This document shows positions 1 through 64,000 of a DNA stretch of 64,000 bases, piece after piece. A program made the position numbers and the translations under genes. Source of the DNA: Enhydrobacter aerosaccus (GTDB lineage: Bacteria > Pseudomonadota > Alphaproteobacteria > Reyranellales > Reyranellaceae). Numbering within the stretch: the stretch's first letter is position 1; each line of letters starts with the position of its first letter. Where the stretch lies: assembly GCA_903915535.1 (NCBI GenBank), contig CAIWTJ010000168.1:1-64000 (forward strand). Direction: 5' to 3'. The notes below the pieces were generated by a model. That model was not told the origin of the DNA and made no database searches. It saw only the letters and a program-made list of their open reading frames with translations.

Positions 1-2
1 GC

Positions 3-38
3 GCTACCGACATCCCCGACAGCTCACCCGAGGAATAA
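3..38 (+). CDS. C-terminal end of an upstream gene (partial)
   Basis: The third frame reads ATDIPDSSPEE and then TAA, directly before a perfect palindrome that would suit a transcript end. The piece is too short to assign a function. An open frame this short could be chance; the main support is the following palindrome. Confidence 0.35.
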   Translation, partial: ATDIPDSSPEE

Positions 39-46
39 ACGAGGAC

Positions 47-78
47 GCAGGAAGGCCCCCCGCGGGGGGCCTTCCTGC
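47..78 (+). terminator. Perfect 32-base palindrome, likely terminator
   Basis: GCAGGAAGGCCCCCCG is followed immediately by its exact reverse complement. The centre folds into a tight loop on a very GC-rich stem. It sits 9 bases after the TAA at 36-38. No T-tract follows, so it may be a factor-assisted terminator or an RNA-stabilising hairpin rather than a classic intrinsic terminator. Confidence 0.55.
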
Positions 79-88
79 CATCAGCCGT

Positions 89-131
89 GATGTACTTTTA
101 CTCCGGCCAGCCGATGCAATTTTACTCCGGC
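89..131 (+). repeat. Two 19-base direct repeats resembling an IS21-family end
   Basis: GATGTACTTTTACTCCGGC (89-107) and GATGCAATTTTACTCCGGC (113-131) differ at 2 of 19 positions and lie 24 bases apart. Short repeated motifs inside the terminus are known from IS21-family elements, where the transposase binds several subterminal repeats. No istA/istB gene or second end is visible, so this would be a solo end or remnant. The family assignment is inference from the motif style. Confidence 0.4.
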
Positions 132-139
132 GTTGACAC

Positions 140-501
140 CGGGCCTGAACGCACGGAAGACGGCGCGCACGGCATCATAAACCGGATGGCGGCCGCGGAG
201 CGCTCTGGGGCTCTGCCGACGGCTCCTTGCGGCCGGAAGGCGCGCCGGTGCCGCCCAAGGCTGGCGGCTTGAGGGAAGCGCGGGTCGATGGTGCGGATGC
301 GGGGCATACGCAAGAACTAGCGTCTATCGCAATATTGTCAAGATATATTTGCTATAATCGCACCCTTCATCAGCCCGCCCTTACTCGCTCCCCCTGCAAC
401 GACGCAGACTCAACCGCAGGCCTATCGAGTTGGCCGATCCAACACCTCAATAGCGAAATCCTGCAGTCGCAGGAGGCGGGAGCCGGGGCGCGCGGCAAAG
501 C
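140..501. other. Stretch without a convincing gene
   Basis: No open frame here looks like a protein. The only notable element is an AT-rich patch at about 325-360 holding a good extended -10 promoter sequence, listed separately. The rest is GC-rich with no clear repeat. Confidence 0.5.
348..358 (+). promoter_or_regulatory. Extended -10 promoter candidate without a downstream gene
   Basis: TTTGCTATAAT contains TG-N-TATAAT, a perfect extended -10 hexamer, in an AT-rich island inside GC-rich DNA. No convincing -35 is placed 17 bases upstream, which extended -10 promoters can do without. No plus-strand gene follows; a transcript would run antisense into the end of the ATP-grasp gene. Confidence 0.3.
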
Positions 502-1545
502 TCAATGAGCGACGCTCGGGGCGACCGTGGCGGAGGCAATAGGCGCAACGCCGTTGGTGACAGCACGGGACAGGATGCATCCCATCGCTTCGCGCAGGCG
601 CTTGATCTGGCTCTGCTGCAGCAGGGATCCCCCGAAGCGAGGATTGATCTCGAAGAGCTGTACCGTTCCGTCGTCGGTCAGTTTGAAGTTGAAGATGCAG
701 GGACCGCGATAAGCGAGCGGCGCGAGGATCGCCTCGAGTTGCCGCTGCACGGCGGGCGGCAGGTCCACGGTCTCGCGGTCCTTGTCGTTGTCTTCCGTCT
801 TGATCACGCTGTGCCCCGCCATGGTCGACGCAAACGTCCAGTTCCAAAGGATGCGACCGCCATCGCACACGGCGAAGGAGGCGAATTCAATATCGCCGGG
901 CACAAGCGCCTGAAGGACATGGGGCCGGCCGGCGAACACCGGCGAGCGCAGCACTTCGTCGAGGTGATGCCGCGATGTCGCGACGACGACTCCGACGCTT
1001 CCCGACAGATCGAGGCGTTTGACGATGCAGGGGAACCGGGCGTCCTCCGGACAACGAAAGGAGGCAGGGCAGTAGGCGGCAAGGCCGTTGTCCTCGATGA
1101 AAGTCTGGAAATTTCTCTTGTTGTCCAGCACCTGCAACGACCACGCATCGGCCACGAGACCGACACTTCCGCGCGGTGCGCGCGCTGCGTGGGCGGACTT
1201 CATCGGGATGAGGACGGTGTCCCGCGAATGGCGACGCACGAGGAAAGGTATGGCGGGGATTCGCGACACCTCCGACACAATCCGCAGGCTTCGCCAGAAC
1301 TCGACGTCAGCGAGCATGGCGTTCCAATCGCCATAGGGGATGCCATAGAGGATGACCTTGAGACCCGCCCCTTCGGCGGCGCCGATCCTCAAGCGAATCG
1401 GATAGCGGCAAAAATTCCGGATCTCGCCCACGCGGTATCGCAGCGTCGTCCAGAACCATGCGGCACGAGCGACGGCTAACGTTAGGGACGACGGGCCTGG
1501 ACGCCGCCTGATCACGCAAATTCCCCCAGCTGAGGGAGCTTTCAT
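502..1545 (-). CDS. ATP-grasp domain protein
   Basis: The 347-residue product has the features of an ATP-grasp carboxylate-amine/thiol ligase. A lysine-containing DNKR segment near residues 141-144 opens the ATP-grasp region, a KRLDLSGSVGVVV strand-loop lies near 176-188, and the metal-binding LFEINPRFGGSLL motif lies near 297-309. The substrate cannot be read from the sequence. The first 60 residues look unlike the rest, and recognisable sequence begins near LKVILYGIPYGDWN (about residue 62), so the true start may be downstream. It stands alone on the minus strand. Confidence 0.7.
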   Translation of the reverse strand: MKAPSAGGICVIRRRPGPSSLTLAVARAAWFWTTLRYRVGEIRNFCRYPIRLRIGAAEGAGLKVILYGIPYGDWNAMLADVEFWRSLRIVSEVSRIPAIPFLVRRHSRDTVLIPMKSAHAARAPRGSVGLVADAWSLQVLDNKRNFQTFIEDNGLAAYCPASFRCPEDARFPCIVKRLDLSGSVGVVVATSRHHLDEVLRSPVFAGRPHVLQALVPGDIEFASFAVCDGGRILWNWTFASTMAGHSVIKTEDNDKDRETVDLPPAVQRQLEAILAPLAYRGPCIFNFKLTDDGTVQLFEINPRFGGSLLQQSQIKRLREAMGCILSRAVTNGVAPIASATVAPSVAH

Positions 1546-1745
1546 AGTCGCTCAAGATGACGGCAAGCTTTCGCGACCGATGCAGCGGGTATGCGATCCG
1601 CCGGGACGAAAGCTTGATCCAAATCAACGATGGCCGCCCACGCGGCAGCATACTTTTTCGGACTGCGAGCCTTTTTCTATTCCTGGCGCCGCTGTTCTAT
1701 TGGGGGCACGCAGATGCGGTGGGCGAATAACGCTTGAGGTCATCC

Positions 1746-1994
1746 ATGCGATTGAGCGCTTTTGTTTTTGTCGCGTCGGTTTTGCTAGCCAATGGTGCGT
1801 TTGGGCAGTCGCCCCTGGCGGTCAAATACTGCCGCGACCTGTCCGCCGCCTATCGCAAAGCGATCACTCCCGAGAGACCTGCCGATCCGAACGTGACCCG
1901 CGCATCGGTGAATTGCTCGATCAATCCCGACGATTCCATCCTGGTCATCGAGGCTGCACTCAAGGAATGGAAGGTCGACCTTCCGCCCAAGTGA
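1746..1994 (+). CDS. Small secreted protein
   Basis: An 82-residue protein with a clear signal peptide (MRLSAFVFVASVLLANGAFG, cleavage expected before QSP). The mature part of about 60 residues has two cysteines (KYCRDL and VNCSIN) that could form one disulfide in the periplasm. I chose the ATG at 1746, preceded by GAGGTC, over an in-frame TTG 12 bases upstream. I do not recognise the family; the pattern of a small exported two-cysteine protein is common in alphaproteobacteria. Confidence 0.65.
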   Translation: MRLSAFVFVASVLLANGAFGQSPLAVKYCRDLSAAYRKAITPERPADPNVTRASVNCSINPDDSILVIEAALKEWKVDLPPK

Positions 1995-2022
1995 CGGCCG
2001 GGCCCGCGGAACCACCGCGCGC

Positions 2023-2355
2023 TCAACTCGCTCTCACCGACCAGCGCCGCTGCTTGCGATAGTACTTCAGGATGAACGATATCGTCAGGCTCGAGTGAAC
2101 CAGGAGCACAGCCACTATCCCGAAGATGAGGGCGATCGCTTGCAGCGATTGCGGAACCCGGTTCAGATTGACGAGCAGCATGAAGAACATCGCCGCGCAA
2201 GCGAGGCTGAGAAGAGCCGACCGAATGACGCAGCCAGGGCCCGCTTTGAAAACCGCATAAAACGGGCCGAGCATGCCCGCCCACACGTAGGACCACTTCC
2301 CGATGTGGAATTCCTCGTCCGTAACGAAATTCTTTATGCGATAGGTTTTGAACAT
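2023..2355 (-). CDS. Small inner-membrane protein
   Basis: A 110-residue protein with a soluble N-terminus (YRIKNFVTDEEFHIGKWSYVW) followed by about three hydrophobic segments: residues 27-36, the strongly hydrophobic stretch around 45-62, and 70-95. It ends in a basic tail (YYRKQRRWSVRAS), consistent with a cytoplasmic C-terminus. It resembles small DUF2628-type membrane proteins in having a charged start followed by WAGMLGPFYAVFKAG, but I cannot name the family firmly. A second small membrane ORF lies just upstream on the same strand. Confidence 0.6.
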   Translation of the reverse strand: MFKTYRIKNFVTDEEFHIGKWSYVWAGMLGPFYAVFKAGPGCVIRSALLSLACAAMFFMLLVNLNRVPQSLQAIALIFGIVAVLLVHSSLTISFILKYYRKQRRWSVRAS

Positions 2356-2400
2356 CCTGCCCCGAGTGTCCTCGCACAGTCTCTCGTTGGAACGTCGCGA

Positions 2401-2547
2401 TCAGATGGACGCGATTATCCAGGCCGCGACCGACGCAAGGACAAGCAGGCCTCCAAGTACCTTCAGGATGAACGTAACTTCGGAGCGGTAAAGTGCTTTT
2501 TCCCTGTCGTCTTCCACGACATAGCTTCGCCGAGCCCAGGTCCACAC
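2401..2547 (-). CDS. Possible 48-residue single-span membrane protein
   Basis: Beginning at GTG (2547), the frame encodes a basic and acidic N-terminus (WARRSYVVEDDREKALYRSE) and then one transmembrane helix (FILKVLGGLLVLASVAAWIIASI) ending at TGA. The charge pattern and hydrophobic block look like a real small protein. There is no strong ribosome binding site before the GTG. It lies 45 bases upstream of the 110-residue membrane protein on the same strand and may be cotranscribed with it. Confidence 0.4.
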   Translation of the reverse strand: MWTWARRSYVVEDDREKALYRSEVTFILKVLGGLLVLASVAAWIIASI

Positions 2548-2738
2548 TCTAGTGTTTTTATTGCGTCACGAATGCAAATAATTGGAAAACAAAATTCGTA
2601 CGATTTCGGACAGAAATGGGAGGGCGTCCGCTGACCGGATCGGCTGGGTTGATGCGGACGATTGTCGTCCACGACATCGCCGGCAGGTCGTGGGGAAGAC
2701 CGAAACGAAGCGCCGACGGCCTTGTCTCTCCCCGCGCG

Positions 2739-3206
2739 CTAAACGCCCATCAGCTTCTTGAGAAGCGGCGTGATGGTGCCCTGCCATCCGTCCACGCCGG
2801 TATCGGTCTCGATCAGGACATCGTTCTGGACGACATAGAAACGCGGCGACCAATATTTGAACCAGGCGTTGCGCTTGGGATTGCGCTGCGGCGTATCCCA
2901 CTTTTCCCGCTGCTCCAGGAACGAGCGCAGGACCCAGACCAGTTTCGGGTCCCAGTTGTCCCGCGGCTTCAGCCAGTTGGATTCCTCGCAGACCTGCTGC
3001 CAGCGATCCGCATAGAGGTGCCTGTAGTCAATTCGCGCAAACTGCGCCGAAGCCCGCCAGTCGTCCTCGCATTGACGACGCCACTGCAGGCAGGGTCCTC
3101 AGCTGGCGTAACTCGACATGATGACGAGAGGCTTCTGGTCGGCCACGACAGGCGTCGATACCGAGGCCGCCGCGGCTCCTGCGATGAAACTCCGCCGTAT
3201 GATCAT
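2739..3206 (-). CDS. Exported thioredoxin-like protein with an in-frame UGA at the first active-site cysteine position
   Basis: From ATG 3206 (GGGGGA ribosome binding site) the frame gives a twin-arginine-like signal (IIRRSFIAGAAAA, cleavage near VVA-DQ), then VIMSSYAS, a single TGA codon (3099-3101, codon 36), then GPCLQW and 119 clean codons to TAG at 2739. The TGA stands exactly where the first Cys of a thioredoxin CGPC motif belongs. Downstream the thioredoxin fold continues: a cis-proline strand (YWSPRFYVVQNDVLIETDTG) and a C-terminal helix (TITPLLKKLMG). Total length would be 155 residues. Two readings remain: selenocysteine (UGPC) or a recent nonsense mutation (TGC or TGT to TGA). No selA, selB or selC is in the window. 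Confidence 0.7.
3052..3091 (-). promoter_or_regulatory. Stem-loop just downstream of the in-frame UGA (possible bacterial SECIS)
   Basis: On the mRNA, bases 8-13 after the UGA (GCCUGC) pair with bases 42-47 (GCGGGC), and bases 20-25 (GUCGUC) pair with 34-39 (GACGAC), closing an 8-base loop AAUGCGAG at 26-33. Loop distance fits the range described for bacterial SECIS elements. The loop lacks a G in its first two positions, which counts against a canonical element, and GC-rich coding DNA folds easily. Confidence 0.3.
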
Positions 3207-3331
3207 GCGTCCCCCAAACGAACGGTGATCGCCGATTGTAGGCACACGCGGGAGTATATGCCCAGCGCCAAATCCTCCGCAGGGTTGCAGGAGGCCGCGG
3301 GCGGTCCGGGCCTTGCGTGGACGCCGCGCGG

Positions 3332-3574
3332 CTAGCGCCCCTGCCCGCCCCTTCCCGTGGGCCGTGACGGCGCCATCGTCGCCCGGCCCGCCTGGCCGAG
3401 CGCGTCCATGGTCGACGGCAGCGCGCCCAGCAGGGGATCGACGAGATGCACCGCCTGGCACATCGGGCAGCGCTGGGCGACGTAGCGCTGGCCCTCGAAA
3501 TCGCCCACGGCCAGCTTGCCCTCGACGTACATCTGCGTGGTCGGACAACGATAGAGAAAGGTCCCGTCGTTCAT
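3332..3574 (-). CDS. Small protein with a CPxC pair
   Basis: An 80-residue protein. The front half (TFLYRCPTTQMYVEGKLAVG, then RYVAQRCPMCQAVHLVDP) carries three cysteines, one as CP and two as CPMC, in a setting that looks like a small zinc-ribbon or rubredoxin-like knuckle. The C-terminal 30 residues are low in complexity (TMAPSRPTGRGGQGR). It follows the HicB-like gene with a 15-base gap and is probably cotranscribed. The family is not recognised. Confidence 0.55.
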   Translation of the reverse strand: MNDGTFLYRCPTTQMYVEGKLAVGDFEGQRYVAQRCPMCQAVHLVDPLLGALPSTMDALGQAGRATMAPSRPTGRGGQGR

Positions 3575-3589
3575 CGCGCGGATCCCTGG

Positions 3590-3844
3590 CTAGAGGACGA
3601 GCAGCAGGCGCCGGTAGCGGCCCACGTGGTCGCCGCGGGGCAGGTCGTCGCCGGAGGTGGCGGGCGGCACGGGCAGCGCCTTGGCCACGATGCGGCCGAG
3701 GCACTCGCGCGCATTGGCGCTCAGGTCGCGGATGACGGCTTCTTCGCTGGTCCCGTCGGCGAGCACGCCCGGCAGGTCGGGGATCCAGCCAAACACCCGG
3801 CCATTGAGGCCGCGGCGGATCAGGGAATAGTAGCAGGCACTCAT
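3590..3844 (-). CDS. HicB-like antitoxin-type protein, no HicA partner seen
   Basis: An 84-residue protein with the HicB fold pattern: a short strand ACYYSLIRRG, then VFGWIPDLPGVLADGTSEEAV and a helix LSANARECLGRIV. HicB proteins neutralise the HicA mRNA interferase and often bind DNA through a C-terminal domain; this one has only the RNase-H-like half. The start at 3844 is set by GGAGGAGA just upstream, better than the in-frame ATG at 3904. No HicA-type (60-residue dsRBD-like) gene is adjacent, so it may be a solitary member. Confidence 0.65.
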   Translation of the reverse strand: MSACYYSLIRRGLNGRVFGWIPDLPGVLADGTSEEAVIRDLSANARECLGRIVAKALPVPPATSGDDLPRGDHVGRYRRLLLVL

Positions 3845-3969
3845 GTCTCCTCCCTCGAAGACAGCGTGCCATCGGGGGAAATCCGGCCCTTTGATCTGGA
3901 TCAAGGCGCGGCGTGCGGACGCGCCCGGTGCCCCCGGCGATGACCTGTTTCAGTTAAGCCGAACGTGCT

Positions 3970-5001
3970 CTAGCGCAGGGGCAGCGCGTACATGACGCCG
4001 CCCTTGTTCCAGAGCGCATTGGCGGCGCGCGAGAAGTTGAAGGGCGAGGCAGCGCCCAGCGTGCGCTCGAAGATCTCGCTGTAGTTGCCGACCTGCTTGA
4101 TGACGTTGTACGCCCAGTCTCCGCTCAGCCCGAGCAGCGCGCCATCGTCCGACGGCAGGCCGAGCAGGCGCCTCTCCTCGATGGGACCGGCGCGGCGCCG
4201 CTGATCGGCATTGGCCTGGGTGATGTCGGAGTCCTCCGCGTCGAGCAGCGCGTTGAACGCCCAGCGCACGACGTTGAACCACTGCTCGTCGTTCGTGCGA
4301 ACGAACGCGCCCAGCGGGGCGAGGCCCACGATCTCGCGGATGATCAGGTAATCCTCCGGCCTGTCGCCGGCCAGGATCGTCGTCGACAGCGCGGAGATGT
4401 CCTGGGTGATCGCGGTGCACTTGCCGGCATAGAAGGCCGCATACATCGCATCCTGGTTCGGGAAAAGGAGCGGCTGGTACTTCAAAGACCTGAAGGCGAA
4501 CCACTCCCGGATGTTGCGAGCATGCGGCGTGGACTCGAGGATGCAAATCGACTTGCCGCCCAGCTGGTCGAGACTGGTGACGCCCGACGCCTTCGACACC
4601 GCCATGGCCTGGCCATCGAGGTAGATCGTGGCGGCATCGATCACGCCCTTCGTGACGGTGCGCTCGAGCGTGGCCGTGGTATTGCGCAACAGGACATCGA
4701 CGGCGCCGCTGCGCAGCGCATCGAAGCGCGTGCTGGCCGACAGGCCGACGAACTTCACCTTGCGCGAGTCACCGAGCACCGCCGCCGCGAAGGCCTTGCA
4801 GATTTCCACCTCGAAGCCGGACGCTTCGCCCTTCTCGTTCAGCACGGAGAAGCCGGGCAGCCGGTCGTTGACGCCGCACAGCAGGTGGCCGCGGCTCTTG
4901 ACGGCGGCCAGGGTCGCCGTCGGCACCTGGGCCTGGGAAGCGCTGCCGATCGACAACAAAATCGCGAGAAGGAGGCTTGCGGCGGCGACGGCTCTGTTCA
5001 C
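3970..5001 (-). CDS. ABC transporter substrate-binding protein, general amino-acid type (AapJ/BztA-like)
   Basis: 343 residues, the usual length for the AapJ/BztA group of family 3 binding proteins. A signal peptide (to about residue 24, ASQA-Q) is followed by TLAAVKSRGHLLCGVNDRLPGF, then SGFEVEICKAFAAAVLG, and a conserved lobe 2 ending in NYSEIFERTLG. It would bind L-amino acids in the periplasm. The permease and ATPase genes (aapQMP) are not beside it, so it must be shared with, or orphaned from, a transporter elsewhere. Confidence 0.85.
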   Translation of the reverse strand: MNRAVAAASLLLAILLSIGSASQAQVPTATLAAVKSRGHLLCGVNDRLPGFSVLNEKGEASGFEVEICKAFAAAVLGDSRKVKFVGLSASTRFDALRSGAVDVLLRNTTATLERTVTKGVIDAATIYLDGQAMAVSKASGVTSLDQLGGKSICILESTPHARNIREWFAFRSLKYQPLLFPNQDAMYAAFYAGKCTAITQDISALSTTILAGDRPEDYLIIREIVGLAPLGAFVRTNDEQWFNVVRWAFNALLDAEDSDITQANADQRRRAGPIEERRLLGLPSDDGALLGLSGDWAYNVIKQVGNYSEIFERTLGAASPFNFSRAANALWNKGGVMYALPLR

Positions 5002-5121
5002 GAACGGCTCCCGAATATCTCTGGCACGACGAGTCGTCCCTTTTTCGCACGGGCGCCGGGAGCGGACGACCCGAACAAACTGCAGTGGTGCCCGGCCCGC
5101 CGCGTCGGCGGCCGGCCCGCC

Positions 5122-5943
5122 CTACCAGGAAAATCGCCAGGACAAGGCGCTGCCGACCACGAACTGGTTGCGCGATCCGCCGGGGCCGGTCACGAGCGGC
5201 GAGTTGCCGGCGATGTCGCCCAGATAGTTGTAGCTGCCGAATGCGACGAAGGTGAGCGCCTCGCTGATCCGCCACACGGCGCTCGCGCCCGCGCCGACGC
5301 TGCGCAGCCCGCCGCCGGGATAGTATTGGGCGTAGCCGGAGTTGGCCGACTGAGTGGCATCGACGCCGAAGTAGACCTGGTTGTACGTGCCGTCGGTCAC
5401 CGACAGGCGCGGGCCTGCCGACAGGAAAACGGTGTCGCTCACCCTCACCTTGCCGTCGACCTGGGCGTCGAAGACCAGCCCGTTGCTGCCGCCCAGTCCG
5501 CGCCGCAGTTCCACCTTGGCCGAGACGAAGGGGAGATCGTAGCGCAGGAAGCCGCCGCCTTCGACGGTGAAGGGCACACTGCCCATGCCGTACAGGTAAC
5601 CGCCGTCCTGGTTGCGCGCGAAGCGGTAGCGCAGGATGGGGCCTGCCTTGAAGCCGTCGGCCTCGAACAGCGTGCCGCCCACGCCGTCGCGCGCCGAGAC
5701 GAAGAACTTGTCGCGCTGGTAGCGCAGGTCGAGGTTGGGGATGGGCAGGACGCGGTAATTCGCCGACCCTTCGAACCACGGCGCCACGACGGCGCCGGGT
5801 CCGATGTCGAACGTCCAGTCCTTGGGCGGCGGGCCCGACGCTTCGCTGCCGATGGAGGCGGGTTGGGCCATCGCAGTTCCCGCGTGTGCCGTGATGATCG
5901 CCAGTCCCAAGACGACGCTGCTGCGCAAACCCACTCGGCCCAT
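5122..5943 (-). CDS. MipA/OmpV family outer-membrane protein
   Basis: 273 residues from ATG 5943. A signal peptide (MGRVGLRSSVVLGLAIITAH..AMA-QP) precedes a beta-barrel with alternating aromatic strands: DWTFDIGPGAVVAPWFEGS, YRVLPIPNLDLRY, AGPILRYRF, and a final strand ending in RFSW, the C-terminal aromatic signal for outer-membrane assembly. MipA/OmpV proteins are barrel scaffolds or small porins of uncertain substrate. It follows the SbtA-like transporter with a 73-base gap; in-frame starts at 6024 and 6048 exist but would give a poor signal peptide. Confidence 0.8.
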   Translation of the reverse strand: MGRVGLRSSVVLGLAIITAHAGTAMAQPASIGSEASGPPPKDWTFDIGPGAVVAPWFEGSANYRVLPIPNLDLRYQRDKFFVSARDGVGGTLFEADGFKAGPILRYRFARNQDGGYLYGMGSVPFTVEGGGFLRYDLPFVSAKVELRRGLGGSNGLVFDAQVDGKVRVSDTVFLSAGPRLSVTDGTYNQVYFGVDATQSANSGYAQYYPGGGLRSVGAGASAVWRISEALTFVAFGSYNYLGDIAGNSPLVTGPGGSRNQFVVGSALSWRFSW

Positions 5944-6016
5944 CCTTTGGTTGAAGCTGTTCGTACGGTTGGCGAAGACAGGCGGATCATCGGCGCGCGC
6001 TGTTGCCTCGACGCTC

Positions 6017-6988
6017 TCACCCATGGCCGATCCGCTCGGCCACAGCAATGTAAAGCGGGATGCCCAGCATCAGGTTGAACGGGAAGGTGACGCCCAGCGA
6101 CAGCGTGAGCGCGATGGCGGCGTTGGCTTCCGGCAAGGCCAGGCGCATCGCCGCCGGCACCGCAATGTAGGAGGCCGAGGCCGCCAGCGTGATCAGGACC
6201 GCCGTGCCCCCCGTCGAGAGGCCGACCAGCGGGCTGAGCGCCGCCGCGCAGACCGCGCCCAGGAGCGGCATGACGATGCCGAAGGCCAGGACGCCCGCCG
6301 ACAGCGCGTGGCCCTCGTCGCGCAGGCCGCGGCCGGCCACCAGCCCCATGTCGAGCAGGAACAGGCAAAGGAAGCCCGCGAAGGAGTCGACGAGGAACGG
6401 CTTCAGCAGGACGAGGCCGCGCTCGCCGGTCACCATGCCGATCACGAAGGAGCCCAGCAGCATCACGACGGCGCCGTTGAGCAGGATCTCCCGCAGCAGC
6501 TCGCCGCGGCGGCTGCCGACATCGGTCTGCCGCGCGAGCAGGAGCGCGCCCAGGATGGCTGGCGTCTCCATGGCCGCCGCCACGGCGATCATGTAGCCCT
6601 CGAACGGCACGGCCAGCTGGGTGAGCACGCTCATCACCGCGACCAGCGTCACCGCCGAGATCGACCCGTAGTGCCCTGCGACCGACGCGGCATTCAGCGG
6701 CGAGAGCCGCGTCATGACCCGCAGGACCGCGTAGGCGAGGAAGGGAATCCCGAACGAGAGCGCAATGCCCGCCGCGACGGCCGCCACCAGCGTCGTCGAG
6801 AAGCCATGGTGCGCCACCTCGGCGCCGCCGCGGAAGCCGATCGACATCATCAGGTAGAGCGACAGCAGCTTGGCGATCGAGCCCGGGATCGAGAGGTCCG
6901 ATCGCGCGAGGCTGAGGCCGGTGCCCAGGACGAAGAAGAGCACCATGGGCGAGAGCAGGTTCTGCGCGGCGAGGGAAAAGAAGGACAT
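6017..6988 (-). CDS. SbtA-like sodium-dependent bicarbonate transporter family protein
   Basis: 323 residues with about ten transmembrane segments. Hallmarks of the Sbt_1 (DUF897) family are NLLSPMVLFFVLGTG at the start, GFRGGAEVA near residue 70, an AGHYGSISAVT segment, a second repeat opening with FLCLFLLDMGLVAG, and GVTFPFNLMLGIPLY at the end. The family includes cyanobacterial SbtA, but the substrate in heterotrophs is unproven. Start at 6988 is supported by GGAG upstream. Divergent from the LysR gene at 7089, which probably regulates it. Confidence 0.8.
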   Translation of the reverse strand: MSFFSLAAQNLLSPMVLFFVLGTGLSLARSDLSIPGSIAKLLSLYLMMSIGFRGGAEVAHHGFSTTLVAAVAAGIALSFGIPFLAYAVLRVMTRLSPLNAASVAGHYGSISAVTLVAVMSVLTQLAVPFEGYMIAVAAAMETPAILGALLLARQTDVGSRRGELLREILLNGAVVMLLGSFVIGMVTGERGLVLLKPFLVDSFAGFLCLFLLDMGLVAGRGLRDEGHALSAGVLAFGIVMPLLGAVCAAALSPLVGLSTGGTAVLITLAASASYIAVPAAMRLALPEANAAIALTLSLGVTFPFNLMLGIPLYIAVAERIGHG

Positions 6989-7034
6989 CGGCATCTCCAG
7001 GAGCGGGGCCCTGGGGATAGCGGATTGAGCCTCT

Positions 7035-7078
7035 ATCGATAAATTGATAATAAAAAGACGCATCATCAATATTATTGA
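7035..7078. promoter_or_regulatory. AT-rich divergent promoter/operator region for LysR and SbtA-like genes
   Basis: Between the two divergent starts lies an AT-rich block with TATCGATAAATTGATAA (7034-7050) and the near-palindrome TCAATATTATTGA (7066-7078). Such dyads of the T-N11-A type are typical LysR operators, here close to both promoters. The exact binding site is inference. Confidence 0.45.
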
Positions 7079-7088
7079 ATATCTTCCC

Positions 7089-7970
7089 ATGGCCCGTCTT
7101 TACAACCTCGACGTCGACCTCCTGCGCGCCCTCGTCAGCATCGCCGATCTCGGCAGCTTCACGCGGGCGGCCGATGCGCTGCTGCGCCGTCAGTCCACCC
7201 TCAGCCTGCAGATCAAGCGGCTGGAGGAGGGCCTCGGAAAGCGCCTGCTCGATCGCACCTCGCGGCACGTGAAGCTGACGGCCGACGGCGAGGCGCTGAT
7301 CGGCCGCGCCCGGCAGATGGTCGAACTCAACGACACGTTGGTATCGAGCGTGGAGGCGCCGGCGCTGGCGGGCACCGTGCGGCTGGGCACGCCGGAGGAT
7401 TTCGCGACCACGCATCTGCCGCAGGTGCTGGCGCGATTCGCGCAGGCCTATCCTTCCGTCCAGCTCGAGGTGACGTGCGACCTCACGCTCACCCTGATGG
7501 GCCGCTTTCGCCAGGGCGACTTCGACCTGGTGCTGGTGAAGCGCGAACCCGAACGCTCGGGCCGCGGCGTGCGGGTGTGGCGCGAGCCGCTGGTGTGGGT
7601 CGCCGCCGAAAAGCTCGCGCTGCGCGGCAGCGAGCCGCTGCCGCTGGTCGTCTCCCCTCCTCCCTGTGTCTATCGCAAGCGCGCCACCGATTCGCTCAGC
7701 CGCCTCCGGCGACCGTGGCGTGTCGCCTACAGCTGCGCCTCGCTCGCGGGCCAGCACGCCGCGGTCAAGGCGGGGCTGGGCGTCACCGTGCTTCCCAAGG
7801 ACATGGTGCCGGCCGGTCTCGCCGCGATCGAACGCCGCGCCGGCCTGCCCGACCTGCACGACACCGAAATCGCGCTGCTCGCCGCGCGCGGCCTGTCGGC
7901 GCCGGCCGACCGGCTGCGCGAGCACATCGTGCGGTCGCTGGAGACGATCGCGGAGGTGCGCGAGACCTGA
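7089..7970 (+). CDS. LysR family transcriptional regulator
   Basis: 293 residues. The N-terminal winged helix-turn-helix reads VDLLRALVSIADLGSFTRAADAL..RQSTLSLQIKRLEEGLGKRLLDR (residues about 7-55), followed by the effector-binding periplasmic-protein-like domain. The start was placed at ATG 7089 because the family pattern begins at once; the frame also opens 45 bases earlier. Divergent from the SbtA-like transporter with an AT-rich operator-like region between them, so it most likely controls that gene and itself. Convergent with the sensor kinase, 6 bases between stops. Confidence 0.9.
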   Translation: MARLYNLDVDLLRALVSIADLGSFTRAADALLRRQSTLSLQIKRLEEGLGKRLLDRTSRHVKLTADGEALIGRARQMVELNDTLVSSVEAPALAGTVRLGTPEDFATTHLPQVLARFAQAYPSVQLEVTCDLTLTLMGRFRQGDFDLVLVKREPERSGRGVRVWREPLVWVAAEKLALRGSEPLPLVVSPPPCVYRKRATDSLSRLRRPWRVAYSCASLAGQHAAVKAGLGVTVLPKDMVPAGLAAIERRAGLPDLHDTEIALLAARGLSAPADRLREHIVRSLETIAEVRET

Positions 7971-7976
7971 TCGGGG

Positions 7977-10313
7977 TCAGGGCTCCTCTGCCGTGGGACC
8001 AGGCGTGTCGCCCAGCACCTGCCGGACAACGCCCGCCAGCTGCTCGAAGGTGAACGGCTTGGAGATCAGGTCGACGTCGGCATCGAGACGGCCGTGATGC
8101 ACGATCGCGTTGCGCGAGTAGCCTGTCGTGAACAGCACCTTCAGGCCAGGCCGTCGCTTGACGGCGGCCGTGGCCAGTTCGCGGCCGCTCATCCCGGGCA
8201 ACACCACGTCGGTGAACAGCAGGTCGACGCGCGGTGCCCGTTCCAGGATCTCGAGAGCGGCGGCCGCGTTGGCGGCTTCCAGCACCTCGTATCCGAGCTC
8301 GCGCAACACCGTGACGCTGTGCTCGCGCACCTCGTCGCTATCCTCCACCACCAGGATGACCTTGCCCGAAGGCGGCGCCAAAACGGCGGCCGCAGCGGCG
8401 GCGGGCTCCGGGACCGTTCCGAAGAAGCGCGGAAAGTACAACCTCACGATCGTGCCTTCTCCGGGCTCGCTGTAGACCGCAACGTGGCCGCCCGACTGCT
8501 TCACGAATCCGTAGACCTGGCTCAGCCCCAATCCCGTGCCCTGTCCCACTTCCTTGGTGGTGAAGAACGGCTCGAACACGCGCGCGACGGTTTCCGGCGT
8601 CATGCCGCTGCCGTTGTCGCTCACGGCGACCAGTACGTACTGGCCGGGCGTCACATCGACCTCGCGCGCGGCATAAACTTCGTCGAGGATGGTGTTGGAG
8701 GTCTCGATCGTCAGCTTGCCGCCGCCGGACATGGCGTCGCGCGCGTTGACCGCGAGGTTCAGCAGGGCGTTCTCGAGCTGGTTGGGATCGACCTCGACCG
8801 GCCACAGGCGCGGGGCCAGTACGCGCTCGAGCTCGATCTGCTCGCCCAAGGTTCGGTGCAGCAGATCGGCCATGTCGCGCACCAGCTCGTTCACGTTCAC
8901 CGGCTTGGGCGCGAGCGGCTGGCGGCGGGAAAAGGCCAGCAGCCGCGCCGTCAGGCTGGCCGCCCGTTGCGCGCCCTGCAGCGCGATGGTGGCGGAGCGC
9001 CGGATCCGTCCGGAGTCTTCGGGCTTCGCGCGCAGCACGCTTTCGAGGCCGCCGATCACGACGGTCAGCAGATTGTTGAAGTCGTGCGCCACGCCGCCGG
9101 TGAGCTGGCCGACGGCTTCCATCTTCTGCGACTGGCGGAGCGCGTTCTCGGACTCCTGCCGGCGCGCCGTTTCGGCGGTCAGTTCCCGGGTCCGCTCCTC
9201 GACTCTGGATTCGAGCTCGGCCTGGTGGCGCGCGATGACGGCGCCGCGGCGCTGCAGCTCGGCCGAGGCGCGGGAGAGTTCCGCGGCGATCACCTGGGCT
9301 TCGGCGAAGGGCGCGGGCCCAGGCTCGACCGGGCGGCCGGCGCCGAGGTCGCGCGCGGCGTGCGCCAGCCGCGCCATGCCGTGGCTCGTCCGCCGCGCCA
9401 ACAGTCCGGCGAACAGCAGGCTGATCACGGTGAGCGTGCCTGCGGTGCCGGCGCTCCACCACAGGATGCGGTCGAGTGGTCCGCCGATGCTCGTTTCAAG
9501 CATGGCGATTCCCGCTGTCCATCCGTGCGCGGTCGGGGCGTAGCCGGTGAGGCTCCACTCGCCTTCGATCGTCCTGTTCTCGGTCCAGCCGCTGGATTCC
9601 CGGTCCATGGCCGCCCGCCAGCCATCACTCGCCAGGCCGCCGACCGGCGCATCGGGCGTGCGCGCGACGAACCGGCGTTGGCGATCGAGGATGGCCACCC
9701 TTTCGCCACGCGTGAACTGCTCCTTCAGGAGCTCGCGGAACCGTTCCGGCGGAAGGACGATCGACAGCGAGTACAGCGGCTTGCCGTCTTCGAATACCGG
9801 CACTTCGACGAAGGGAATCCAGCGCTGGGCCACCGGCCCGTAGACGAGATCGGCTACCTGGAGCTTGCCCTCGGCGAAGCCCCGCCGGATGACCTCGGGC
9901 GCGTTGTGCCGCGGCAGCGGCGTGCCCGGCGGCGACAGGGTGTTCATCACGATCTGCCCGTCGGGCGTGTTGACGCTCAACCACGTTGTGGGATGAAACG
10001 CGAGTGCCGCCACGGCTTCCTCCCGGAAGGTCTTGAGGTCGCCCTTTTTCAAGGCGGGCGATTGGGCAAGCGTGGTGGCAATGGCCGCATGGGTGTCGAT
10101 TTCGTTGTCCACGAGCAGCGCCAGCGTCTTGGCCCCGACCACCAATCGTTCGCGGAGATTTTCGCGCTCGTTGGCGACCAGCCGGTCGTACATGAGGAAT
10201 GACGACAGGATCAGCGGCAGCGCCGTGGCGACGACGAGCAGAATGAGCTGACGCGAAAACGGTTGCCGCCTCGACGCCGAAGGCTCGGCGGGTGGATCGT
10301 TCGAATCGTTCAT
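7977..10313 (-). CDS. Hybrid sensor histidine kinase with C-terminal receiver
   Basis: 778 residues. Transmembrane helix 1 (about 23-42), a periplasmic Cache/CHASE-like sensor (about 45-280), helix 2 (about 285-305), a cytoplasmic linker with coiled coil (VEERTRELTAETARRQESENALRQ), HisKA with GGVAHDFNNLL (phospho-His about 410), HATPase with N-box NALLNLAVNARDAM, G1 DNGSGM and G2 GQGTGLGLS, and a receiver (VILVVEDSDE..LLFTDVVLPGMSG, Asp about 702, Lys in LISKPF). The C-terminal receiver probably acts in an internal phosphorelay. No separate response regulator is adjacent. Start at 10313 is ATG; an earlier ATG at 10349 is possible. Confidence 0.9.
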   Translation of the reverse strand: MNDSNDPPAEPSASRRQPFSRQLILLVVATALPLILSSFLMYDRLVANERENLRERLVVGAKTLALLVDNEIDTHAAIATTLAQSPALKKGDLKTFREEAVAALAFHPTTWLSVNTPDGQIVMNTLSPPGTPLPRHNAPEVIRRGFAEGKLQVADLVYGPVAQRWIPFVEVPVFEDGKPLYSLSIVLPPERFRELLKEQFTRGERVAILDRQRRFVARTPDAPVGGLASDGWRAAMDRESSGWTENRTIEGEWSLTGYAPTAHGWTAGIAMLETSIGGPLDRILWWSAGTAGTLTVISLLFAGLLARRTSHGMARLAHAARDLGAGRPVEPGPAPFAEAQVIAAELSRASAELQRRGAVIARHQAELESRVEERTRELTAETARRQESENALRQSQKMEAVGQLTGGVAHDFNNLLTVVIGGLESVLRAKPEDSGRIRRSATIALQGAQRAASLTARLLAFSRRQPLAPKPVNVNELVRDMADLLHRTLGEQIELERVLAPRLWPVEVDPNQLENALLNLAVNARDAMSGGGKLTIETSNTILDEVYAAREVDVTPGQYVLVAVSDNGSGMTPETVARVFEPFFTTKEVGQGTGLGLSQVYGFVKQSGGHVAVYSEPGEGTIVRLYFPRFFGTVPEPAAAAAAVLAPPSGKVILVVEDSDEVREHSVTVLRELGYEVLEAANAAAALEILERAPRVDLLFTDVVLPGMSGRELATAAVKRRPGLKVLFTTGYSRNAIVHHGRLDADVDLISKPFTFEQLAGVVRQVLGDTPGPTAEEP

Positions 10314-10513
10314 TCCGCACCGTTCTTGACTGCCGCAACCATATCGCATCCTCGGCTGGGGGCACTACCCGGTCGACGAAGGTCAACGCCCGCGCGACCT
10401 CGCCCCCATGGGCTCCGGCGCCGCCGTCCAGTTCCCAGCTTTCTCGGCCCCCGCCCCACAATTTCACCTTACTGCGAACACCCGCACGCCCAAGCGGCTT
10501 GCGTAACCGCTGC

Positions 10514-10603
10514 ATGAACCGGATGACAATCTCGTTGTTGCTGGCGATCGGCTCGACTCTTGGCTTGATCGCGGCCCTCCTCTCCGCGCGTCTCTTCGGG
10601 TAG
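10514..10603 (+). CDS. Possible 29-residue single-span membrane peptide
   Basis: MNRMTISLLLAIGSTLGLI followed by AALLSARLFG and TAG. Almost the whole peptide is one transmembrane helix with a basic first few residues. There is no clear ribosome binding site; the upstream bases instead form a small hairpin (AGCGG..CCGCT). Accept only as a candidate. Confidence 0.3.
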   Translation: MNRMTISLLLAIGSTLGLIAALLSARLFG

Positions 10604-10940
10604 CTGTTGCATCGGACCCTCCGAGAAATTGTCGGCCCTTTCCGGCTCGCGGGAAGTCGCCGCGGTAACGGAGCTCAGCACCAGCCTGGAGTGACGATGC
10701 GCCAACCGGAAGTTGTGCCGCGAGCGCTCGTACACGGCCGACCGCCGCAAAGATCGAGCCGGTCGCGAATGGGCCGCTGCAGCCGCCGAGCGAACCTTCT
10801 TCGGTTTGATCCCGCACCAATGCGCGTTGGCCGAACATCGGCGCTGCCGTCAAAATTCCGCAACTAATCGCGATCAGGCGACGTTAGGAACGCACAGATT
10901 TCTCACAACCTCGAAGCCACTTGCTTCAGAAAGAAATACC
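10604..10940. other. Intergenic stretch of 337 bases with no recognised gene
   Basis: No frame on either strand looks like a protein and I see no terminator or clear promoter hexamers. The final 60 bases before the lipoprotein start are less GC-rich and probably hold its promoter. Confidence 0.45.
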
Positions 10941-11213
10941 ATGCGCGCGCTTATTGCTCTTCCGTTACTCGGACTTCTCGTCGTCGGCGGTTGCGCCCGT
11001 ACGCAGAACATCCTGTCCGAAGGTCCGGCCATTTCCGATACGTCGTCGGAGGGCATCGTCCACAGAGCCGTCGCCGACTACGGCGGCGACAAGGCACAGT
11101 CGACGGTGATCAATTCGGACAACCAGTCGGTCATCAAGCGGAGTGGGCTCAGCTCGGATCCGCGCAACCCCACCGGAAACGGTGGCCGCCCCACCGCTTG
11201 GTGGCAGAGCTAG
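10941..11213 (+). CDS. Small lipoprotein
   Basis: 90 residues. MRALIALPLLGLLVVGGC is a textbook lipoprotein signal with lipobox VVGGC (Cys 18). The mature part is short, polar and probably flexible (SSEGIVHRAVADYGGDKAQ, then NSDNQSVIKRSGL, ending in GNGGRPTAWWQS). The ATG is preceded by AGAAAGAAA. Function unknown; sorting to the outer membrane is likely because residue +2 is not Asp. The MORN-repeat gene follows after 19 bases and may be cotranscribed. Confidence 0.7.
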   Translation: MRALIALPLLGLLVVGGCARTQNILSEGPAISDTSSEGIVHRAVADYGGDKAQSTVINSDNQSVIKRSGLSSDPRNPTGNGGRPTAWWQS

Positions 11214-11232
11214 GCATGGCTCGCCGGCCGTC

Positions 11233-11829
11233 ATGAACCATTTGGCGTCCGCGCTCGCCGTTGCGCTCGTTTTCTCGTCGTTGCCGGTCGCGGCGCAAAC
11301 GCCCCAACCTGGCTGGATCGCCGACGCGAAGACCGGGTGCAGGGTCGGCAATCCCCAGGCGGTGCCCGACGAATCGGTCACCTGGAGCGGCGCCTGTGCG
11401 AAGGGTCTCGCGCAGGGCCGAGGCGTGCTGCAATGGTATCGCGCCGGCAAGCCGGTCGGCGGCCGCTACGAGGGCGAATATCGCGACGGGCTGATGAATG
11501 GCCAGGGAACGGCGACGTTCGAAAGCGGCAACCGGTACGAAGGCGGGTGGAAGGATGGACAGCGCGAAGGCCACGGCACCTTCACGTGGGCCAATGGCAA
11601 TCGCTTCGAAGGCCAGTGGGAAGCCGGCAAGCGCAGCGGTTGGGGCGTCCACACGTTCGACGGCAAGCGCTACGAGGGCGAGTACAGGGACGGCGTACCG
11701 CAGGGAGCCGGCACGTACACGGCCGCCGATGGCCGTGTGTACAAAGGCACGTGGACGAACGGATGCTTTCGCCAGGGCACGCTCTGGGCGGTCGTCGGCG
11801 TGACGCCCAAGTCGTGCGGCTTCGAGTGA
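11233..11829 (+). CDS. Exported MORN-repeat protein
   Basis: 198 residues with a signal peptide (to about AAAQ, residue 22) and a cysteine-containing head (TGCRVGNPQAVPDESVTWSG). From about residue 75 come at least five MORN repeats: RYEGEYRDGLMNGQGTATF, RYEGGWKDGQREGHGTFTW, RFEGQWEAGKRSGWGVHTF, RYEGEYRDGVPQGAGTYTA and VYKGTWTNGCFRQGTL. MORN repeats form a beta-hairpin ladder that supports protein or lipid contacts. Periplasmic or surface location is inferred from the signal peptide. Confidence 0.8.
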   Translation: MNHLASALAVALVFSSLPVAAQTPQPGWIADAKTGCRVGNPQAVPDESVTWSGACAKGLAQGRGVLQWYRAGKPVGGRYEGEYRDGLMNGQGTATFESGNRYEGGWKDGQREGHGTFTWANGNRFEGQWEAGKRSGWGVHTFDGKRYEGEYRDGVPQGAGTYTAADGRVYKGTWTNGCFRQGTLWAVVGVTPKSCGFE

Positions 11830-11832
11830 GGA

Positions 11833-12558
11833 TCAGGGGTTGGACCCGCCGACCTCGCACCAGTTGAGGGCGGCCGCCGGGAGATTGTGCCGTGCCGCAA
11901 CCATCAGGGCAGTCGGCTTGTCGATACATTGCTCGGTCGACGGCTGATAGCGCCCGGACATGAGATTTCCCTGCGCATCGTGATCGAGGCCCAGCACGTG
12001 CCCAAACTCATGCAACACGATGCCACGCAGGTCGCGCGTTCCGATGCGATCGACGTAAACCAGCATCTCGCCGCCGCTCGACCAGAAGCTGGCCGTGGTC
12101 GATGACAGCGGCTGGCCTGCCACAGGATTCGGCGCCTGCGGAGTACCCCCCTTTTCCGCGCGAATGCTCCAGATCCCCCGCACGCTTCCGGGCGCCACAA
12201 CATCGAGCCGGATGAAACCGTTCAGGGCGTAATTCCATTCCTCGATCGCGCGCAGGATGCTGGCTCTTTCGGCCGCGGTGAACTGACCTTCCACGGCCAA
12301 CGCGACGATACGGGGCGCGCCGGCACTTCCTGCGTGATGCGTGTAGCGTCGGGGCTCATTCGAATGGATAGCTTGCGCGAGGGCCTCGTCGCCGGCCGCG
12401 ACAAGCAGAAGAGAGCAGAGGATCGCCAAAAGGACGGAAGAGATCACACGCGTGGCCGTCAATAAGTGCGCGAGTTCAATATTGGACACGTTCGAATAAT
12501 GAGCGCCGTGCCACATCGCACATAGGAAAATAAACTGCCGCGCTGCAACTAAGCGCAT
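11833..12558 (-). CDS. Matrixin-like zinc metalloprotease (metzincin), intact active site
   Basis: About 241 residues from the ATG at 12558, with a hydrophobic segment near 39-56 acting as signal or anchor. The catalytic motif is LHEFGHVLGLDHD (His183, Glu184, His187, His193), followed by a Met-turn NLMSG (Met200). The front of the domain has FTAAERASILRAIEEWNYAL, typical of matrixins. The start is uncertain because several in-frame starts exist between 12609 and the hydrophobic segment. Divergent from a homologue at 12636 that has lost the zinc ligands. Confidence 0.8.
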   Translation of the reverse strand: MRLVAARQFIFLCAMWHGAHYSNVSNIELAHLLTATRVISSVLLAILCSLLLVAAGDEALAQAIHSNEPRRYTHHAGSAGAPRIVALAVEGQFTAAERASILRAIEEWNYALNGFIRLDVVAPGSVRGIWSIRAEKGGTPQAPNPVAGQPLSSTTASFWSSGGEMLVYVDRIGTRDLRGIVLHEFGHVLGLDHDAQGNLMSGRYQPSTEQCIDKPTALMVAARHNLPAAALNWCEVGGSNP

Positions 12559-12635
12559 TTTCGGGGCGTTGAGATATGCATAAGGCGTCTGATTGGCGAT
12601 CGGGCCCACCCCTCCACCGGTACCTCAAGGTCCCC

Positions 12636-13130
12636 ATGCGCTTCCATTTTGCTGCTATGCTCGCCCTTTCGGTGCTCACACTATCCGTCATGGGAGCGAA
12701 TGCGCTTCCTTTCGCGAAAGAGAACCAACCACAAGTCTTCCTGTCGGAAAGTGCCGAAGACGCCGGGGCTATCGACCCTCGGCCACATGTGCACCTTCAC
12801 ATCGTTAATGGGTTCTCCGCCGAACAAGAGGCGAACATCATCGCCGCCGTCGTGGACTGGAACCGGACCAGCTCGGTGCGTCTGAACGTCGCCGCCCTCA
12901 ACTTCGACACCGTGGAGCCGGGAGCGTGGAGCATCTCCAGGGCCGATCGTGGAATCATGTCGCGGGGTATAACCGCGCACGCGACTTCTGAAGAGAGTGG
13001 ATCAATCGTTGTGAACGCTGATCGCGTGGCGGACGGCGAACTTCGGAGTGCAATCACGCAGGAATTCGACAAGGTTTTTGGCGTCCCCCTCTTGGCGCAC
13101 TCCCCTACTGGGACGGTAATCAGCAGATAG
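12636..13130 (+). CDS. Degenerate metzincin homologue lacking zinc ligands
   Basis: 164 residues with a signal peptide (MRFHFAAMLALSVLTLSVMG..). It aligns through its length with the divergent neighbour: FSAEQEANIIAAVVDWN matches FTAAERASILRAIEEWN, GAWSISRADRG matches GIWSIRAEKGG, and LRSAITQEFDKVFGV matches LRGIVLHEFGHVLGL. The three zinc histidines become Gln142, Lys146 and Leu152 while the glutamate stays (Glu143), and the Met-turn is gone. It cannot be a zinc protease; a regulatory or binding role for the neighbour is possible but is inference. AAGG precedes the ATG. Confidence 0.65.
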   Translation: MRFHFAAMLALSVLTLSVMGANALPFAKENQPQVFLSESAEDAGAIDPRPHVHLHIVNGFSAEQEANIIAAVVDWNRTSSVRLNVAALNFDTVEPGAWSISRADRGIMSRGITAHATSEESGSIVVNADRVADGELRSAITQEFDKVFGVPLLAHSPTGTVISR

Positions 13131-13131
13131 A

Positions 13132-13866
13132 TCAGGTTTTGCGCGAAGCCTTCTTTGGCTCCGGCGCGGCCGTCCAGTTCACGCCTTCCATCGTCTTCAG
13201 CACGGCCTTCGCGTCGGTGGGCGCCGGGTCTTCCTCGCCCAGCCACACCGGCCAGTCCTCGTCCTCGAGGATCGCGGGCATGCGCGGATCCTCTTCGCGA
13301 GGCTTGATCGCGCGCCGGATGAGGTCGTTCGCGGGCACCGTCACCATCACACAGGCGAGCAGCGGCGCGGGCACATCCGCGATCTCGAAGCGGCGCCACA
13401 CGAAGGCGAAGCCGCGCGGCCGGCCATCGCGCGGATCGATCGTCCATTGCTTCGTCGCCGTCTTGCCGGTGGAGGTGGTGACTTCCTCGCCCTCGTTGAA
13501 GGTGCGGAACACCACGATGCCGCGCTGGCCCTCCCGTAACGGCGTCCTGAACGGTTCCTTCGTGTCGATGGTCTCAGCACGACCGTGGATCGGCCGTGGC
13601 CGGCGCCAGTCGCGCGGATCGGGAAAGCCCCAGCGCATGGGCACGACCTTGCGCGCGCCCGCCCCGCCATTCGCCTGCCTGTCCCACACAATGACGGGCA
13701 GCAGGCCGTTCACGCGATAGGTGGCAATCTCGCCGGTCTCGTCGCGAATCCCGGTTTCTGGGCCGTCGCTGCCGTCCTTCCGGCCGACGCCGCCCGCGTC
13801 CAGGAACGAGGACGAGAAGGCGACGATCTGGGCCCACGAGGCCATGGCCGTGAATTTTCCGCACAT
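13132..13866 (-). CDS. Atypical SRAP (YedK/HMCES-like) protein
   Basis: 244 residues beginning MCGKF, which exposes the catalytic Cys2 used by SRAP proteins to crosslink abasic sites in single-stranded DNA. The RAET core is present as HGRAETID, but the Asn of the usual NARAET is replaced by His. The GFYEW region reads TFNEGEE with its Glu retained, and the late HxRMP histidine is missing (EDPRMPAIL). A divergent subgroup that may still crosslink through Cys2 and Glu. Its stop lies two bases from the stop of the convergent metzincin homologue. Confidence 0.7.
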   Translation of the reverse strand: MCGKFTAMASWAQIVAFSSSFLDAGGVGRKDGSDGPETGIRDETGEIATYRVNGLLPVIVWDRQANGGAGARKVVPMRWGFPDPRDWRRPRPIHGRAETIDTKEPFRTPLREGQRGIVVFRTFNEGEEVTTSTGKTATKQWTIDPRDGRPRGFAFVWRRFEIADVPAPLLACVMVTVPANDLIRRAIKPREEDPRMPAILEDEDWPVWLGEEDPAPTDAKAVLKTMEGVNWTAAPEPKKASRKT

Positions 13867-13910
13867 CAGGGAAGACTACACCGCCCTCCCCGGGCGGATG
13901 AACAGCCGCG

Positions 13911-15299
13911 TCACGAACTCTGCGTCACCTTTGCACCCAGGTAGACGCCGTTGCTGATTCCCATGAGGGTCAGGAACCCTGTCGGTATCTCGGGAATGAC
14001 ATAGGTGGTCAGAACGTTCATGAGCACGAATACGGCCGTGATCAGGGTGAACAGCAACATCTGAAAGCGCGCGACGTCGATTTCGCGAGTCACCGTTCCA
14101 TCGATGCCAACGGTCTCGTTGACGATGAGGTCCGTCCACCGGGGAATCTGGTCGTCCGGCGGCTTCTTGAAGTTGTTGGCTCTCGTGGTTGCCGTGGCCG
14201 CGATATCCGATGCTTTCGCCGCCATGTCACTGGCGACGGCGTGCTCGGCAACCGCAACAGGACTCGGTGCGGCAGCAGCCGCAACAGCGGCGGCCTTCTT
14301 GGCAGCCTCGATACTGGCCTGGTCCGCCGCCGTCTGCGCGGTGGTGGCGGCGGTCTGGGCAGACGTCGCCTGCGACGCCATGTGAGCCTTCGCCCCCAGC
14401 GTTGCCGCGCCGGCAATGCCGAGCAGCACAAGCGTGCCGTTCGTGATCTCAATGAGATCGCCCGACAGTGCCATCACATAGACGGCTGAGGCCGCGACGA
14501 CCAGGGTCCACAGCACGATTTGGAACTGCGAGAGGCTGGCATATCCGGTCGGCGTCGAAATGATCCGCAAGAGCGCAGAGGCCTTCATAATGCCTTTGCT
14601 GTCCTGCAGTCTCTTCGTCGCGCAGATGTTCAGCCCGTAGAGCACAACGACGATTGTCGCGGCGCCTAAGATGAGCGCCATCCAAGGACTGGTGATCCCG
14701 ATCGTCGCGGTCACATCCGCGGCCAGCTTCTTGTCCGCGATCGCGACGATGCGAACGTCCACCAGCGGCACCTGCGGCAGAACCGTTTCCACTTCCGAGC
14801 CGGCGGGTACCGCCTGCAACTGTTTGGGAATTGTTGCGGCAACCGTCCAGCTCGTGCCGTCGCTGTTGCGGTCGAGCCGGTCGGGACGTATTTCTTTGAA
14901 TGGAGTCTTGTTTTCCTGAGTGGTCTTCCAACGGAAACAGACAAAGAACGACGACTTCTCCGCGATAGCGGGGAAAGTCTTGACCGTGAACTGGACGACA
15001 CCGCCTTGCGGCTGCCAGCGCTTGCGCTGCAGGCTTTCCCCTGTGGCCTGAACGACGCTGGCGATCGACGTAGGGTTCGCCCCATCGATCTGACAACCGG
15101 AAGTCTTGGGTTGTGTCCCTGGCGCGGCGGGTGCCGGTGGGGTGGGTGCCGCAGTGGCGGGCGTTGCGGGTCCAGCTGTGGCGGGTGCTGCTGGCGCCGC
15201 GGATGTCGGTGGATTTTGCGCCAGGCCGGTCGAAATCGCCCCCGCGGTCGCAAAGAGGCACAGCCACATAGCACAAAGCCGCCAGTTCTTGTTACCCAT
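13911..15299 (-). CDS. Membrane protein with a duplicated two-helix repeat, function unknown
   Basis: 462 residues from ATG 15299, chosen because GGGGGA lies 8 bases upstream; an ATG at 15308 is also in frame. Signal peptide, then a Pro/Ala/Thr-rich linker (about 30-65), an extracytoplasmic domain with two cysteines (GCQIDG, FFVCFRW), and five hydrophobic helices. The pair near residues 245-305 (QFQIVLWTLVVAASAVYVM..GTLVLLGIAG..LGAK) is repeated near 395-460 (RFQMLLFTLITAVFVLMN..GFLTLMGISN..LGAK), separated by an Ala-rich probable coiled segment. Family not recognised. Confidence 0.65.
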   Translation of the reverse strand: MGNKNWRLCAMWLCLFATAGAISTGLAQNPPTSAAPAAPATAGPATPATAAPTPPAPAAPGTQPKTSGCQIDGANPTSIASVVQATGESLQRKRWQPQGGVVQFTVKTFPAIAEKSSFFVCFRWKTTQENKTPFKEIRPDRLDRNSDGTSWTVAATIPKQLQAVPAGSEVETVLPQVPLVDVRIVAIADKKLAADVTATIGITSPWMALILGAATIVVVLYGLNICATKRLQDSKGIMKASALLRIISTPTGYASLSQFQIVLWTLVVAASAVYVMALSGDLIEITNGTLVLLGIAGAATLGAKAHMASQATSAQTAATTAQTAADQASIEAAKKAAAVAAAAAPSPVAVAEHAVASDMAAKASDIAATATTRANNFKKPPDDQIPRWTDLIVNETVGIDGTVTREIDVARFQMLLFTLITAVFVLMNVLTTYVIPEIPTGFLTLMGISNGVYLGAKVTQSS

Positions 15300-15444
15300 G
15301 CTGACCATCCCCCCGGTTGGTCCCTGATCTTAACAATTCCCGGAGTATTCTACCACCGCGTGTGCCGGATCGATGCACCACCAGAGATTGTCTCTCGCGA
15401 CAGGCGAACTCACAACGCCTAGGCGACTATGGCGAGCCCGCGCG

Positions 15445-16377
15445 CTACGCCGCCCGCCCGGGGCGTATGAACAGGCGCGTGATCCGGGGATCGGCCTTCT
15501 TCAACCGCTCCGTCAGCTCGTCGACGGCCTCCTCCAGCTGGGGGCCGGTAAGGTCGTCGCAGAAGTCCACGGTGGCGGCCATCAGGATCTCCTGCGGACC
15601 GAGATGCATGCTGAGCAGCTCGCACACCGAGTCGACACGGCCGTCGTCGGCCAGGATCGCGCGCGCCGCATCGACGATCGAGGGCAGTGCCGCCTCGGCG
15701 GTCAGCAGGCTTTGGGTCTCGAAGATCACGACGCCCGCCAGCAGGATCAGCAGCACCCCGATTGCGATGGCGGCGATGCCGTCGGCCTCGGCGATGCCCA
15801 GCCACGCGGAGCCCATCACGCCGAAGGCCAGCCGCGATGAGGAGTCCCAGAATCGAGGCCGCGTCCTCGGCCAGCACCTCGAAGACGGCGGGATCGGGAC
15901 TGAAGTGAATGGACTGGCGCAGCGAGACTTCGGCATCCGTTTGCGCGAGAGGGCGGGACGGCCGCGCTCGGCCTCGCGCAGGGCCACGACGAACGCGGCG
16001 ATGTCGAACAGCAGGCAGAGCGCGATGACACCGAGCGACAGTCCCACGTGCTCGACCGGCGCGGGATGGCGCAGCCTCTCGATGCCGGTCCAGATCGAGG
16101 CGAGGCCGCCGAACGACAGGATCAGTAGCGCCACGACGAAGGTCCAGAAATAGGTCTCGAGCCCGTAGCCGAAGGGATGGCGGTCGTCCGCGGGACGCCG
16201 GGCGCGACGGAGGCCGAACAGCAGGAGGCCCTGGTTCAGCGTGTCGATCGCCGAATGGATCGACTCGACCAGCATCGCCGAGCTGCCGTCCAGGAACGAG
16301 GCCCCGAGCTTGACCACGCCCACCGCAACGTTGCCGGCGAGGGCGGCGTAAATGGACGTCCGCGAGGGCGACGGCAT
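15445..16377 (-). CDS. Cation diffusion facilitator transporter carrying two compensating frameshifts
   Basis: The 310-residue frame starts and ends as a normal CDF metal transporter: AGNVAVGVVKLGASFLDGSSAMLVESIHSAIDT, HPFGYGLETYFWTFV, and a C-terminal cytoplasmic domain (VDFCDDLTGPQLEEAV). Between about 15830 and 15945 the family sequence is in another frame (TDAEVSLRQSIHFSPDPAVF then EVLAEDAASILGLLIAA), while the open frame reads nonsense. A one-base loss near 15945 and a one-base gain near 15832 restore the frame. The lost stretch contains the ED metal-site helix, so the protein as written is probably inactive. Sequencing error is possible. Confidence 0.75.
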   Translation of the reverse strand: MPSPSRTSIYAALAGNVAVGVVKLGASFLDGSSAMLVESIHSAIDTLNQGLLLFGLRRARRPADDRHPFGYGLETYFWTFVVALLILSFGGLASIWTGIERLRHPAPVEHVGLSLGVIALCLLFDIAAFVVALREAERGRPALSRKRMPKSRCASPFTSVPIPPSSRCWPRTRPRFWDSSSRLAFGVMGSAWLGIAEADGIAAIAIGVLLILLAGVVIFETQSLLTAEAALPSIVDAARAILADDGRVDSVCELLSMHLGPQEILMAATVDFCDDLTGPQLEEAVDELTERLKKADPRITRLFIRPGRAA

Positions 16378-16459
16378 CACGACATTACGTTTTCCCGCCG
16401 GTTCCGTTGCGCGCTGGGGTATGAAGGGGCCCTATCGGGACCTCAGCAGGGAGTGCAGC

Positions 16460-17089
16460 GTGGGACGGGTTTTGGCGGTAATCGTGATGAGCGCGTTCGT
16501 CGCCGCCTGCGGCGACAACAAGCCCAAATCCTACGATCTCGCGGCCATGGATGCGTCCTACAGCGGCGACCTCAAGACCGCGATCAGCCTCGCCACGAAG
16601 GAAGTTGCGCGTTTCTCAACGCCCGAGCAGTGCTCGCCCGCGAAGAACATCAATTGCGGCACCCTGGCGCTGGCCTACGGCAGCCTGGCGCAATACCAGA
16701 TCGCGGCCGGCGACCGCGCCGCGGGAGAGATCAGCTTCGGCAACGCGCGCGACGCCATGAGCATCATGGACCGCGAGCATTTGCCTGCCACCGCGGGCGT
16801 GGTCTATCGCGACGTGTCCGAGGCCTTCTGGAAGGTGGGCGACAAGGCGCGCGCCAAAGCGGTTATCGAGGAAGGCCGCCTGGCCGGGGGCGACACTTGG
16901 CTGGCGAACTCGTCCGCGGGACAGGAAATCCTCCGGGAAAAGGCGCGCGAGCGCGAACGGGCCCGCCTCGCGGCGGAAGAAAAAACTCCCGTGGTCCCCG
17001 GTTCGTCCGCACCCGCTCCTCTCGCCCCGAGCCCTCTCCTCCGCGCCGGCGGCACCCCGGGTTCGGGCACGGGCACCCGCACGCCCTAA
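16460..17089 (+). CDS. Lipoprotein with TPR-like helical region
   Basis: 209 residues from GTG 16460, set by GGGAG upstream and by the signal VGRVLAVIVMSAFVAAC with a lipobox (Cys 17). An ATG 39 bases earlier is in frame. The mature part is helical and TPR-like (MDASYSGDLKTAISLATKE; LALAYGSLAQYQIAAGDRAAG; VSEAFWKVGDKARAKAVIEEG), with a Pro/Ala/Gly-rich tail. Likely a periplasmic scaffold anchored in a membrane; no partner is evident. It ends tail-to-tail with the HWE kinase, the two stop codons overlapping in CTAA. Confidence 0.65.
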   Translation: MGRVLAVIVMSAFVAACGDNKPKSYDLAAMDASYSGDLKTAISLATKEVARFSTPEQCSPAKNINCGTLALAYGSLAQYQIAAGDRAAGEISFGNARDAMSIMDREHLPATAGVVYRDVSEAFWKVGDKARAKAVIEEGRLAGGDTWLANSSAGQEILREKARERERARLAAEEKTPVVPGSSAPAPLAPSPLLRAGGTPGSGTGTRTP

Positions 17090-18636
17090 AGAGGGACAGT
17101 CATGCGGCAGCGCACGCCCTGCGGGTCGTATATCAGCGCCGTGTCGCCGCCCAGATCGCGGAAGACGAGGTTCTCCAGCAGGCGGCTGCCGAAGCCCTTT
17201 CGCGCCGGGAGCACGACCGGCGGGCCGCCGCTTTCCTCCCACTCTAGGCGGAGCGAGCCCTCCTGCTTGTCCCAGCGCAGGTCGACCCGGCCTTCGGGGC
17301 ACGAGAGCGCGCCGTACTTGGCGGCATTCGTAGCGAGCTCGTGGAACGCGAGCGACAGCGCCAGCACGTGCTGCGTCGACACGTCGATGGCGGGACCGGA
17401 AATCCGGATCTGGGCCGGCGTGAACGGGCCCACCGCGCGCATGATGACGTCCATCAGGTTCGCGCCGGTCCAGGCACGCGCCATGAGAAGATCGTGGGCC
17501 TGTGCCATCGACTGGATGCGGCGATCCAGCGCCTCGCGCGCCGACGGCAGGTCGGCGGCGGCGCGCAAGGTCATGCCGGCCACGGCCTGCACGGTGGCGA
17601 GCGTGTTCTTGACGCGGTGGACCAGCTCGTCGCGCAGCAGCCGCTCGCCTTCCTCGGCGCGCTTCTCCCGGGTGAGGTCCTTGCTGGCGCCGGTGATGGC
17701 AACGGGCGTCTTCGCGCCGCTCTCGTTCTCCTCGAACTCGACGAGGCCCCAGGCGCTCAGCCAGCGCCAGCTTCCGTCGGGCTGCTTGACGCGATAGTCG
17801 ACTTCGTACTGGCCGTCGCCCAGCGGATCGAGCGCCCGGGTCACGCGCGACCACATGAGGTCGAGATCGTCGGGATGGAATTTCGACTTAACGCCTTCCT
17901 CGTCATGCAGGAAGTGCGCTTCGCCGAGCCCGTAGAGACGCTGGGCGTTGTCGTCGTAGATGCAGACGTTGTCGGCCAGCGTGTAACGCCACGTGCCCAT
18001 TTGCGATGCCGTCATCGCGAGGTTGAACAGGCGCCGCTCCCTGTCCTCGCGCGGCGCGCCGTTGGCGGTTCCGCGCACCGGGCGGGCGTTGGGCACCGCG
18101 ATGTTGTGGCGTTCCATTACCTCCCAGTGCGCGCCGTCACCGAGCTGGTCGGTGCAGTAGCTGCAGAAACAGATCATGCGCCGGCCCGCGACGGTCTTCT
18201 GAACCAGCGCCTCGTAGTCGAGAAAGTCCGACCACTGGTCGCGCGCCACCCAGGCACAGTTGCCGCTGGTGCGGAGACCCACGAAGCCGCGTCCGAGTGC
18301 CTCCTGTTCGGTCTGCAGGAGACAGATCACCAGCTCCTCGGGCTTGAGCCTCTGCCCGGGCGAATACCATTGGCGGCCGGCGACGATCTCTATCTGCTTG
18401 CTGCGCTCGCGTCGGTCGAGATCGGGGATCGCCGCGCGCAACGCGGCGCGCGCCTGCTCCGCGTTGAAGCCGTCGCCCGTGACCCAGAGGCACTGTTCGT
18501 TGTTCTCGAGGCCCGCCTTGAAGTACGGCACGAGTAGATCTCGCAGTTCGTCGTCGAGCTTGTAGAAGTGCGCGAGGTAGCTGCCCCACTGCAGATGGGG
18601 AATGGTCTTCAGACCGGACGGTGACGAAGACGTCAT
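17086..18636 (-). CDS. MEDS-PAS-HWE sensor histidine kinase
   Basis: 516 residues, soluble. Residues about 13-185 match the MEDS (DcmR-like) sensory domain, including FCSYC (157-161). A PAS/PAC module spans about 200-325 (MGTWRYTLADNVCIYDDNAQRLYG; YRVKQPDGSWRWLSAWG). The kinase is of the HWE type: HRVKNTLATVQAV with His340, N-box FHELATNAAKYGAL, WEESGGPPV, and GFGSRLLENLV. MEDS domains are found in sensors of one-carbon and hydrocarbon compounds, but the ligand here is unknown. No response regulator is next to it. Confidence 0.85.
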   Translation of the reverse strand: MTSSSPSGLKTIPHLQWGSYLAHFYKLDDELRDLLVPYFKAGLENNEQCLWVTGDGFNAEQARAALRAAIPDLDRRERSKQIEIVAGRQWYSPGQRLKPEELVICLLQTEQEALGRGFVGLRTSGNCAWVARDQWSDFLDYEALVQKTVAGRRMICFCSYCTDQLGDGAHWEVMERHNIAVPNARPVRGTANGAPREDRERRLFNLAMTASQMGTWRYTLADNVCIYDDNAQRLYGLGEAHFLHDEEGVKSKFHPDDLDLMWSRVTRALDPLGDGQYEVDYRVKQPDGSWRWLSAWGLVEFEENESGAKTPVAITGASKDLTREKRAEEGERLLRDELVHRVKNTLATVQAVAGMTLRAAADLPSAREALDRRIQSMAQAHDLLMARAWTGANLMDVIMRAVGPFTPAQIRISGPAIDVSTQHVLALSLAFHELATNAAKYGALSCPEGRVDLRWDKQEGSLRLEWEESGGPPVVLPARKGFGSRLLENLVFRDLGGDTALIYDPQGVRCRMTVPL

Positions 18637-18819
18637 TCGTAAGGATAGTGCAATTACCTGTCGCCTGACCGTTCGTCTTCGAACCTAATCGCAGCCAACA
18701 AGCAGCGGCCCTCCCTCTTTGACTGCACAGCATCCTCGGGGTGTTCGCGCAACCAACTATGAAGCCTAGGAACATCAGGGAACCCCCGGCGTTCTGTCGT
18801 CTCACAGAGGGAGGCCACC

Positions 18820-19113
18820 ATGAGCAAGATCGACAAGGACAAGGCGCAGACCAATCCTGCCGCCGTCTTCAACAAGCCCGACGACATCGTGAAGAGCCGC
18901 GAGCTGACAGCGAACCAGAAGAAGAAGGCGCTGCAGGAGTGGGAGCTCGATGCACGCCTCACCGCGGTCGCGGCCGAAGAAGGCATGACCAAGGACGACG
19001 ACAAGCCGCTCGACAAGCCCAAGAAGAGCCCCCTGCCCGAAATCAAGAAGGCGCAGGACGATATGGGCATCAAGCCCGACAAGAGCGTGGAGAGCGGACC
19101 CAACAAGACCTAA
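18820..19113 (+). CDS. Small hydrophilic conserved protein
   Basis: 97 residues, very rich in Lys, Asp and Glu. The core pattern VFNKPDDIVKSRELTANQKKKALQEWELDAR..AAEEGM is shared by small alphaproteobacterial proteins of unknown function in which a helix pair ends in W-x-x-DAR. The C-terminal 35 residues are probably disordered (DDDKPLDKPKKSPLPEIKK). A strong ribosome binding site AGGGAGG precedes the ATG. It stands alone, divergent from the HWE kinase with about 180 bases between, which suits separate promoters. Confidence 0.7.
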   Translation: MSKIDKDKAQTNPAAVFNKPDDIVKSRELTANQKKKALQEWELDARLTAVAAEEGMTKDDDKPLDKPKKSPLPEIKKAQDDMGIKPDKSVESGPNKT

Positions 19114-19292
19114 CGGGACTGCGACACTCCTGCGCTGCAAAGACCTTCATAGGGTCACATTCGGTGGGCACATAAGGCGTGCCGGGCACGTATCCAGAAT
19201 CAGGACGGTGAGCCGGAAAACGCGGTCACCGTCCTTGCGATGACGGTCGCGCCCTCTGCCCCGATTTTGCCGCTGTTCAGGAAGGTAGCCCC

Positions 19293-19880
19293 ATGTCCCG
19301 ATTGTATTGCGTTGTCTTGTCCGCGGTCGCCGCAGTTTCCTTTTCTACCGCCTCTTTTGCCGCCGATCCCAGCCAGCCGGTCAAGGCCGTGACAGCGGCG
19401 GTACAGCAACTGCCGCGCGATTCTTCGGGTGCGACACGGGAAAGTGCGATCCGCCAGGTACTTCACGACGATTTCGATCTCGCCTACGCCGCGCGCCAGG
19501 CGCTGGGCGCGCACTGGGAAGCGGCGACTCCAAACCAGCGCGCCCGCTTCGTGGCAGCCCTCGAAACGTCGGAGTCCAAGGCCTATGGCGAACGCCTGGG
19601 CATGCTGCAGGGCGCCACACTGGTCGTCGACAAGATCGCCCCCAAGGGCGCCGGCGCCTGGACGGTCGACAGCAGCGTCGAGGCAGTGGCCGACCTGCCG
19701 CCTCTCAAGATCTCGTGGGACGTGCGTGACACCGGCCAGGGCCCGCGCATTGTCGATGTAAAGGTGTCCGGCGTCAGCCTTTTCATGACCCGGCGCTCGG
19801 AGTTCAATGCCGTGATCCAGCAGAGCGGCGGTGCGATCGAGCCGCTGGTGGCCCAGTTGGAAGCTCGCGCGAGCCGCTGA
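19293..19880 (+). CDS. MlaC/Ttg2D-like phospholipid-binding protein
   Basis: 195 residues with a signal peptide (to about ASFA-AD, residue 23). The MlaC family pattern is present: SAIRQVLHDDFDLAYAARQALGAHWEAATPNQRARFVAALE followed by LKISWDVRDTGQGPRIVDVKVSGVSLFMTRRSEFNAVIQQSGG, the typical VDVxxxGVSLxxxxRxEF segment. MlaC carries phospholipids through the periplasm between outer and inner membrane. The other mla genes are not adjacent, so this may be an accessory copy (hopanoid-associated or orphan). Confidence 0.8.
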   Translation: MSRLYCVVLSAVAAVSFSTASFAADPSQPVKAVTAAVQQLPRDSSGATRESAIRQVLHDDFDLAYAARQALGAHWEAATPNQRARFVAALETSESKAYGERLGMLQGATLVVDKIAPKGAGAWTVDSSVEAVADLPPLKISWDVRDTGQGPRIVDVKVSGVSLFMTRRSEFNAVIQQSGGAIEPLVAQLEARASR

Positions 19881-19921
19881 GACGCGGTAAACTCCTCGCC
19901 TTACAAGGGGATGAGTGCGCC

Positions 19922-20218
19922 ATGACGTTCCGGGTGACCATGCAAGCCAAGGCGAAGGCCCACGCGCGCTTCGCGTCGGCCCTTCACCATCTCGACGATC
20001 TCAAGCGCGAACCCAACTGGAAAGAGGAAGAGTGCCTCTTCCACGCGTTGGGATACATGAAGCGCGGCAACTACAAGCTGGCGGACTCAGAACTCGCCCA
20101 GCTCGCAGGCCTGTTCGCCGCCGCGAAGAACCCGGGCGAGGCGCCCGAGTCCAAGCGTGAGCGCTACACGGCCGCCCTGCTCAAGCGGGGTCTTGATCAG
20201 CTGCGCGCTGGAAGCTAG
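19922..20218 (+). CDS. Small helical protein of unknown function
   Basis: 98 residues without signal or membrane segment. It is mostly helical (KAKAHARFASALHHLDDLKRE; EECLFHALGYMKRGNYKLADSELAQLAGLFAAA) and looks like a single TPR-like helical hairpin. AAGGGGA lies upstream. It follows the MlaC-like gene by 41 bases and may be cotranscribed. Its stop TAG overlaps the stop of the convergent small membrane gene in the four bases CTAG. Confidence 0.55.
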   Translation: MTFRVTMQAKAKAHARFASALHHLDDLKREPNWKEEECLFHALGYMKRGNYKLADSELAQLAGLFAAAKNPGEAPESKRERYTAALLKRGLDQLRAGS

Positions 20219-20388
20219 TGGATCATCGGCCCGCCGAGGCCGCCGACCAGCCACAGCACGAGAATGACGACGAGGACGAGGCCGAGCACACCGCCCAGGC
20301 CGCGGCCGCCGTACGAGCGGTGGGCGTAATATCCGCCGCCGCCGCCGAAGATCAGCAGCAGCAGGACGATGATCAGGAGCGTACTCAT
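20215..20388 (-). CDS. DUF3309-type small membrane protein
   Basis: 57 residues: an N-terminal helix (STLLIIVLLLLIFGGGGGYY), a Gly/Tyr/Arg loop (AHRSYGGRGLGG) and a second helix (VLGLVLVVILVLWLVGGL). This two-helix layout with a glycine-rich turn is that of the DUF3309 family, widespread in alpha- and betaproteobacteria and of unknown role. It is transcribed alone; the upstream region to 20468 is short. Confidence 0.75.
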   Translation of the reverse strand: MSTLLIIVLLLLIFGGGGGYYAHRSYGGRGLGGVLGLVLVVILVLWLVGGLGGPMIH

Positions 20389-20468
20389 GGCGGGGCCTCT
20401 TTCACGGTGCGCAGGGAGCCTGCGTGTTCCCCGCCTTAACGTGACGCCAGGCGCGCGGTTCCGTCCCG

Positions 20469-21266
20469 TCAGGACGGGCGATACGGCCGCCCGCCCGCCG
20501 TCATGCCGCCGTCGATCACCAGTTCCTGGCCGGTGATGTAGTTGCCGGCCTCGCTGCACAGGAACAGCACGCCGTTGGCGATGTCCTGCGCCTCGCCGAC
20601 CCGGGGCAAGGGCACCGAGATCGCCGCGCGCTCGCGCGGATCGATGGGCGCATTGCGGCCGTTGCCGGCGGCGCCCGTCGGGATCTTGTCCCAGATCGGT
20701 GTCGCGATGATTCCAGGGTGGACGGAGTTGCAGCGGATGTTGTCCGCGGCATGCTCGAGCGCCACCGACTTGGCCAGGATGCGCACGCCGCCCTTAGTCG
20801 CCGAGTAGGCGGCAAGTCCAGGCGCACCGCGCAGGCCCGCGACCGACGACATCAGCACGATCGACCCGCCACCCGCTGCCTGCATCGCGGGGATGGAATG
20901 TTTGATCGAGAGGAATACGCCGTCGAGGTTGATCGCCTGCTGCTTCTGCCAGTCGGCCAGGGTCATGGTCGCGATCGGCGACATGATGCCGATTCCGGCG
21001 TTGGCCACCATGATGTCGAGACCGCCGAAGCGCGTCTGGGCTTCGGCCACGATGCCGGGCCATGCCGCCTCGTCGCGTACGTCGTGGTGGACATAGTGTG
21101 TGGTGCCACCGGCCTTGGCGATGCGCGCGACAACGTCCCGGCCGCGCAGGTCGTCGAGGTCGGTGATCAGGACCCGGGCGCCGGCGCGGGCCAGGGTCTC
21201 GGAACAGGCCTCACCGATGCCGGACGCGCCGCCGGTGACGATGGCGACCTTGCCTTTGAGCGACAT
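20469..21266 (-). CDS. SDR family oxidoreductase
   Basis: 265 residues, a classical short-chain dehydrogenase. Cofactor loop TGGASGIG (12-19), an acidic residue after beta-2 (ITDLDD) favouring NAD, the NAG motif (ANAGIG), catalytic Ser and YSATK (VLMSSVAG..AAYSATKGG), and the late PGIIATPIW and ITGQELVIDGGM segments. The substrate is not readable. It stands alone, divergent from the Tim44-like gene. Confidence 0.9.
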   Translation of the reverse strand: MSLKGKVAIVTGGASGIGEACSETLARAGARVLITDLDDLRGRDVVARIAKAGGTTHYVHHDVRDEAAWPGIVAEAQTRFGGLDIMVANAGIGIMSPIATMTLADWQKQQAINLDGVFLSIKHSIPAMQAAGGGSIVLMSSVAGLRGAPGLAAYSATKGGVRILAKSVALEHAADNIRCNSVHPGIIATPIWDKIPTGAAGNGRNAPIDPRERAAISVPLPRVGEAQDIANGVLFLCSEAGNYITGQELVIDGGMTAGGRPYRPS

Positions 21267-21374
21267 TTTGCAGTTTCCTCCGTTTTTGGCCCCGATATGG
21301 CACCTTGAACTGCCCGGATATCCACCTCACATTGAATGCGTTGGCAATGTCCAACGACAGGGTGGGCAGAAATC

Positions 21375-22322
21375 ATGAATATGTCTCGTTGGCTGGCGGC
21401 ACTCGCCGCCGTCGTTTTGATTATACCGGTCATGGCCGACGCCCGCGTGGGCGGCGGCACCAGCAGCGGCAGCCGTGGCTCGAACACGGGCGCCGCGCCC
21501 GCGCCGACCAAGACTGCGCCCAGCGCAGCCCCGATCGAGCGCAGCGCGACTCCGACGCAGAGCGCCAAGCCCGCGACCAACGTGGCGCAGGCCGCTCCCG
21601 TCGCACAAGGCGGCTTCTTCTCGCGCCATCCGATCCTGGGCGGCATGATGGGTGGCTTCCTGGGCGCCGGGCTGTTCGGCATGATGTTCGGCGGCGGCTT
21701 CGGCGGCGCCTCCGGCATGTTCGGCCTGATCTTCCAGCTGGCGCTGATCGGCGGCCTCGCCTACGTGGCGTTGCGCCTGTTCCGCGGCCGCATGGCGCCG
21801 GCTGCTGCTTCTGCGCAGTCGGCCTACGCCGGTACGACGCAGCGCCTGATGGAGCCGCCGCTCACCCGCACCAGCAGCGTCCCGCTGACGGGCGGCGGCG
21901 CGCCGGTCAATGCGCCGATTGCCATCACGACGGAAGACTACAGCGCGTTCGAGAACCTGCTGGGCAGCATCCAGTCCGCCTACAGCGCGGGCGACCTCGC
22001 GAAGATGCGCGCGCTCGTGACGCCCGAGATGCTCGGCTACTTCACCGAACAGCTCTCGGCCAATGCCAGCCGCGGCCTCGAGAACAAGGTCGAGGCCGTG
22101 AAGCTCGAGCAGGGTGATCTCTCCGAGGCATGGAGCGAGGCGGGCCTCGACTATGCCACCGTCGCCATGCGCTTCAGCCTGGTCGACTATTCGCGCCGCC
22201 TCGGTGACGGCGCGATCGTCGAGGGCAACGCCCAGGCCCGCACCGAAGCGACCGAGATCTGGACCTTCCTGCGCAGCAAGGGCGGCCACTGGATCCTCTC
22301 GGCGATCCAGCAGGCGGCCTGA
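21375..22322 (+). CDS. Tim44-like domain membrane protein
   Basis: 315 residues. A signal-like first helix (to about ADA), a Ser/Ala/Pro/Thr-rich linker, a Gly/Met-rich membrane segment (GGMMGGFLGAGLFGMMFGGG) plus a second helix (LIFQLALIGGLAYVALRLF), and a C-terminal Tim44-like domain from about residue 190 (FENLLGSIQSAYSAGDLAKM..VTPEMLGYFTEQL..WTFLRSKGGHWILSAIQ). Bacterial homologues are inner-membrane proteins of unclear role. A rho-independent terminator follows 18 bases after the stop. Confidence 0.8.
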   Translation: MNMSRWLAALAAVVLIIPVMADARVGGGTSSGSRGSNTGAAPAPTKTAPSAAPIERSATPTQSAKPATNVAQAAPVAQGGFFSRHPILGGMMGGFLGAGLFGMMFGGGFGGASGMFGLIFQLALIGGLAYVALRLFRGRMAPAAASAQSAYAGTTQRLMEPPLTRTSSVPLTGGGAPVNAPIAITTEDYSAFENLLGSIQSAYSAGDLAKMRALVTPEMLGYFTEQLSANASRGLENKVEAVKLEQGDLSEAWSEAGLDYATVAMRFSLVDYSRRLGDGAIVEGNAQARTEATEIWTFLRSKGGHWILSAIQQAA

Positions 22323-22340
22323 GACTTCCGAACAGACGAC

Positions 22341-22369
22341 AAAAAAGGCGGCCTGAGGGCCGCCTTTTT
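22341..22369 (+). terminator. Rho-independent terminator after the Tim44-like gene
   Basis: AAAAAA, stem GGCGGCC, loop TGAG, stem GGCCGCC, TTTTT. Seven perfect GC pairs with A and T tracts on both sides, so it can stop transcripts from both directions: the Tim44-like gene and the convergent enoyl-CoA hydratase. Confidence 0.9.
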
Positions 22370-22389
22370 CTATTCCGGTCTCGCGAGGC

Positions 22390-23163
22390 TCAGCGGCCCT
22401 TCCAATTGCCCGGCCGCTTCTCGGCGTAGGACTTGATGCCTTCCTTGAAGTCCTCGGTCTTGCGCGTCCAATCCTGCTCGGTGAGCTCGCGCTCGGTCGC
22501 AGCCTCGGCGCCATCGGCGAAACCACGGCGCATGGTCTCGCGTGTCGACACGACGGCGAGCGGCGCGCTCTCGGCAATCTCGGCGGCAAGCTTGATCGCT
22601 TCCTTGCGCACGTCGGCCAGCGGCACCAGCACATCGGCCAGGCCCCACTCCACCGCCTGCTCACCGCCGATGCGCCGGCCCGTGTAGAACATCAGGTTCG
22701 CTTTCTGCTGGCCGATCAGGCGGGGCAGCGTGTAGGTGAGCGAAAAGCCCGGATGGAAGCCCAGACGCGTGAAGTTGGCGGCAAAGCGCGCCTCGGCACA
22801 GGCGACGCGGAAGTCGGGCATCAGCGCGAGGCCGAGGCCGCCGCCGATCGCCGGGCCCTGGATGGCGCCGACCGACGGCTTCTTGGCGCGGAACAGGCGG
22901 GTCGCCTCCTTATAAAGATGCTTGCCCGACTCGGCCGAGCCGGTCTGCGGCCGGTTGGCGAAATCGGCGCCGGCGCAGAACGACTTTCCGTCCGAGCACA
23001 GCACGTAGGCGCGGATGTTGTTGTCCCTGTCGAAGGCTTCGAACGCGTCGGCGATCTGGTTGATCAGCGCATTGTCGAAAAAGTTGTGCGGCGGACGCCG
23101 GATTTCGACGATGCCGACATGACCTTCGGTGCTGACGCCGATATCCTTGAAGGTGCCGCTCAT
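22390..23163 (-). CDS. Enoyl-CoA hydratase/isomerase family protein
   Basis: 257 residues of the crotonase fold. Oxyanion-hole segments SDGKSFCAGADF and GPAIGGGLGLALMPDFRVAC are clear, and the C-terminal helix region includes KEGIKSYAEKRPGNWKGR. The typical first catalytic Glu position is not evident in the loop, so isomerase or other crotonase chemistry cannot be excluded. Start at 23163 follows AAGGGGAAA. Divergent from the 3-hydroxyacyl-CoA dehydrogenase, suggesting a shared fatty-acid or aromatic-acid beta-oxidation function. Confidence 0.85.
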   Translation of the reverse strand: MSGTFKDIGVSTEGHVGIVEIRRPPHNFFDNALINQIADAFEAFDRDNNIRAYVLCSDGKSFCAGADFANRPQTGSAESGKHLYKEATRLFRAKKPSVGAIQGPAIGGGLGLALMPDFRVACAEARFAANFTRLGFHPGFSLTYTLPRLIGQQKANLMFYTGRRIGGEQAVEWGLADVLVPLADVRKEAIKLAAEIAESAPLAVVSTRETMRRGFADGAEAATERELTEQDWTRKTEDFKEGIKSYAEKRPGNWKGR

Positions 23164-23237
23164 ACGTTTCCCCTTGATAAGTGAGCGGCGATACTGCCCC
23201 GCCACAGGGGCATCCGTCGAGTTTGGGAGGAAGAATA

Positions 23238-24167
23238 ATGCCGCAAAGCGAACGTCATGCTCTGGTGATCGGAGGCGGCACCATGGGCGTCGGCATCATC
23301 GCCATGTTCCTAGGCGGCGGCTGGACCGTCGACGTCGTGTCGCGCTCGGCCTCGACCCGCGACGGGCTGGCGGCAGCGACCGCCAAGGCGCTGGCGGCCA
23401 TGAGCAAGCCCACCGACACCAAGGGGCTCAAGACCTTCGCGACCCTGCAAGAGGCGAACTGGAAGCGGATCTCGCTCGCCGTCGAGACGGTGACCGAAGA
23501 CCTCGCGCTGAAGCAGAAGCTCTTCGCCGAGATGGAGGCGCTCGCGCCGCCCGGCTGCGCCCTCACCTCCAATTCCTCCAGCTTCCCGATCAGCGAGATA
23601 TGCAAGGGCCTGAAGACCCAGAGCCGCATGATGGGGCTGCACTTTTTCATGCCGGCGCACCTCATCCCGCTGGTCGAAGTCGTGCGCTCCGTGCACACCG
23701 ATGTCGCGCATGCCGAACAGGTCGGCGAGATCATGAAGGCGCTGGGCAAGCGGCCGGTGCAGGTGAAGAAGGACGTGATCGGCTTTCTCGGCAACCGGAT
23801 CCAGGGCGCCCTCATGCGCGAGGCCTTGTGGCTGATCGAGGAAGGCGTCGCCTCGCCCGAGGACATCGATGCTACGGTGCGGCTCTCCTTCGGCTTCCGC
23901 TATGCCGCGGCCGGCCCGATCGTGCAGAAGGAACATTCCGGCTGGGACACGACCTGCGCCGTCGCCAAGATCATCTGGCCCGACCTCAATAATGCCAAGG
24001 GCCCGCCGCCGATCCTGCAGAAGAACGTTGACGAAGGCCGCATCGGCTTCAAGACCAAGGAAGGATTCTTCAAGTGGGACGACGAGAGCATGGCCAAGGA
24101 GCGTGCCCGCTACGAACGCGCGCTCCGCAAGTGTCTCGAGATCTTCAAGGAAGAAGGGATCGTCTGA
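23238..24167 (+). CDS. 3-hydroxyacyl-CoA dehydrogenase family protein
   Basis: 309 residues. The NAD-binding loop is VIGGGTMGVGIIAMFLGGG, the catalytic region NSSSFPISEI and MGLHFFMPAHLIPLVEVV matches the family, with the His in LHFFMP serving as catalytic base, and GFLGNRIQGALMREALWLIEEG opens the C-terminal dimerisation domain. It would oxidise a 3-hydroxyacyl-CoA with NAD+. GGGAGGAA precedes the ATG. The nitroreductase begins 2 bases after its stop, an operon arrangement. Confidence 0.9.
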   Translation: MPQSERHALVIGGGTMGVGIIAMFLGGGWTVDVVSRSASTRDGLAAATAKALAAMSKPTDTKGLKTFATLQEANWKRISLAVETVTEDLALKQKLFAEMEALAPPGCALTSNSSSFPISEICKGLKTQSRMMGLHFFMPAHLIPLVEVVRSVHTDVAHAEQVGEIMKALGKRPVQVKKDVIGFLGNRIQGALMREALWLIEEGVASPEDIDATVRLSFGFRYAAAGPIVQKEHSGWDTTCAVAKIIWPDLNNAKGPPPILQKNVDEGRIGFKTKEGFFKWDDESMAKERARYERALRKCLEIFKEEGIV

Positions 24168-24169
24168 GA

Positions 24170-24847
24170 ATGCGATTTGATGATGTTGTGCTCGGTCGCC
24201 GAAGCATCCGCGGATACAAACCCGATCCGGTTCCCAGGGCGCTGATTGAGGAAATCATCGGCCTGGCGATGCGCGCGCCATCTTCGATGAATACCCAGCC
24301 GTGGAATTTCTACGTCATCACCGGCGAGCCGCTGGACCGAATCCGCGCCGGCAACACCGAGCGGATGGTGGCGGGCGTGCCGCAGTCGCGGGAGTTCCGC
24401 ACCGGCCAGCCCTTCGCCGGGCCGCACCGGGAGCGGCAAGTCGGCGTGGCCAAGCAACTGTTCTCCGCAATGGAGATCGCACGCGACGACAAGGAGGGGC
24501 GCCAGGACTGGGTTTTGCGTGGCTTCCGTCAATTCGACGCCCCGGTGTGCGTGATCGTGACCTACGACCGTGTGCTGGACGGCAGCGACGACACGCCGTT
24601 CGATTGCGGCGCCGTGACGACCGCCCTCGTCAATGCTGCATGGTCGCGGGGGCTGGGCGCCGTGATCAACAGCCAGGGCATCATGCAATCGCCCGTGGTG
24701 CGCGAGCACGCCGGAATCGCCGACGACCAGGTCATCATGAAAAGTATTGCGCTGGGCTGGCCGGACGAAAGCTTCCCGGCAAACGCGGTCGTGTCGGAAC
24801 GGAAGTCTGTCGACGAAGCGACGGTGTTCGTCGGCTTCGACAAATAG
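24170..24847 (+). CDS. Nitroreductase family protein
   Basis: 225 residues. FMN-binding segments of the family are RRSIRGYKPDPVP, LAMRAPSSMNTQPWNF and the late AALVNAAWSRGLG-like helix (CGAVTTALVNAAWSRGLGAV), with IALGWPDESFPAN near the C-terminus. Such enzymes reduce nitro groups, quinones or flavins with NAD(P)H. It directly follows the hydroxyacyl-CoA dehydrogenase and is probably cotranscribed with it; no specific substrate is implied. Confidence 0.85.
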   Translation: MRFDDVVLGRRSIRGYKPDPVPRALIEEIIGLAMRAPSSMNTQPWNFYVITGEPLDRIRAGNTERMVAGVPQSREFRTGQPFAGPHRERQVGVAKQLFSAMEIARDDKEGRQDWVLRGFRQFDAPVCVIVTYDRVLDGSDDTPFDCGAVTTALVNAAWSRGLGAVINSQGIMQSPVVREHAGIADDQVIMKSIALGWPDESFPANAVVSERKSVDEATVFVGFDK

Positions 24848-24852
24848 GGCAC

Positions 24853-24882
24853 AAAAAAGCGGCCGGTCTTACGACCGGCCGC
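24853..24882 (-). terminator. Terminator shared by nitroreductase and RNA helicase genes
   Basis: Stem GCGGCCGGTC, loop TTAC, stem GACCGGCCGC (24859-24882), preceded on the plus strand by AAAAAA. On the minus strand this gives a stem followed by a T tract, so it is a proper terminator for the helicase; on the plus strand the T tract is weaker. Confidence 0.85.
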
Positions 24883-24908
24883 CTGTTCATTTCACCGAAG
24901 CGCGCCGC

Positions 24909-26777
24909 TCAGGCTGCGCGGCCGCGACCGCGGCCAGCGCCGCCGCCACCGCCGAACTTACGGCCCTTCCAGGCCGGACGCGGCGCCTGCGGACGATCGC
25001 CCTGCGGGCGTTCGCCGTAGGGACGGTCGCCCTGGGGACGATCACCCTGCGGGCGGTCACCCTGGGGGCGCGCGAGATAGGGACGTTCGCCTTGGGGACG
25101 ATCACCGTGCGGACGATGTTCGCCGCGCGGGCGGTCGCCGTGAGGACGATCGCCATGCGGGCGGTCGCCGCGAGGACGATCACCCTGGGGACGATCGCCG
25201 TGCGGACGATGTTCGCCGCGCGGGCGGTCGCCGTGAGGACGCGGCGCGTAGCCACGCGGACGCTCGCCCTGAGGACGGTCACCCTGCGGGCGATCAGCCT
25301 GCGGACGATCACCGTAGGGACGCTCGCCCTGGGGACGATCACCTTGCGGACGCTGTTCGCGGAAGTCGCCACCGCGGAACTCGGCGTTCGCGGCCTGCAC
25401 GGGCGGACGATCGCCGCGCGTCTGGTCGTGACCGGTGCGGTCGTGCACCGGGCGATCGCCGAACGAACGACGTCCACCGTGGCCACCGGGACGGCCACCA
25501 TGCCCACCCGGACGGCCACCATGCCCACCCGGACGGCCACCGCCACCCGTGCGGAAGCGGCCATTGCGGGCCTCGTTCTCGCCGCTGTCGTGGGCCTCGC
25601 GCTCGGCGCGCGGACGCATCGGCGGCGCGGCCGGCATGTCCTCGTTCGAAGGCGTCGGCACGACGGCGATGCGCTGGTTGGTCAGCCGCTCGATGCTCTT
25701 GAGCTGGCCGCGCTCGCTGCCGTCGCAGAACGAGAGGGCAATGCCCGAGGCGCCGGCGCGCGCGGTGCGGCCGATGCGATGGACGTAGCTCTCGGCGTCG
25801 GCCGGTAGCTCGAAGTTGATGACGTGGGTCACGCCCGACACGTCGATGCCGCGCGACGCGAGATCGGTGGCGACCAGCACGCGGGCCTTGCCGCGGCTGA
25901 AGTTGTCGAGCGCCTTCTGGCGCGCGTTCTGGCTCTTGTTGCCGTGGAGGGCTTCGGACTTGACGCCCTGGTCCTCCAGCGCCTCGGCGACGCGGTTCGC
26001 ACCGCGCTTGGTGCGCGTGAAGACGATGACGCGCTCGAGGGCGGCATCGCTCAGCAGATGGCTGAGCAGCGCGCGCTTGGTCGTGGAATTCACGAAGTAG
26101 ACGCGCTGGTCGATCTTGTCGACGGTGCGGCCCTGCGGCGCGATCTCGACCTTCTCGGGGTTCTTCAGGATCTCGTTGGCGAGCTTGGAGATATCGTTCG
26201 GCATGGTGGCCGAGAACAGCAGGGTCTGCCGGTCCTTGTTGACCAGCTGCGAGATGCGGCGGACGTCGCGGATGAAGCCCATGTCGAACATGCGATCGGC
26301 TTCGTCGAGGACGAAGAACGACACCTGGCCGAGCTTCACGTTGCCGCGCTCGATCAGGTCGAGCAGACGGCCCGGAGTCGCCACGAGGATGTCGACGCCG
26401 CGCTGCAGGGTTTCGATCTGGCGCGCATAGCCCAGGCCACCGACGACGGTGCAGAGGCGGAGCCCCAGGCCGTAGCCGTAGGTCTCGAAGCTGCGGGCGA
26501 TCTGGACCGCGAGTTCGCGGGCCGGCGCCAGGATGAGAGCGCGCGGGCTCTTCGGCTGGGCACGAACGCTGGTGGTCGAAAGATGCTGCAGGATGGGCAG
26601 CGCGAACGCCGCCGTCTTGCCGGTGCCGGTCTGGGCGATGCCCAGAACGTCGCGGCCCTGAAGAAGCGCCGGGATGGTGCGCTCCTGGATCGGCGTCGGC
26701 ACGGTGTATTGGGCGGCCTTGAGGGCGCGCTGCAACGGCTCGGAAAGGCCGAGATCCGCAAACGTAACTGTACTCAC
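24909..26777 (-). CDS. rhlE: RhlE-type DEAD-box RNA helicase with repetitive tail
   Basis: 622 residues from GTG 26777, chosen because GAAGGA lies upstream. Helicase motifs in order: Q motif (FADLGL..YTVPTPIQ), AQTGTGKT, PARELA, TPGRLLD, DEAD (VLDEADRMFD), SAT, then HGNKSQ, VATDLASRGIDV and HRIGRTARAG. After about residue 385 a low-complexity tail begins: RPGGHGG repeated three times, then some thirty copies of five-residue units GDRPQ, GERPQ or GDRPH, ending in GGGGGAGRGRGRAA. Such basic RG-rich tails bind RNA and can promote phase separation; cold or ribosome-assembly roles are usual for RhlE. Confidence 0.95.
   Translation of the reverse strand: MSTVTFADLGLSEPLQRALKAAQYTVPTPIQERTIPALLQGRDVLGIAQTGTGKTAAFALPILQHLSTTSVRAQPKSPRALILAPARELAVQIARSFETYGYGLGLRLCTVVGGLGYARQIETLQRGVDILVATPGRLLDLIERGNVKLGQVSFFVLDEADRMFDMGFIRDVRRISQLVNKDRQTLLFSATMPNDISKLANEILKNPEKVEIAPQGRTVDKIDQRVYFVNSTTKRALLSHLLSDAALERVIVFTRTKRGANRVAEALEDQGVKSEALHGNKSQNARQKALDNFSRGKARVLVATDLASRGIDVSGVTHVINFELPADAESYVHRIGRTARAGASGIALSFCDGSERGQLKSIERLTNQRIAVVPTPSNEDMPAAPPMRPRAEREAHDSGENEARNGRFRTGGGGRPGGHGGRPGGHGGRPGGHGGRRSFGDRPVHDRTGHDQTRGDRPPVQAANAEFRGGDFREQRPQGDRPQGERPYGDRPQADRPQGDRPQGERPRGYAPRPHGDRPRGEHRPHGDRPQGDRPRGDRPHGDRPHGDRPRGEHRPHGDRPQGERPYLARPQGDRPQGDRPQGDRPYGERPQGDRPQAPRPAWKGRKFGGGGGAGRGRGRAA
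24990..25375 (-). repeat. Tandem 15-base repeat encoding GDRPQ-like units in the helicase tail
   Basis: The coding strand repeats a unit close to GGCGATCGTCCGCAG (Gly-Asp-Arg-Pro-Gln) with Glu for Asp and His for Gln variants. Units are imperfect and locally duplicated (GDRPRGEHRPHGDRPQG occurs in two nearby copies), as expected from slippage. A second repeat of 21 bases (RPGGHGG) lies at about 25490-25545. Confidence 0.8.
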
Positions 26778-27009
26778 TTGAATAGTCCTTCGGCCGCCGA
26801 CCGTGCCTTCAGGCACGAGTATGTAGGGCGGCTTTTGGCCCGTTCCCGCGCGCGGCTGGGACGGCTCTTGTTTTGGGGATTGCCTCGGGATGAAGCGCCG
26901 TCACACTTAAATGGGGCGCGTCGCGCGATCCGCGAGAAATCTTTGGCAGCTCGCTAAAGCAAGCGAGCTGGCGCGTATATGATGGTGCGGCGCGGTAAAG
27001 TCAACTGAA

Positions 27010-27534
27010 TCAAGCAGTTCGCCGATATATTGCGCCACCGGGGGCGTACCACGCCGCTTTCTTGCGCACCGTGGGGGCCAAATCGGCCTTCGCCGCCGTC
27101 TGCAGGGCATCGATCGCCGCGGGGCTCTTGTGCACGAACTGGCCCACGACTTCGACTGCCATCGCTCGCACATGGCGATCGGGGTCGCCTGCCAGCAATG
27201 CCAAGGCACGCGGCAGAACATGCTTTTCTTCCGGCCGGCAATCGCCTTCCTTGCAGCGGTCGCAGGCCAGCGTGTGCAGGGTTGTGTTCCGCACTCTCGG
27301 GTCAGGATCGTCGAGCATGGCGATGAGATCGGCCACGATCTCCGGCTCGAGGAAGCGATCGAGGAACCGGCAGCAACGATAACGCACATCGGCATTGGCA
27401 TGGCGCAACCCCGCACGAACGCTCGGCAGCGCGTCGCTGCCTGCCGCGAGGAGTTGGCGATAGGCACCCGTCGCGCGATACGAAATAGAGAGTTCCTCGA
27501 GCAGATGTTCGTAGCGATCGTCCGGTGCTTTCAT
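27010..27534 (-). CDS. HEAT-repeat protein
   Basis: 174 residues from ATG 27534, preceded by GGAAGGA. Helical HEAT-like repeats run through it: LPSVRAGLRHANADVRYRCCRFLDRFL, IVADLIAMLDDPDPRVRNTTLHTLAC, and LPRALALLAGDPDRHVRAMAVEVVGQFV, each with the DP(D)xxVR turn. Four cysteines cluster near CDRCKEGDC, perhaps metal-binding. Such proteins act as scaffolds or lyase-like cofactors; role unknown. Divergent from the opine-type dehydrogenase. Confidence 0.8.
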   Translation of the reverse strand: MKAPDDRYEHLLEELSISYRATGAYRQLLAAGSDALPSVRAGLRHANADVRYRCCRFLDRFLEPEIVADLIAMLDDPDPRVRNTTLHTLACDRCKEGDCRPEEKHVLPRALALLAGDPDRHVRAMAVEVVGQFVHKSPAAIDALQTAAKADLAPTVRKKAAWYAPGGAIYRRTA

Positions 27535-27593
27535 CCGCGTTCCTTCCTGCACGCCGCCAGGTATCATACCGCCCAACTTTGGAGGATTGCTCC

Positions 27594-28640
27594 GTGAAGG
27601 TCACCATTCTTGGCGCGGGCGCGATCGCCTACGGGAACGCCGCCCTGCTGTGCCGTGACGGACACGAGGTCACTTTGTGGTCTCCCTCCGGCCGGCGTAC
27701 CGCGACTCTCGCCGCCGGCGCGCCGCTGACTGCGACCGGCGCCTTCGTAGGCCAGTTTCACCCACGCATCGCCGCGAGCTGCGCCGACGCGCTGGCGGGC
27801 GCAGAGGCTGTTGTGGTGGCGGTGCCGGGTTACGGACACCGCGCCGTGCTCGACGCCGCGGCGCCCTTCCTGCGCGACGACCAGCTGGTGGTGTTCAGCT
27901 CCCACATGTCGCTGTCGGCACTGTATCTCGCTGGCCTGCTGCACAAGCGCGGCCTCACCACGCCGATCGCCGTCCTTGGCACAACCGTCACGACCGGCCG
28001 CCAGACCGCGCCAGACGCTGTGGCCGTCAATTCCATTCGCGCCCGCCTCGACGTCGCCGTGCTGCCCGACTCGGCCTCTGCCAAAGGCATGGAAGTGTGT
28101 CGTGCGTTGTTCGGTGACCGCTTCGTGCCGCGGCGCGGATTGCTGGCGATCGCGCTCAGCAACCTCAACGCACAGAACCATCTGGCGATCGCACTCTGCA
28201 ACCTCACGCGCATGGAACTGGGCGAGAGCTGGGGACAGAACCGTCACATCACGCCGGCGGTCGCCCGGCTGATCGAGGCACTCGACGCGGAACGTCTTGC
28301 CATCGCCGCCGCGTTCGGCGTCGAGGTCCGCACTATCCACGAACACTTCCACCTGTCGTTCCACGTTCCGAAGGGCCCGTTCGCCGAGATGACGCATGCG
28401 CTGGCGCAACGTTCCGGCGACGTGAACGGCCCGACCACGCTCGACAGCCGCTACGTCACCGAAGACGTGCCATTCGGCCTGGTGCCGACGATCCGCCTCG
28501 CCGCCCTGGCGGGCGTGCCCGTGCCTCTGCACGAGAGCGGCGTACGGCTGATGTCGGCGCTCTACGGCCGCGATTTCACTGCCGAGAACGATATCCTGCC
28601 GCGCCTCGGGACGCTCACGCGCGACATGTTGACGGGTTAG
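27594..28640 (+). CDS. Opine/octopine dehydrogenase family protein
   Basis: 348 residues from GTG 27594 with GGAGGA upstream. The N-terminal Rossmann fold opens KVTILGAGAIAYGNAALLCRDGHEV, and the C-terminal opine-dehydrogenase domain includes SNLNAQNHLAIALCNLTRME with the conserved HL pair and a substrate-proton-relay histidine. Members reduce imines of amino acids with keto acids, or act on related 2-keto substrates. The stop codon overlaps that of the convergent flavin monooxygenase (TTAG), so the two genes share their very ends. Confidence 0.8.
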   Translation: MKVTILGAGAIAYGNAALLCRDGHEVTLWSPSGRRTATLAAGAPLTATGAFVGQFHPRIAASCADALAGAEAVVVAVPGYGHRAVLDAAAPFLRDDQLVVFSSHMSLSALYLAGLLHKRGLTTPIAVLGTTVTTGRQTAPDAVAVNSIRARLDVAVLPDSASAKGMEVCRALFGDRFVPRRGLLAIALSNLNAQNHLAIALCNLTRMELGESWGQNRHITPAVARLIEALDAERLAIAAAFGVEVRTIHEHFHLSFHVPKGPFAEMTHALAQRSGDVNGPTTLDSRYVTEDVPFGLVPTIRLAALAGVPVPLHESGVRLMSALYGRDFTAENDILPRLGTLTRDMLTG

Positions 28641-30004
28641 TCGCCGGCAAGCGCCGGCCGCTGTCGCGCGGCGGTATACCGATTGACGTGAGCCGGCAGC
28701 CCGAGGTTGCCGCGCAAGGTGGTGGTTTCGTATTCCGTACGGAACCGGCCGCGCCTGCGCAGTTCCGGCACGACCAGTTCGGCGAAATCCACGATCCCGT
28801 GCGGCAGATGGGTCGGCGTGAGGTTGAATCCGTCGGCCGCTTCCTCGTCGAGCCACTGCTCCAGCGCGTCGGCGACGTCCGCGGGCGTGCCTTTCAGCAG
28901 CAGGCCGCCGCTGCCCGCCGACTTCTTCTGGTAGAACTGGCGGATCGTCAGGTTCTCGCGCTTCGCCATGTTCCAGAGGTTGTAGGCGATGCTGCGCACC
29001 TTGGCGTTGACCGGTTCCGGCACCGGCCCGTCGAGCGGATAGCCGGACAGATCGCCGAACGAGGTGAACAGGCTGGCAATGCCCACCAGGGGATCGATCA
29101 GCTCCTGCAACTGGTCGAACTTGGCCTGCGCTTCCGCTCGCGTGCGCCCCACGATGGTCGTCACGGCGGGCATCACCTTCAGCAAATGCGGCGCGCGGCC
29201 GTACTTGGCCATGCGCGCCTTCAGCCCCGCGTAATAGACTTTCGCGCCGGCGAGTTCGGGCTGGGCTGCATAGACGACGTCGGCGTTGGCGGCAGCGATC
29301 TCCTGCCCCTGTTCGGCTGCGCCCGCCTGCACGAGAATCGGCCGGCCCTGTGGCGTGGGCGGTGCGTTGAGCGGGCCGCGGACCGCGAAGTGCTTCCCGC
29401 GATGATTGAGCACGTGGAGCTTGGCCGGGTCGTAGAACTGGCCCGACGTCTTGTCATGAACGAAGGCGTCCGCTTCCCAGCTGTCCCACAGCCCCGTGAC
29501 GACATCGACGAACTCCTTCGCCCGGTCGTAGCGGGTATCGTAATCGAGATGCGTGTCGCGACTGAAATTCCAGGCCTCCTGCTCCGACCAGGAGGTGACG
29601 ATGTTCCAGCCGGCGCGGCCGCCGCTGATATTGTCGAGCGACGCGAACTTGCGCGCGACGTGGAACGGCTCGTTGTAGGTCGTCGACGCGGTCGAGACCA
29701 AGCCGATATGGCTGGTCATCGCCCCCAGCGCCGACAGCAAGGTGAGCGGCTCCAACTCGGCGTTGCGGTTGCTGCGCGCGAGCGATCCCGGCGGATTGTC
29801 GTCGGCGCGGATGCCGATGCCGTCGGCGAAGAACACCATGTCGAACTTGGCGTTCTCGGCGATGCGCGTGCTGTTGAGGAAGTACTTGAAATCCGTGGCG
29901 CCTCCGGGGGGAACTTCCGGATGGCGCCAGGCGGCGTCGTGGTACCCGAGGTATCGCAGCGACAGACCGAGCTTCATCTGTGTCTTGGATTTAGATTGGG
30001 ACAT
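28637..30004 (-). CDS. LLM-class flavin-dependent monooxygenase (NtaA/SnaA/DszA type)
   Basis: 455 residues, normal for the NtaA/DszA group of FMNH2-dependent two-component monooxygenases. Family landmarks are MKLGLSLRYLGYHDAAWRHP, KFDMVFFADG, LEPLTLLSALGAMTSHIGL, ARKFASLDNISGGRAGWNIVTSW, and GRPILVQAGAAEQGQEIAA. Partner reductase not adjacent. It is the last gene of an operon with a dpp-like ABC importer, so the imported compound is probably its substrate (an aminopolycarboxylate, sulfonate or organosulfur compound by family precedent). The gene lies 13 bases after the binding protein. Confidence 0.85.
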   Translation of the reverse strand: MSQSKSKTQMKLGLSLRYLGYHDAAWRHPEVPPGGATDFKYFLNSTRIAENAKFDMVFFADGIGIRADDNPPGSLARSNRNAELEPLTLLSALGAMTSHIGLVSTASTTYNEPFHVARKFASLDNISGGRAGWNIVTSWSEQEAWNFSRDTHLDYDTRYDRAKEFVDVVTGLWDSWEADAFVHDKTSGQFYDPAKLHVLNHRGKHFAVRGPLNAPPTPQGRPILVQAGAAEQGQEIAAANADVVYAAQPELAGAKVYYAGLKARMAKYGRAPHLLKVMPAVTTIVGRTRAEAQAKFDQLQELIDPLVGIASLFTSFGDLSGYPLDGPVPEPVNAKVRSIAYNLWNMAKRENLTIRQFYQKKSAGSGGLLLKGTPADVADALEQWLDEEAADGFNLTPTHLPHGIVDFAELVVPELRRRGRFRTEYETTTLRGNLGLPAHVNRYTAARQRPALAGD

Positions 30005-30017
30005 AGCGAGGCCTCCC

Positions 30018-31736
30018 TCAGTAAACGTAACCGGCCTTTTTCATGTACTCGCGCGCCAGATCGAGGTCGTAGGCGATCGGCTTCAGCAGGTCGTGGTCGT
30101 ATTCCGGCGCCGACCAGGCCATCGGCACCGTGCCGGGCGAGCCGTAGCCGCCGGCGATTTCAGAGACGATCCGGTCGCGCGGCATGGCGTGGCTGATGGC
30201 CTGACGAATGTAGGCGGCAGCTTCCGCTGCCCTCGAAGGATCGCTCTTGCCGAGCGGAGTCTCGGTGCCCACGCCGAACACCGGATGCTTGAGGTTGTAG
30301 CAAATGTGCTGCCATTTGTAGGAATCGAAGGTCAGCACCTTGCCCCACTTGGGATCGATCGTGCTGACGACGGGGCCGATGTCGTACATCGGATCGTGCG
30401 CGTCGATCTCGCCCGCCTTCAGCGCGCTCAGCACTGCATCCGTGCCGTTGATGTTGACGAGGTAGTAGGTCTTCACGTTGCCGGTGTGCGGCTTCCAGTA
30501 GGCCTCGTTGCGCTTGTAGCCGTAGGCCTTGCGCGACGGATCGAAGCCGGTGGGGATCCACGGGCCGGTGCCGACGGCGCCGCGCGCGGTGAAGCTCTTG
30601 CCGTCGGAGGTCTTGACCGTGTAGGTGCCGAGCCAGGTGCTGGCGGTGTGGCTGCGCAGCGCTTCCGGCTTGATGTCCTTGTACGCGTGCTCGGGCAGGA
30701 TGGCGAAGGCGCCCATCACGCTGTTGAGGAAGTCGAGGCTGTATGCCTGCAGATCCACGGTGATCTCGTACTTGCCGGTGACCTTGTAGGCTTTCTCATC
30801 ACCGAACACGCGCGCGCAGACGGCTTGCAGCGACGAGCCATAGGCCTTGTTCAGCATGACGTCCCACGTGAACTTGACGTCAGCTGCGGTGAATTCCTCG
30901 CCCGAGTGCCACTTCACCCCCTGGCGCAGCGTCACCACCCAATGCCTGCCGTCGGCGGACATGGTGTGGCCGCTCGCCAAGGCCGGCACGAGCGTCTTGT
31001 CCTGCCAGCTCTTGTATTCGTAGAGGCGATTGTAGGCCGGGCCGAAGGCGTTTGAATCGCTGTAACCGATGGAATACATCGGGATCAGCGAGCTCGGCGG
31101 CTGCCAGGAAGCGAACGCCGCCGTGGCATTGGTCCCGCCACCTTCAATCGTCCAATGCTCAGGCTGCGGATAGAAGGTCGGCGTATAGGTGGTGGCGTCG
31201 AAGCCGCTGAGCTTGGGGTTCACCGCAACCACATCCTGCGGATAGAACAGGATCGTCATGGGCTGGATGTCGTACCAGCGCTTCTCGAAGGCCTGGTAGG
31301 CCTTCATCCGGTCGGCCTCGTTGAGGCTGCTGTCGACGGCATGCAGCGAGCGGTCGATCTCCTTGTCGTCGACGTAATAGAAGTTCTGGCCCGTGGGCGG
31401 CATTTCCGAACTGCCGAAATTCGCGTACGGCGACGGCTTGATCGACGAGTACAGGTAGCGCTCGAGATAGCAGTCCCAGCCGCCATCGACATGGGTCTTG
31501 CCGTCGCCCTTCCCGCGCCGCGGCGAGATCACGGTGAACGGCACGAAGCTCGAGACCACGTCGATGCCGATCTGCTGCATCTGCGCCGCTGCCAGCGTGC
31601 CCCACACCATGCGCGCCGGCTGGTTGTTCGGGATCATCATGTAGAGCTTGAAGAACGGCGCGGCGGCCTTCGCCTGCCCCGTCACGGCGGTGAGCGCGGT
31701 GGCGAGCGAAGCTTGCAGGATATTGCGTCGGTTCAT
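30018..31736 (-). CDS. SBP_bac_5-type ABC substrate-binding protein with permuted domain order
   Basis: 572 residues from ATG 31736 (GAGGAGAT upstream); twin-arginine-like signal MNRRNILQASLATALTA. In normal family 5 proteins the segments run: ..RQGVKWHSGEEFTAADVKFTWD.. early, ..LDLAREYMKKAGY.. in the middle, then AQLxxIGI and YQAFEKRWYDIQPMTILFYP near the C-terminus. Here the late block comes first (AAAQMQQIGIDVV at about 47-61; AYQAFEKRWYDIQPMTILFY at 146-165) and the early block later (RQGVKWHSGEEFTAADVKFT at 271-290), and the protein stops at LAREYMKKAGYVY (560-572). This looks like a circular permutation. It feeds the downstream-encoded permeases and ATPases of the same operon. Confidence 0.8.
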   Translation of the reverse strand: MNRRNILQASLATALTAVTGQAKAAAPFFKLYMMIPNNQPARMVWGTLAAAQMQQIGIDVVSSFVPFTVISPRRGKGDGKTHVDGGWDCYLERYLYSSIKPSPYANFGSSEMPPTGQNFYYVDDKEIDRSLHAVDSSLNEADRMKAYQAFEKRWYDIQPMTILFYPQDVVAVNPKLSGFDATTYTPTFYPQPEHWTIEGGGTNATAAFASWQPPSSLIPMYSIGYSDSNAFGPAYNRLYEYKSWQDKTLVPALASGHTMSADGRHWVVTLRQGVKWHSGEEFTAADVKFTWDVMLNKAYGSSLQAVCARVFGDEKAYKVTGKYEITVDLQAYSLDFLNSVMGAFAILPEHAYKDIKPEALRSHTASTWLGTYTVKTSDGKSFTARGAVGTGPWIPTGFDPSRKAYGYKRNEAYWKPHTGNVKTYYLVNINGTDAVLSALKAGEIDAHDPMYDIGPVVSTIDPKWGKVLTFDSYKWQHICYNLKHPVFGVGTETPLGKSDPSRAAEAAAYIRQAISHAMPRDRIVSEIAGGYGSPGTVPMAWSAPEYDHDLLKPIAYDLDLAREYMKKAGYVY

Positions 31737-31752
31737 GATGATCTCCTCATCG

Positions 31753-32751
31753 CTATGCGGGGTTGTGACAGGCGGCCTGGCTGTTCGGACCGGTTGGCTG
31801 CAGCGCCGGATCGATCTCGCGGCAGATCGGCAGGGCGGCGGCACAGCGGGGGTGGAAAGCGCAGCCGGTCGGACGATCGATCGCACTCGGTACCTCGCCC
31901 AGCAGGTGGACGCGCTTGTCGACCGCGCCGGGACTGGGTGGCGGAATGGCGCTGATGAGGGCGGCCGTATAGTGATGGCGCGGGCGCGCGAAGATCTCGT
32001 CGACGGCGCCGATCTCGACGATGCGCCCGAGATACATCACCGCCACGTGGGTGGAGATGAAGCGCACGGAACTGAGATCGTGCGAGATATAGACATAGGC
32101 GACGCCGAGGCGATCCTGCAGCTCGGCCAGCAGGTTCAGGATCTGCGCCCGCACCGATATGTCGAGCGAGGACACCGGCTCATCCAGCAGCACCACATCG
32201 GGCCCGACCGCGAGCGCGCGTGCGATGCCGACGCGCTGGCGCTGGCCGCCGCTGAACTCGTGCGGATAGCGAACGCCGTGGCGCGGCTCGAGGCCCACGG
32301 TCTCGAGCAAGGCGGCGATGCGCTCTTTCCAGCCCTGCTGGTCCTGCGCCGCATGCACCCGCAGCGGCTCGCGCAGGGCTTCGTCGATCGTCCAGCGCGG
32401 ATTGAGCGACAGGTACGGATCCTGGAACACGTACTGCATCCGCCGGCGCACACCGAGCATGGCGGCACGGTCGGCGCCGGCCAGGATCGGTCGCACATCC
32501 TGTCCGTCGAGACGGATTTCGCCCGCATCGGCGCGCACGAGATCGAGGATGCTGCGCGCGGCCGTGGTCTTGCCGCAGCCGCTCTCGCCCACCAGGCCCA
32601 ACGTCTGGCCCGCCTGCAGGACGAAGGAGATGTCGTCCACCGCGCGCACGATCCTGGCCTGGCGGCGCCCGAACAGAGCGCGCTTGAGCACCTTGTAGTG
32701 CTTGCGCAAGCCGCGCACATCGAGGAGGGGAGCGTCGGGAAGCGGCGTCAT
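31753..32751 (-). CDS. ABC transporter ATP-binding protein, DppF/OppF type
   Basis: 332 residues. Walker A GLVGESGCGKTTAARS, Q-loop VFQDPYLSLNP, signature EFSGGQRQRVGIARAL, Walker B VLLDEPVSSLD, and switch His in YISHDLS. The C-terminal oligopeptide-type extension (TGCAFHPRCAAALPIC) has the cysteine pattern of DppF/OppF proteins. It overlaps the preceding dppD-like gene by four bases (ATGA), which implies translational coupling and equal subunit supply. Confidence 0.95.
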   Translation of the reverse strand: MTPLPDAPLLDVRGLRKHYKVLKRALFGRRQARIVRAVDDISFVLQAGQTLGLVGESGCGKTTAARSILDLVRADAGEIRLDGQDVRPILAGADRAAMLGVRRRMQYVFQDPYLSLNPRWTIDEALREPLRVHAAQDQQGWKERIAALLETVGLEPRHGVRYPHEFSGGQRQRVGIARALAVGPDVVLLDEPVSSLDISVRAQILNLLAELQDRLGVAYVYISHDLSSVRFISTHVAVMYLGRIVEIGAVDEIFARPRHHYTAALISAIPPPSPGAVDKRVHLLGEVPSAIDRPTGCAFHPRCAAALPICREIDPALQPTGPNSQAACHNPA

Positions 32752-33773
32752 GGCGCGCTCTCCCCGGGCGAGCCTCGGCGCAGGCAGCTCACGGTATGTC
32801 CGGCTGCCACCACATGCTCGCGCGGCATGACCTGGCGGCATTCGGCCGTGGCTTCTGGGCAGCGGTCGTGAAATCGGCAGCCCGGCGGCGCATGCAGCAG
32901 GTCCGGTGGCCGCCCCGCAATACTCGGCAGCACGCGACGGGCGCCGCTGTAGCTGTGGTCGACCCGCGGCACGCTTTCCAGCAGCGCCCGCGTGTAGGGA
33001 TGCTGCGGCGCATTGAAGATCGTGACGGCGTCGGCGGTCTCGCAGACGCGCCCCGCGTACATCACCGTGATGCGGTCGGCCATGCGGGCGACTACGCCCA
33101 TGTCGTGCGTCACCAGCACCATCGCCATGCCCAGCCGCTGGCGCAGATCGGCCAGCAGATCGAGAATCTGCGCCTGGATGGTGACGTCGAGCGCGGTTGT
33201 CGGCTCGTCCGCCAGCAGGAGCGACGGCTCGCACAACAGGGCGCGGGCAATGCCGACCCTCTGCTTCATGCCGCCGCTCAGTTCGTGCGGATACTGCCGC
33301 AGCCGCGCCACGGGATCGCTGATGCCCACCAGCGCCAGCAGCTCCGCCGCGCGCTCGCGCGCGGCCTTCGCCGAGGCTCCGGTGTGCCAGCGCAGGATCT
33401 CGGTCAGTTGCGATCCGATGCTGAGGACCGGATTGAGCGAGGTCGCCGGATTCTGGAAGATCATCGCCATCCGCCGTCCGCGGATCTCGGCCAACCGCTT
33501 GTCGGATTGCGTCAGCAGGTCCTCGCCCTCGAACATCACGCGGCCGGCCACGATCTTCGCGGGCGGCGGTGCCAGGCGCAGCAACGTCAGGCTGGAGACG
33601 GTCTTGCCGCTGCCCGATTCGCCCACGATGCCCAGAGTCTGGCCGGCAGCGACCTGGAAATCGACGCCGTCGACCGCGCGCACGACGCCGTCGCGCGTAT
33701 GGAAATGGACCTTGAGCCCTTCCACCGCGAGCAGGGGCGCGGGATCAGCTGCGGACACGGGGATTGAACGCAT
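32748..33773 (-). CDS. ABC transporter ATP-binding protein, DppD/OppD type
   Basis: 341 residues from ATG 33773; an ATG at 33785 is also in frame. Walker A GIVGESGSGKTVSSL, Q-loop IFQNPATSLNP, signature ELSGGMKQRVGIARAL, Walker B LLADEPTTALD, switch VTHDMG, and the C-terminal PPGCRFHDRCPEATAEC extension. The frame begins inside the end of the dppC-like gene (overlap about 29 bases) and ends with a 4-base overlap with the dppF-like gene. Confidence 0.95.
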   Translation of the reverse strand: MRSIPVSAADPAPLLAVEGLKVHFHTRDGVVRAVDGVDFQVAAGQTLGIVGESGSGKTVSSLTLLRLAPPPAKIVAGRVMFEGEDLLTQSDKRLAEIRGRRMAMIFQNPATSLNPVLSIGSQLTEILRWHTGASAKAARERAAELLALVGISDPVARLRQYPHELSGGMKQRVGIARALLCEPSLLLADEPTTALDVTIQAQILDLLADLRQRLGMAMVLVTHDMGVVARMADRITVMYAGRVCETADAVTIFNAPQHPYTRALLESVPRVDHSYSGARRVLPSIAGRPPDLLHAPPGCRFHDRCPEATAECRQVMPREHVVAAGHTVSCLRRGSPGESAP

Positions 33774-34653
33774 CGGTGAGGCCATCGGCCAGGAGGTTGA
33801 AGCCCAGCACGGTCACGAAGATCGCGGCCCCCGGGACGAGGCACGCCCACGGCGCCACCTTCAGGGACTGGTAGTTGAAGAACAGCATCTGGCCCCAGGA
33901 AATCGATTTCGGATCGCCGAAGCCCAGGAAGCTCACCATCGCCTCGGCGAGAATCGCGCCGCCGACACCCAGCGCCACGAGCACGATCAGCGGCGGCAAT
34001 GCGTTGGGCAGTATGTGGCGGAACAGGATCTCGCGCGGCGTGGTGCCGATGCAGCGCGCAGCCTCGACGAATTCGGCGTGGCGCAGGCGCAGGAACTCGG
34101 CCCGCGTCATGCGCGCGACCTGCGGCCAGGAGAACAGGCCCAGCAGCAGGATGATGGTCATCAGGTTGAGGTTGGGAATGCGCTCGAGCGGCGTTCCCAC
34201 GACCATGATCCCGAACAGCCGCACCACCGCCAGGATCACAACGAACACCGGCACGACCATGAAGAACTCGGTGCCGCGCATCAGCGCTTCGTCGGTGAAG
34301 CCGCCGACATAGCCTGCCACGCCGCCGACCAGCACGCCGATGATCGAGGCGATGACCATCGCGCCGAGGCCGACCGCTAGTGCCGTGGGCGCACCGTAGA
34401 TGCCGCGGCTCAGCACGTCGTAGCCGTTGCGGTCGGTGCCGAACAAATTGACCGCGCCGGGCGCTGCGTTCGAAGCGCCGCGCATCATCGCGGAATGGTC
34501 GTTGGGATCGTAGGGCGCAAAGAACGGCCCGACGATCGCCGTAAGTACGACGAGAGCGACTAGGAACAGGCCGATCACCCCCGCGCGGTTGCGGCGGAAG
34601 CGGTACCAGGATTGCCGCCAGATGCCGGACGGAGGGGCGAGGCGGGTTTCCAT
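33745..34653 (-). CDS. ABC transporter permease, DppC/OppC type
   Basis: 302 residues. The N-terminal OppC-type segment (WRQSWYRFRRNRAGVIGLFLVALVV) is followed by FGTDRNGYDVLSRGIYGAPTAL and five more helices. The cytoplasmic EAA loop that docks the ATPase reads EFVEAARCIGTTPREILFRHILPNALPP. It begins one base after the end of the dppB-like gene. Together with DppB it forms the membrane channel of the importer. Confidence 0.92.
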   Translation of the reverse strand: METRLAPPSGIWRQSWYRFRRNRAGVIGLFLVALVVLTAIVGPFFAPYDPNDHSAMMRGASNAAPGAVNLFGTDRNGYDVLSRGIYGAPTALAVGLGAMVIASIIGVLVGGVAGYVGGFTDEALMRGTEFFMVVPVFVVILAVVRLFGIMVVGTPLERIPNLNLMTIILLLGLFSWPQVARMTRAEFLRLRHAEFVEAARCIGTTPREILFRHILPNALPPLIVLVALGVGGAILAEAMVSFLGFGDPKSISWGQMLFFNYQSLKVAPWACLVPGAAIFVTVLGFNLLADGLTDAFNPRVRS

Positions 34654-34654
34654 G

Positions 34655-35623
34655 TCAGGCCAGCCTGATCCGCGGATCGATCACCACGTAGGCGATGTCG
34701 GTCAGCAGCGTGGCCGCCACCAGCATGACGGTGATCACCATCGTCTCGCCCATGATCACCGGATAGTCCAGTTGCTGGATCGCGGAGATATAGAGAGCCC
34801 CCAGGCCCGGCCAGGTGAACACCGTTTCTGTCACGGGTGCGGTGCCCAGCATCAGGCCGAACAGCGTGCCGAGATAGGTCAGTTGCGGGATGAAGGCGTT
34901 GCGCAGCGCATGATGCAGCACCACGCGCCGTGCCGGAAGGCCGGAGGCCCAGGCGGCGGTGATGTAGTCCTGCCGCAGCACATCGACCAGCGAGGATCGT
35001 ATCAACAGAGTGAGCGTCGCTGTGTTGAACACGGTCAGCATCCCCACCGGCAGCACCATGTGCCACAGCCCGTCGAGCACGACGCTGTCCATGAACATGT
35101 TGCGCGTGGAATAGGCGCCATAGGACGGCAGCACGCCCAGCCAGTAGGAGAAGATCAGGATCAGCAGGATGCCGACCAGGAAGCCCGGCAGGGAATGACC
35201 GAGCATGGCCGACGACACGATGCCGAAATCCGCCCAGCCGTGCTGCTTCATCGCCGCCACAACGCCCGCCGCCGTGGCGATGAAGGTGGACAGCACGATG
35301 GCGGGAAGCTGGATCTTCAGCGTCTCCAGTCCCCAGACCTCGAGCATGTCGGCGACTGGCTGGTTGTAGATGATGCTGGTGCCGAAATCGAAATGCAGGA
35401 TCGCCCACAGCCACGCGCCGTAACGGTCGATGAAGCTGCCGTCGAGACCGTAGAACTTGCTGAGGGCCGCGATCATCTCGACCGAGACACCGGGCGTCTC
35501 CGCCAGCATGATCTCGATCGGGTTGCCGATGGCGTTGATCAGCGCGAACAGAATGAAACTGACGCCGAGGATCAGCACGGCGGAGAACGCCAGGCGCCGC
35601 AGGAGAAAGCGCAACGCGCCCAA
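34655..35623 (-). CDS. ABC transporter permease, DppB/OppB type
   Basis: 322 residues from TTG 35623, which is preceded by AGGA at a suitable distance; no ATG is near. First gene of the operon. DppB features: N-terminal helix LRFLLRRLAFSAVLILGVSFILF, MLAETPGVSVEMI segment, then five helices with the EAA loop DYITAAWASGLPARRVVLHHALRNAFIPQ. Divergent from the LysR gene at 35744 across an operator-bearing region, which is the probable control point of the whole operon. Confidence 0.9.
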   Translation of the reverse strand: MGALRFLLRRLAFSAVLILGVSFILFALINAIGNPIEIMLAETPGVSVEMIAALSKFYGLDGSFIDRYGAWLWAILHFDFGTSIIYNQPVADMLEVWGLETLKIQLPAIVLSTFIATAAGVVAAMKQHGWADFGIVSSAMLGHSLPGFLVGILLILIFSYWLGVLPSYGAYSTRNMFMDSVVLDGLWHMVLPVGMLTVFNTATLTLLIRSSLVDVLRQDYITAAWASGLPARRVVLHHALRNAFIPQLTYLGTLFGLMLGTAPVTETVFTWPGLGALYISAIQQLDYPVIMGETMVITVMLVAATLLTDIAYVVIDPRIRLA

Positions 35624-35642
35624 CTAAGCGTTCCTGCGAATT

Positions 35643-35659
35643 ATGATCATTCGAATCAT
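35643..35659. promoter_or_regulatory. LysR-type operator candidate (ATGAT-N7-ATCAT)
   Basis: A perfect inverted repeat ATGAT CATTCGA ATCAT of the T-N11-A form, located 20 bases before the dppB-like start in the intergenic region shared with the divergent LysR gene. LysR proteins usually bind such dyads. Confidence 0.5.
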
Positions 35660-35715
35660 TGCGCCAGCATGGGAGCCCGGAAAGACCTAGGGAAATGCTT
35701 TATTATTCAGATACG

Positions 35716-35730
35716 ATAACATTTCATTAT
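35716..35730. promoter_or_regulatory. Second LysR operator candidate (ATAA-N7-TTAT)
   Basis: ATAA CATTTCA TTAT, an AT-rich dyad with the same 7-base centre as the site at 35643, lying 13 bases before the LysR start. It could be the autoregulatory half of a two-site LysR promoter. Confidence 0.4.
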
Positions 35731-35743
35731 AGGACGTTTTCCC

Positions 35744-36652
35744 GTGAAAATGCGTCAACTTGAGGCCTTCCGGGCGGTCATGACCTACCAGACCGTCACG
35801 CTTGCGAGCGAAATGCTGCATATATCGCAGCCGGCGGTGACGCGGCTTCTCGCCGATCTCGAGAGCTCGCTCAGGTTCAAGCTGTTCGACCGGGTCAAGG
35901 GCCGGCTTCATCCAACCGTGGAAGCGCGCGCGCTGTACGAGGAAGTCCAACGTTCCCTGGCAGGGGTCGATCGAATTGCCCGGGCGGCGGATGAAATCAG
36001 GGATCTCCGGCGCGGCACGCTGCTGATCGCGGGAGCGCCGGCGATCGGACTCTCCTTCCTGCCGCACGCCATCGCGGATTATCTGAAGACGCGACCGGAA
36101 GCCCATGTCTCGCTGGCCGTACATTCGTCGCGCTCGGTCGTGGACATGGTGATCGGCCAGCGCTGCGACGTCGGCTTCTCCATACTGTCCATGAACCACA
36201 CCGGCACGCACGGCGAGCGGTTGATGACCACGCGGTTGGTCTGCGCGATGCCGGCGGACCATCGGCTCCGCGCCCTCGCCACGATCAGACCGGCAGATCT
36301 CGCCGGAGAGCGTTTCGTCGCCCATCCGCATAGTGTCGAGTCGCGGCTGCGGATCGATGCGTTGTTCGCAGCCCAGGGCGTCGAGCTGAAACTGCAGATG
36401 GAAAGCCAGGTGTCTCATGCGATCTGCTCGTTCGTCGAGGCAGGGGCCGGTGTCTCGCTGGTCGATGCGGTCAGCGCCTGGGGCTATCGCGGCAGGGGCG
36501 TCGTCTTCAAGCCCTTCGAACCGGCGCTCGTCGCCGACTTCGCAGTGCTCACGCCCACGCAACGGCCGGCGCCGCTGTTGCTGAAATCATTCGTCGCTCA
36601 CGTCCGGAAATTCGCCCTGGCGGAGCTCGGCCCCGGCGTCGTTGCTGCTTGA
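35744..36652 (+). CDS. LysR family transcriptional regulator of the dpp-like operon
   Basis: 302 residues from GTG 35744; an ATG two codons later is equally possible. N-terminal winged helix (MRQLEAFRAVMTYQTVTLASEMLHISQPAVTRLLADLE) of the GcvA/CysB-like kind with an effector domain containing FVEAGAGVSLVDAVSA. Divergent from the ABC-importer/monooxygenase operon with two dyads in between, so it most likely activates that operon when the imported compound is present. The inducer is unknown. Confidence 0.88.
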   Translation: MKMRQLEAFRAVMTYQTVTLASEMLHISQPAVTRLLADLESSLRFKLFDRVKGRLHPTVEARALYEEVQRSLAGVDRIARAADEIRDLRRGTLLIAGAPAIGLSFLPHAIADYLKTRPEAHVSLAVHSSRSVVDMVIGQRCDVGFSILSMNHTGTHGERLMTTRLVCAMPADHRLRALATIRPADLAGERFVAHPHSVESRLRIDALFAAQGVELKLQMESQVSHAICSFVEAGAGVSLVDAVSAWGYRGRGVVFKPFEPALVADFAVLTPTQRPAPLLLKSFVAHVRKFALAELGPGVVAA

Positions 36653-36664
36653 CCGTCCGCGAGC

Positions 36665-38356
36665 CTAGGGCCGCTTCTTGCGCAACAGCTTGCCCGGCAG
36701 ATTGCCGGTCGGCTCGTTGTCGCGCAGCAGCACCTGGCCGTTCACGATCGTGGCGCGCATGCCGTCGGCCTTCTGGAGCAGGCGCTTGGCCCCGGCCGGC
36801 AGGTCGTTCACGACCTCCGGCATGCGCGGCGCCACCGTGTCGGGATCGAACACCACGATGTCGGCCGCCATGCCTTCGCGCAGCAGACCACGGTCGTGGA
36901 AGCCGAACTGGGTGGCGTTGTCGCACGTGAGAAGCTTCACCGCCTCCTCGAGCGTGAACGCCTGCTTGTCGCGGACCCAGTGGCTGAGCAGATGGGTCTG
37001 CAGCGAGGCGTCCATGATCTGCGTCACGTGCGCGCCCGAGTCGGAGAAGGTCACGACCGAGCGCGGATGCTTCATCAGCTCCAGCGCCTCGGTCTGGTTC
37101 TCGTTGGCGATCGGCTGGACCATGAAGAACTTCATGTCGCGCTCGAGCGCCATGTCGATCATCAACTCGACCGGATGCGTGTTCTTCATGCGCGCGAGAT
37201 CGGCCATCGATTTGTGCGGACCCTGCATCTGGGTCATGGCGTAGATGAATTCCCACTCCGGCGGCCGCGCCTCCGTGCCGCGCACCTCCGGCCCTTCGTA
37301 GGGCTTGGACGCGACCTCGACGAGACGGCGGCGCATGTCGGGATCGAGCAGCGCCTTCTTCTGCTCGGCGAGCGGCTTGGCGCGCATCTCTTTCCACACG
37401 TCCCACTTGTCGAACGGCAGCTGGGTCTCGAACGACAGCAGCACGTTTAGAGCGCGACTGTGCACCTGCGCGAACATGCGGCCGCCCTGCCTGGCCGTGC
37501 GCTCGATGATATCGAAGGTCGAGCGCCAGCCGCCCGGGCTGGTGCGCCGGTTGAACAGGCCGAAGGTGATCGGCCGGCCGCTCTCGATGGCGAGCTTGCT
37601 GAGGCCTTCGTAGTAGATCCTGGCCTTTTCGGTCTCCGCGCCGCGCGGCTCGCCCGCGACCTCGACCATGCCGCCGCCCATCGCCTTCACCAGCGTCTCG
37701 AACTCGTGCCAGCTGGCAAGACGGCTCGCAACCGGCTTGTCGTCCGACGTCTGGTGGTTAACTGAGCGTGTCGTCGAGAAGCCGTGTGCTCCGGCCGCGA
37801 CCGCTTCGCGGGTGAGCTTAACCATCTTCGCGAGATCGTCTTCCGTCGCCTCGTCGGTGAAGGCGCGCTGGCCCATCACGTAGGTGCGGAGCGCGCAGTG
37901 GCCCATGTAGCCCGCATAGTTGATGCCCTTGGGTAGCGCTTCGAGCACGTCGAGGAATTCCGGGAAACTCTCCCAGCGCCACTTGATGCCGGCCAGCATG
38001 GCGGCGCGGCTGATGTCCTCGGCGCGTTCGAGATTGCGGAACACCATGTCGGCTTCCGCCTCGCGGCAGGGCGCGAGCGTGAAGCCGCAGTTGCCCATCA
38101 CCACGCTGGTCACGCCCTGGTAGCAGGAGCTGCTGCCGATCGGATCCCAGAAGATCTGCGCGTCCATGTGCGTGTGGCCGTCGACGAAGCCCGGCGAGAC
38201 CACCTGGCCCTCGGCGTCGAGCGTCTCTCTTGCAGCGCCGGAGAGGCGGCCGATCTCGGCGATCCTGCCATCCTTGACGCCGATGTCGCCGCGATAGCGC
38301 GGCAGTCCCGAACCGTCGACAATCATGCCGTTCTTCACGAGCAGGTCGAATGCCAT
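36665..38356 (-). CDS. D-aminoacylase/amidohydrolase family protein
   Basis: 563 residues from ATG 38356, with GGAGGG upstream. It belongs to the N-acyl-D-amino-acid deacylase branch of amidohydrolases: start AFDLLVKNGMIVDGSGLPRYRGDIGVKDGRI, metal site VDGHTHMDAQIFWDP, then VVMGNCGFTLAPC, and FSDSGAHV and ADIVVFDPDTV near the end. These zinc enzymes split N-acyl groups from D-amino acids or hydantoin-like bonds. It lies tail-to-tail with the LysR gene and is not in the dpp-like operon. Confidence 0.85.
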   Translation of the reverse strand: MAFDLLVKNGMIVDGSGLPRYRGDIGVKDGRIAEIGRLSGAARETLDAEGQVVSPGFVDGHTHMDAQIFWDPIGSSSCYQGVTSVVMGNCGFTLAPCREAEADMVFRNLERAEDISRAAMLAGIKWRWESFPEFLDVLEALPKGINYAGYMGHCALRTYVMGQRAFTDEATEDDLAKMVKLTREAVAAGAHGFSTTRSVNHQTSDDKPVASRLASWHEFETLVKAMGGGMVEVAGEPRGAETEKARIYYEGLSKLAIESGRPITFGLFNRRTSPGGWRSTFDIIERTARQGGRMFAQVHSRALNVLLSFETQLPFDKWDVWKEMRAKPLAEQKKALLDPDMRRRLVEVASKPYEGPEVRGTEARPPEWEFIYAMTQMQGPHKSMADLARMKNTHPVELMIDMALERDMKFFMVQPIANENQTEALELMKHPRSVVTFSDSGAHVTQIMDASLQTHLLSHWVRDKQAFTLEEAVKLLTCDNATQFGFHDRGLLREGMAADIVVFDPDTVAPRMPEVVNDLPAGAKRLLQKADGMRATIVNGQVLLRDNEPTGNLPGKLLRKKRP

Positions 38357-38473
38357 GGCTGGAGCCCTCCAATTCGCAACGCGAGCGTACGCTCCTTGGA
38401 CAGGGGGCTCAATCGCCCTAGGATCGCGCAACGAAAAACGAGCAATCCTGGAATTGGGCGTCCTTCTTACCTC

Positions 38474-39343
38474 ATGAGTCGCAACGCTTTAGGCGCCCTC
38501 CTCACCGTCCTTGCCATGCTGTGCTTCGCCAGCATGGACACGATCGCCAAGTGGCTGGTGGCCGACTATCCCATCGGCCAGATGATGTGGATCCGCTACG
38601 GCATCTTCTGCGTCTTCGCCTGGCTGGTCGTGCGGCGGCGCGGCGGCCTCGTCGCCGCGTTCCGCACGCCGCGGCCGTGGCTGCAGGGCGGACGCGCGCT
38701 GCTGGCCGTGGTGGAAAGTGCGGTGTTCGTGCTGGCCTTCCGCTACCTGCCGCTCGCCGACACGCATGCGATCGCCGCCACCTCGCCCCTGATCGTGATT
38801 GCACTGGGCGCCCTGTTCCTCGGCGAGAAGGTCGACACGGCGCGCTGGATCGCGGTGCTGGCGGGCTTCATCGGTGTGCTGCTGATCGTGCGGCCGGGCT
38901 TCCGCACGCTCGACTGGCCGCTGCTCATTCCTCTCGTGGGCGCGTTGCTCTGGGGCGCCTACCAGATCCTGACGCGGCTCTCAGCACGCTCCGACTCCCC
39001 CGACACGACTCTCGTCTGGTCGGCGTTCGCGGCCTTCGCCGCCACGAGCTTCATCGGGCCGTTCGAGTGGCATTGGCCGAACGCCGCGAGCTGGGGCCTG
39101 ATGCTGGTCACGGGTATCCTGGGCTCGCTCGCCCACTACGGCCTGATCCGCGCGCTCGACTATGCCGAGGCAAGCTCCATCCAGCCCTACAGCTACACGC
39201 TGCTGGTCTGGGTGACCGTGCTGGGCGCCGTGGTGTTCGGCGACTTTCCCGATCTCTGGACGATCCTGGGTGCGGCGATCGTCGTGGCGAGCGGTCTCTA
39301 CACCTGGCACCGCGACCGGCGCGCTAACGCGGCCACTGCCTGA
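38474..39343 (+). CDS. EamA/DMT superfamily transporter
   Basis: 289 residues with ten predicted helices in two EamA halves, the second starting near LLIPLVGALLWGAYQILTRLSAR. Features: CFASMDTIAKWLV near the start, FRYLPLADTHAIAATSPLIVIALGALFLGEKV closing the first half, and LIRALDYAEASSIQPYSYTLLVWVTVLGAVVFGDFPD closing the second. Exports or imports small metabolites; substrate unknown. Its 3' end overlaps the 3' end of the convergent SDR gene by 20 bases. Confidence 0.88.
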   Translation: MSRNALGALLTVLAMLCFASMDTIAKWLVADYPIGQMMWIRYGIFCVFAWLVVRRRGGLVAAFRTPRPWLQGGRALLAVVESAVFVLAFRYLPLADTHAIAATSPLIVIALGALFLGEKVDTARWIAVLAGFIGVLLIVRPGFRTLDWPLLIPLVGALLWGAYQILTRLSARSDSPDTTLVWSAFAAFAATSFIGPFEWHWPNAASWGLMLVTGILGSLAHYGLIRALDYAEASSIQPYSYTLLVWVTVLGAVVFGDFPDLWTILGAAIVVASGLYTWHRDRRANAATA

Positions 39344-40112
39344 GCGCCACCAGTCCGCCGTCGATCGGCAGCATCACGCCGGTGACCCAGCGCGATTCGT
39401 CGGACGCGAGATAGACCGCGCCGTGCGCCACGTCCCAGGCCGTGCCCTCGGTCTGCATCGGCACGAGTTTCCGCCGCCGTTCGCGGGCCTCGGCGCCCAT
39501 GTGCGCCACCATCGGCGTGTGGACCGATCCCACGATGATGCAGTTGGCGCGGATGTTCTGCGTCGCATGGTCGGCCGCGACCGACATCGTGAAGCCGTGC
39601 AGGCCCGCCTTCGCCGTGGAATAGGCGACGGCGCCGGCGCTGCCCATCAGTCCGAGCGCGCCCGCGATCGACGACACCATGATGATCGAGCCGCCGCCCG
39701 CTCTCTTCATCTCGGGCAGGCAGTACTTGGTGCAGAGCATCGTGGTCGTGAGATTGGCTTCGAGCACCTTGTTCCAGTCCGCGAGCGTCACCGTCTCCGG
39801 CGTGCCGGGCGCACCGATGCCGACGTTGTTGTGCAGGACGTCGAGGCGGCCGTAGGTCTTGACCGTGAACGCCGCCATCGCCTCGCAGGCCTCGGGCCTG
39901 GCCACATCGCCCGCGAACACCGAGGCCTCACCGCCCTCGTCCCTGATCTGCTTTGCGAGCTTTTCCGCACGCTCGGCGCTGCGGTTGACGAGAACGACCT
40001 TCGCGCCTTCCTTGGCGAACAGCAGCGCCGTCGCCATGCCGTTGCCGACGCCCTCGCCGCGTGGCGCGGCGCCCGTCACAACCGCCACTTTGCCTTTGAG
40101 TCGTCCCGCCAT
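39324..40112 (-). CDS. SDR family oxidoreductase
   Basis: 262 residues. Cofactor loop TGAAPRGEGVGNGMA is longer than the usual TGxxxGIG, followed by VNRSAERAE (Arg after beta-2 favours NADP). NNVGIG replaces NAG, the catalytic SerTyrLys reads MVSSIAG..AVAYSTAKAG, and the end is WVTGVMLPIDGG. Typical of ketoreductases acting on cyclic or aromatic alcohols; substrate unknown. Begins 38 bases from the divergent GFA gene. Confidence 0.88.
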   Translation of the reverse strand: MAGRLKGKVAVVTGAAPRGEGVGNGMATALLFAKEGAKVVLVNRSAERAEKLAKQIRDEGGEASVFAGDVARPEACEAMAAFTVKTYGRLDVLHNNVGIGAPGTPETVTLADWNKVLEANLTTTMLCTKYCLPEMKRAGGGSIIMVSSIAGALGLMGSAGAVAYSTAKAGLHGFTMSVAADHATQNIRANCIIVGSVHTPMVAHMGAEARERRRKLVPMQTEGTAWDVAHGAVYLASDESRWVTGVMLPIDGGLVALRQWPR

Positions 40113-40150
40113 ATGTTTCTCCCCTTCCTCGAATGCTAGGGCGTGGACCG

Positions 40151-40633
40151 ATGACCAGCAACAACCAGACCTTCGACGGCGGCTGCACCTGCCGCCACGT
40201 GCGCTATCGCCTGACGTCCAGGCCGATGTGGGTGAACGCCTGCCACTGCACCTGGTGCCAGCGCGAGACCGGCGGCGCCTTCGCGACCAATGCCCTGATC
40301 GAAGCCGACCGTGTCGAACTCACGGGCACGGGGGCGCCTGAATCAGTGGACACGCCGTCGGCCAGCGGGAAGGGCCAGAAGATCTGGCGCTGTCCCAAGT
40401 GCCGGGTCGCCGTGTGGAGCAACTACGCGGGCGCCGGCGATGCGATCCGCTTCGTGCGTGTGGGCACGCTCGATGCCGGCCACGGCATCGCGCCCAACAT
40501 CCACATCTTCACCTCGACGAAGCAGCCGTGGGTCGTGCTGCCGCCCGGCGTGCCGGCGGTCCCTGAATACTTCAACGCCAAGGAGTACTGGCCCCAGGAA
40601 AGCCAGGACCGTCGCGCCGCTCTGCGGCGCTAG
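40151..40633 (+). CDS. GFA family (CENP-V/GFA) zinc protein
   Basis: 160 residues. The GFA zinc pattern is clear: GGCTCRHVRYRL, ACHCTWCQRETGGAF, and WRCPKCRVAVWSNY, giving the seven cysteines for two zinc ions. The family was named for glutathione-dependent formaldehyde activation, but most members have no proven reaction. Its TAG stop overlaps the stop of the convergent hydrolase in CTAG. Confidence 0.88.
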   Translation: MTSNNQTFDGGCTCRHVRYRLTSRPMWVNACHCTWCQRETGGAFATNALIEADRVELTGTGAPESVDTPSASGKGQKIWRCPKCRVAVWSNYAGAGDAIRFVRVGTLDAGHGIAPNIHIFTSTKQPWVVLPPGVPAVPEYFNAKEYWPQESQDRRAALRR

Positions 40634-41664
40634 GCCCAGTACTCCGGGAGCTTCGCCGCCAACCATTTGGCAAGCGCCGCGTTCACGTCGACGGGCTTCT
40701 CCTGCGCCATCCAGTGGCCGGACTTCACCACCACTTCCGTGAGGTCGGCGCAATCGCGCCGCATCGGCTCGGCCAGGCGCGAGGTCATGGTCTCGCAGGT
40801 CGTGTCGTAGGCGCCGTGCAGGAACAGGACGGGCATCGCGAGCTTGCCGCCGTTCTTCGCGGCCTTGGCATACGCGCCATTGACCTTGTGGTTCATGTAC
40901 CAGGAGTCGGGCCCGAAGAAGCCGTTGCGGGTCAGCGACGCCACGTAGGTCTCGAGGTCCTGTTCGGTGATGACATCGCCGTCGCGCGGCAAGTCGGGGC
41001 ACGCGCCGCCGCCGAACCAGCCGCCGCCCTTGCGCACCATCGACGTCGGCGCGGGTTGGCCCACGCGCGCGGGATCGCCCTTGCGGAACAGCGCTTTCAC
41101 GACGTTGCGGATGTTGGCCTCGAAGCTTGCAACGGCCTTGTCGAAGTTCCCCTCGTAGAAGAACTGGTAGTCCCACTGGCCGGCCGGGAACGTGTCCTGC
41201 GGATAGAGCGCGCGGCCGACCAGCGGCACCACGCTGTCGAGCGTAAAACCGGCCGACAGGTACGGCACGCAGAGACTGGCCACGCCCACGACCTTGTCGG
41301 GATGATGCGCGGCCATGTTCCAGACCACGGGGCTGCCCCAGTCGTGTCCGATCCACACGGCCCCGGGGCGCCGATCTTCGCGGCCGAGCGCCGCCAGCAA
41401 CTCGAGCATGTCGGCGACGATCAGTTCCTGCGCGAAATCCTCGTGACGCGTGTAGGTGCTCGACCGCCCGTAGCCGCGCATGTCGGGCGCGATGCAGCGG
41501 AAGCCGAGAGCGGCAAACGCCGGCAGCTGATGGCGCCACGAGATCGAGAGCTCCGGCCAGCCATGGACGAAGATCAGCAACGGCGCCGCTTCCCCTCCGC
41601 AGGCCAGGTATCCCGTCGTATGGCGCGCGGACTTGACGGTATGTTCGGTGACCGGGAATGTCAT
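40630..41664 (-). CDS. Alpha/beta hydrolase, epoxide-hydrolase type
   Basis: 344 residues. HGWPELSISWRHQLP is the oxyanion-hole motif of epoxide hydrolases, the nucleophile elbow is GHDWGS (Asp), cap-domain tyrosines occur (WDYQFFYEGNF), the acid region follows LFLHGAYDTTC, and the catalytic His sits in VVKSGHWMAQEKP. Likely opens epoxides or dehalogenates. Start placed at ATG 41664, 14 bases from the start of the divergent small membrane gene; an ATG at 41700 would overlap that gene. Confidence 0.85.
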   Translation of the reverse strand: MTFPVTEHTVKSARHTTGYLACGGEAAPLLIFVHGWPELSISWRHQLPAFAALGFRCIAPDMRGYGRSSTYTRHEDFAQELIVADMLELLAALGREDRRPGAVWIGHDWGSPVVWNMAAHHPDKVVGVASLCVPYLSAGFTLDSVVPLVGRALYPQDTFPAGQWDYQFFYEGNFDKAVASFEANIRNVVKALFRKGDPARVGQPAPTSMVRKGGGWFGGGACPDLPRDGDVITEQDLETYVASLTRNGFFGPDSWYMNHKVNGAYAKAAKNGGKLAMPVLFLHGAYDTTCETMTSRLAEPMRRDCADLTEVVVKSGHWMAQEKPVDVNAALAKWLAAKLPEYWA

Positions 41665-41678
41665 GTGAAAGAGGGTCC

Positions 41679-41948
41679 ATGAAAGACGAACCAAGCGCAA
41701 CGACGGCGTGGACGTTCCGGCAGATCTTCAGCGGTCTTGCCGGGCTCTGCCTGCTCGGTGCGGGCGTCATGGACGTCCACGCTGTCGCGACAACCGGGAG
41801 CTTCGATTTCACCTGGAAGGGCGGCGACTCGTCGACCTACGCTTGGCCCGGCGATTGGTTCAGCATTCTTGTCTTTTTCCTCGTCGAGTTCGGCGGGGGC
41901 GCGCTCTGCCTCATGGACTTCCTTCGACCTGCGAGACCGCGCTCTTGA
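41679..41948 (+). CDS. Small two-helix membrane protein
   Basis: 89 residues with a soluble start (MKDEPSATTAWTF), helix 1 (IFSGLAGLCLLGAGVMDVH), a polar loop rich in Ser, Thr and Trp (GSFDFTWKGGDSSTYAWPGDW) and helix 2 (FSILVFFLVEFGGGALCLM). AGAGGG precedes the ATG. The enoyl-CoA hydratase follows after 45 bases and may be cotranscribed. Family not recognised. Confidence 0.6.
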   Translation: MKDEPSATTAWTFRQIFSGLAGLCLLGAGVMDVHAVATTGSFDFTWKGGDSSTYAWPGDWFSILVFFLVEFGGGALCLMDFLRPARPRS

Positions 41949-41993
41949 CGCTGGTTCCGCCGGCCGGGAATGTCGCGGCGAAAGCGAGATCTC

Positions 41994-42806
41994 ATGAACA
42001 TCGATACCGGCACCAAAGAACTGCTCTGCGTGGTCAAGGACCGCGTGGCCACGATCACCCTCAACCGCCCCGAGGCACGCAATGCAATGTCGCCCGACCT
42101 GACGGCGGCGCTGCGCACCCAGATCAAGGAGCGCGGCGCCGATCCTGAGGTCGGGGCGCTGCTGATCACCGGTGCCGGCACGGCGTTCTGCAGCGGCGGC
42201 GACGTGAAGGCGATGGGCGGCCGCGGTCCGCGCGGCCAGATGACCTACGAAGAACGCCTCGCCGACCTGCGCTGGCGCCAGACGAACCTGACCGGCGCGC
42301 TGTTCGCCGTGCGCAAGCCCACGATCGCGGCGCTGCCGGGTGCCGCGGCGGGCGCGGGCCTCGCGATCGCGCTCGCCTGCGACATGCGCATCGCGGCGAA
42401 GTCGGCTTTCGCCGCGACCGGCTATGCCCGCATCGGCCTGTCGGGCGACTACGGCATGTCGTGGCTGCTCACCCGCACCGTGGGCCCGATGCGCGCCCGC
42501 GAGCTGATGCTCACGGCCGAGCGCGTCGACGCCGACCGTTGCGAACGCATCGGTCTCGTCAATCGCGTCGTCGACGACGCCAAGTTGCAGGAAGACGCGT
42601 TCGCGTGGGCGAAGTCGCTGGCCGAGGGCCCGCAAATCGCCTTCCGCCACATGAAGGACAATCTCGACGAAGCCCTGAGCATCGACTACCCGACCGCGCT
42701 GTACCGCGAGGCCGAGCGGCTGGTGCACGCCTCGCGCACCGAGGACCACAAGGAAGCGGTGAAAGCCTTCGTCGAGAAGCGCAAGCCATCGTTCACGGGA
42801 CGCTAG
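41994..42806 (+). CDS. Enoyl-CoA hydratase/isomerase family protein
   Basis: 270 residues. Crotonase hallmarks are ATITLNRPEARNAMSP, GAGTAFCSGGDVKAMGG (first oxyanion loop), LPGAAAGAGLAIALACDMRIA (second), and a KMG-like C-terminus with EDHKEAVKAFVEKRKPSFTGR. The usual hydratase glutamates are not both present in the loops I can see, so isomerase or another activity is possible. A weak hairpin with a T run follows the stop. Confidence 0.87.
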   Translation: MNIDTGTKELLCVVKDRVATITLNRPEARNAMSPDLTAALRTQIKERGADPEVGALLITGAGTAFCSGGDVKAMGGRGPRGQMTYEERLADLRWRQTNLTGALFAVRKPTIAALPGAAAGAGLAIALACDMRIAAKSAFAATGYARIGLSGDYGMSWLLTRTVGPMRARELMLTAERVDADRCERIGLVNRVVDDAKLQEDAFAWAKSLAEGPQIAFRHMKDNLDEALSIDYPTALYREAERLVHASRTEDHKEAVKAFVEKRKPSFTGR

Positions 42807-42815
42807 GACCTCGCG

Positions 42816-42833
42816 ACGGTTTTCGCCGTTTTT
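42816..42833 (+). terminator. Weak terminator after the enoyl-CoA hydratase
   Basis: ACGG, loop TTTTCG, CCGT and then a run of five T. The stem is only four pairs long, so efficiency is doubtful. Confidence 0.35.
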
Positions 42834-42850
42834 AGGCAGCGCAGAGCGGC

Positions 42851-42970
42851 TCAAGCGCCGTCGCTCGGCGTAAAGGCTTGAGTCGTCTTCATTTCCTGCG
42901 CCGCGCAAGAAAACAATAACCGGCAAAAACCGGCCTCGATCCGGGGCTGGACCGTCGTGAAATCGGTCAT
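42851..42970 (-). CDS. 39-residue small ORF with a strong ribosome binding site
   Basis: MTDFTTVQPRIEAGFCRLLF continues to SCAAQEMKTTQAFTPSDGA and TGA. AGGAGAACGCG lies directly before the ATG, at ideal spacing, which is unusual for a chance ORF. Two cysteines sit eight residues apart around a hydrophobic stretch. The gene occupies an otherwise empty gap upstream of no other minus-strand gene. Function unknown. Confidence 0.5.
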   Translation of the reverse strand: MTDFTTVQPRIEAGFCRLLFSCAAQEMKTTQAFTPSDGA

Positions 42971-43086
42971 CGCGTTCTCCTGTGAGTGGCATCGTTGCGC
43001 CACCCTAGGAGCCCTCGCCGGAATCTCCTATTACGGTCGTTACTGACGACATATCGCTGGCCGGCTTGAAACGAACGCTTCGGCAC

Positions 43087-43737
43087 CTAAGCCGGGACGT
43101 AGCAGTGCAGACGTTTGCCCGGCAGCAGATCGTACGGCGCCTTCCATCCTGGCAGCGCCGCCATCCGGCCAAGCCACGCGGCAATGGCGGGATGGCTGGC
43201 GGGTAGATCGAGGCCTGCCTCGTGGCCGGGAAACGACAGGTAGGCCATCATCGAGATGTCGGCGATGCTCGGCCGGTCGCCGATGGCGAACGGCCTGTCG
43301 CGCAGGTGATTGTCGAGGATGCCGAGGAAGTCGTCGATCCGGCGCTTGAAGTGCGCGAGCACGGTGGGATCGGGCGACGAGGTGAAGGCCCGGGAATAGC
43401 GATAGCTCGCGACATAGCCGGTCAGCTTGTGATTGTCCCAGAACAGCCAGCGCAGGATCTCGAACCGTTCGGCCTCGCTGGTTTCGCCGAACCGGCCGTA
43501 GCGCTGGGCGAGCTTCAGCAGGATCGGCGCGGTCTGGGTCAGCTTTTCCCCATTGTCTTCGAGAACGGGAATCTCGCCCATAACGTTCACCGTCGCGCGC
43601 CACTGCGGCGTGCGCGTGACGCCGCCGCCGAAGTCGGTCCACACCGGATCGAAACTCTGGCCGCAGAGCGTGAGCATCAGCGCCAGCTTGTAGCTGTTGC
43701 CGGATTCCGGGAAATAGTGAAGTCGATACTGGGTCAT
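43087..43737 (-). CDS. Glutathione S-transferase family protein
   Basis: 216 residues. Thioredoxin-like N-domain (YRLHYFPESGNSYKLALMLTLCG with the catalytic-position Ser region, then MGEIPVLEDNGEKLTQTAPILLKL, the cis-Pro and gamma-Glu binding QT), and an all-helical C-domain (PFAIGDRPSIADISMMAYLSF). Glutathione conjugation or a related detoxifying reaction. It stands 70 bases after the second GST gene on the same strand. Confidence 0.88.
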   Translation of the reverse strand: MTQYRLHYFPESGNSYKLALMLTLCGQSFDPVWTDFGGGVTRTPQWRATVNVMGEIPVLEDNGEKLTQTAPILLKLAQRYGRFGETSEAERFEILRWLFWDNHKLTGYVASYRYSRAFTSSPDPTVLAHFKRRIDDFLGILDNHLRDRPFAIGDRPSIADISMMAYLSFPGHEAGLDLPASHPAIAAWLGRMAALPGWKAPYDLLPGKRLHCYVPA

Positions 43738-43807
43738 GGCCCGACGATAGAGCCCGAGGGCGAGACCCGCGATTCAGTCCTGCTCGGGGTGCCGTTAGTT
43801 TTACTTC

Positions 43808-44422
43808 TCAGTCCCTGTCGGGCGCGCCCGGCGGGAAATACTTGCGGTACGGCCGCGCTTCATCGACGGCGCGCGCCACGGAGGGGCGCTTCAGCAGCCG
43901 CGCCCGATAGTCGCGGGTCGCAGCGAAGCGCTCGCCGATGGGATGGATCCAGTCGGCGAAGAACAGCGACGGCGCCGCCGCGCAATCCGCCATCGTAAAA
44001 TCCTCGCCCGCCGCCCATTGCCGGTCCTTTATTCTGCCGTCGAGCCAGCCGTAGGAAATGTCCAGCCGGGCCTTGGCATCGACCACGCCGCGTGGGTCGC
44101 GTTCGCCTTCCGGCCGCAGGAAGTCGCCCACCACCTTCTGCATGGGCGTCATCACGTAGTTGTCGAAAAAGCGGTCGAGGAAGCGCACTTCGAGGGAGGG
44201 GACCAGGCGCGGCGCGATATGCTCGATAATGATGCTCGATTCGGCCAGCGTCGTCTCGCCGTCGGCCAACACCGGCATCAGGCCGATCGGCCACAGCCGC
44301 TTGAGCTCGGCGAAGTCTCCTGCCCCTTCGATCATGTGCCATTCGAACGGCGTGCCGGTCTCGTAAAGCGCAATCGTGACCTTCTGGACGTAGGACGAGA
44401 ACGGATGGCCGTGCAGGATCAT
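43808..44422 (-). CDS. Glutathione S-transferase family protein
   Basis: 204 residues. N-domain LHGHPFSSYVQKVTIALYETGTPFEWHMI with the Ser/Cys-type start SSYVQKV, LWPIGLMPVLADGETTLAESSIIIEHIAP (cis-Pro and ES pair), and C-domain AAGEDFTMADCAAAPSLFFADW. AAGGACCCAGC precedes the ATG. It is the last gene of the TauE operon: its start overlaps the stop of the enoyl-CoA hydratase (ATGA). Confidence 0.88.
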   Translation of the reverse strand: MILHGHPFSSYVQKVTIALYETGTPFEWHMIEGAGDFAELKRLWPIGLMPVLADGETTLAESSIIIEHIAPRLVPSLEVRFLDRFFDNYVMTPMQKVVGDFLRPEGERDPRGVVDAKARLDISYGWLDGRIKDRQWAAGEDFTMADCAAAPSLFFADWIHPIGERFAATRDYRARLLKRPSVARAVDEARPYRKYFPPGAPDRD

Positions 44423-45228
44423 GCTGGGTCCTTGTAGCTCGCGGCCCGCTTCTGCAGGTTCGACATCACCGCCTCGATCTGGTTCGGCGAGCCGATCAGC
44501 TTCCCCTGTTCGACCGACTCGGCCATCAGGCCCGTTGCGGCGTCGACCGCCACCGCGTCGTTCAGCAGGCGCTTGTTGGCGCGAATCGCGTCGGGGCTCT
44601 TGCCCGCGATCTCCGCCGCGACGTCGAGGGCGGCGGCGCGCGGATCGGCCACGACCTTCGTCACGAATCCATACTGCTGCGCTTCCGTGCCGTTGAAGAT
44701 GCGACCGGTGTAGGTGAGCTCGCGCACGACATCTTCGCGCGCCAGATGCCGCATGAGCTGCGTGCCGGCGAGATCGGGCACGAGGCCCCACTTGATCTCC
44801 ATCACCGAGAAGCGCGCATCGGCCGCCGCGTAGCGCATGTCGGCGCCCAGCGCGATCTGGAAGCCGCCGCCGAAGGCCACGCCGTGCACGGCTGCGATCA
44901 CCGGCACCGGCAGCGTGCGCCACACCCAGGCGCACTGCTGCGGCCGGTTGGCGATGCCGTGCGTCCGCGCCGTGAGATTGCGCGCGCCCGGGACGCCCTC
45001 CTTGTTCATCGCGGCGAAGCTCGCCATGTCGAGACCGGCGCAAAAGGCCTTGCCCTCGCCCGACAGCACGACCGCGCGCACGCCCTTCATGGTGGCGAGT
45101 GCCTGGCCCGCCTCGATGATGCCCTCGAACATGTCCGAATCGAGCGCGTTCATCTTGTCGGCGCGAATCAGGCGGACGTCGGCCACGCCGTCCTTGAGGT
45201 CGATCGTGACGCGGTCGCGGATGTTCAT
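44419..45228 (-). CDS. Crotonase/enoyl-CoA hydratase family protein
   Basis: 269 residues. Motifs VADVRLIRADKMNALDSDM, SGEGKAFCAGLDMASFAAM and HGVAFGGGFQIALGADMRYAA form the oxyanion hole; EIKWGLVPDLAGTQLM and a GS..AVMSNLQKRA C-terminus complete the fold. It overlaps the preceding 69-residue gene and the following GST gene by four bases each, so the four-gene set is translated as one unit. Confidence 0.88.
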   Translation of the reverse strand: MNIRDRVTIDLKDGVADVRLIRADKMNALDSDMFEGIIEAGQALATMKGVRAVVLSGEGKAFCAGLDMASFAAMNKEGVPGARNLTARTHGIANRPQQCAWVWRTLPVPVIAAVHGVAFGGGFQIALGADMRYAAADARFSVMEIKWGLVPDLAGTQLMRHLAREDVVRELTYTGRIFNGTEAQQYGFVTKVVADPRAAALDVAAEIAGKSPDAIRANKRLLNDAVAVDAATGLMAESVEQGKLIGSPNQIEAVMSNLQKRAASYKDPA

Positions 45229-45434
45229 TTCTTGTCTCCCTCCGATTTCAGCCACTCGCGCAGGCGCTTCTTCACCTCGTCCGGCGAGAGACGCTCCGGC
45301 GGCTTCAGCTTGCCGTCGCCGGTCTTCGGCCACATCAGCACGGCGATCGCGCGCTGGATGTCGGCGAAGCTGGCGTCGTCGGCCATCCTGTCGAGAAGCG
45401 CCTGTACCTGTTGCTTTTCCGTCTGTTCGCTCAT
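45225..45434 (-). CDS. Small helical protein in TauE operon
   Basis: 69 residues, charged and helical (MSEQTEKQQVQALLDRMADD, then FADIQRAIAVLM, and SPDEVKKRLREWLKSEGDKK). No cysteines, no signal. Start and stop overlap the neighbours by four bases (ATGA) on both sides. The EVKKRLREWLK end looks like a small helical binding module. Family not recognised; real by context and composition. Confidence 0.65.
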   Translation of the reverse strand: MSEQTEKQQVQALLDRMADDASFADIQRAIAVLMWPKTGDGKLKPPERLSPDEVKKRLREWLKSEGDKK

Positions 45435-46207
45435 CCTGCCGTCCACTGCCATACGCCCTGCGCAATATATACGACGCCGAGTGCCAGGATGACCCGCCGC
45501 GTCCACCAGTAGAACTGCTTGTCGGACATCTTGTCCAACAGGCGGCGCGAGAGGTTGGTGCCCAGCACCGCGAACGCGCCGGCGAACGCCATGACCAGCC
45601 ACTGCTCGACGTCGTGGCCGGCCGGATTGGCAACCATGATGCCGAAATAAACGACCTTGGTGAGATGGCCCAGCACCTGCGCCGCGGCCTTGGTGGCGAC
45701 ATTGACCTGCCGCGTCATGCCGGTGCGCACGTAGAACATGTCGAGCAGCGGACCGGTCACGCCGGAGACGAGCTGGATCGATCCGCCGAGCAACCCCGCG
45801 AAGAACGCCTGTCCGGGCTTTTCGATGTTGGGAGCGAACCGCTGAGGCACCGACAGCGCCACGAACGGCATCAGGCCGACGGCCAGCAGTACCATGTACT
45901 TGGGCGGCACGAAGCTGAAGAAGGAGAAGATCACCAGCGCCACGCCGGCGCCCGATCCGAACTGCACGACGACGCGCCAGTTGATGTGCTCGCGCCACAG
46001 CCACGACCGCCAGCCGTTGGCAGTGATCTGGATCACGCCATGGAACACCATGGCGACCGGCACCGGCAGGAACAGCAGCAGGAAGCCGATCAGCAGCATG
46101 CCGCCCGCCATGCCGAAGATTCCCGAGATGAACGACGTCACGACGGCAACAACGGCCAGGGCGGCCAGGACGGGGAGCGTGAACATCGGCAGGCGGAAGT
46201 AGCGCAT
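45431..46207 (-). CDS. TauE/SafE family transporter (sulfite exporter type)
   Basis: 258 residues from ATG 46207; eight helices. Family landmarks are FISGIFGMAGGMLLIGFLL in repeat 1 and LLGGSIQLVSGVTGPLLDMF in repeat 2, with WWTRRVILALGVVY at the end. TauE/SafE proteins move sulfite, sulfonates or organic anions. First gene of the operon; the upstream region contains a perfect 13-bp hairpin and REP-like repeats. Its stop overlaps the next start. Confidence 0.85.
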   Translation of the reverse strand: MRYFRLPMFTLPVLAALAVVAVVTSFISGIFGMAGGMLLIGFLLLFLPVPVAMVFHGVIQITANGWRSWLWREHINWRVVVQFGSGAGVALVIFSFFSFVPPKYMVLLAVGLMPFVALSVPQRFAPNIEKPGQAFFAGLLGGSIQLVSGVTGPLLDMFYVRTGMTRQVNVATKAAAQVLGHLTKVVYFGIMVANPAGHDVEQWLVMAFAGAFAVLGTNLSRRLLDKMSDKQFYWWTRRVILALGVVYIAQGVWQWTAG

Positions 46208-46245
46208 GCAGATCGCCAAGACCAGCCTCCCCCGTCATACGGGTC

Positions 46246-46273
46246 GGCAATTGGCCGCGAGCGGCCAATTGCC
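46246..46273. repeat. Perfect 13-base-pair hairpin upstream of the TauE operon
   Basis: GGCAATTGGCCGC, GA, GCGGCCAATTGCC: thirteen exact pairs with a two-base loop. It lies between the divergent TauE and amidase genes, inside a cluster of palindromes. It could be a terminator for neither gene (both start here), so an intergenic repeat element or protein-binding site is more likely. Confidence 0.6.
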
Positions 46274-46339
46274 AAGGTGCCCGAAGGGCGGAGGGGAAAG
46301 CCACAGTAAGAATTCTTACCGTTGCCTTCCCCCTCCCTG

Positions 46340-46362
46340 CCTCCCCCGTATGACGGGGGAGG
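46340..46362. repeat. REP-like palindrome (CCTCCCCCGT...ACGGGGGAGG)
   Basis: A 23-base palindrome with ten-base arms CCTCCCCCGT / ACGGGGGAGG and a three-base centre, 22 bases before the amidase start. A truncated inverted copy of the same motif (CCTCCCCCGTCATACGGG) lies at about 46227-46244, so the two form a pair around the hairpin at 46246. Confidence 0.65.
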
Positions 46363-46383
46363 TGAATGATTTATGGTCGGTCG

Positions 46384-47817
46384 ATGAGTACCGATCTTTT
46401 GTTCACGCCTGCCGTGAAAGCCGCCGCCCTGATCCGCGCCAAGAAGCTGTCGCCGGTCGAGTATCTGGACACCGTCCTCAAGGCCTCCGAGACGGCCAAT
46501 CCAAAGCTGAACTGCTTCCGCGAGGTCTTCGCTGATGCGGCCCGCAAGGACGCGAAGAAGGCCGAGGAGGCCGTGATGCGCGGTGATGCGCTCGGGCCGC
46601 TGCACGGCGTGCCGATCAGCGTCAAGGACCTGGTCGACGTGCAGGGCGTGCCGACGCGCCACGGCTCGGCGATCTTCGACGGCAATCCGCCGGCTGCCGC
46701 CGACGACCTCATCGTCCGGCGCCTGCGCGAGGCGGGCGCCACCCTGTTCGCCAAGGCCACGACGCCGGAGTTCGGCGTGAAGGGCCTGACCGACGGTCCG
46801 TCCTTCGGCGTCACGCGCAACCCCTGGAACCTCGAGCGCACGCCGGGCGGCTCGAGCGGCGGCGGTGCGTCCGCGGTCGCCGCGGGCCTGGGCCCGATCT
46901 CGCTCGGCACCGACGGCGCGGGCTCGGTGCGCGGACCGGCGTCGTGCTCGGGGCTGGTGGGCCTCAAGCCGACGCTCGGCGTCGTGCCCTACGACACCAC
47001 GCGCGATGCCTTCGGCAACAACATCTATGCCGGCCCCCTCAGCCGCACGATCACCGATGCGGCGGTGTTCCATTCCGTGATTGCGGGTCCGAGCGAGAAA
47101 GACCCTTGGGCGCTCAGCAGCGCGGGCCAGCGGCCGCTCTCGCCCAAGCTCTCGGGCGAGGACCTGTCCGGCGTGCGCATCGGCTATATCGAGCTCTGCG
47201 CCAACCCCCGGATCGCCGCCGACGTGCGCACCAACACGCGCGCCTGCCTCGATGCCTGGTCCGCAATGGGCGCCACCGTCGAGGAGGTCACCGAGAAGAT
47301 CGACTGGATTGAATACGAAGGCCGCGTGCTCTACCAGGCGGGCTTCGCCGTCACCTGCGCGCAGTATCTCGCCAAGTGGCAGAACCAGATGGACCCCGTG
47401 ACGCTCGCCTTCATGCAGCGCGGCGACAAGTTCACGCTCGCCGACTTCCGCAACGCCCAGTTCGCGCGCACCGTCCTGTTCCGCAAGATCCAGACGCTGT
47501 TCGAACGCTACGACTTCATCGTGACGCCGACAAACTCGCGCACGGCGCTCGACGTGACGCATGACGCGGCCAACGACGAGGTGATCGTCGACGGCGTGAA
47601 ATGCGGCATCACCCGTCAGGGCTGGACCTCCTACCAGTACCCGTTCAACCTCACCGGCCATCCGGCCCTCGCGGTGCCGTCGGGCTTCGGCACCGACAGG
47701 ATGCCGACGTCGGTCCAGATCGTCGGCAAGTGGCAGGCCGAGACCGACGTGCTGCGCCTGGGCGCCCTGCTCGAGCGCGCGCGGCCGTGGGCACAGCATC
47801 TGCCACCTGCGGTTTGA
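46384..47817 (+). CDS. Amidase signature family protein
   Basis: 477 residues. The amidase Ser-cisSer-Lys triad is visible: PISVKDLVDVQG (Lys about 80), the Gly/Ser core TPGGSSGGGASAVAAG (cis-Ser), and LGTDGAGSVRGPASCSGLVGLKPT (Ser). It hydrolyses amide bonds of small molecules or, by family precedent, prepares aminoacyl-tRNA (GatA); the absence of gatB/gatC and the local catabolic setting favour a catabolic amidase. REP-like palindromes lie on both sides. Confidence 0.9.
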   Translation: MSTDLLFTPAVKAAALIRAKKLSPVEYLDTVLKASETANPKLNCFREVFADAARKDAKKAEEAVMRGDALGPLHGVPISVKDLVDVQGVPTRHGSAIFDGNPPAAADDLIVRRLREAGATLFAKATTPEFGVKGLTDGPSFGVTRNPWNLERTPGGSSGGGASAVAAGLGPISLGTDGAGSVRGPASCSGLVGLKPTLGVVPYDTTRDAFGNNIYAGPLSRTITDAAVFHSVIAGPSEKDPWALSSAGQRPLSPKLSGEDLSGVRIGYIELCANPRIAADVRTNTRACLDAWSAMGATVEEVTEKIDWIEYEGRVLYQAGFAVTCAQYLAKWQNQMDPVTLAFMQRGDKFTLADFRNAQFARTVLFRKIQTLFERYDFIVTPTNSRTALDVTHDAANDEVIVDGVKCGITRQGWTSYQYPFNLTGHPALAVPSGFGTDRMPTSVQIVGKWQAETDVLRLGALLERARPWAQHLPPAV

Positions 47818-47842
47818 TGTAAGGCTATTGCTTTTGAATATT

Positions 47843-47864
47843 CTTCCCCCGTCTCGGGGAGGTG
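47843..47864. repeat. REP-like element, left arm
   Basis: CTTCCCCCGTCTCGGGGAGG TG, matching the reverse complement of the element at 47981-48003 except for one missing G. It begins 26 bases after the amidase stop and is followed by a small hairpin CCCCCG-TAAT-CGGGGG (47865-47880). The arrangement of two inverted REP-like units about 115 bases apart is that of a BIME. Confidence 0.65.
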
Positions 47865-47980
47865 CCCCCGTAATCGGGGGCGGAGGCAGTGCCACGCGGC
47901 GGCCCTCCCTAGCAAGATTCATGAGTCCAAATCGGAAGCACCGCATATACGGCACCCCCTCCGTCGGCGTATGACGCCGA

Positions 47981-48003
47981 CACCTCCCCCGAGACGGGGG
48001 AAG
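47981..48003. repeat. REP-like element, right arm
   Basis: CACCTCCCCCGAGACGGGGG AAG, the inverted partner of 47843-47864. A hairpin GTCGGCGT-ATG-ACGCCGAC (47963-47981) abuts it. The element reaches up to the GTG start of the cytochrome c remnant. Confidence 0.65.
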
Positions 48004-48009
48004 CTGGCG

Positions 48010-48356
48010 GTGGCATGGATCGCCGCCTGTGCGTCGATGCCCGCAGAGGCCGCCGACTGCAACCGCCAGGCCTTCGCGTCCTGCCTGGCATGCCCTGCAT
48101 TGACGACCGACGCGGGACAGAAGCCCGGACCGCAGCTCGTGGGCGTTGCCAACAGGCCGGTCGCGGGCGATCCCGCGTTCGACTATTCGCCCCAGCTTCA
48201 GGCCGCGCGGGCGAACGGCGATCGTTGGACCAAGCAACGGCTCGACACTTTCCTCAGCGACCCGCAGGCGATGTATCCCGGCACCTGGATGGCAGCCCGC
48301 CCATCCGCGATGCAAAGCAGCGCGCCGACCTTCTGTGTGTTCTCGACCGCCCGTGA
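48010..48356 (+). pseudogene. Decayed class I cytochrome c
   Basis: The frame from GTG 48010 gives a short signal (AWIAACASMPAEAA) and the pattern FASCLACPALTTDAGQKPGP then LVGVANRPVAGDPAFDYSPQL and YPGTWM, plainly a class I cytochrome c. The heme motif reads CLACP instead of CxxCH (one base, CAT to CCT), and after the axial Met the correct C-terminus (RDAKQRADLLCVLDRP, then TGA at 48354) is in another frame. A lost heme histidine plus a frameshift near 48295 mark it as a pseudogene. In the first frame it would read through into the Bug gene. Confidence 0.75.
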
Positions 48357-48387
48357 GCTAAGGTCGCGGCAACGGAGGAAAAGCATC

Positions 48388-49359
48388 ATGCGCACTGTTT
48401 TTGCCTGGGCGATCGCGCTTGCCACGCTGGCCGGAATCGGACCGGCCGCAGCCGAGTTTCCCGACAAGCCGATCAAGATCCAGGCGCCCTATGCGCCGGG
48501 CGGCAACATCGACGTCACCGCACGCATCGTGGCCGACAAGCTGAAGGACGTGCTCAACATCACCGTCCTCGTCGAGAACAAGGCCGGCGCCTCGGGCATG
48601 ATCGGCGCCGATGCCGTCGCGCGTTCCGCACCCGATGGTTACAACCTCCTGGTCTCGGCCAATTCGATGGTCGATGTGCCGGCGATCTACGGCAACGCAC
48701 CCTATGACTGGAAGACGGCCTTCCAGCCGATCAGCCACATCCAGGCGGTGCCGGCCGTGATCGTCGTGCCGCCCGACTCCCCGATCAGGACGCTCGCCGA
48801 CTTCATCAAGGTCGGGCGCGAGACGCCGGGCAAGCTCACCATCGGCGATTCCGGCGTCGGCACCACGAACCATATCGTGATCGAACTGCTGAGCGACGCC
48901 ACCAAGGCCAAGTTCACGATCGTGCACTACAAGGGAAGCGGCGGAGCCTCGATCGACGCGATCGGCGGCCAGATCAATGCCCAGGTCGACCAGGTCAACA
49001 GCGCCATCGGCCACATCCGGGGCGGCAAGCTGCGACCGATCGCCGTGACGTCCGACGCGCGCATGCCGGAACTGCCCGACGTGCCCACCGTTAAGGAGTC
49101 CGGAATCCCCGAGCTGAAGGACTTCACCTATTCGACCTACACCGGCCTGTTCGGCCCCGCCAAGATGCCGCCGGAGGTGCTGAAAAAGCTGCACGATGCG
49201 ATGGTGACGGTGCTGACCGACCCCGTCACGATCAAGCGCTTCGCCGACCTCACCGCAACGGCCAGGCCCAGCACCCCGGAAGAACTGGCCGCCATGCTCG
49301 ACCACGAAGACAAAACCGCCGTGCCGCTAATCAAGAAGCTCGGTATCAAACCGGAGTAG
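48388..49359 (+). CDS. Tripartite tricarboxylate transporter (Bug) substrate-binding protein
   Basis: 323 residues. Signal peptide ending AAA-EF, then PDKPIKIQAPYAPGGNIDVTARIVADKL, the signature start of the Bug family, NKAGASGMIGADAVARSAPDGY, and VPTVKESGIPELKDFTYSTYTGLFGP. These proteins capture carboxylates or aromatic acids for TctAB permeases. No tctA or tctB is adjacent, so it is an orphan receptor. Ribosome binding site GGAGGA; next gene after 6 bases. Confidence 0.9.
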   Translation: MRTVFAWAIALATLAGIGPAAAEFPDKPIKIQAPYAPGGNIDVTARIVADKLKDVLNITVLVENKAGASGMIGADAVARSAPDGYNLLVSANSMVDVPAIYGNAPYDWKTAFQPISHIQAVPAVIVVPPDSPIRTLADFIKVGRETPGKLTIGDSGVGTTNHIVIELLSDATKAKFTIVHYKGSGGASIDAIGGQINAQVDQVNSAIGHIRGGKLRPIAVTSDARMPELPDVPTVKESGIPELKDFTYSTYTGLFGPAKMPPEVLKKLHDAMVTVLTDPVTIKRFADLTATARPSTPEELAAMLDHEDKTAVPLIKKLGIKPE

Positions 49360-49365
49360 AGTGTA

Positions 49366-49725
49366 ATGTCCTGGCTGCCCCCCGCCGTCGCGCCCGTCCT
49401 GCTGCTGGTGTGCTCCAACGTCTTCATGACTTTCGCCTGGTACGGGCATCTCAAGTTCACCGACCGTGCGCTGTGGCTGGTGATCCTGGCGAGCTGGGGC
49501 ATCGCCTTCTTCGAATATTGCCTGGCCGTGCCCGCCAACCGCTGGGGGCACGCGATCTACAGCACCGCCGAACTCAAGACCATGCAGGAGGTGATCACGC
49601 TTGTCGTGTTCGCCTTCTTCTCGGTCTTCTATCTCGGCGAGCGGCTGACCCTGAACCACGCGGTGGGCTTCGCGCTGATCTTCGGCGGGGCGTTCTTCGT
49701 GTTCAAAGGGCCGATTCCCAGCTGA
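49366..49725 (+). CDS. DMT-family small membrane protein (DUF486)
   Basis: 119 residues with four helices: residues about 7-27, 36-54 (LWLVILASWGIAFFEYCLAVPANR), 72-90 and 96-112. The AVPANRWGH and TMQEVITLVVFAFFSVFYLGE segments are typical of the DUF486 proteins, a half-size relative of drug/metabolite transporters that must dimerise. The ATG is 6 bases after the Bug receptor stop, so cotranscription is likely. Confidence 0.85.
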   Translation: MSWLPPAVAPVLLLVCSNVFMTFAWYGHLKFTDRALWLVILASWGIAFFEYCLAVPANRWGHAIYSTAELKTMQEVITLVVFAFFSVFYLGERLTLNHAVGFALIFGGAFFVFKGPIPS

Positions 49726-49771
49726 AAAAGCGGGATGATCGCCCCTTCCCCTGCGTACTACAGAAGGGGAA

Positions 49772-51574
49772 ATGACGAGCTTTTGGACCAGACAACGGAC
49801 CGAAACGGCATGCCTGCTGGGCGTGCTGGCGCTTGCTTTTCTGCTGCGGGTGTGGCGCATCGACGCCAGGGATTTCGGCACGGAGTATTACGCCGCCGGC
49901 GTGCGCAGCATGCTGCAGGGCGCGCACCTCTTCTTCTACAACGCCTTCGATCCGGCAGGCGTACTCTCGCTCGACAAGCCGCCGGTCGCGTTCTGGATCC
50001 AGACGCTATTCGCGTGGGTGCTGGGGTTCAGCGGCTGGTCGATCCACCTGCCGCAGATCCTGGCGGGCACGGCGTCGGTCGCCATCCTGTACCGGCTGGT
50101 GCATCGGCCGTTCGGCGCGGCGGCCGCGCTGGTCGCGGTGCTGCTGCTCGCCATCACGCCGATCTCGGTCGCGATCGACCGCAGCAACAATACCGACAGC
50201 TGGCTGGTCTTCTTCCTGCTGCTGGCGGCGTGGGCGGCGTTGCGCGGACGCGGGCTGGCGCTGGTCATCGCCATGGCGGTGCTGGGCGTCGCCTTCAACG
50301 TGAAGATGCTGGCCGCCTTGATCTGCGGCCCGGCCCTGCTCGCGGGCTGGTGGTTCTCCGGCACGCTCCCGCTGTCGCGCCGCTTCGGCTGGATGATCGC
50401 CGCGGGCATCACGCTGGCGATCGTCAGCCTGTCGTGGGCCGCCGTGTACGATCTCACGCCGGCCACGGACCGTCCCTTTGCCGGCAGCAGCAAGGGCAAC
50501 TCCATGCTCGAGCTGATCGTGGTGCACAACGGCCTCGAGCGTTTCGTCCGCGATCGGCCCGAGCGCCCCGCTCCGGCGCCGGCGCAGACACAGGCCGCCG
50601 TCGCCCAACGTCAGACGTACGACGCAGTGCCGGTCGGGCCGTTGCGGCTGGCGGCGCCCACGCTGGCCGGACAGTTCGGCTGGACCCTGCCGCTCGCGAT
50701 GCTCGGCCTGGTCCTTGCGTTCGGCGCGCGGCGGCGGCTCGATCACACGCTGCCATCGCTCGCGCTATGGAGCGTGTGGGCGCTCACCTACGCAATCGTA
50801 TTCAGCGCCGCGGGCGGAATCTTCCACGCCTACTACCTGTCGGCGCTGGCACCTCCGCTGGCCGCCCTTGCCGGCATCGGCTGCGTGCTGCTGTGGCGCC
50901 GCGGACCGGCTGCCCTTGCCTTGGGGCTCGCGCTCGCCGGCGCCTGGCAGGTCTATATCGCAGGCGCATCGCTCGGCTGGACCTCGACCTGGATCGGCTT
51001 TCCCGTCGTGGGGCTGCTGGCGGCGGCGGGCACGCTGTGGCGCCAGAAGCGGCCACCAGCGGCGATCGGCGGCGTGGCCTTGCTGGTCCTGCCGATGGCC
51101 TGGGCGCTGAGTGCGATCTTCATGCAGGGCAACCACGTGCTGCCGTCGGCTAGCCTCGCGCGGTGGCTCGGCCTCAACGATGGCCGCGGCCCGCTCCTGT
51201 CGCGCAACTACGCGACCCTGAGCGACGATCCGAAACTCGCACAGTTCCTCACGGCCCATCGCGATAACGCGCGCTTCCTGGTCGCCACGCCCACCACCCA
51301 GCTCGCGGCGCCCTTGATCGTGCGCACCGGACAGCCAGTCCTGGCCTTCGGCGGCTACCTCGGCCTCGATCCGATCTTCTCGCTCGAGGCGCTGGAGGGC
51401 ATGGTCGCGCGCGGCGAGCTGCGCTACGTGCTGGTGCCCGGCGGGCGCGGCCGGTCGAACGACTTCATCAAATGGGTGCGCGAGCGCGGCAAGCCGGTCG
51501 ACAACAATCTTTGGCGGTCGTCGCCGCCCGAGGAGGGAAGACGCGTGATCGCACTCTATGAACTCGGCCGCTAA
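49772..51574 (+). CDS. Glycosyltransferase family 39-like (PMT-type) membrane protein
   Basis: 600 residues with about twelve helices. N-terminal PMT-type features: LLRVWRIDARDFGTEYYAAGVRSMLQG with the acidic motif DFGTEYY in the first periplasmic loop, LSLDKPPVAFWIQ and ITPISVAIDRSNNTDSW. The long C-terminal part holds a periplasmic domain (about 470-600). Such proteins transfer sugar from polyprenyl-phosphate sugar donors to lipid A or protein (ArnT/PMT superfamily). The HutD gene overlaps its stop by one base (TAATG). Confidence 0.85.
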   Translation: MTSFWTRQRTETACLLGVLALAFLLRVWRIDARDFGTEYYAAGVRSMLQGAHLFFYNAFDPAGVLSLDKPPVAFWIQTLFAWVLGFSGWSIHLPQILAGTASVAILYRLVHRPFGAAAALVAVLLLAITPISVAIDRSNNTDSWLVFFLLLAAWAALRGRGLALVIAMAVLGVAFNVKMLAALICGPALLAGWWFSGTLPLSRRFGWMIAAGITLAIVSLSWAAVYDLTPATDRPFAGSSKGNSMLELIVVHNGLERFVRDRPERPAPAPAQTQAAVAQRQTYDAVPVGPLRLAAPTLAGQFGWTLPLAMLGLVLAFGARRRLDHTLPSLALWSVWALTYAIVFSAAGGIFHAYYLSALAPPLAALAGIGCVLLWRRGPAALALGLALAGAWQVYIAGASLGWTSTWIGFPVVGLLAAAGTLWRQKRPPAAIGGVALLVLPMAWALSAIFMQGNHVLPSASLARWLGLNDGRGPLLSRNYATLSDDPKLAQFLTAHRDNARFLVATPTTQLAAPLIVRTGQPVLAFGGYLGLDPIFSLEALEGMVARGELRYVLVPGGRGRSNDFIKWVRERGKPVDNNLWRSSPPEEGRRVIALYELGR

Positions 51575-52143
51575 TGGTCTGGAAACTCATCACCGCCGAC
51601 TCCTTGCCGTCGATGCCTTGGAAGAACGGCGCCGGCACCACGCGCGAACTCCTCAAATTTCCAGCGTCCGCAACCATCGACACCTTCGACTGGCGGATCA
51701 GCCTCGCGGCCGTGGCCACCTCCGGCCCCTTCTCCCTCTTCCCGGACATCGATCGAACCATGATCGTGACGGACGGTCAGGGCATCGAGCTCGACGGCAT
51801 TGTCCTTCGTCGAACAGACGATCCGTTTGCCTTTCCCGGCGAGTTTCCCTATCGCGCGTCCCTGATCGACGGGCCGATCGCCGACTTGAACGTCATGACC
51901 CGGCGCACGCGCTTCTCCCATCTCGTGCGTCGACACCGCGCCGTGGGCACAAGCATCGCTCGCGGGAACATCCGTGTGATCGTTGCCCTGTCGGATCGCG
52001 CGATCTGCGCGATCGGCACGGAGTCCATTACTTTGAGGCGGCTGGACAGTCTGTTCGTCGAGGGGGCGGAGCGCGCCGACGTCGAGGCGGCGGACTGGCT
52101 GGAGATCGAGATTCAGCCGGCGCCGAGCGCCGCGGCCACCTGA
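51574..52143 (+). CDS. hutD: HutD family protein
   Basis: 189 residues. The cupin-like HutD/Ves pattern is clear: KLITADSLPSMPWKNGAGTTRELLKFP, WRISLAAVATSGPFSLFPDIDRTMIVTDGQG and DLNVMTRRTRFSHLV. HutD is a conserved accessory of histidine utilisation in pseudomonads, but no hut genes are near, so its role here is open. The ATG overlaps the preceding TAA. Its end overlaps the end of feoB on the other strand by 31 bases. Confidence 0.88.
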   Translation: MVWKLITADSLPSMPWKNGAGTTRELLKFPASATIDTFDWRISLAAVATSGPFSLFPDIDRTMIVTDGQGIELDGIVLRRTDDPFAFPGEFPYRASLIDGPIADLNVMTRRTRFSHLVRRHRAVGTSIARGNIRVIVALSDRAICAIGTESITLRRLDSLFVEGAERADVEAADWLEIEIQPAPSAAAT

Positions 52144-53990
52144 TAGACGATCAGCGCGGCGGCATAGGCCAGCGCCAGCATGTAGCCGAAGGTGACCCAC
52201 ATCCATTTCCAGCCGCCGGTCTCGCGCCGGATCACCGCCAGGGTCGAGGCGCATTGCGGCGCGAAGATGTACCAGGCGAGCAGCGCCAGCGCCGTGCCGA
52301 GGCTCCAGTGGGCGGCCAGCGCCTGGCCGATCTGCTGCGTCGCCTCGGCCCCGCCGTTCACGGCGTAGATCGTGCCCAGCGCGCCCACGGCCACTTCCCG
52401 CGCGGCCATGCCGGGAATGAGGGCCACGTTGATCTGCCAGTTGAATCCCAGCGGGCTGGTCACCGGCTCGATGAAGTGGCCGATCATCGCGGCCAGGCTG
52501 TAGTTGATCGCGGGATCGGTGGCGCCTTCGGGCGCCTGCGGGAACGAGGCCAGCACCCAGATCAGGATCATCATCGACAGGATGGTCGTGCCGGCGCGCT
52601 TCAGGAACGCCGTGGCACGCGCCCACACGCCCATCGCGAGGCTCTTGGCTTGCGGGATCTTGTAGTCGGGCAGCTCGAGCATGAACGGCTCTCCCGCCGT
52701 GCTGCGCCAGAACAGCCGCTTCATCACGAACGAGACGGTGAGCGCACCCGTGATGCCGGCCGCGTAGAGCCCGAACATCACCAGCCCTTGCAGGCCCACG
52801 AAGCCCCAGACCTCGCGCTCGGGAATGAACGCCGAGATGATCAAGGTGTAGACCGGGATGCGCGCCGAGCAGGTCATCAGCGGCGCCACCAGGATCGTGG
52901 TCAGCCGGTCGCGCCGGTCGTCGATCACGCGCGTGGCCATGATGCCCGGGATGGCACAGGCGAACGACGACAGCAGCGGAATGAAGGCGCGGCCGTGCAG
53001 ACCGGCGCCGCCCATGATCTTGTCCATCAGGAAGGCCGCGCGCGCCATGTAACCCAGGTCCTCGAGCAGCAGGATGAAGAAGAACAGGATCACGATCTGC
53101 GGCAGGAAGACGATCACGCTGCCCACGCCCGCGATCAGCCCGTCCTTCAGGAAGCTCTGCACCAGGTCGGGGAGCGGCAGCGATCCCACGAAGGCGCCGA
53201 GCCAGGTGAAGCCCGCGGAGATCAGCTCCATCGCGGGCTTGGCCCAGGCGAACACCGCCTGGAACATCACGAACAGGATGGCGAGCAGGATCGCGAGGCC
53301 CGCCACCGGATGCAGCAGGATCGCATCGGCGCGCGTGGTGCCCACGTCGGGGATGCCCGGCATCTTCACCGCCGCGCGCAGCACGCGGTCGGCCTCGCTC
53401 TGCGCGCCGCGCAACGCACCGGCGTCGGGTGCTTTCCAGTCCGCGGCCGCGACCGGCGGCAGGTTCGCCAGCAACCGGTCGAGTTCCGCCAGCAGCGCGT
53501 CGGTGCCGCCACGCCGCACCGCGACCGAGCTCACGACCGGCAGGGCCAGCTCCGCCGCGAGCTTGGCGAGATCAACCTCGATGCCGCGCTTCTTCGCGAT
53601 GTCCATCATGTTGAGCGCCAGCACCACCGGCCGGCCGACATGCTTCAGTTCGAGCGCGAGACGAAGCGCGAGGCGCAGGTTGGACGCGTCGCCCACGCAG
53701 ATGATCAGGTCGGGCGGCGTCTCGCCCGCGAGCTTGCCCAGCACCGCGTCGCGCGTGATCTCCTCGTCGGGCGAGCGGGCGCGCAGCGAATAGGTGCCCG
53801 GCAGGTCGAGAAGCTGGATCGAGCGGCCGCCGGGCGTCGTGAGGCGTCCCTGCTTCTTCTCGACGGTGACGCCCGGATAGTTCGCGACCTTCTGGCGGCT
53901 GCCGGTGAGTGCGTTGAACAGCGCCGTCTTGCCGCAATTGGGATTGCCGACGAGCGCGACGGTCGGCGCGAGTTCGACGGAGACGTTCAT
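52113..53990 (-). CDS. feoB: Ferrous iron transporter FeoB
   Basis: 625 residues, complete. GTPase domain: G1 GNPNCGKT (about 16-23), switch region PGVTVEKKQG, G3 DLPGTYSL, G4 NMMD. Helical GDI spacer to about 215, then a polytopic permease with FeoB core motifs (FLPQIVILFFFILLLEDLGYMARAAFLMD; PLLSSFACAIPGIMATR; PLMTCSARIPVYTLII) and a second Gate-type half (ALIPGMAAREVAVGALGTIY; WYIFAPQCASTLAVIRRET). Imports Fe2+ across the inner membrane. Overlaps feoA by four bases (ATGA). Confidence 0.97.
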   Translation of the reverse strand: MNVSVELAPTVALVGNPNCGKTALFNALTGSRQKVANYPGVTVEKKQGRLTTPGGRSIQLLDLPGTYSLRARSPDEEITRDAVLGKLAGETPPDLIICVGDASNLRLALRLALELKHVGRPVVLALNMMDIAKKRGIEVDLAKLAAELALPVVSSVAVRRGGTDALLAELDRLLANLPPVAAADWKAPDAGALRGAQSEADRVLRAAVKMPGIPDVGTTRADAILLHPVAGLAILLAILFVMFQAVFAWAKPAMELISAGFTWLGAFVGSLPLPDLVQSFLKDGLIAGVGSVIVFLPQIVILFFFILLLEDLGYMARAAFLMDKIMGGAGLHGRAFIPLLSSFACAIPGIMATRVIDDRRDRLTTILVAPLMTCSARIPVYTLIISAFIPEREVWGFVGLQGLVMFGLYAAGITGALTVSFVMKRLFWRSTAGEPFMLELPDYKIPQAKSLAMGVWARATAFLKRAGTTILSMMILIWVLASFPQAPEGATDPAINYSLAAMIGHFIEPVTSPLGFNWQINVALIPGMAAREVAVGALGTIYAVNGGAEATQQIGQALAAHWSLGTALALLAWYIFAPQCASTLAVIRRETGGWKWMWVTFGYMLALAYAAALIVYQVAAALGAG

Positions 53991-54262
53991 CGCGGCGTCA
54001 CCACGATCGCCATGGCCTCGCGCCGGCGGAGCGCAATCGTGGTCGCGGCCACGCGGACGGCGATCGGATCGCCGCCGAACAGGCCCTGGTGGAGCAATTC
54101 CACGTCGGCACCCTCGACGAACCCCAACTCGATCAGGCGGCGCTCCAGCTCCGACGCGGGGAGGCCGGCACCCTCGGCCCGGCTCATATCGAGGGCCGAT
54201 ATGCGGCCACGGAAGCCCACACGCGCTTCGCCCAGTGCTAATAAGGTTGAGAGGTCGACCAT
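53987..54262 (-). CDS. feoA: FeoA domain protein
   Basis: 91 residues from ATG 54262. SH3-like FeoA fold: MVDLSTLLALGEARVGFRGRI, LPASELERRLIELGFVEGADVELL, and GDPIAVRVAATTIALRRREAMAIVV. Binds and supports FeoB. Its stop overlaps the feoB start, so both are translated together. The frame extends upstream to 54331, but the family pattern begins at 54262. Fur boxes are not obvious in the 58 bases to the divergent hydrolase. Confidence 0.93.
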   Translation of the reverse strand: MVDLSTLLALGEARVGFRGRISALDMSRAEGAGLPASELERRLIELGFVEGADVELLHQGLFGGDPIAVRVAATTIALRRREAMAIVVTPR

Positions 54263-54320
54263 TGCGAGTGCTTCGTAATAGCATCTAGGCGAGGCGGCAA
54301 CCAGCGGGAGGAAAGAAGTC

Positions 54321-55031
54321 ATGGCAACCATCGTTCTGGCGCACGGCGCCTGGTCCGCCGCCTGGGCCTGGAAAAAGATGCGGCCGCTGTTCCGGGCCGC
54401 GGGCCACGAGTTCTTTTCGCCGACCTACACCGGTTTGGGCGCCCGCGCGCATCTGGCGCGGCCGGACATCGACCTTTCAACCCATGTGCAGGACGTGGTC
54501 AGCGAAATCGAGTTCGAGGACCTGAAAGATGTCGTCCTGCTGGGCCACTCCTACGGCGGCATGGTCGCGACCGGCGTGGCGGACAAGGCGAGAAGCCGCA
54601 TCGCCAAAGTGGTCTATCTCGACGCCTTCGCGCCCAAGGATGGCCAGAGCCTGTTCGACCTCACCGGCCCGAAGGCCGAGGGCAACATGCGCGCCGGCGC
54701 CATGAAGGATGGCGACGGCTGGAAATTGCCGCTCAATCCGATGCCGCCCGACACCTCACCCGAGGACCAGGCGTGGGCCGTGCCGCGCCGCCGGCCGCAG
54801 CCGATCAAGACCTTCGAACAGAAGATCCGGCTCGAGAGCAAGCAAGCGCCGCCGCCGCGCCATTACATCTATGCGACAAAGAACGGCCCGGGCGACGTGT
54901 TCCGCCAGTTCGGCGAGCGCGCCAAGAGCGAGGCCGGCTGGAGCTACTACGAGATCGATGCCAGCCACAATCCGCACATCACCTGCCCCGACGTGCTGAT
55001 GAAGTTGCTGAGCGAGATCATCGCCAAATGA
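54321..55031 (+). CDS. Alpha/beta hydrolase (EstC/salicylate-esterase-like)
   Basis: 236 residues, all in one short hydrolase fold. Start ATIVLAHGAWSAAWAWKKM with the oxyanion HGAW, nucleophile elbow LLGHSYGGMVATG (Ser), and catalytic His in IDASHNPHITCPDVL. Substrate unknown; plant relatives act on methyl salicylate and similar esters. A ribosome binding site GGGAGGAAAG precedes the ATG. The CoA-transferase start overlaps its stop (ATGA). Confidence 0.87.
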   Translation: MATIVLAHGAWSAAWAWKKMRPLFRAAGHEFFSPTYTGLGARAHLARPDIDLSTHVQDVVSEIEFEDLKDVVLLGHSYGGMVATGVADKARSRIAKVVYLDAFAPKDGQSLFDLTGPKAEGNMRAGAMKDGDGWKLPLNPMPPDTSPEDQAWAVPRRRPQPIKTFEQKIRLESKQAPPPRHYIYATKNGPGDVFRQFGERAKSEAGWSYYEIDASHNPHITCPDVLMKLLSEIIAK

Positions 55032-56407
55032 GCGAGACGCTGACGCACGACATCCTAGCGTTACTCGGCCGGCAAAAACGCGCGGACGATTCGCTCGCCT
55101 TCAGCAATGGCGAGGACCCGATCTTCGCCTCGCCCTGGCGCGTTGGCCGCGCAGGCTCGGCGGCGCTGGGCGCTGTCGGACTCGCGGTGTCCGACCTGTG
55201 GCGGCTGAAGACCGGCCGGCCCCAGTCCGTGTCGATCGACCGCCATGCCGCCGCGGCCTCGCTGCGCTCCAACACCTATGTGATGCAGAACGGCAAGAAG
55301 CCTGTGTCATGGGATCCGCTGGCCGGCCACTACAAGACCGCCGACAACCGCACGATGTTCCTGCACACCAATCATCCGCATCATCGCGAGGGCGCCTTGC
55401 GCATCGCGGGTGCGAAGGAAGCCACGCGCGAAGCGCTGGCCGAGGCCGTGGCCAAGTGGAAGGGTCAGGACATCGAGGACGCGATCGCCGCCGGCAATTG
55501 CGTGGGCGGCCTGTCGCGCGGCCGCGCGGAATGGAACGCCCATCCGCACGGCATCGCCGTGGCCAAGCTGCCGCTGCTCGATATCGTGAAGATCGGCGAC
55601 GCGCCGCCGCAACCGTTGCCGAAAGGCGATCGGCCCCTGTCCGGCATCCGCGCTTTCGACCTGACGCGCGTGCTGGCGGGTCCGACCAGCGGCCGCGTCC
55701 TGGCCGAGAACGGCGCCGACGTGCTGCACGTCGCGGCGCCGCACCTGCCGTATCAAACCGAAATCCTGATGGACACCGGCCACGGCAAGCGCTGCGCCTG
55801 GATCGATCTTCGCGAGTCCGCGGGCGTCGAGACGATGAAGGGGCTGCTGAAGGACGCCGACATCTTCACGCAGGGCTACCGCCCCGGCACGCTCGCCGCG
55901 CGCGGCTTTTCGCCGGAGCAGGTAGCGGCGCTGCGTCCCGGCATCGTCTGCGTCGCGATCTGCGCCTACGGTCACGAAGGGCCCTGGGCCGCGCGGCGCG
56001 GCTTCGACTCGATCGTGCAGAACGTGACGGGCCTGGCAGCGACTCAAGGCTCGCTCGAGGCGCCGCGCAATCTTCCGGTCCAGGCGCTCGATTACATCGC
56101 GGGCTACCTCGCCGCCCTGGGTGCGATGGTGGGCCTCGCCCGCCGCGCCGAGCAGGGCGGCTCGTGGCTGGTGCGCGTGTCGCTGGTCCAGGTCGCGCAC
56201 TGGCTCGCGAGCCTCGGCACGATCGACGGCAGCGCCGGCCTGAAGGACATCGCCGACGCCGAGCTGGCCGGCATGCTGATGGAAAGCGACGGCCCGTTCG
56301 GCCGCCTGCGCCATCTCAAGCCTGTCATCCAGATGAGCGACACGCCCTGCTTCTATGCACGCCCCGCCGAGCCGCTGGGAACCTCACCCGCGCGCTGGGC
56401 CGCTTGA
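55028..56407 (+). CDS. Family III CoA-transferase with rearranged order
   Basis: 459 residues. In usual CaiB/BaiF proteins the block LSGIRxxDLTRVLAGPxxGRxLAENGADVL is the N-terminus. Here it starts only at residue 204, after a 200-residue section (WRLKTGRPQSVSIDRHAAAASLR; GHYKTADNRTMFLHTNHPHH; EWNAHPHGIAVAKLPL) that resembles the normal second half. The catalytic Asp is Asp355 (VQALDYIAGYLAALGAM). Members move CoA between carboxylates; proteins of this order are a known subgroup, so this need not be a defect. Operon with the hydrolase before and the PPOX protein after. Confidence 0.85.
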   Translation: MSETLTHDILALLGRQKRADDSLAFSNGEDPIFASPWRVGRAGSAALGAVGLAVSDLWRLKTGRPQSVSIDRHAAAASLRSNTYVMQNGKKPVSWDPLAGHYKTADNRTMFLHTNHPHHREGALRIAGAKEATREALAEAVAKWKGQDIEDAIAAGNCVGGLSRGRAEWNAHPHGIAVAKLPLLDIVKIGDAPPQPLPKGDRPLSGIRAFDLTRVLAGPTSGRVLAENGADVLHVAAPHLPYQTEILMDTGHGKRCAWIDLRESAGVETMKGLLKDADIFTQGYRPGTLAARGFSPEQVAALRPGIVCVAICAYGHEGPWAARRGFDSIVQNVTGLAATQGSLEAPRNLPVQALDYIAGYLAALGAMVGLARRAEQGGSWLVRVSLVQVAHWLASLGTIDGSAGLKDIADAELAGMLMESDGPFGRLRHLKPVIQMSDTPCFYARPAEPLGTSPARWAA

Positions 56408-56418
56408 GAGGAACCGCC

Positions 56419-57033
56419 ATGTCCGACATCGTGAATAGCGTTGCAGAACTGGAGAAGCTCTACGGCGTTCCGGGAGACGCCTCGATCGTAAAGGAATCGC
56501 CGCGGATCACGCCGCACTATCGCGCCTATATCGAGGCCTCGCCGTTCGTGTCGCTGGCAACGGTCGGCCCGGAAGGCATCGACTGCTCGCCGCGCGGCGA
56601 CAAGCCCGGCTTCGTGCGCATCCACGACGACAAGACGCTGATGCTGCCCGACAGGCGCGGCAACAATCGCATCGATTCGCTGCGCAATGTCGTACGCGAT
56701 CCGCGGACGGCGCTGCTGTTCCTGATCCCAGGCGTCGGCAACTGCCTGCGGGTCAACGGGCGGGCGCATCTCAGCGTCGCGCCCGCCTTGCTCGAATCCT
56801 TCGCAGTCGAGGACAAGGCGCCGCGCTCGGTTCTGGTGCTGGCGGTCGAGACGGTCTACTTCCAGTGCGCCCGCGCGCTCATCCGTTCGGAACTGTGGAA
56901 CCCCGCGCGTCACGTCGATCCCAAGAGTCTCCCCAGCGCCGGCGAAATCCTGGCGGCCCTCAGCCAGAACACGGTGGGCGGCGAGACCTACGACCGCGAA
57001 TGGGCGGGCCGCGCCGCCAAGACCATGTGGTGA
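56419..57033 (+). CDS. PNPOx-like FMN-binding protein (MSMEG_1061 family)
   Basis: 204 residues of the split-barrel fold: SPFVSLATVGPEGIDCSPRGDKPGFVRIHDDKTLMLPDRRGNNRIDSLRNV, the typical FMN-phosphate grip region, then TALLFLIPGVGNCLRVNGRA. Its reaction is unknown; relatives oxidise or reduce small substrates with FMN or F420. It begins 11 bases after the CoA-transferase. The stop lies three bases from the otsA stop. Confidence 0.83.
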   Translation: MSDIVNSVAELEKLYGVPGDASIVKESPRITPHYRAYIEASPFVSLATVGPEGIDCSPRGDKPGFVRIHDDKTLMLPDRRGNNRIDSLRNVVRDPRTALLFLIPGVGNCLRVNGRAHLSVAPALLESFAVEDKAPRSVLVLAVETVYFQCARALIRSELWNPARHVDPKSLPSAGEILAALSQNTVGGETYDREWAGRAAKTMW

Positions 57034-57036
57034 CGA

Positions 57037-58422
57037 TCAGGCCGCGAGCTTGGGGACGGAGCGCCGGGCCAGCGCGTCGATGAAGGTGCGGGCGTAGAGC
57101 GCCGCCGTCGTGCGGTAGACCTTGGCCTTCAGCGCGAGATGCCGCTCGCGGCGCTCGGGCAGCGGCATGGTGAGCGCCTGGTGCATGGCATCGGCGATCG
57201 CGTCGGGATCGAACGGATTGACGATCAGCGCCTCGGTGAGCTCCTGCGCGGCGCCCGCGAACTTCGAGAGCACGAGCACGCCCGGATCGTCATCGTTCTG
57301 CGCCGCGACATATTCCTTGGCGACGAGGTTCATGCCGTCGCGCAGCGGCGTCACCAGGCCGATGCGGGCAAGGCGATAGAGGCCCGCGAGGGTCGAGCGC
57401 GGTGCGGCTCGCGTGGAGTAGCGCAGCGGCGTCCAGTCGAAATCCGAGAAGCGGCCGTTGATGCGGCCGGCCAGGCGGTCAAGCTCGGAGCGTAACTTGC
57501 GGTATTCGTCTACTTCCTCGCGCGAGCGCGGGCAGATCTGCAGCAGGTGGATCTTGCGCTGATGCTCGGGATAACGCCCCAAGAGGGATGCATAAGCCTC
57601 GAAGCGGTTGGGCAGGCCCTTCGAATAGTCCATTCGGTCGACGCCGATCGCGATCTCGCGGCCGACGATGCTGCCGGCCATGCGCTGCACCGACTTGTCC
57701 GTCGCCGCGCGCCCCGCGTCGCGCGCAAAGGCCTCGGCGTCGATGCCGATCGGATCGGCGAAGGCGCGTGTCATCCGGCCGTTCAGCTTCACCCACTCGC
57801 CATCGACCGTGGCGCCCACCATGCGCTCGGCGCAGTCGCGGAAATCGCGCGCGTGCTCCTCGGTCTGGAAACCCAGGATATCGTAGGCGCAGAGGTCCTC
57901 GATCAGCTCCCGCCCCACCGGTACCGCCTCCATCATCGAGGGCGGCACGAACGGCACATGGAGGAAAAAGCCCATCGGTCCCTGAAAGCCGCGTTCGCGC
58001 ATCAGGCGGCCGAACGGGATCAGGTGATAGTCGTGCGCCCACACCGTGTCGTCGGCGTGCAGCACCTTGATGAGCGAATCGGCGTAGGTGCGGTTGACGG
58101 CGAGGTAGCCCTCGTAATCCTCCCGCCTGAAATGCATCAGACCCAGCCGGAAGTGCAGCAGCGGCCAAAGCACGCCATTGGCGAAGCCGACATAGAAATG
58201 CTTGTAGGCCTCGTTCGCCAGATCGACCGTCGCGTAGGTCACGCCGCGCGCCTCGACGAGGGACGGCTGCAGCGAAGGCTCGGCGGTGAGGCGCCCGCTC
58301 CACCCGAACCACATCGAGCCCGGCGTCATGATATCGCGCAAGGCCACGGCCAGGCCGCCTGCGGTCGCGCCGCGCGACTTGGGAATGGGAACGCGGTTGG
58401 AGACGATTACGAGGCGTGCCAC
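57037..58422 (-). CDS. otsA: Trehalose-6-phosphate synthase
   Basis: 461 residues from GTG 58422, with GGGAGGAGGG just upstream. GT20 features: [24 protein letters not shown] (nucleotide-sugar loop), [32 protein letters not shown] (acceptor Arg and Lys), and [19 protein letters not shown] with the donor-binding segment. Makes trehalose 6-phosphate from UDP-glucose and glucose 6-phosphate. Its start overlaps the end of the GH15 gene by 16 bases. Confidence 0.96.
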
Positions 58423-60206
58423 AGGCCCTCCTCCCAGCTGCGCGACAGGCGCATCGCGGACAGGATCAGACCGACCTGCGAATAGGTCTGCGGAAAATTG
58501 CCCCACAACTCGCCGGTCGCCGGATCGAGATCCTCCGCCAGCAGCCCGACGTGGTTGCGGCGCGCCAGCACGTTGTTGAACAGCTCGAGCGCTTCCTCGC
58601 GCCGGCCGACGCTCGCCAGCGCGTCGATGTACCAGAAGGTGCAGAGCAGGAAGGCATTCGACGGCGCGCCGAAATCGTCCGATTCGACGTAGCGCATGAC
58701 GAAGCCGTTGCGCATCAGCTTTCTGTCGACCATGTCGAGCGTCGCATGAAAGCGCGGATCGTCCGACTTGAGCAGGCCGATCTCGGGCAGCACGAGGCTC
58801 GAGGCGTCGGCCATGTCGCGGTCGAGCGTGCCCGACAGCCAGCCGTCGGCCGTCGTCCCGCGCTTCAGGATTTCCTGGCGCAGCACGCCCGCGCGCGCCA
58901 GCCACTCCCGCGCTTCCGCATCGACGCCGACCCGCCGCGCGATCATGCCCAGCCTGTATTGCGCCGCCCAGCACATGGCGGCCGAAAACGTGTGAACTTC
59001 CGCGCGCTCGCGGTATTCCCAAAGACCCGCATCCGGAGTCAACGCCGCGCGATGGGCCTCGTTGCCCACGACGCAGAGCTGGCGATAGAGCTCCATGTCG
59101 CCCTGACGCGGCAGGCGTTCGTCCCAGAACATCTGCGCCGCGGTCATCACCATCGAGCCGTAAGTGTCGTTCTGGACCTGGTTGACCGCGTCATTGCCGA
59201 TGCGCACCGGCCCGTAGCCGCGATAGCCGGGCAGGCTATCGATCAGCCGCTCGGCGGTGTCGATGCCGGGCGCGATCGCGAACAGCGGCGCGATCTTGTC
59301 GACCTCGCCGCGCGAGCTTCCTCCTTCGACCACGTCGACGATGAAGCGCACGAAGCCCTCCATCGTCTTGGTGGCCGACAGGCGGTTGAGCGCCGTCACC
59401 GTGAAGAACGAATCGCGCAGCCAGCAGAAGCGATAGTCCCAGTTGCGCACCGTGCCCGCGGCCTCGGGGATCGACGTCGTGAGCGCCGCCAGCACCGCGC
59501 CCGTATCCTCGAAGCTGCAGAGCTTGAGCGTGATGGCGGCACGGATCACGGCGGCCTGCCAGTCGAACGGAATGTTGAGGTCGCGCGTCCAGGTCTGCCA
59601 GTACGAGGTCGTCTCGGCGAGGAACGAGCGCGCCAGCGTGTCGGGATTCTCCGGCACCGTCTCGTCGGCGCCTACCAGCAGGGTGACCGGACGGTCGAGC
59701 GAAAATTCCTGCTCGTGCAGGATCGCACTGATCGAACTGTCGGTCGTCAGGCGCAGCACCTGGTCTTCGCTGAAGTAGCGGATGTGGTTGCTGCCGCTGG
59801 TGGTCTGCGCCTTGGCCGCGCCGTACTTGAACGTAGGCCGCATGCGGATCGTCACCCTCGGCCGGCCGGCGACCGGCTCGAGGCGCCGCACCAGCATGGG
59901 CGGACGGAAGTTGCGCCCGAAGCGGCGAAAGCGCGGCGCGAAGTCGGTGATCCGCATCGTCCCGCCCTTGCCCTCGATCGTCGTCTCGAGGATCGCGGTG
60001 TTCGGCAGGTAGCGTTGCTGCCCCTCCTTCGCGCCCGCCACGGCAGCTTCCATGAAGCCGGCCTGGGGATCGTTGCCGCCCAGCAAGGCGTTGAACACGG
60101 GATCGCCGTCGAGCCGGTCGAGACAGTGCCAGACGTGACGGCCGGTGCGGTCGATCAGGCTTGCGATGGCACAGTTGCCGATGACGCCGAGATCGAGCGT
60201 GCTCAC
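58407..60206 (-). CDS. GH15 family glycosidase in the ots operon
   Basis: 599 residues from GTG 60206. GH15-type (alpha/alpha)6 barrel: N-terminal beta-domain (STLDLGVIGNCAIASLIDRTGRHVWHC), EAAGTVRNWDYRFCWLRDSFF, QNDTYGSMVMTAAQMFW, AFLLCTFWYIDALASVGRREEALELF, and TGELWGNFPQTYSQVGLI near the C-terminus where the catalytic acid/base region lies. Members are glucoamylases or trehalases; between otsB and otsA a trehalose or glucan related function is likely. Start overlaps the otsB stop (GTGA). Confidence 0.9.
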   Translation of the reverse strand: MSTLDLGVIGNCAIASLIDRTGRHVWHCLDRLDGDPVFNALLGGNDPQAGFMEAAVAGAKEGQQRYLPNTAILETTIEGKGGTMRITDFAPRFRRFGRNFRPPMLVRRLEPVAGRPRVTIRMRPTFKYGAAKAQTTSGSNHIRYFSEDQVLRLTTDSSISAILHEQEFSLDRPVTLLVGADETVPENPDTLARSFLAETTSYWQTWTRDLNIPFDWQAAVIRAAITLKLCSFEDTGAVLAALTTSIPEAAGTVRNWDYRFCWLRDSFFTVTALNRLSATKTMEGFVRFIVDVVEGGSSRGEVDKIAPLFAIAPGIDTAERLIDSLPGYRGYGPVRIGNDAVNQVQNDTYGSMVMTAAQMFWDERLPRQGDMELYRQLCVVGNEAHRAALTPDAGLWEYRERAEVHTFSAAMCWAAQYRLGMIARRVGVDAEAREWLARAGVLRQEILKRGTTADGWLSGTLDRDMADASSLVLPEIGLLKSDDPRFHATLDMVDRKLMRNGFVMRYVESDDFGAPSNAFLLCTFWYIDALASVGRREEALELFNNVLARRNHVGLLAEDLDPATGELWGNFPQTYSQVGLILSAMRLSRSWEEGLWHAS

Positions 60207-60961
60207 GGCGAGATCCCCGTCGGAAGAGTGGAGGACCTCTCGGGCACGGCCATGCGCTCGGCGCCGCGCTTCAGCCAGGCGCGCACACGCGCGGGATCGC
60301 CGCCGAAGGCCTCTCCGACGCGCAGGCCGATGCCGCCCAGTTCCATCGCGGCGCTGATGCCCGCTTCGTCGGTGAAGTCGTCGCCGACATAGACGGGCCT
60401 GCGGCCCTGGAACGCCGCCTGCTTCATCAGCCGCGCCACCGCCTGACCCTTCGATGCCGCGCGCAGCCCGATCTCGACGGCCTCGCGCGCCGGCAGCAGG
60501 CGAAACCACGGATCATCTTCCGGCACCAGCGCACGCACGGCCCGCCAGACCTCGTTGGCGCGCTCGGGCGCGAGCCGGTAATGGACGGTGACGCCGTGCG
60601 GCTTGGGCTCGACGCGCACGCCCGGCCAGCGCGCAGCAGTGGCCGTCAGCGCCTCGCGCCAGTCGTCGGGCACCGCAACGCGGGCGGGTGCTTCCTCGAG
60701 CGTGCCGTCGCCGAAGCGAATCGCGACGCCGTGCTCGCCGGCGGCGCTGCCGGCGAAGGGATGGAGAAGCTCATCGATCTGGGAAAGGGGACGGCCGCTC
60801 ACGATCGCCACGGCACCGTCCAACAGGCCGTGGAGTTGGGCCAGCAGCCCAGGCAGGCCCGGCGCCACGACAACCGCTTCCGGGGTGGCCGCGATCTCGA
60901 CCAGGGTGCCGTCGACGTCCAGAAAAAGCGCGGACGTCCGATCGAGATCCGGCGGTGTCAT
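60203..60961 (-). CDS. otsB: Trehalose-6-phosphate phosphatase
   Basis: 252 residues from ATG 60961, with GGAGGG upstream. HAD-family motifs: nucleophile ALFLDVDGTLVEIA (DVDGT), IVSGRPLSQIDEL, KPHGVTVHYRLAP, and the metal-binding YVGDDFTDEAGI near the C-terminus. Splits trehalose 6-phosphate. First gene of otsB-GH15-otsA; the three share overlaps and probably one promoter between 60961 and 61047. Confidence 0.95.
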   Translation of the reverse strand: MTPPDLDRTSALFLDVDGTLVEIAATPEAVVVAPGLPGLLAQLHGLLDGAVAIVSGRPLSQIDELLHPFAGSAAGEHGVAIRFGDGTLEEAPARVAVPDDWREALTATAARWPGVRVEPKPHGVTVHYRLAPERANEVWRAVRALVPEDDPWFRLLPAREAVEIGLRAASKGQAVARLMKQAAFQGRRPVYVGDDFTDEAGISAAMELGGIGLRVGEAFGGDPARVRAWLKRGAERMAVPERSSTLPTGISP

Positions 60962-61047
60962 CCTTGGCCCTCCGCCCTGAATGCGGACAACCATGCGCGT
61001 CCGCGCGTCTCCTTAACGCTCAGGCGGCCGAGGAGTTCCCTGACGCC

Positions 61048-61290
61048 CTAGCGGAGAGATCCCATCCGCGTCCAGAACGGCTTGCCCGATTCGTAGGCCG
61101 CCGCCGCAGGCGAAATACCGGCGTCGCGCAGACTGCGCGCATCCATCTCCGCCAGCCGCCGCCGCATGTCGACGCGCTGCCGCCACAGGACGAAGGTCAG
61201 GACGACGCGCTGGCGGAACGTGGCGCGGGGGGCGGCCACACTGGCGTAGAGGGTATTCTGGAACGGCTGGTTGCGGGTCTGAAAGCTCAT
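61048..61290 (-). CDS. DUF1127-type small protein
   Basis: 80 residues. The C-terminal half carries the DUF1127 pattern: VLTFVLWRQRVDMRRRLAEMDARSLRDAGISPAAAAYESGKPFW, a basic helix followed by the LRDxGIS motif. Small DUF1127 proteins bind RNA or act in phosphate, nitrogen and stress responses in rhizobia and Agrobacterium. AGGAGGG precedes the ATG at 61290. The gene stands alone. Confidence 0.85.
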   Translation of the reverse strand: MSFQTRNQPFQNTLYASVAAPRATFRQRVVLTFVLWRQRVDMRRRLAEMDARSLRDAGISPAAAAYESGKPFWTRMGSLR

Positions 61291-61440
61291 GCGTCCCTCC
61301 TCTCGGTGTGCCCCGAACATGGGTCCGCCGCCGCGGGCTCTCAATCACACAGGAGGTAATCAGCCAAGAGAGCTTCTCATGCAGGTGGCGAAAAAATTTA
61401 ACGCGAGGCGTGCTAACGTCGCGCGTCGACCTGAGGGGGA

Positions 61441-62598
61441 ATGCCGATGCTGCCCAGCCAACGTGCGCTTTTCGATATGCCGCGCGACGTCTGTTACATG
61501 AACGCCGCCGGCTGGGGGCCGATGCCGCTGGCCACCCAGGAGGCCGGCCGCGCCGCCATGAACCGCAAGGGCCAGCCCTGGAAGCTGGCGCCCGATCTTG
61601 CCAGTCAGCAGAACGAGCGCGCGCGCAGTGCCGCCGCCCGGCTGATCGGCGCCGAGCCGGGTGACATCACGCTTATTTCTTCCGTGGGCTATGGCGTGGC
61701 GACTGCCGCGAAGATCGTCGAAATCCCCAAGGGGAGCCGCGTCATCGTGCTCGAGAACGACCACACCTCGCCGATGCTGGAATGGACCGTGCGGGCTCCG
61801 GCCGGCGGCTTCGCCATCGACACGGTGAAGCAGCCCGCCGACGGCGACTGGACCGCCGCGGTGCTGGAAGCCATCGAGCGCAAGGGCGCGGCGCCGCTCG
61901 CCATGGTCTCGATCTCGTCTGTGCACTGGTCCGACGGCGGCGCCGTCGATCTCGCGCGCATCGCGCCCGCGGCGAAAAAGGCCGGCGCCATGCTGCTGGT
62001 CGACGCCACGCACGATGCGGGCGTGCGACCCATCGACGTGAAGGTCCTCGATCCCGACTTCTTGATCTTCCCGACCTACAAGTGGCTGCTCGGTCCCTAC
62101 GGCCGTGCGTTCATGTACGTCGCCAAGCGCCGGCAGAACGGCGTGCCACTCGAGCAGGCCTCGATCGGCCGCAAGGGCGTTTCGGCCGAGGACACGGTTT
62201 ATTTCCGCGACCTGGCCTACAAGGACGATGCGCGGCGCTACGACATGGGCGAGCGCGATCACTTCGTCGGCATGGAGATGGCGTCGATCAGCATGGAGAT
62301 GATGGCCAAGTGGGGCAACGCCGCCGTGGTCGAGCGCATGACCATGCTCACCGACAAGCTCGCCGAAGGACTGGGCAATCTCGATATCCGCCTGCTCGAC
62401 AAGAAGGTGCGCGCGCCGCATGTGCTCTGCGTCAGCTTCCCCAAGGGCATGGCGCCCGACCTGCCGAAGAAGCTCGCCGCCCAGGGCGTGCATGCCGCGC
62501 CGCGGCTCGGCCGGCTGCGCATCAGCCCGCATGTCTACAACGACGAGCAGGACGTCGACCGCTTCGTCGAGGTGTTCCGCAAGGCCGCTTTCTCGTGA
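61441..62598 (+). CDS. Class V aminotransferase family protein
   Basis: 385 residues. Class V landmarks: YMNAAGWGPMPLATQEA, GDITLISSVGYGVATAAKIV, VSISSVHWSDGGAVDL, LVDATHDAGVRPID (PLP-binding Asp with His where Gln is common), and the PLP lysine in IFPTYKWLLGPYGRAF. It may act on amino acids or be a desulfurase-like enzyme of catabolism. Start ATG 61441 has GAGGGGGA directly before it; the ATG at 61447 is also possible. The Bug gene overlaps its stop. Confidence 0.85.
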   Translation: MPMLPSQRALFDMPRDVCYMNAAGWGPMPLATQEAGRAAMNRKGQPWKLAPDLASQQNERARSAAARLIGAEPGDITLISSVGYGVATAAKIVEIPKGSRVIVLENDHTSPMLEWTVRAPAGGFAIDTVKQPADGDWTAAVLEAIERKGAAPLAMVSISSVHWSDGGAVDLARIAPAAKKAGAMLLVDATHDAGVRPIDVKVLDPDFLIFPTYKWLLGPYGRAFMYVAKRRQNGVPLEQASIGRKGVSAEDTVYFRDLAYKDDARRYDMGERDHFVGMEMASISMEMMAKWGNAAVVERMTMLTDKLAEGLGNLDIRLLDKKVRAPHVLCVSFPKGMAPDLPKKLAAQGVHAAPRLGRLRISPHVYNDEQDVDRFVEVFRKAAFS

Positions 62599-63557
62599 GT
62601 CTTGCCCGGCGGAGCTTCCTGGCCGCGATCGCCGCGCTGCCGACGGTGGCCCGCGCCCAGACCAAATATCCCGACCGCGCCATCCGGCTGATCGTGCCCT
62701 ACCCGCCGGGCGGCGGCGTCGACCTCACGGCGCGCCTGCTAATGGAGCCGCTGTCGAAGGAGCTGGGGCAAACGATCATCGTCGAGAACAAGGGCGGCGC
62801 CGGCGGACTGATCGGCGTCGAGGCGATGTCGCATGCACCGGCCGACGGCTACACCTTGGCCGTGACGGGCGTATCGTCGATGAGTGCCGGGCCGCCGATG
62901 CGCGGCGACAAGCTGCCGTTCGACCCGAAGAGTTTCGCCCACATCACGCGGCTGGTGCGCATGCCGCTGATCATGGCGGTGCGCAACGACCTGCCGGCAA
63001 GGACCTTGCCCGAGTTCATGGCGCTCGCGAAGCAGACCGAAATCCGCTGGGCGTCCGGCGGCATCGGCACCAGCCAGCATCTGGCTGGCGAATACTTCGC
63101 CCAGATGTCGGGCCTCAGGATGATCCATGTGCCCTATCGCGGCACCGGGCCGGCGCTGAACGATCTGTCGGCCGGCATCGTCGATGCCTATTTCGGCGAC
63201 CCCGCGACTTTGGGCGTGATCAAGGGCGGCAAGGCACGCGCGATGGCCGTCACCGCATCGGAGCGCTGGTCGGCGCTGCCCGATGTGCCCACGCTTGGCG
63301 AAGCGGTGCCGGGCTACGAGGCCTGGAACTGGTACGGGCTCGACGCGCCTCCCGGCACGCCGGACGCGATCGTCGACAAGCTCGCCGCCGCGGTGCGCAA
63401 GGTGCTGGCCGACCCGGATGTGAAGAAGAAGTACGATGACAATGGGCTGCACCCCGCGACTCTCTCGCGTGGCGAATATGCCGCGTTCATCGCGCGCGAT
63501 TCGGAAGTCTGGGGTAAGGTGATCCGAACGGGTAATATCAAGCCCGACGATTCATAA
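62595..63557 (+). CDS. Tripartite tricarboxylate transporter (Bug) substrate-binding protein
   Basis: 320 residues from GTG 62595, which overlaps the aminotransferase stop (GTGA). Twin-arginine-like signal (VSLARRSFLAAIAALPTVARAQ), then YPDRAIRLIVPYPPGGGVDLTARLLMEPL, NKGGAGGLIGVEAMSHAPADGYT, VPYRGTGPALNDLSAGIVDAYF, and VPTLGEAVPGYEAWNWYGL. Another orphan receptor without tctA/tctB. Its place between an aminotransferase and an SMP30-type lactonase suggests uptake of their shared substrate. Confidence 0.9.
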   Translation: MSLARRSFLAAIAALPTVARAQTKYPDRAIRLIVPYPPGGGVDLTARLLMEPLSKELGQTIIVENKGGAGGLIGVEAMSHAPADGYTLAVTGVSSMSAGPPMRGDKLPFDPKSFAHITRLVRMPLIMAVRNDLPARTLPEFMALAKQTEIRWASGGIGTSQHLAGEYFAQMSGLRMIHVPYRGTGPALNDLSAGIVDAYFGDPATLGVIKGGKARAMAVTASERWSALPDVPTLGEAVPGYEAWNWYGLDAPPGTPDAIVDKLAAAVRKVLADPDVKKKYDDNGLHPATLSRGEYAAFIARDSEVWGKVIRTGNIKPDDS

Positions 63558-63577
63558 GAGACCGAGGGGAAACGAAG

Positions 63578-64000
63578 ATGTGGCAACCCAACGAGCGCTA
63601 CCCCGATCCGGCGGTGCGCGTGCTCGATCCGTCGTTCAATCAATACCGTCTGCCGCTCGCCTCGGTCGAACGCCTCTACACGGGCTGCCGCTGGGCCGAA
63701 GGGCCGGTCTATTTCGGCGATGGGCGCTACGTGCTGTGGAGCGACATCCCGAACAACCGCATCCTGCGCTGGGATGAGGAGACGGGCGTCGTCTCGGTCT
63801 TCCGCAAGCCCTCGAACAACGCCAACGGCCATACGCGCGACCGCCAGGGCCGCCTCGTCGGCTGCGAGCACGATGCCCGCCGCGTCGTGCGCACGGAGTA
63901 CGACGGCTCGATCACCGTGCTGGCCGACAGCTACAACGGCAAGCCGCTGAATTCGCCGAACGACGTCGTCGTCAAGAGCGACGGCTCGGTCTGGTTCACC
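63578..64000 (+). CDS. SMP-30/gluconolactonase family protein (partial, runs off the window)
   Basis: 141 residues are visible. Beta-propeller features of SMP-30/lactonases: WAEGPVYFGDGRYVLWSDIPNNRILRWDEETG with the metal-binding Glu, NNANGHTRDRQGRLVGCEHDARRVVR, and NGKPLNSPNDVVVKSDGSVWFT with the conserved NSPNDVVV. The protein continues past base 64000. GAGGGGAAAC precedes the ATG. Operon with the aminotransferase and Bug receptor. Confidence 0.9.
   Translation, partial: MWQPNERYPDPAVRVLDPSFNQYRLPLASVERLYTGCRWAEGPVYFGDGRYVLWSDIPNNRILRWDEETGVVSVFRKPSNNANGHTRDRQGRLVGCEHDARRVVRTEYDGSITVLADSYNGKPLNSPNDVVVKSDGSVWFT

Follow-up and report, generated by a model that had tools for sequence, protein, structure and literature searches.

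The question raised by this locus was how an in-frame TGA codon, located exactly at the first active-site cysteine of a thioredoxin-type redox motif, is read by the cell. The window (the whole stretch of DNA that was analyzed, 64 kb) carries the gene on its minus strand, and translation of the reverse complement of 2739-3206 gave MIIRRSFIAGAAAASVSTPVVADQKPLVIMSSYAS-TGA-GPCLQWRR...SPRFYVVQNDVLIETDTGVDGWQGTITPLLKKLMGV-TAG, with 119 codons open after the TGA, while the plus-strand translation of the same segment was an unrelated frame. The initial annotation had described this single frame, with TGA at codon 36, TAG at codon 156 and Gly-Pro-Cys directly after the TGA, but had omitted the strand; on the minus strand each of these points was reproduced. 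The ribosome binding site, rated as good in the initial annotation, amounts to no more than a G-rich GGGGGA tract 4 bases 5' of the ATG and is putative. In genes near this one TGA serves as an ordinary stop codon, from which it was deduced that the genetic code is not reassigned, ruling out a genome-wide reassignment of UGA. From the data presented below, codon 36 (UGA) is almost certainly selenocysteine (Sec), and the proposal as a whole, namely that the gene encodes a Sec-decoded, Tat-exported thioredoxin-fold thiol/selenol reductase, is considered very probable. The features on which this is based are collected in Table 1.

Table 1. Positions within the window of the features assigned to the proposed selenoprotein gene.
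Feature	Position	Strand	Details
Proposed selenoprotein gene, UGPC thioredoxin-like protein	2739..3206	minus	155 codons + TAG; ATG 3206, TAG 2741-2739
Signal segment MIIRRSFIAGAAAASVSTPVVADQ, twin Arg (R4 R5), predicted Tat export	3135..3206	minus	R4, R5 conservation
In-frame TGA, codon 36, almost certainly read as selenocysteine	3099..3101	minus	TGA kept in homologues; Cys/Ser in TGA-free ones
UGPC redox site, start of helix 1	3090..3101	minus	alignment and structure model
SECIS-like hairpin GCA-G-UGGC-GUC-GUCA-A-UGC	3069..3087	minus	loop GUC starts 19 nt after UGA; one G.A mismatch
Pro-Arg-Phe (P121-F123), invariant	2838..2846	minus	where thioredoxins usually have the cis-Pro loop; cis-Pro role presumed from the fold

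Homologues were sought in same-genus genomes by a protein search that placed no requirement on the presence of a TGA. They were found in 60 of 61 genomes (the source genome included), and many contained exactly one internal TGA. Intact genus homologues with TGA at the position of codon 36 numbered 65, comprising 8 UGPC genes (the window gene included), 56 UGGC genes and a single UAAC gene. The view that a TGA on this particular Cys was not a matter of chance is therefore supported by dozens of homologues whose one internal TGA falls at the same codon. The initial annotation had also proposed that homologues be examined for Cys or U at this position, and what was observed was either the Sec-type TGA or Cys, the latter as CGFC (G001) or as CPPC, CPYC, CPTC and CGYC in others, with Ser in one clade of the TGA-free homologues. 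In the tree, the Ser paralogues formed one clade (100/100) within the branch containing the UGGC genes, and the window gene clustered with L010 and L180 (support 88/91) at an identity of about 46%; the deep forks of the tree are unsure because few alignment columns were available. For the UGGC genes, dN/dS was about 0.26 after the TGA versus 0.38 before it. Two further genes fall outside these groups. A decayed UGPC copy having URPC and an extra in-frame TGA (L098:1391-1945, G034 contig 63) was not counted among the 65, and a third paralogue in the source genome (L101:726-1181, contig 277) has the active site SPSS, which is neither Sec nor Cys.

A class-wide sample of 385 genomes contained the TGA form only in the genus itself and in one other genus of the same family. 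A DNA pattern that demands TGG CGT was also run over 84,980 species and returned 104 stretches, 74 of which were real members while 30 had no homology. These members included Vineibacter terrae and several metagenome-assembled genomes (MAGs), some of them labelled Bradyrhizobium, Rhizobium or Asaia. At least the Asaia-labelled MAG belongs to the same genus, and such labels are therefore poor evidence for spread.

The genes required for decoding were located in the source genome (G000; 5.8 Mb, 97% complete), where all four of selA, selB, selC and selD, which had been named as a check in the initial annotation, were found. The tRNA-Sec scored 71 bits and was called as tRNA-SeC with anticodon TCA by ARAGORN. 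It is clustered with selB and selA on contig 72, while selD is on contig 199. Of 65 genomes of the genus, which is judged from relatives to be Reyranella in the broad sense, 61 contained tRNA-Sec, as did every one of the 44 good-quality genomes. A Sec-containing formate dehydrogenase was not found in the source genome, and the FdhA-type matches were ruled out as other users of the machinery since they lack an in-frame TGA. This is a case of the Sec trait persisting in the apparent absence of such an enzyme from the genome examined. The formate-dehydrogenase-like genes themselves are on contigs 23 and 79 (L102 and L103), and the L103 match has one in-frame TAG.

Downstream of the TGA, a hairpin whose loop contains GU and lies about 19 nt after the UGA was present in all TGA genes. 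Codons +6 and +7 after the TGA were TGG CGT in every TGA gene of the protein-search set, and the Arg codon at +7 was CGT in 66 of 66 TGA genes compared with 10.9% for Arg codons elsewhere in these genes and in their paralogues; loci found by the DNA pattern alone were left out of this statistic because the pattern itself demands TGG CGT. The Ser paralogues mostly used CGC for the same Arg. For 18 distinct sequences, 79% of cells paired and the covariation score was 0.273; shuffles gave 0.140, and 0 of 500 reached the observed score. This count is not a probability, as the sequences are related and coding. The tested structure was derived from these sequences. The stronger argument is the register control, as the scores in slid registers were all far lower. 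The covariation also held when the window copy was removed.

No match to the hairpin was found among the Rfam SECIS families, and the family sequence differs from the E. coli fdhF-type SECIS, relative to which the stem of the window copy is also weaker. The fdhF element has a short apical stem and a GU loop. Both are shared by the family hairpin, together with a loop about 19 nt after the UGA and, in most members, a bulge beneath this stem. The published model for bacterial SECIS elements specifies a G in the first two positions of the loop, a spacing of 16-37 nt, an upper stem of at least 4 bp and an energy of at most -7.5 kcal/mol (PMC13188914), and the loop position and GU of the family fit it. 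As judged from these sequence features, the conserved hairpin of the TGA genes is a bacterial SECIS element. On comparative grounds, the conserved UGA coding position, the SECIS element and the retention of the Sec machinery by the genus lead to the assignment of UGA as selenocysteine. It is proposed that SelA, SelB, SelC and SelD would decode codon 36 and that the hairpin just downstream would direct this decoding.

For the window copy, decoding is less certain than for the family because its SECIS was the weakest of those tested. Its GUC loop, spacing and 4-bp apical stem fit the published model (PMC13188914), but the hairpin alone gave -5.8 kcal/mol against the model value and was not the minimum-energy fold, while SECIS-shaped folds of relatives gave -10.6 to -19.4 kcal/mol. 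With a SECIS model built without the window copy, the hairpin was the best site in the 64 kb but scored 16.7 bits, compared with 56-60 bits for relatives that were included in the model. It could accordingly be argued that, within a genuine selenoprotein family, this copy has begun to decay, with a diverged SECIS and a UGA now mostly read as stop, an argument to which the scattered, orphan character of the UGPC genes, with no common neighbors, and the visibly decayed relative L098 would add. This was considered improbable. The frame stays open downstream of the TGA, with an identity of about 46% to the closest relatives, and all of the invariant residues after the redox site are retained (W42, R43, Q45, W78, P81, P121-F123, G137 and P147). 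The hairpin also keeps TGG-CGT and the apical pairs, one of them as G-U. Furthermore, the decayed L098 hairpin scored 47 bits, showing that the SECIS score does not track decay.

Selenocysteine is the preferred reading for the window copy also, though its decoding may not be efficient, and the remaining explanations were given almost no weight. A fresh pseudogene, arising from a nonsense mutation or sequencing error on the first active-site Cys, was the other half of the original either-or and would be permitted by one genome alone, where nothing but the TGA itself speaks for it; it is refuted, as is the base-call error suggested at the same time, because the TGA turns up again in dozens of species that were sequenced separately, including genes from named cultured strains and from single-contig genomes, and is opposed by the full Sec machinery and the conserved RNA element. 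The selenoprotein half of that either-or stands on the sel genes, the conserved TGA/Cys and the SECIS. Equally negligible is ordinary UGA suppression (by Trp or another amino acid) or a regulatory stop giving a short product, which could draw on the variability of bacterial SECIS elements and the weakness of the window hairpin taken alone, but is at odds with the normal use of TGA as a stop in neighboring genes, the Cys rather than Trp at this site in homologues, the full Sec machinery of the genus, the GU-loop hairpin at the published spacing and the purifying selection 3' of the TGA.

The protein is predicted to be exported. R4 and R5 were invariant in 43 of 43 aligned members and the TAT_signal model was weakly reached by 9 of the 43 (best E 0.009), in agreement with the twin-arginine-like signal noted at the outset; Tat export and a periplasmic location are accordingly likely on sequence grounds. 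The AF2 model (pLDDT 87.6, pTM 0.79, with low pLDDT at the N terminus) had a thioredoxin fold in which residue 36 is directly before helix 1 and the invariant P121 directly before a strand. All three features of the thioredoxin superfamily were thus observed: the fold, a redox motif where helix 1 begins and a Pro before the next strand. The top solved-structure match, ranked first in both structure searches, was periplasmic SoxS of Paracoccus pantotrophus (PDB 3d4t/3dml; Z 9.5, rmsd 2.5 over 93 residues). Ordinary thioredoxins followed at Z about 8, and the match is therefore taken to indicate a thioredoxin fold more than kinship to SoxS. Both proteins are small, have a thioredoxin fold with a CxxC-type site and are periplasmic, in the window protein by prediction, but they share 14% identity, and the window protein differs in its Sec at the position of the first Cys, in its twin-Arg signal segment and in a longer insert ahead of the cis-Pro region. 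No sox genes were recognized among the neighboring genes examined.

From sequence and fold, the product would be a small periplasmic thioredoxin-fold protein with UGPC at the start of helix 1, exported by Tat, that acts as a thiol/selenol reductase of oxidized periplasmic thiols, like the Cys thioredoxin SoxS. Re-reduction would be by a DsbD-type membrane protein, and one is encoded in the source genome. The redox class (UxxC reduction of thiols or selenols with DsbD-type recycling) is inferred from these data, while any particular substrate or electron donor would be a guess.

The family appears to be a previously unlisted selenoprotein family. None of the 43 members matched a Pfam or NCBIfam model at cut-off. 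In a review from 2026, 119 families or subfamilies of prokaryotic selenoproteins are listed, several of them UxxC thioredoxin-like (PMC13188914), and comparison by family model, which covered families having a Pfam or NCBIfam model, found none that fits. Listed selenoproteins include Sec-containing thioredoxins and thiol:disulfide interchange proteins (PF00085, PF13098; PMC13188914), with which the present family shares a thioredoxin fold with UxxC. It differs from them in falling below both cut-offs (PF13098 best E 0.06; PF00085 no match), in its Tat-type signal and in being confined to Reyranellaceae-like bacteria in the searches made. With the family apparently missing both from the curated libraries and from the inventory of 119, annotation pipelines can be expected to miss the gene or to report a short fragment in its place. 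By title and abstract, no relevant literature was found that connects Reyranella to selenoproteins or Sec to MsrP (subscription papers and preprints being outside the scope). The review cites a survey on groundwater MAGs (PMC13188914), and the family may have been sighted earlier, unnamed, in a MAG survey.

The genomic context differed between the two main forms. Among the 45 UGGC loci for which 2.5 kb or more of downstream sequence was available, 44 had msrP near the UGGC gene, which was nearly always immediately upstream of it and on the same strand, msrP being identified by the NF003767 equivalog at 411-420 bits. In the source genome, the UGGC gene on contig 154 is followed by an Mpo1-like gene and then by msrP. 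Examples of this gene, which codes for a periplasmic methionine-sulfoxide reductase, are L049:4586-5539 (source genome, contig 154) and L058:5488-6519. A role for the selenoprotein as a substitute for MsrQ was unsupported, as an MsrQ-like gene is present elsewhere (120.7 bits versus a cut-off of 130). For the UGPC genes, the window's included, no msrP was found within the flanking sequence examined, and no common neighbors were seen that would hint at a substrate.

Any MsrP-related role of the UGGC paralogue is a guess, e.g., electron supply or reversal of thiol over-oxidation. We tentatively hypothesize, while regarding it as rather doubtful, that exported selenothioredoxins, rather than formate dehydrogenase, are the main reason why Reyranellaceae keep the whole Sec pathway, with the UGGC form being the selenium-dependent part of periplasmic methionine-sulfoxide repair, the tandem Ser paralogue a non-catalytic partner and the UGPC protein of the window an orphan paralogue of the system. 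A family that spans the genus, has a conserved SECIS and includes a paralogue linked to msrP goes beyond what the single sequence could show, and would bring selenium into the redox biology of the periplasm in an alphaproteobacterial genus that is widespread in soil and freshwater, with one branch tied to msrP. The Ser paralogue, perhaps non-catalytic, was present in the same locus for 36 of 57 UGGC loci, most gaps being about 65 nt. It has the motif SExC, mostly follows the Sec gene and usually keeps the resolving Cys, as in L059:6234-6665 and, e.g., L030, L065 and L067.
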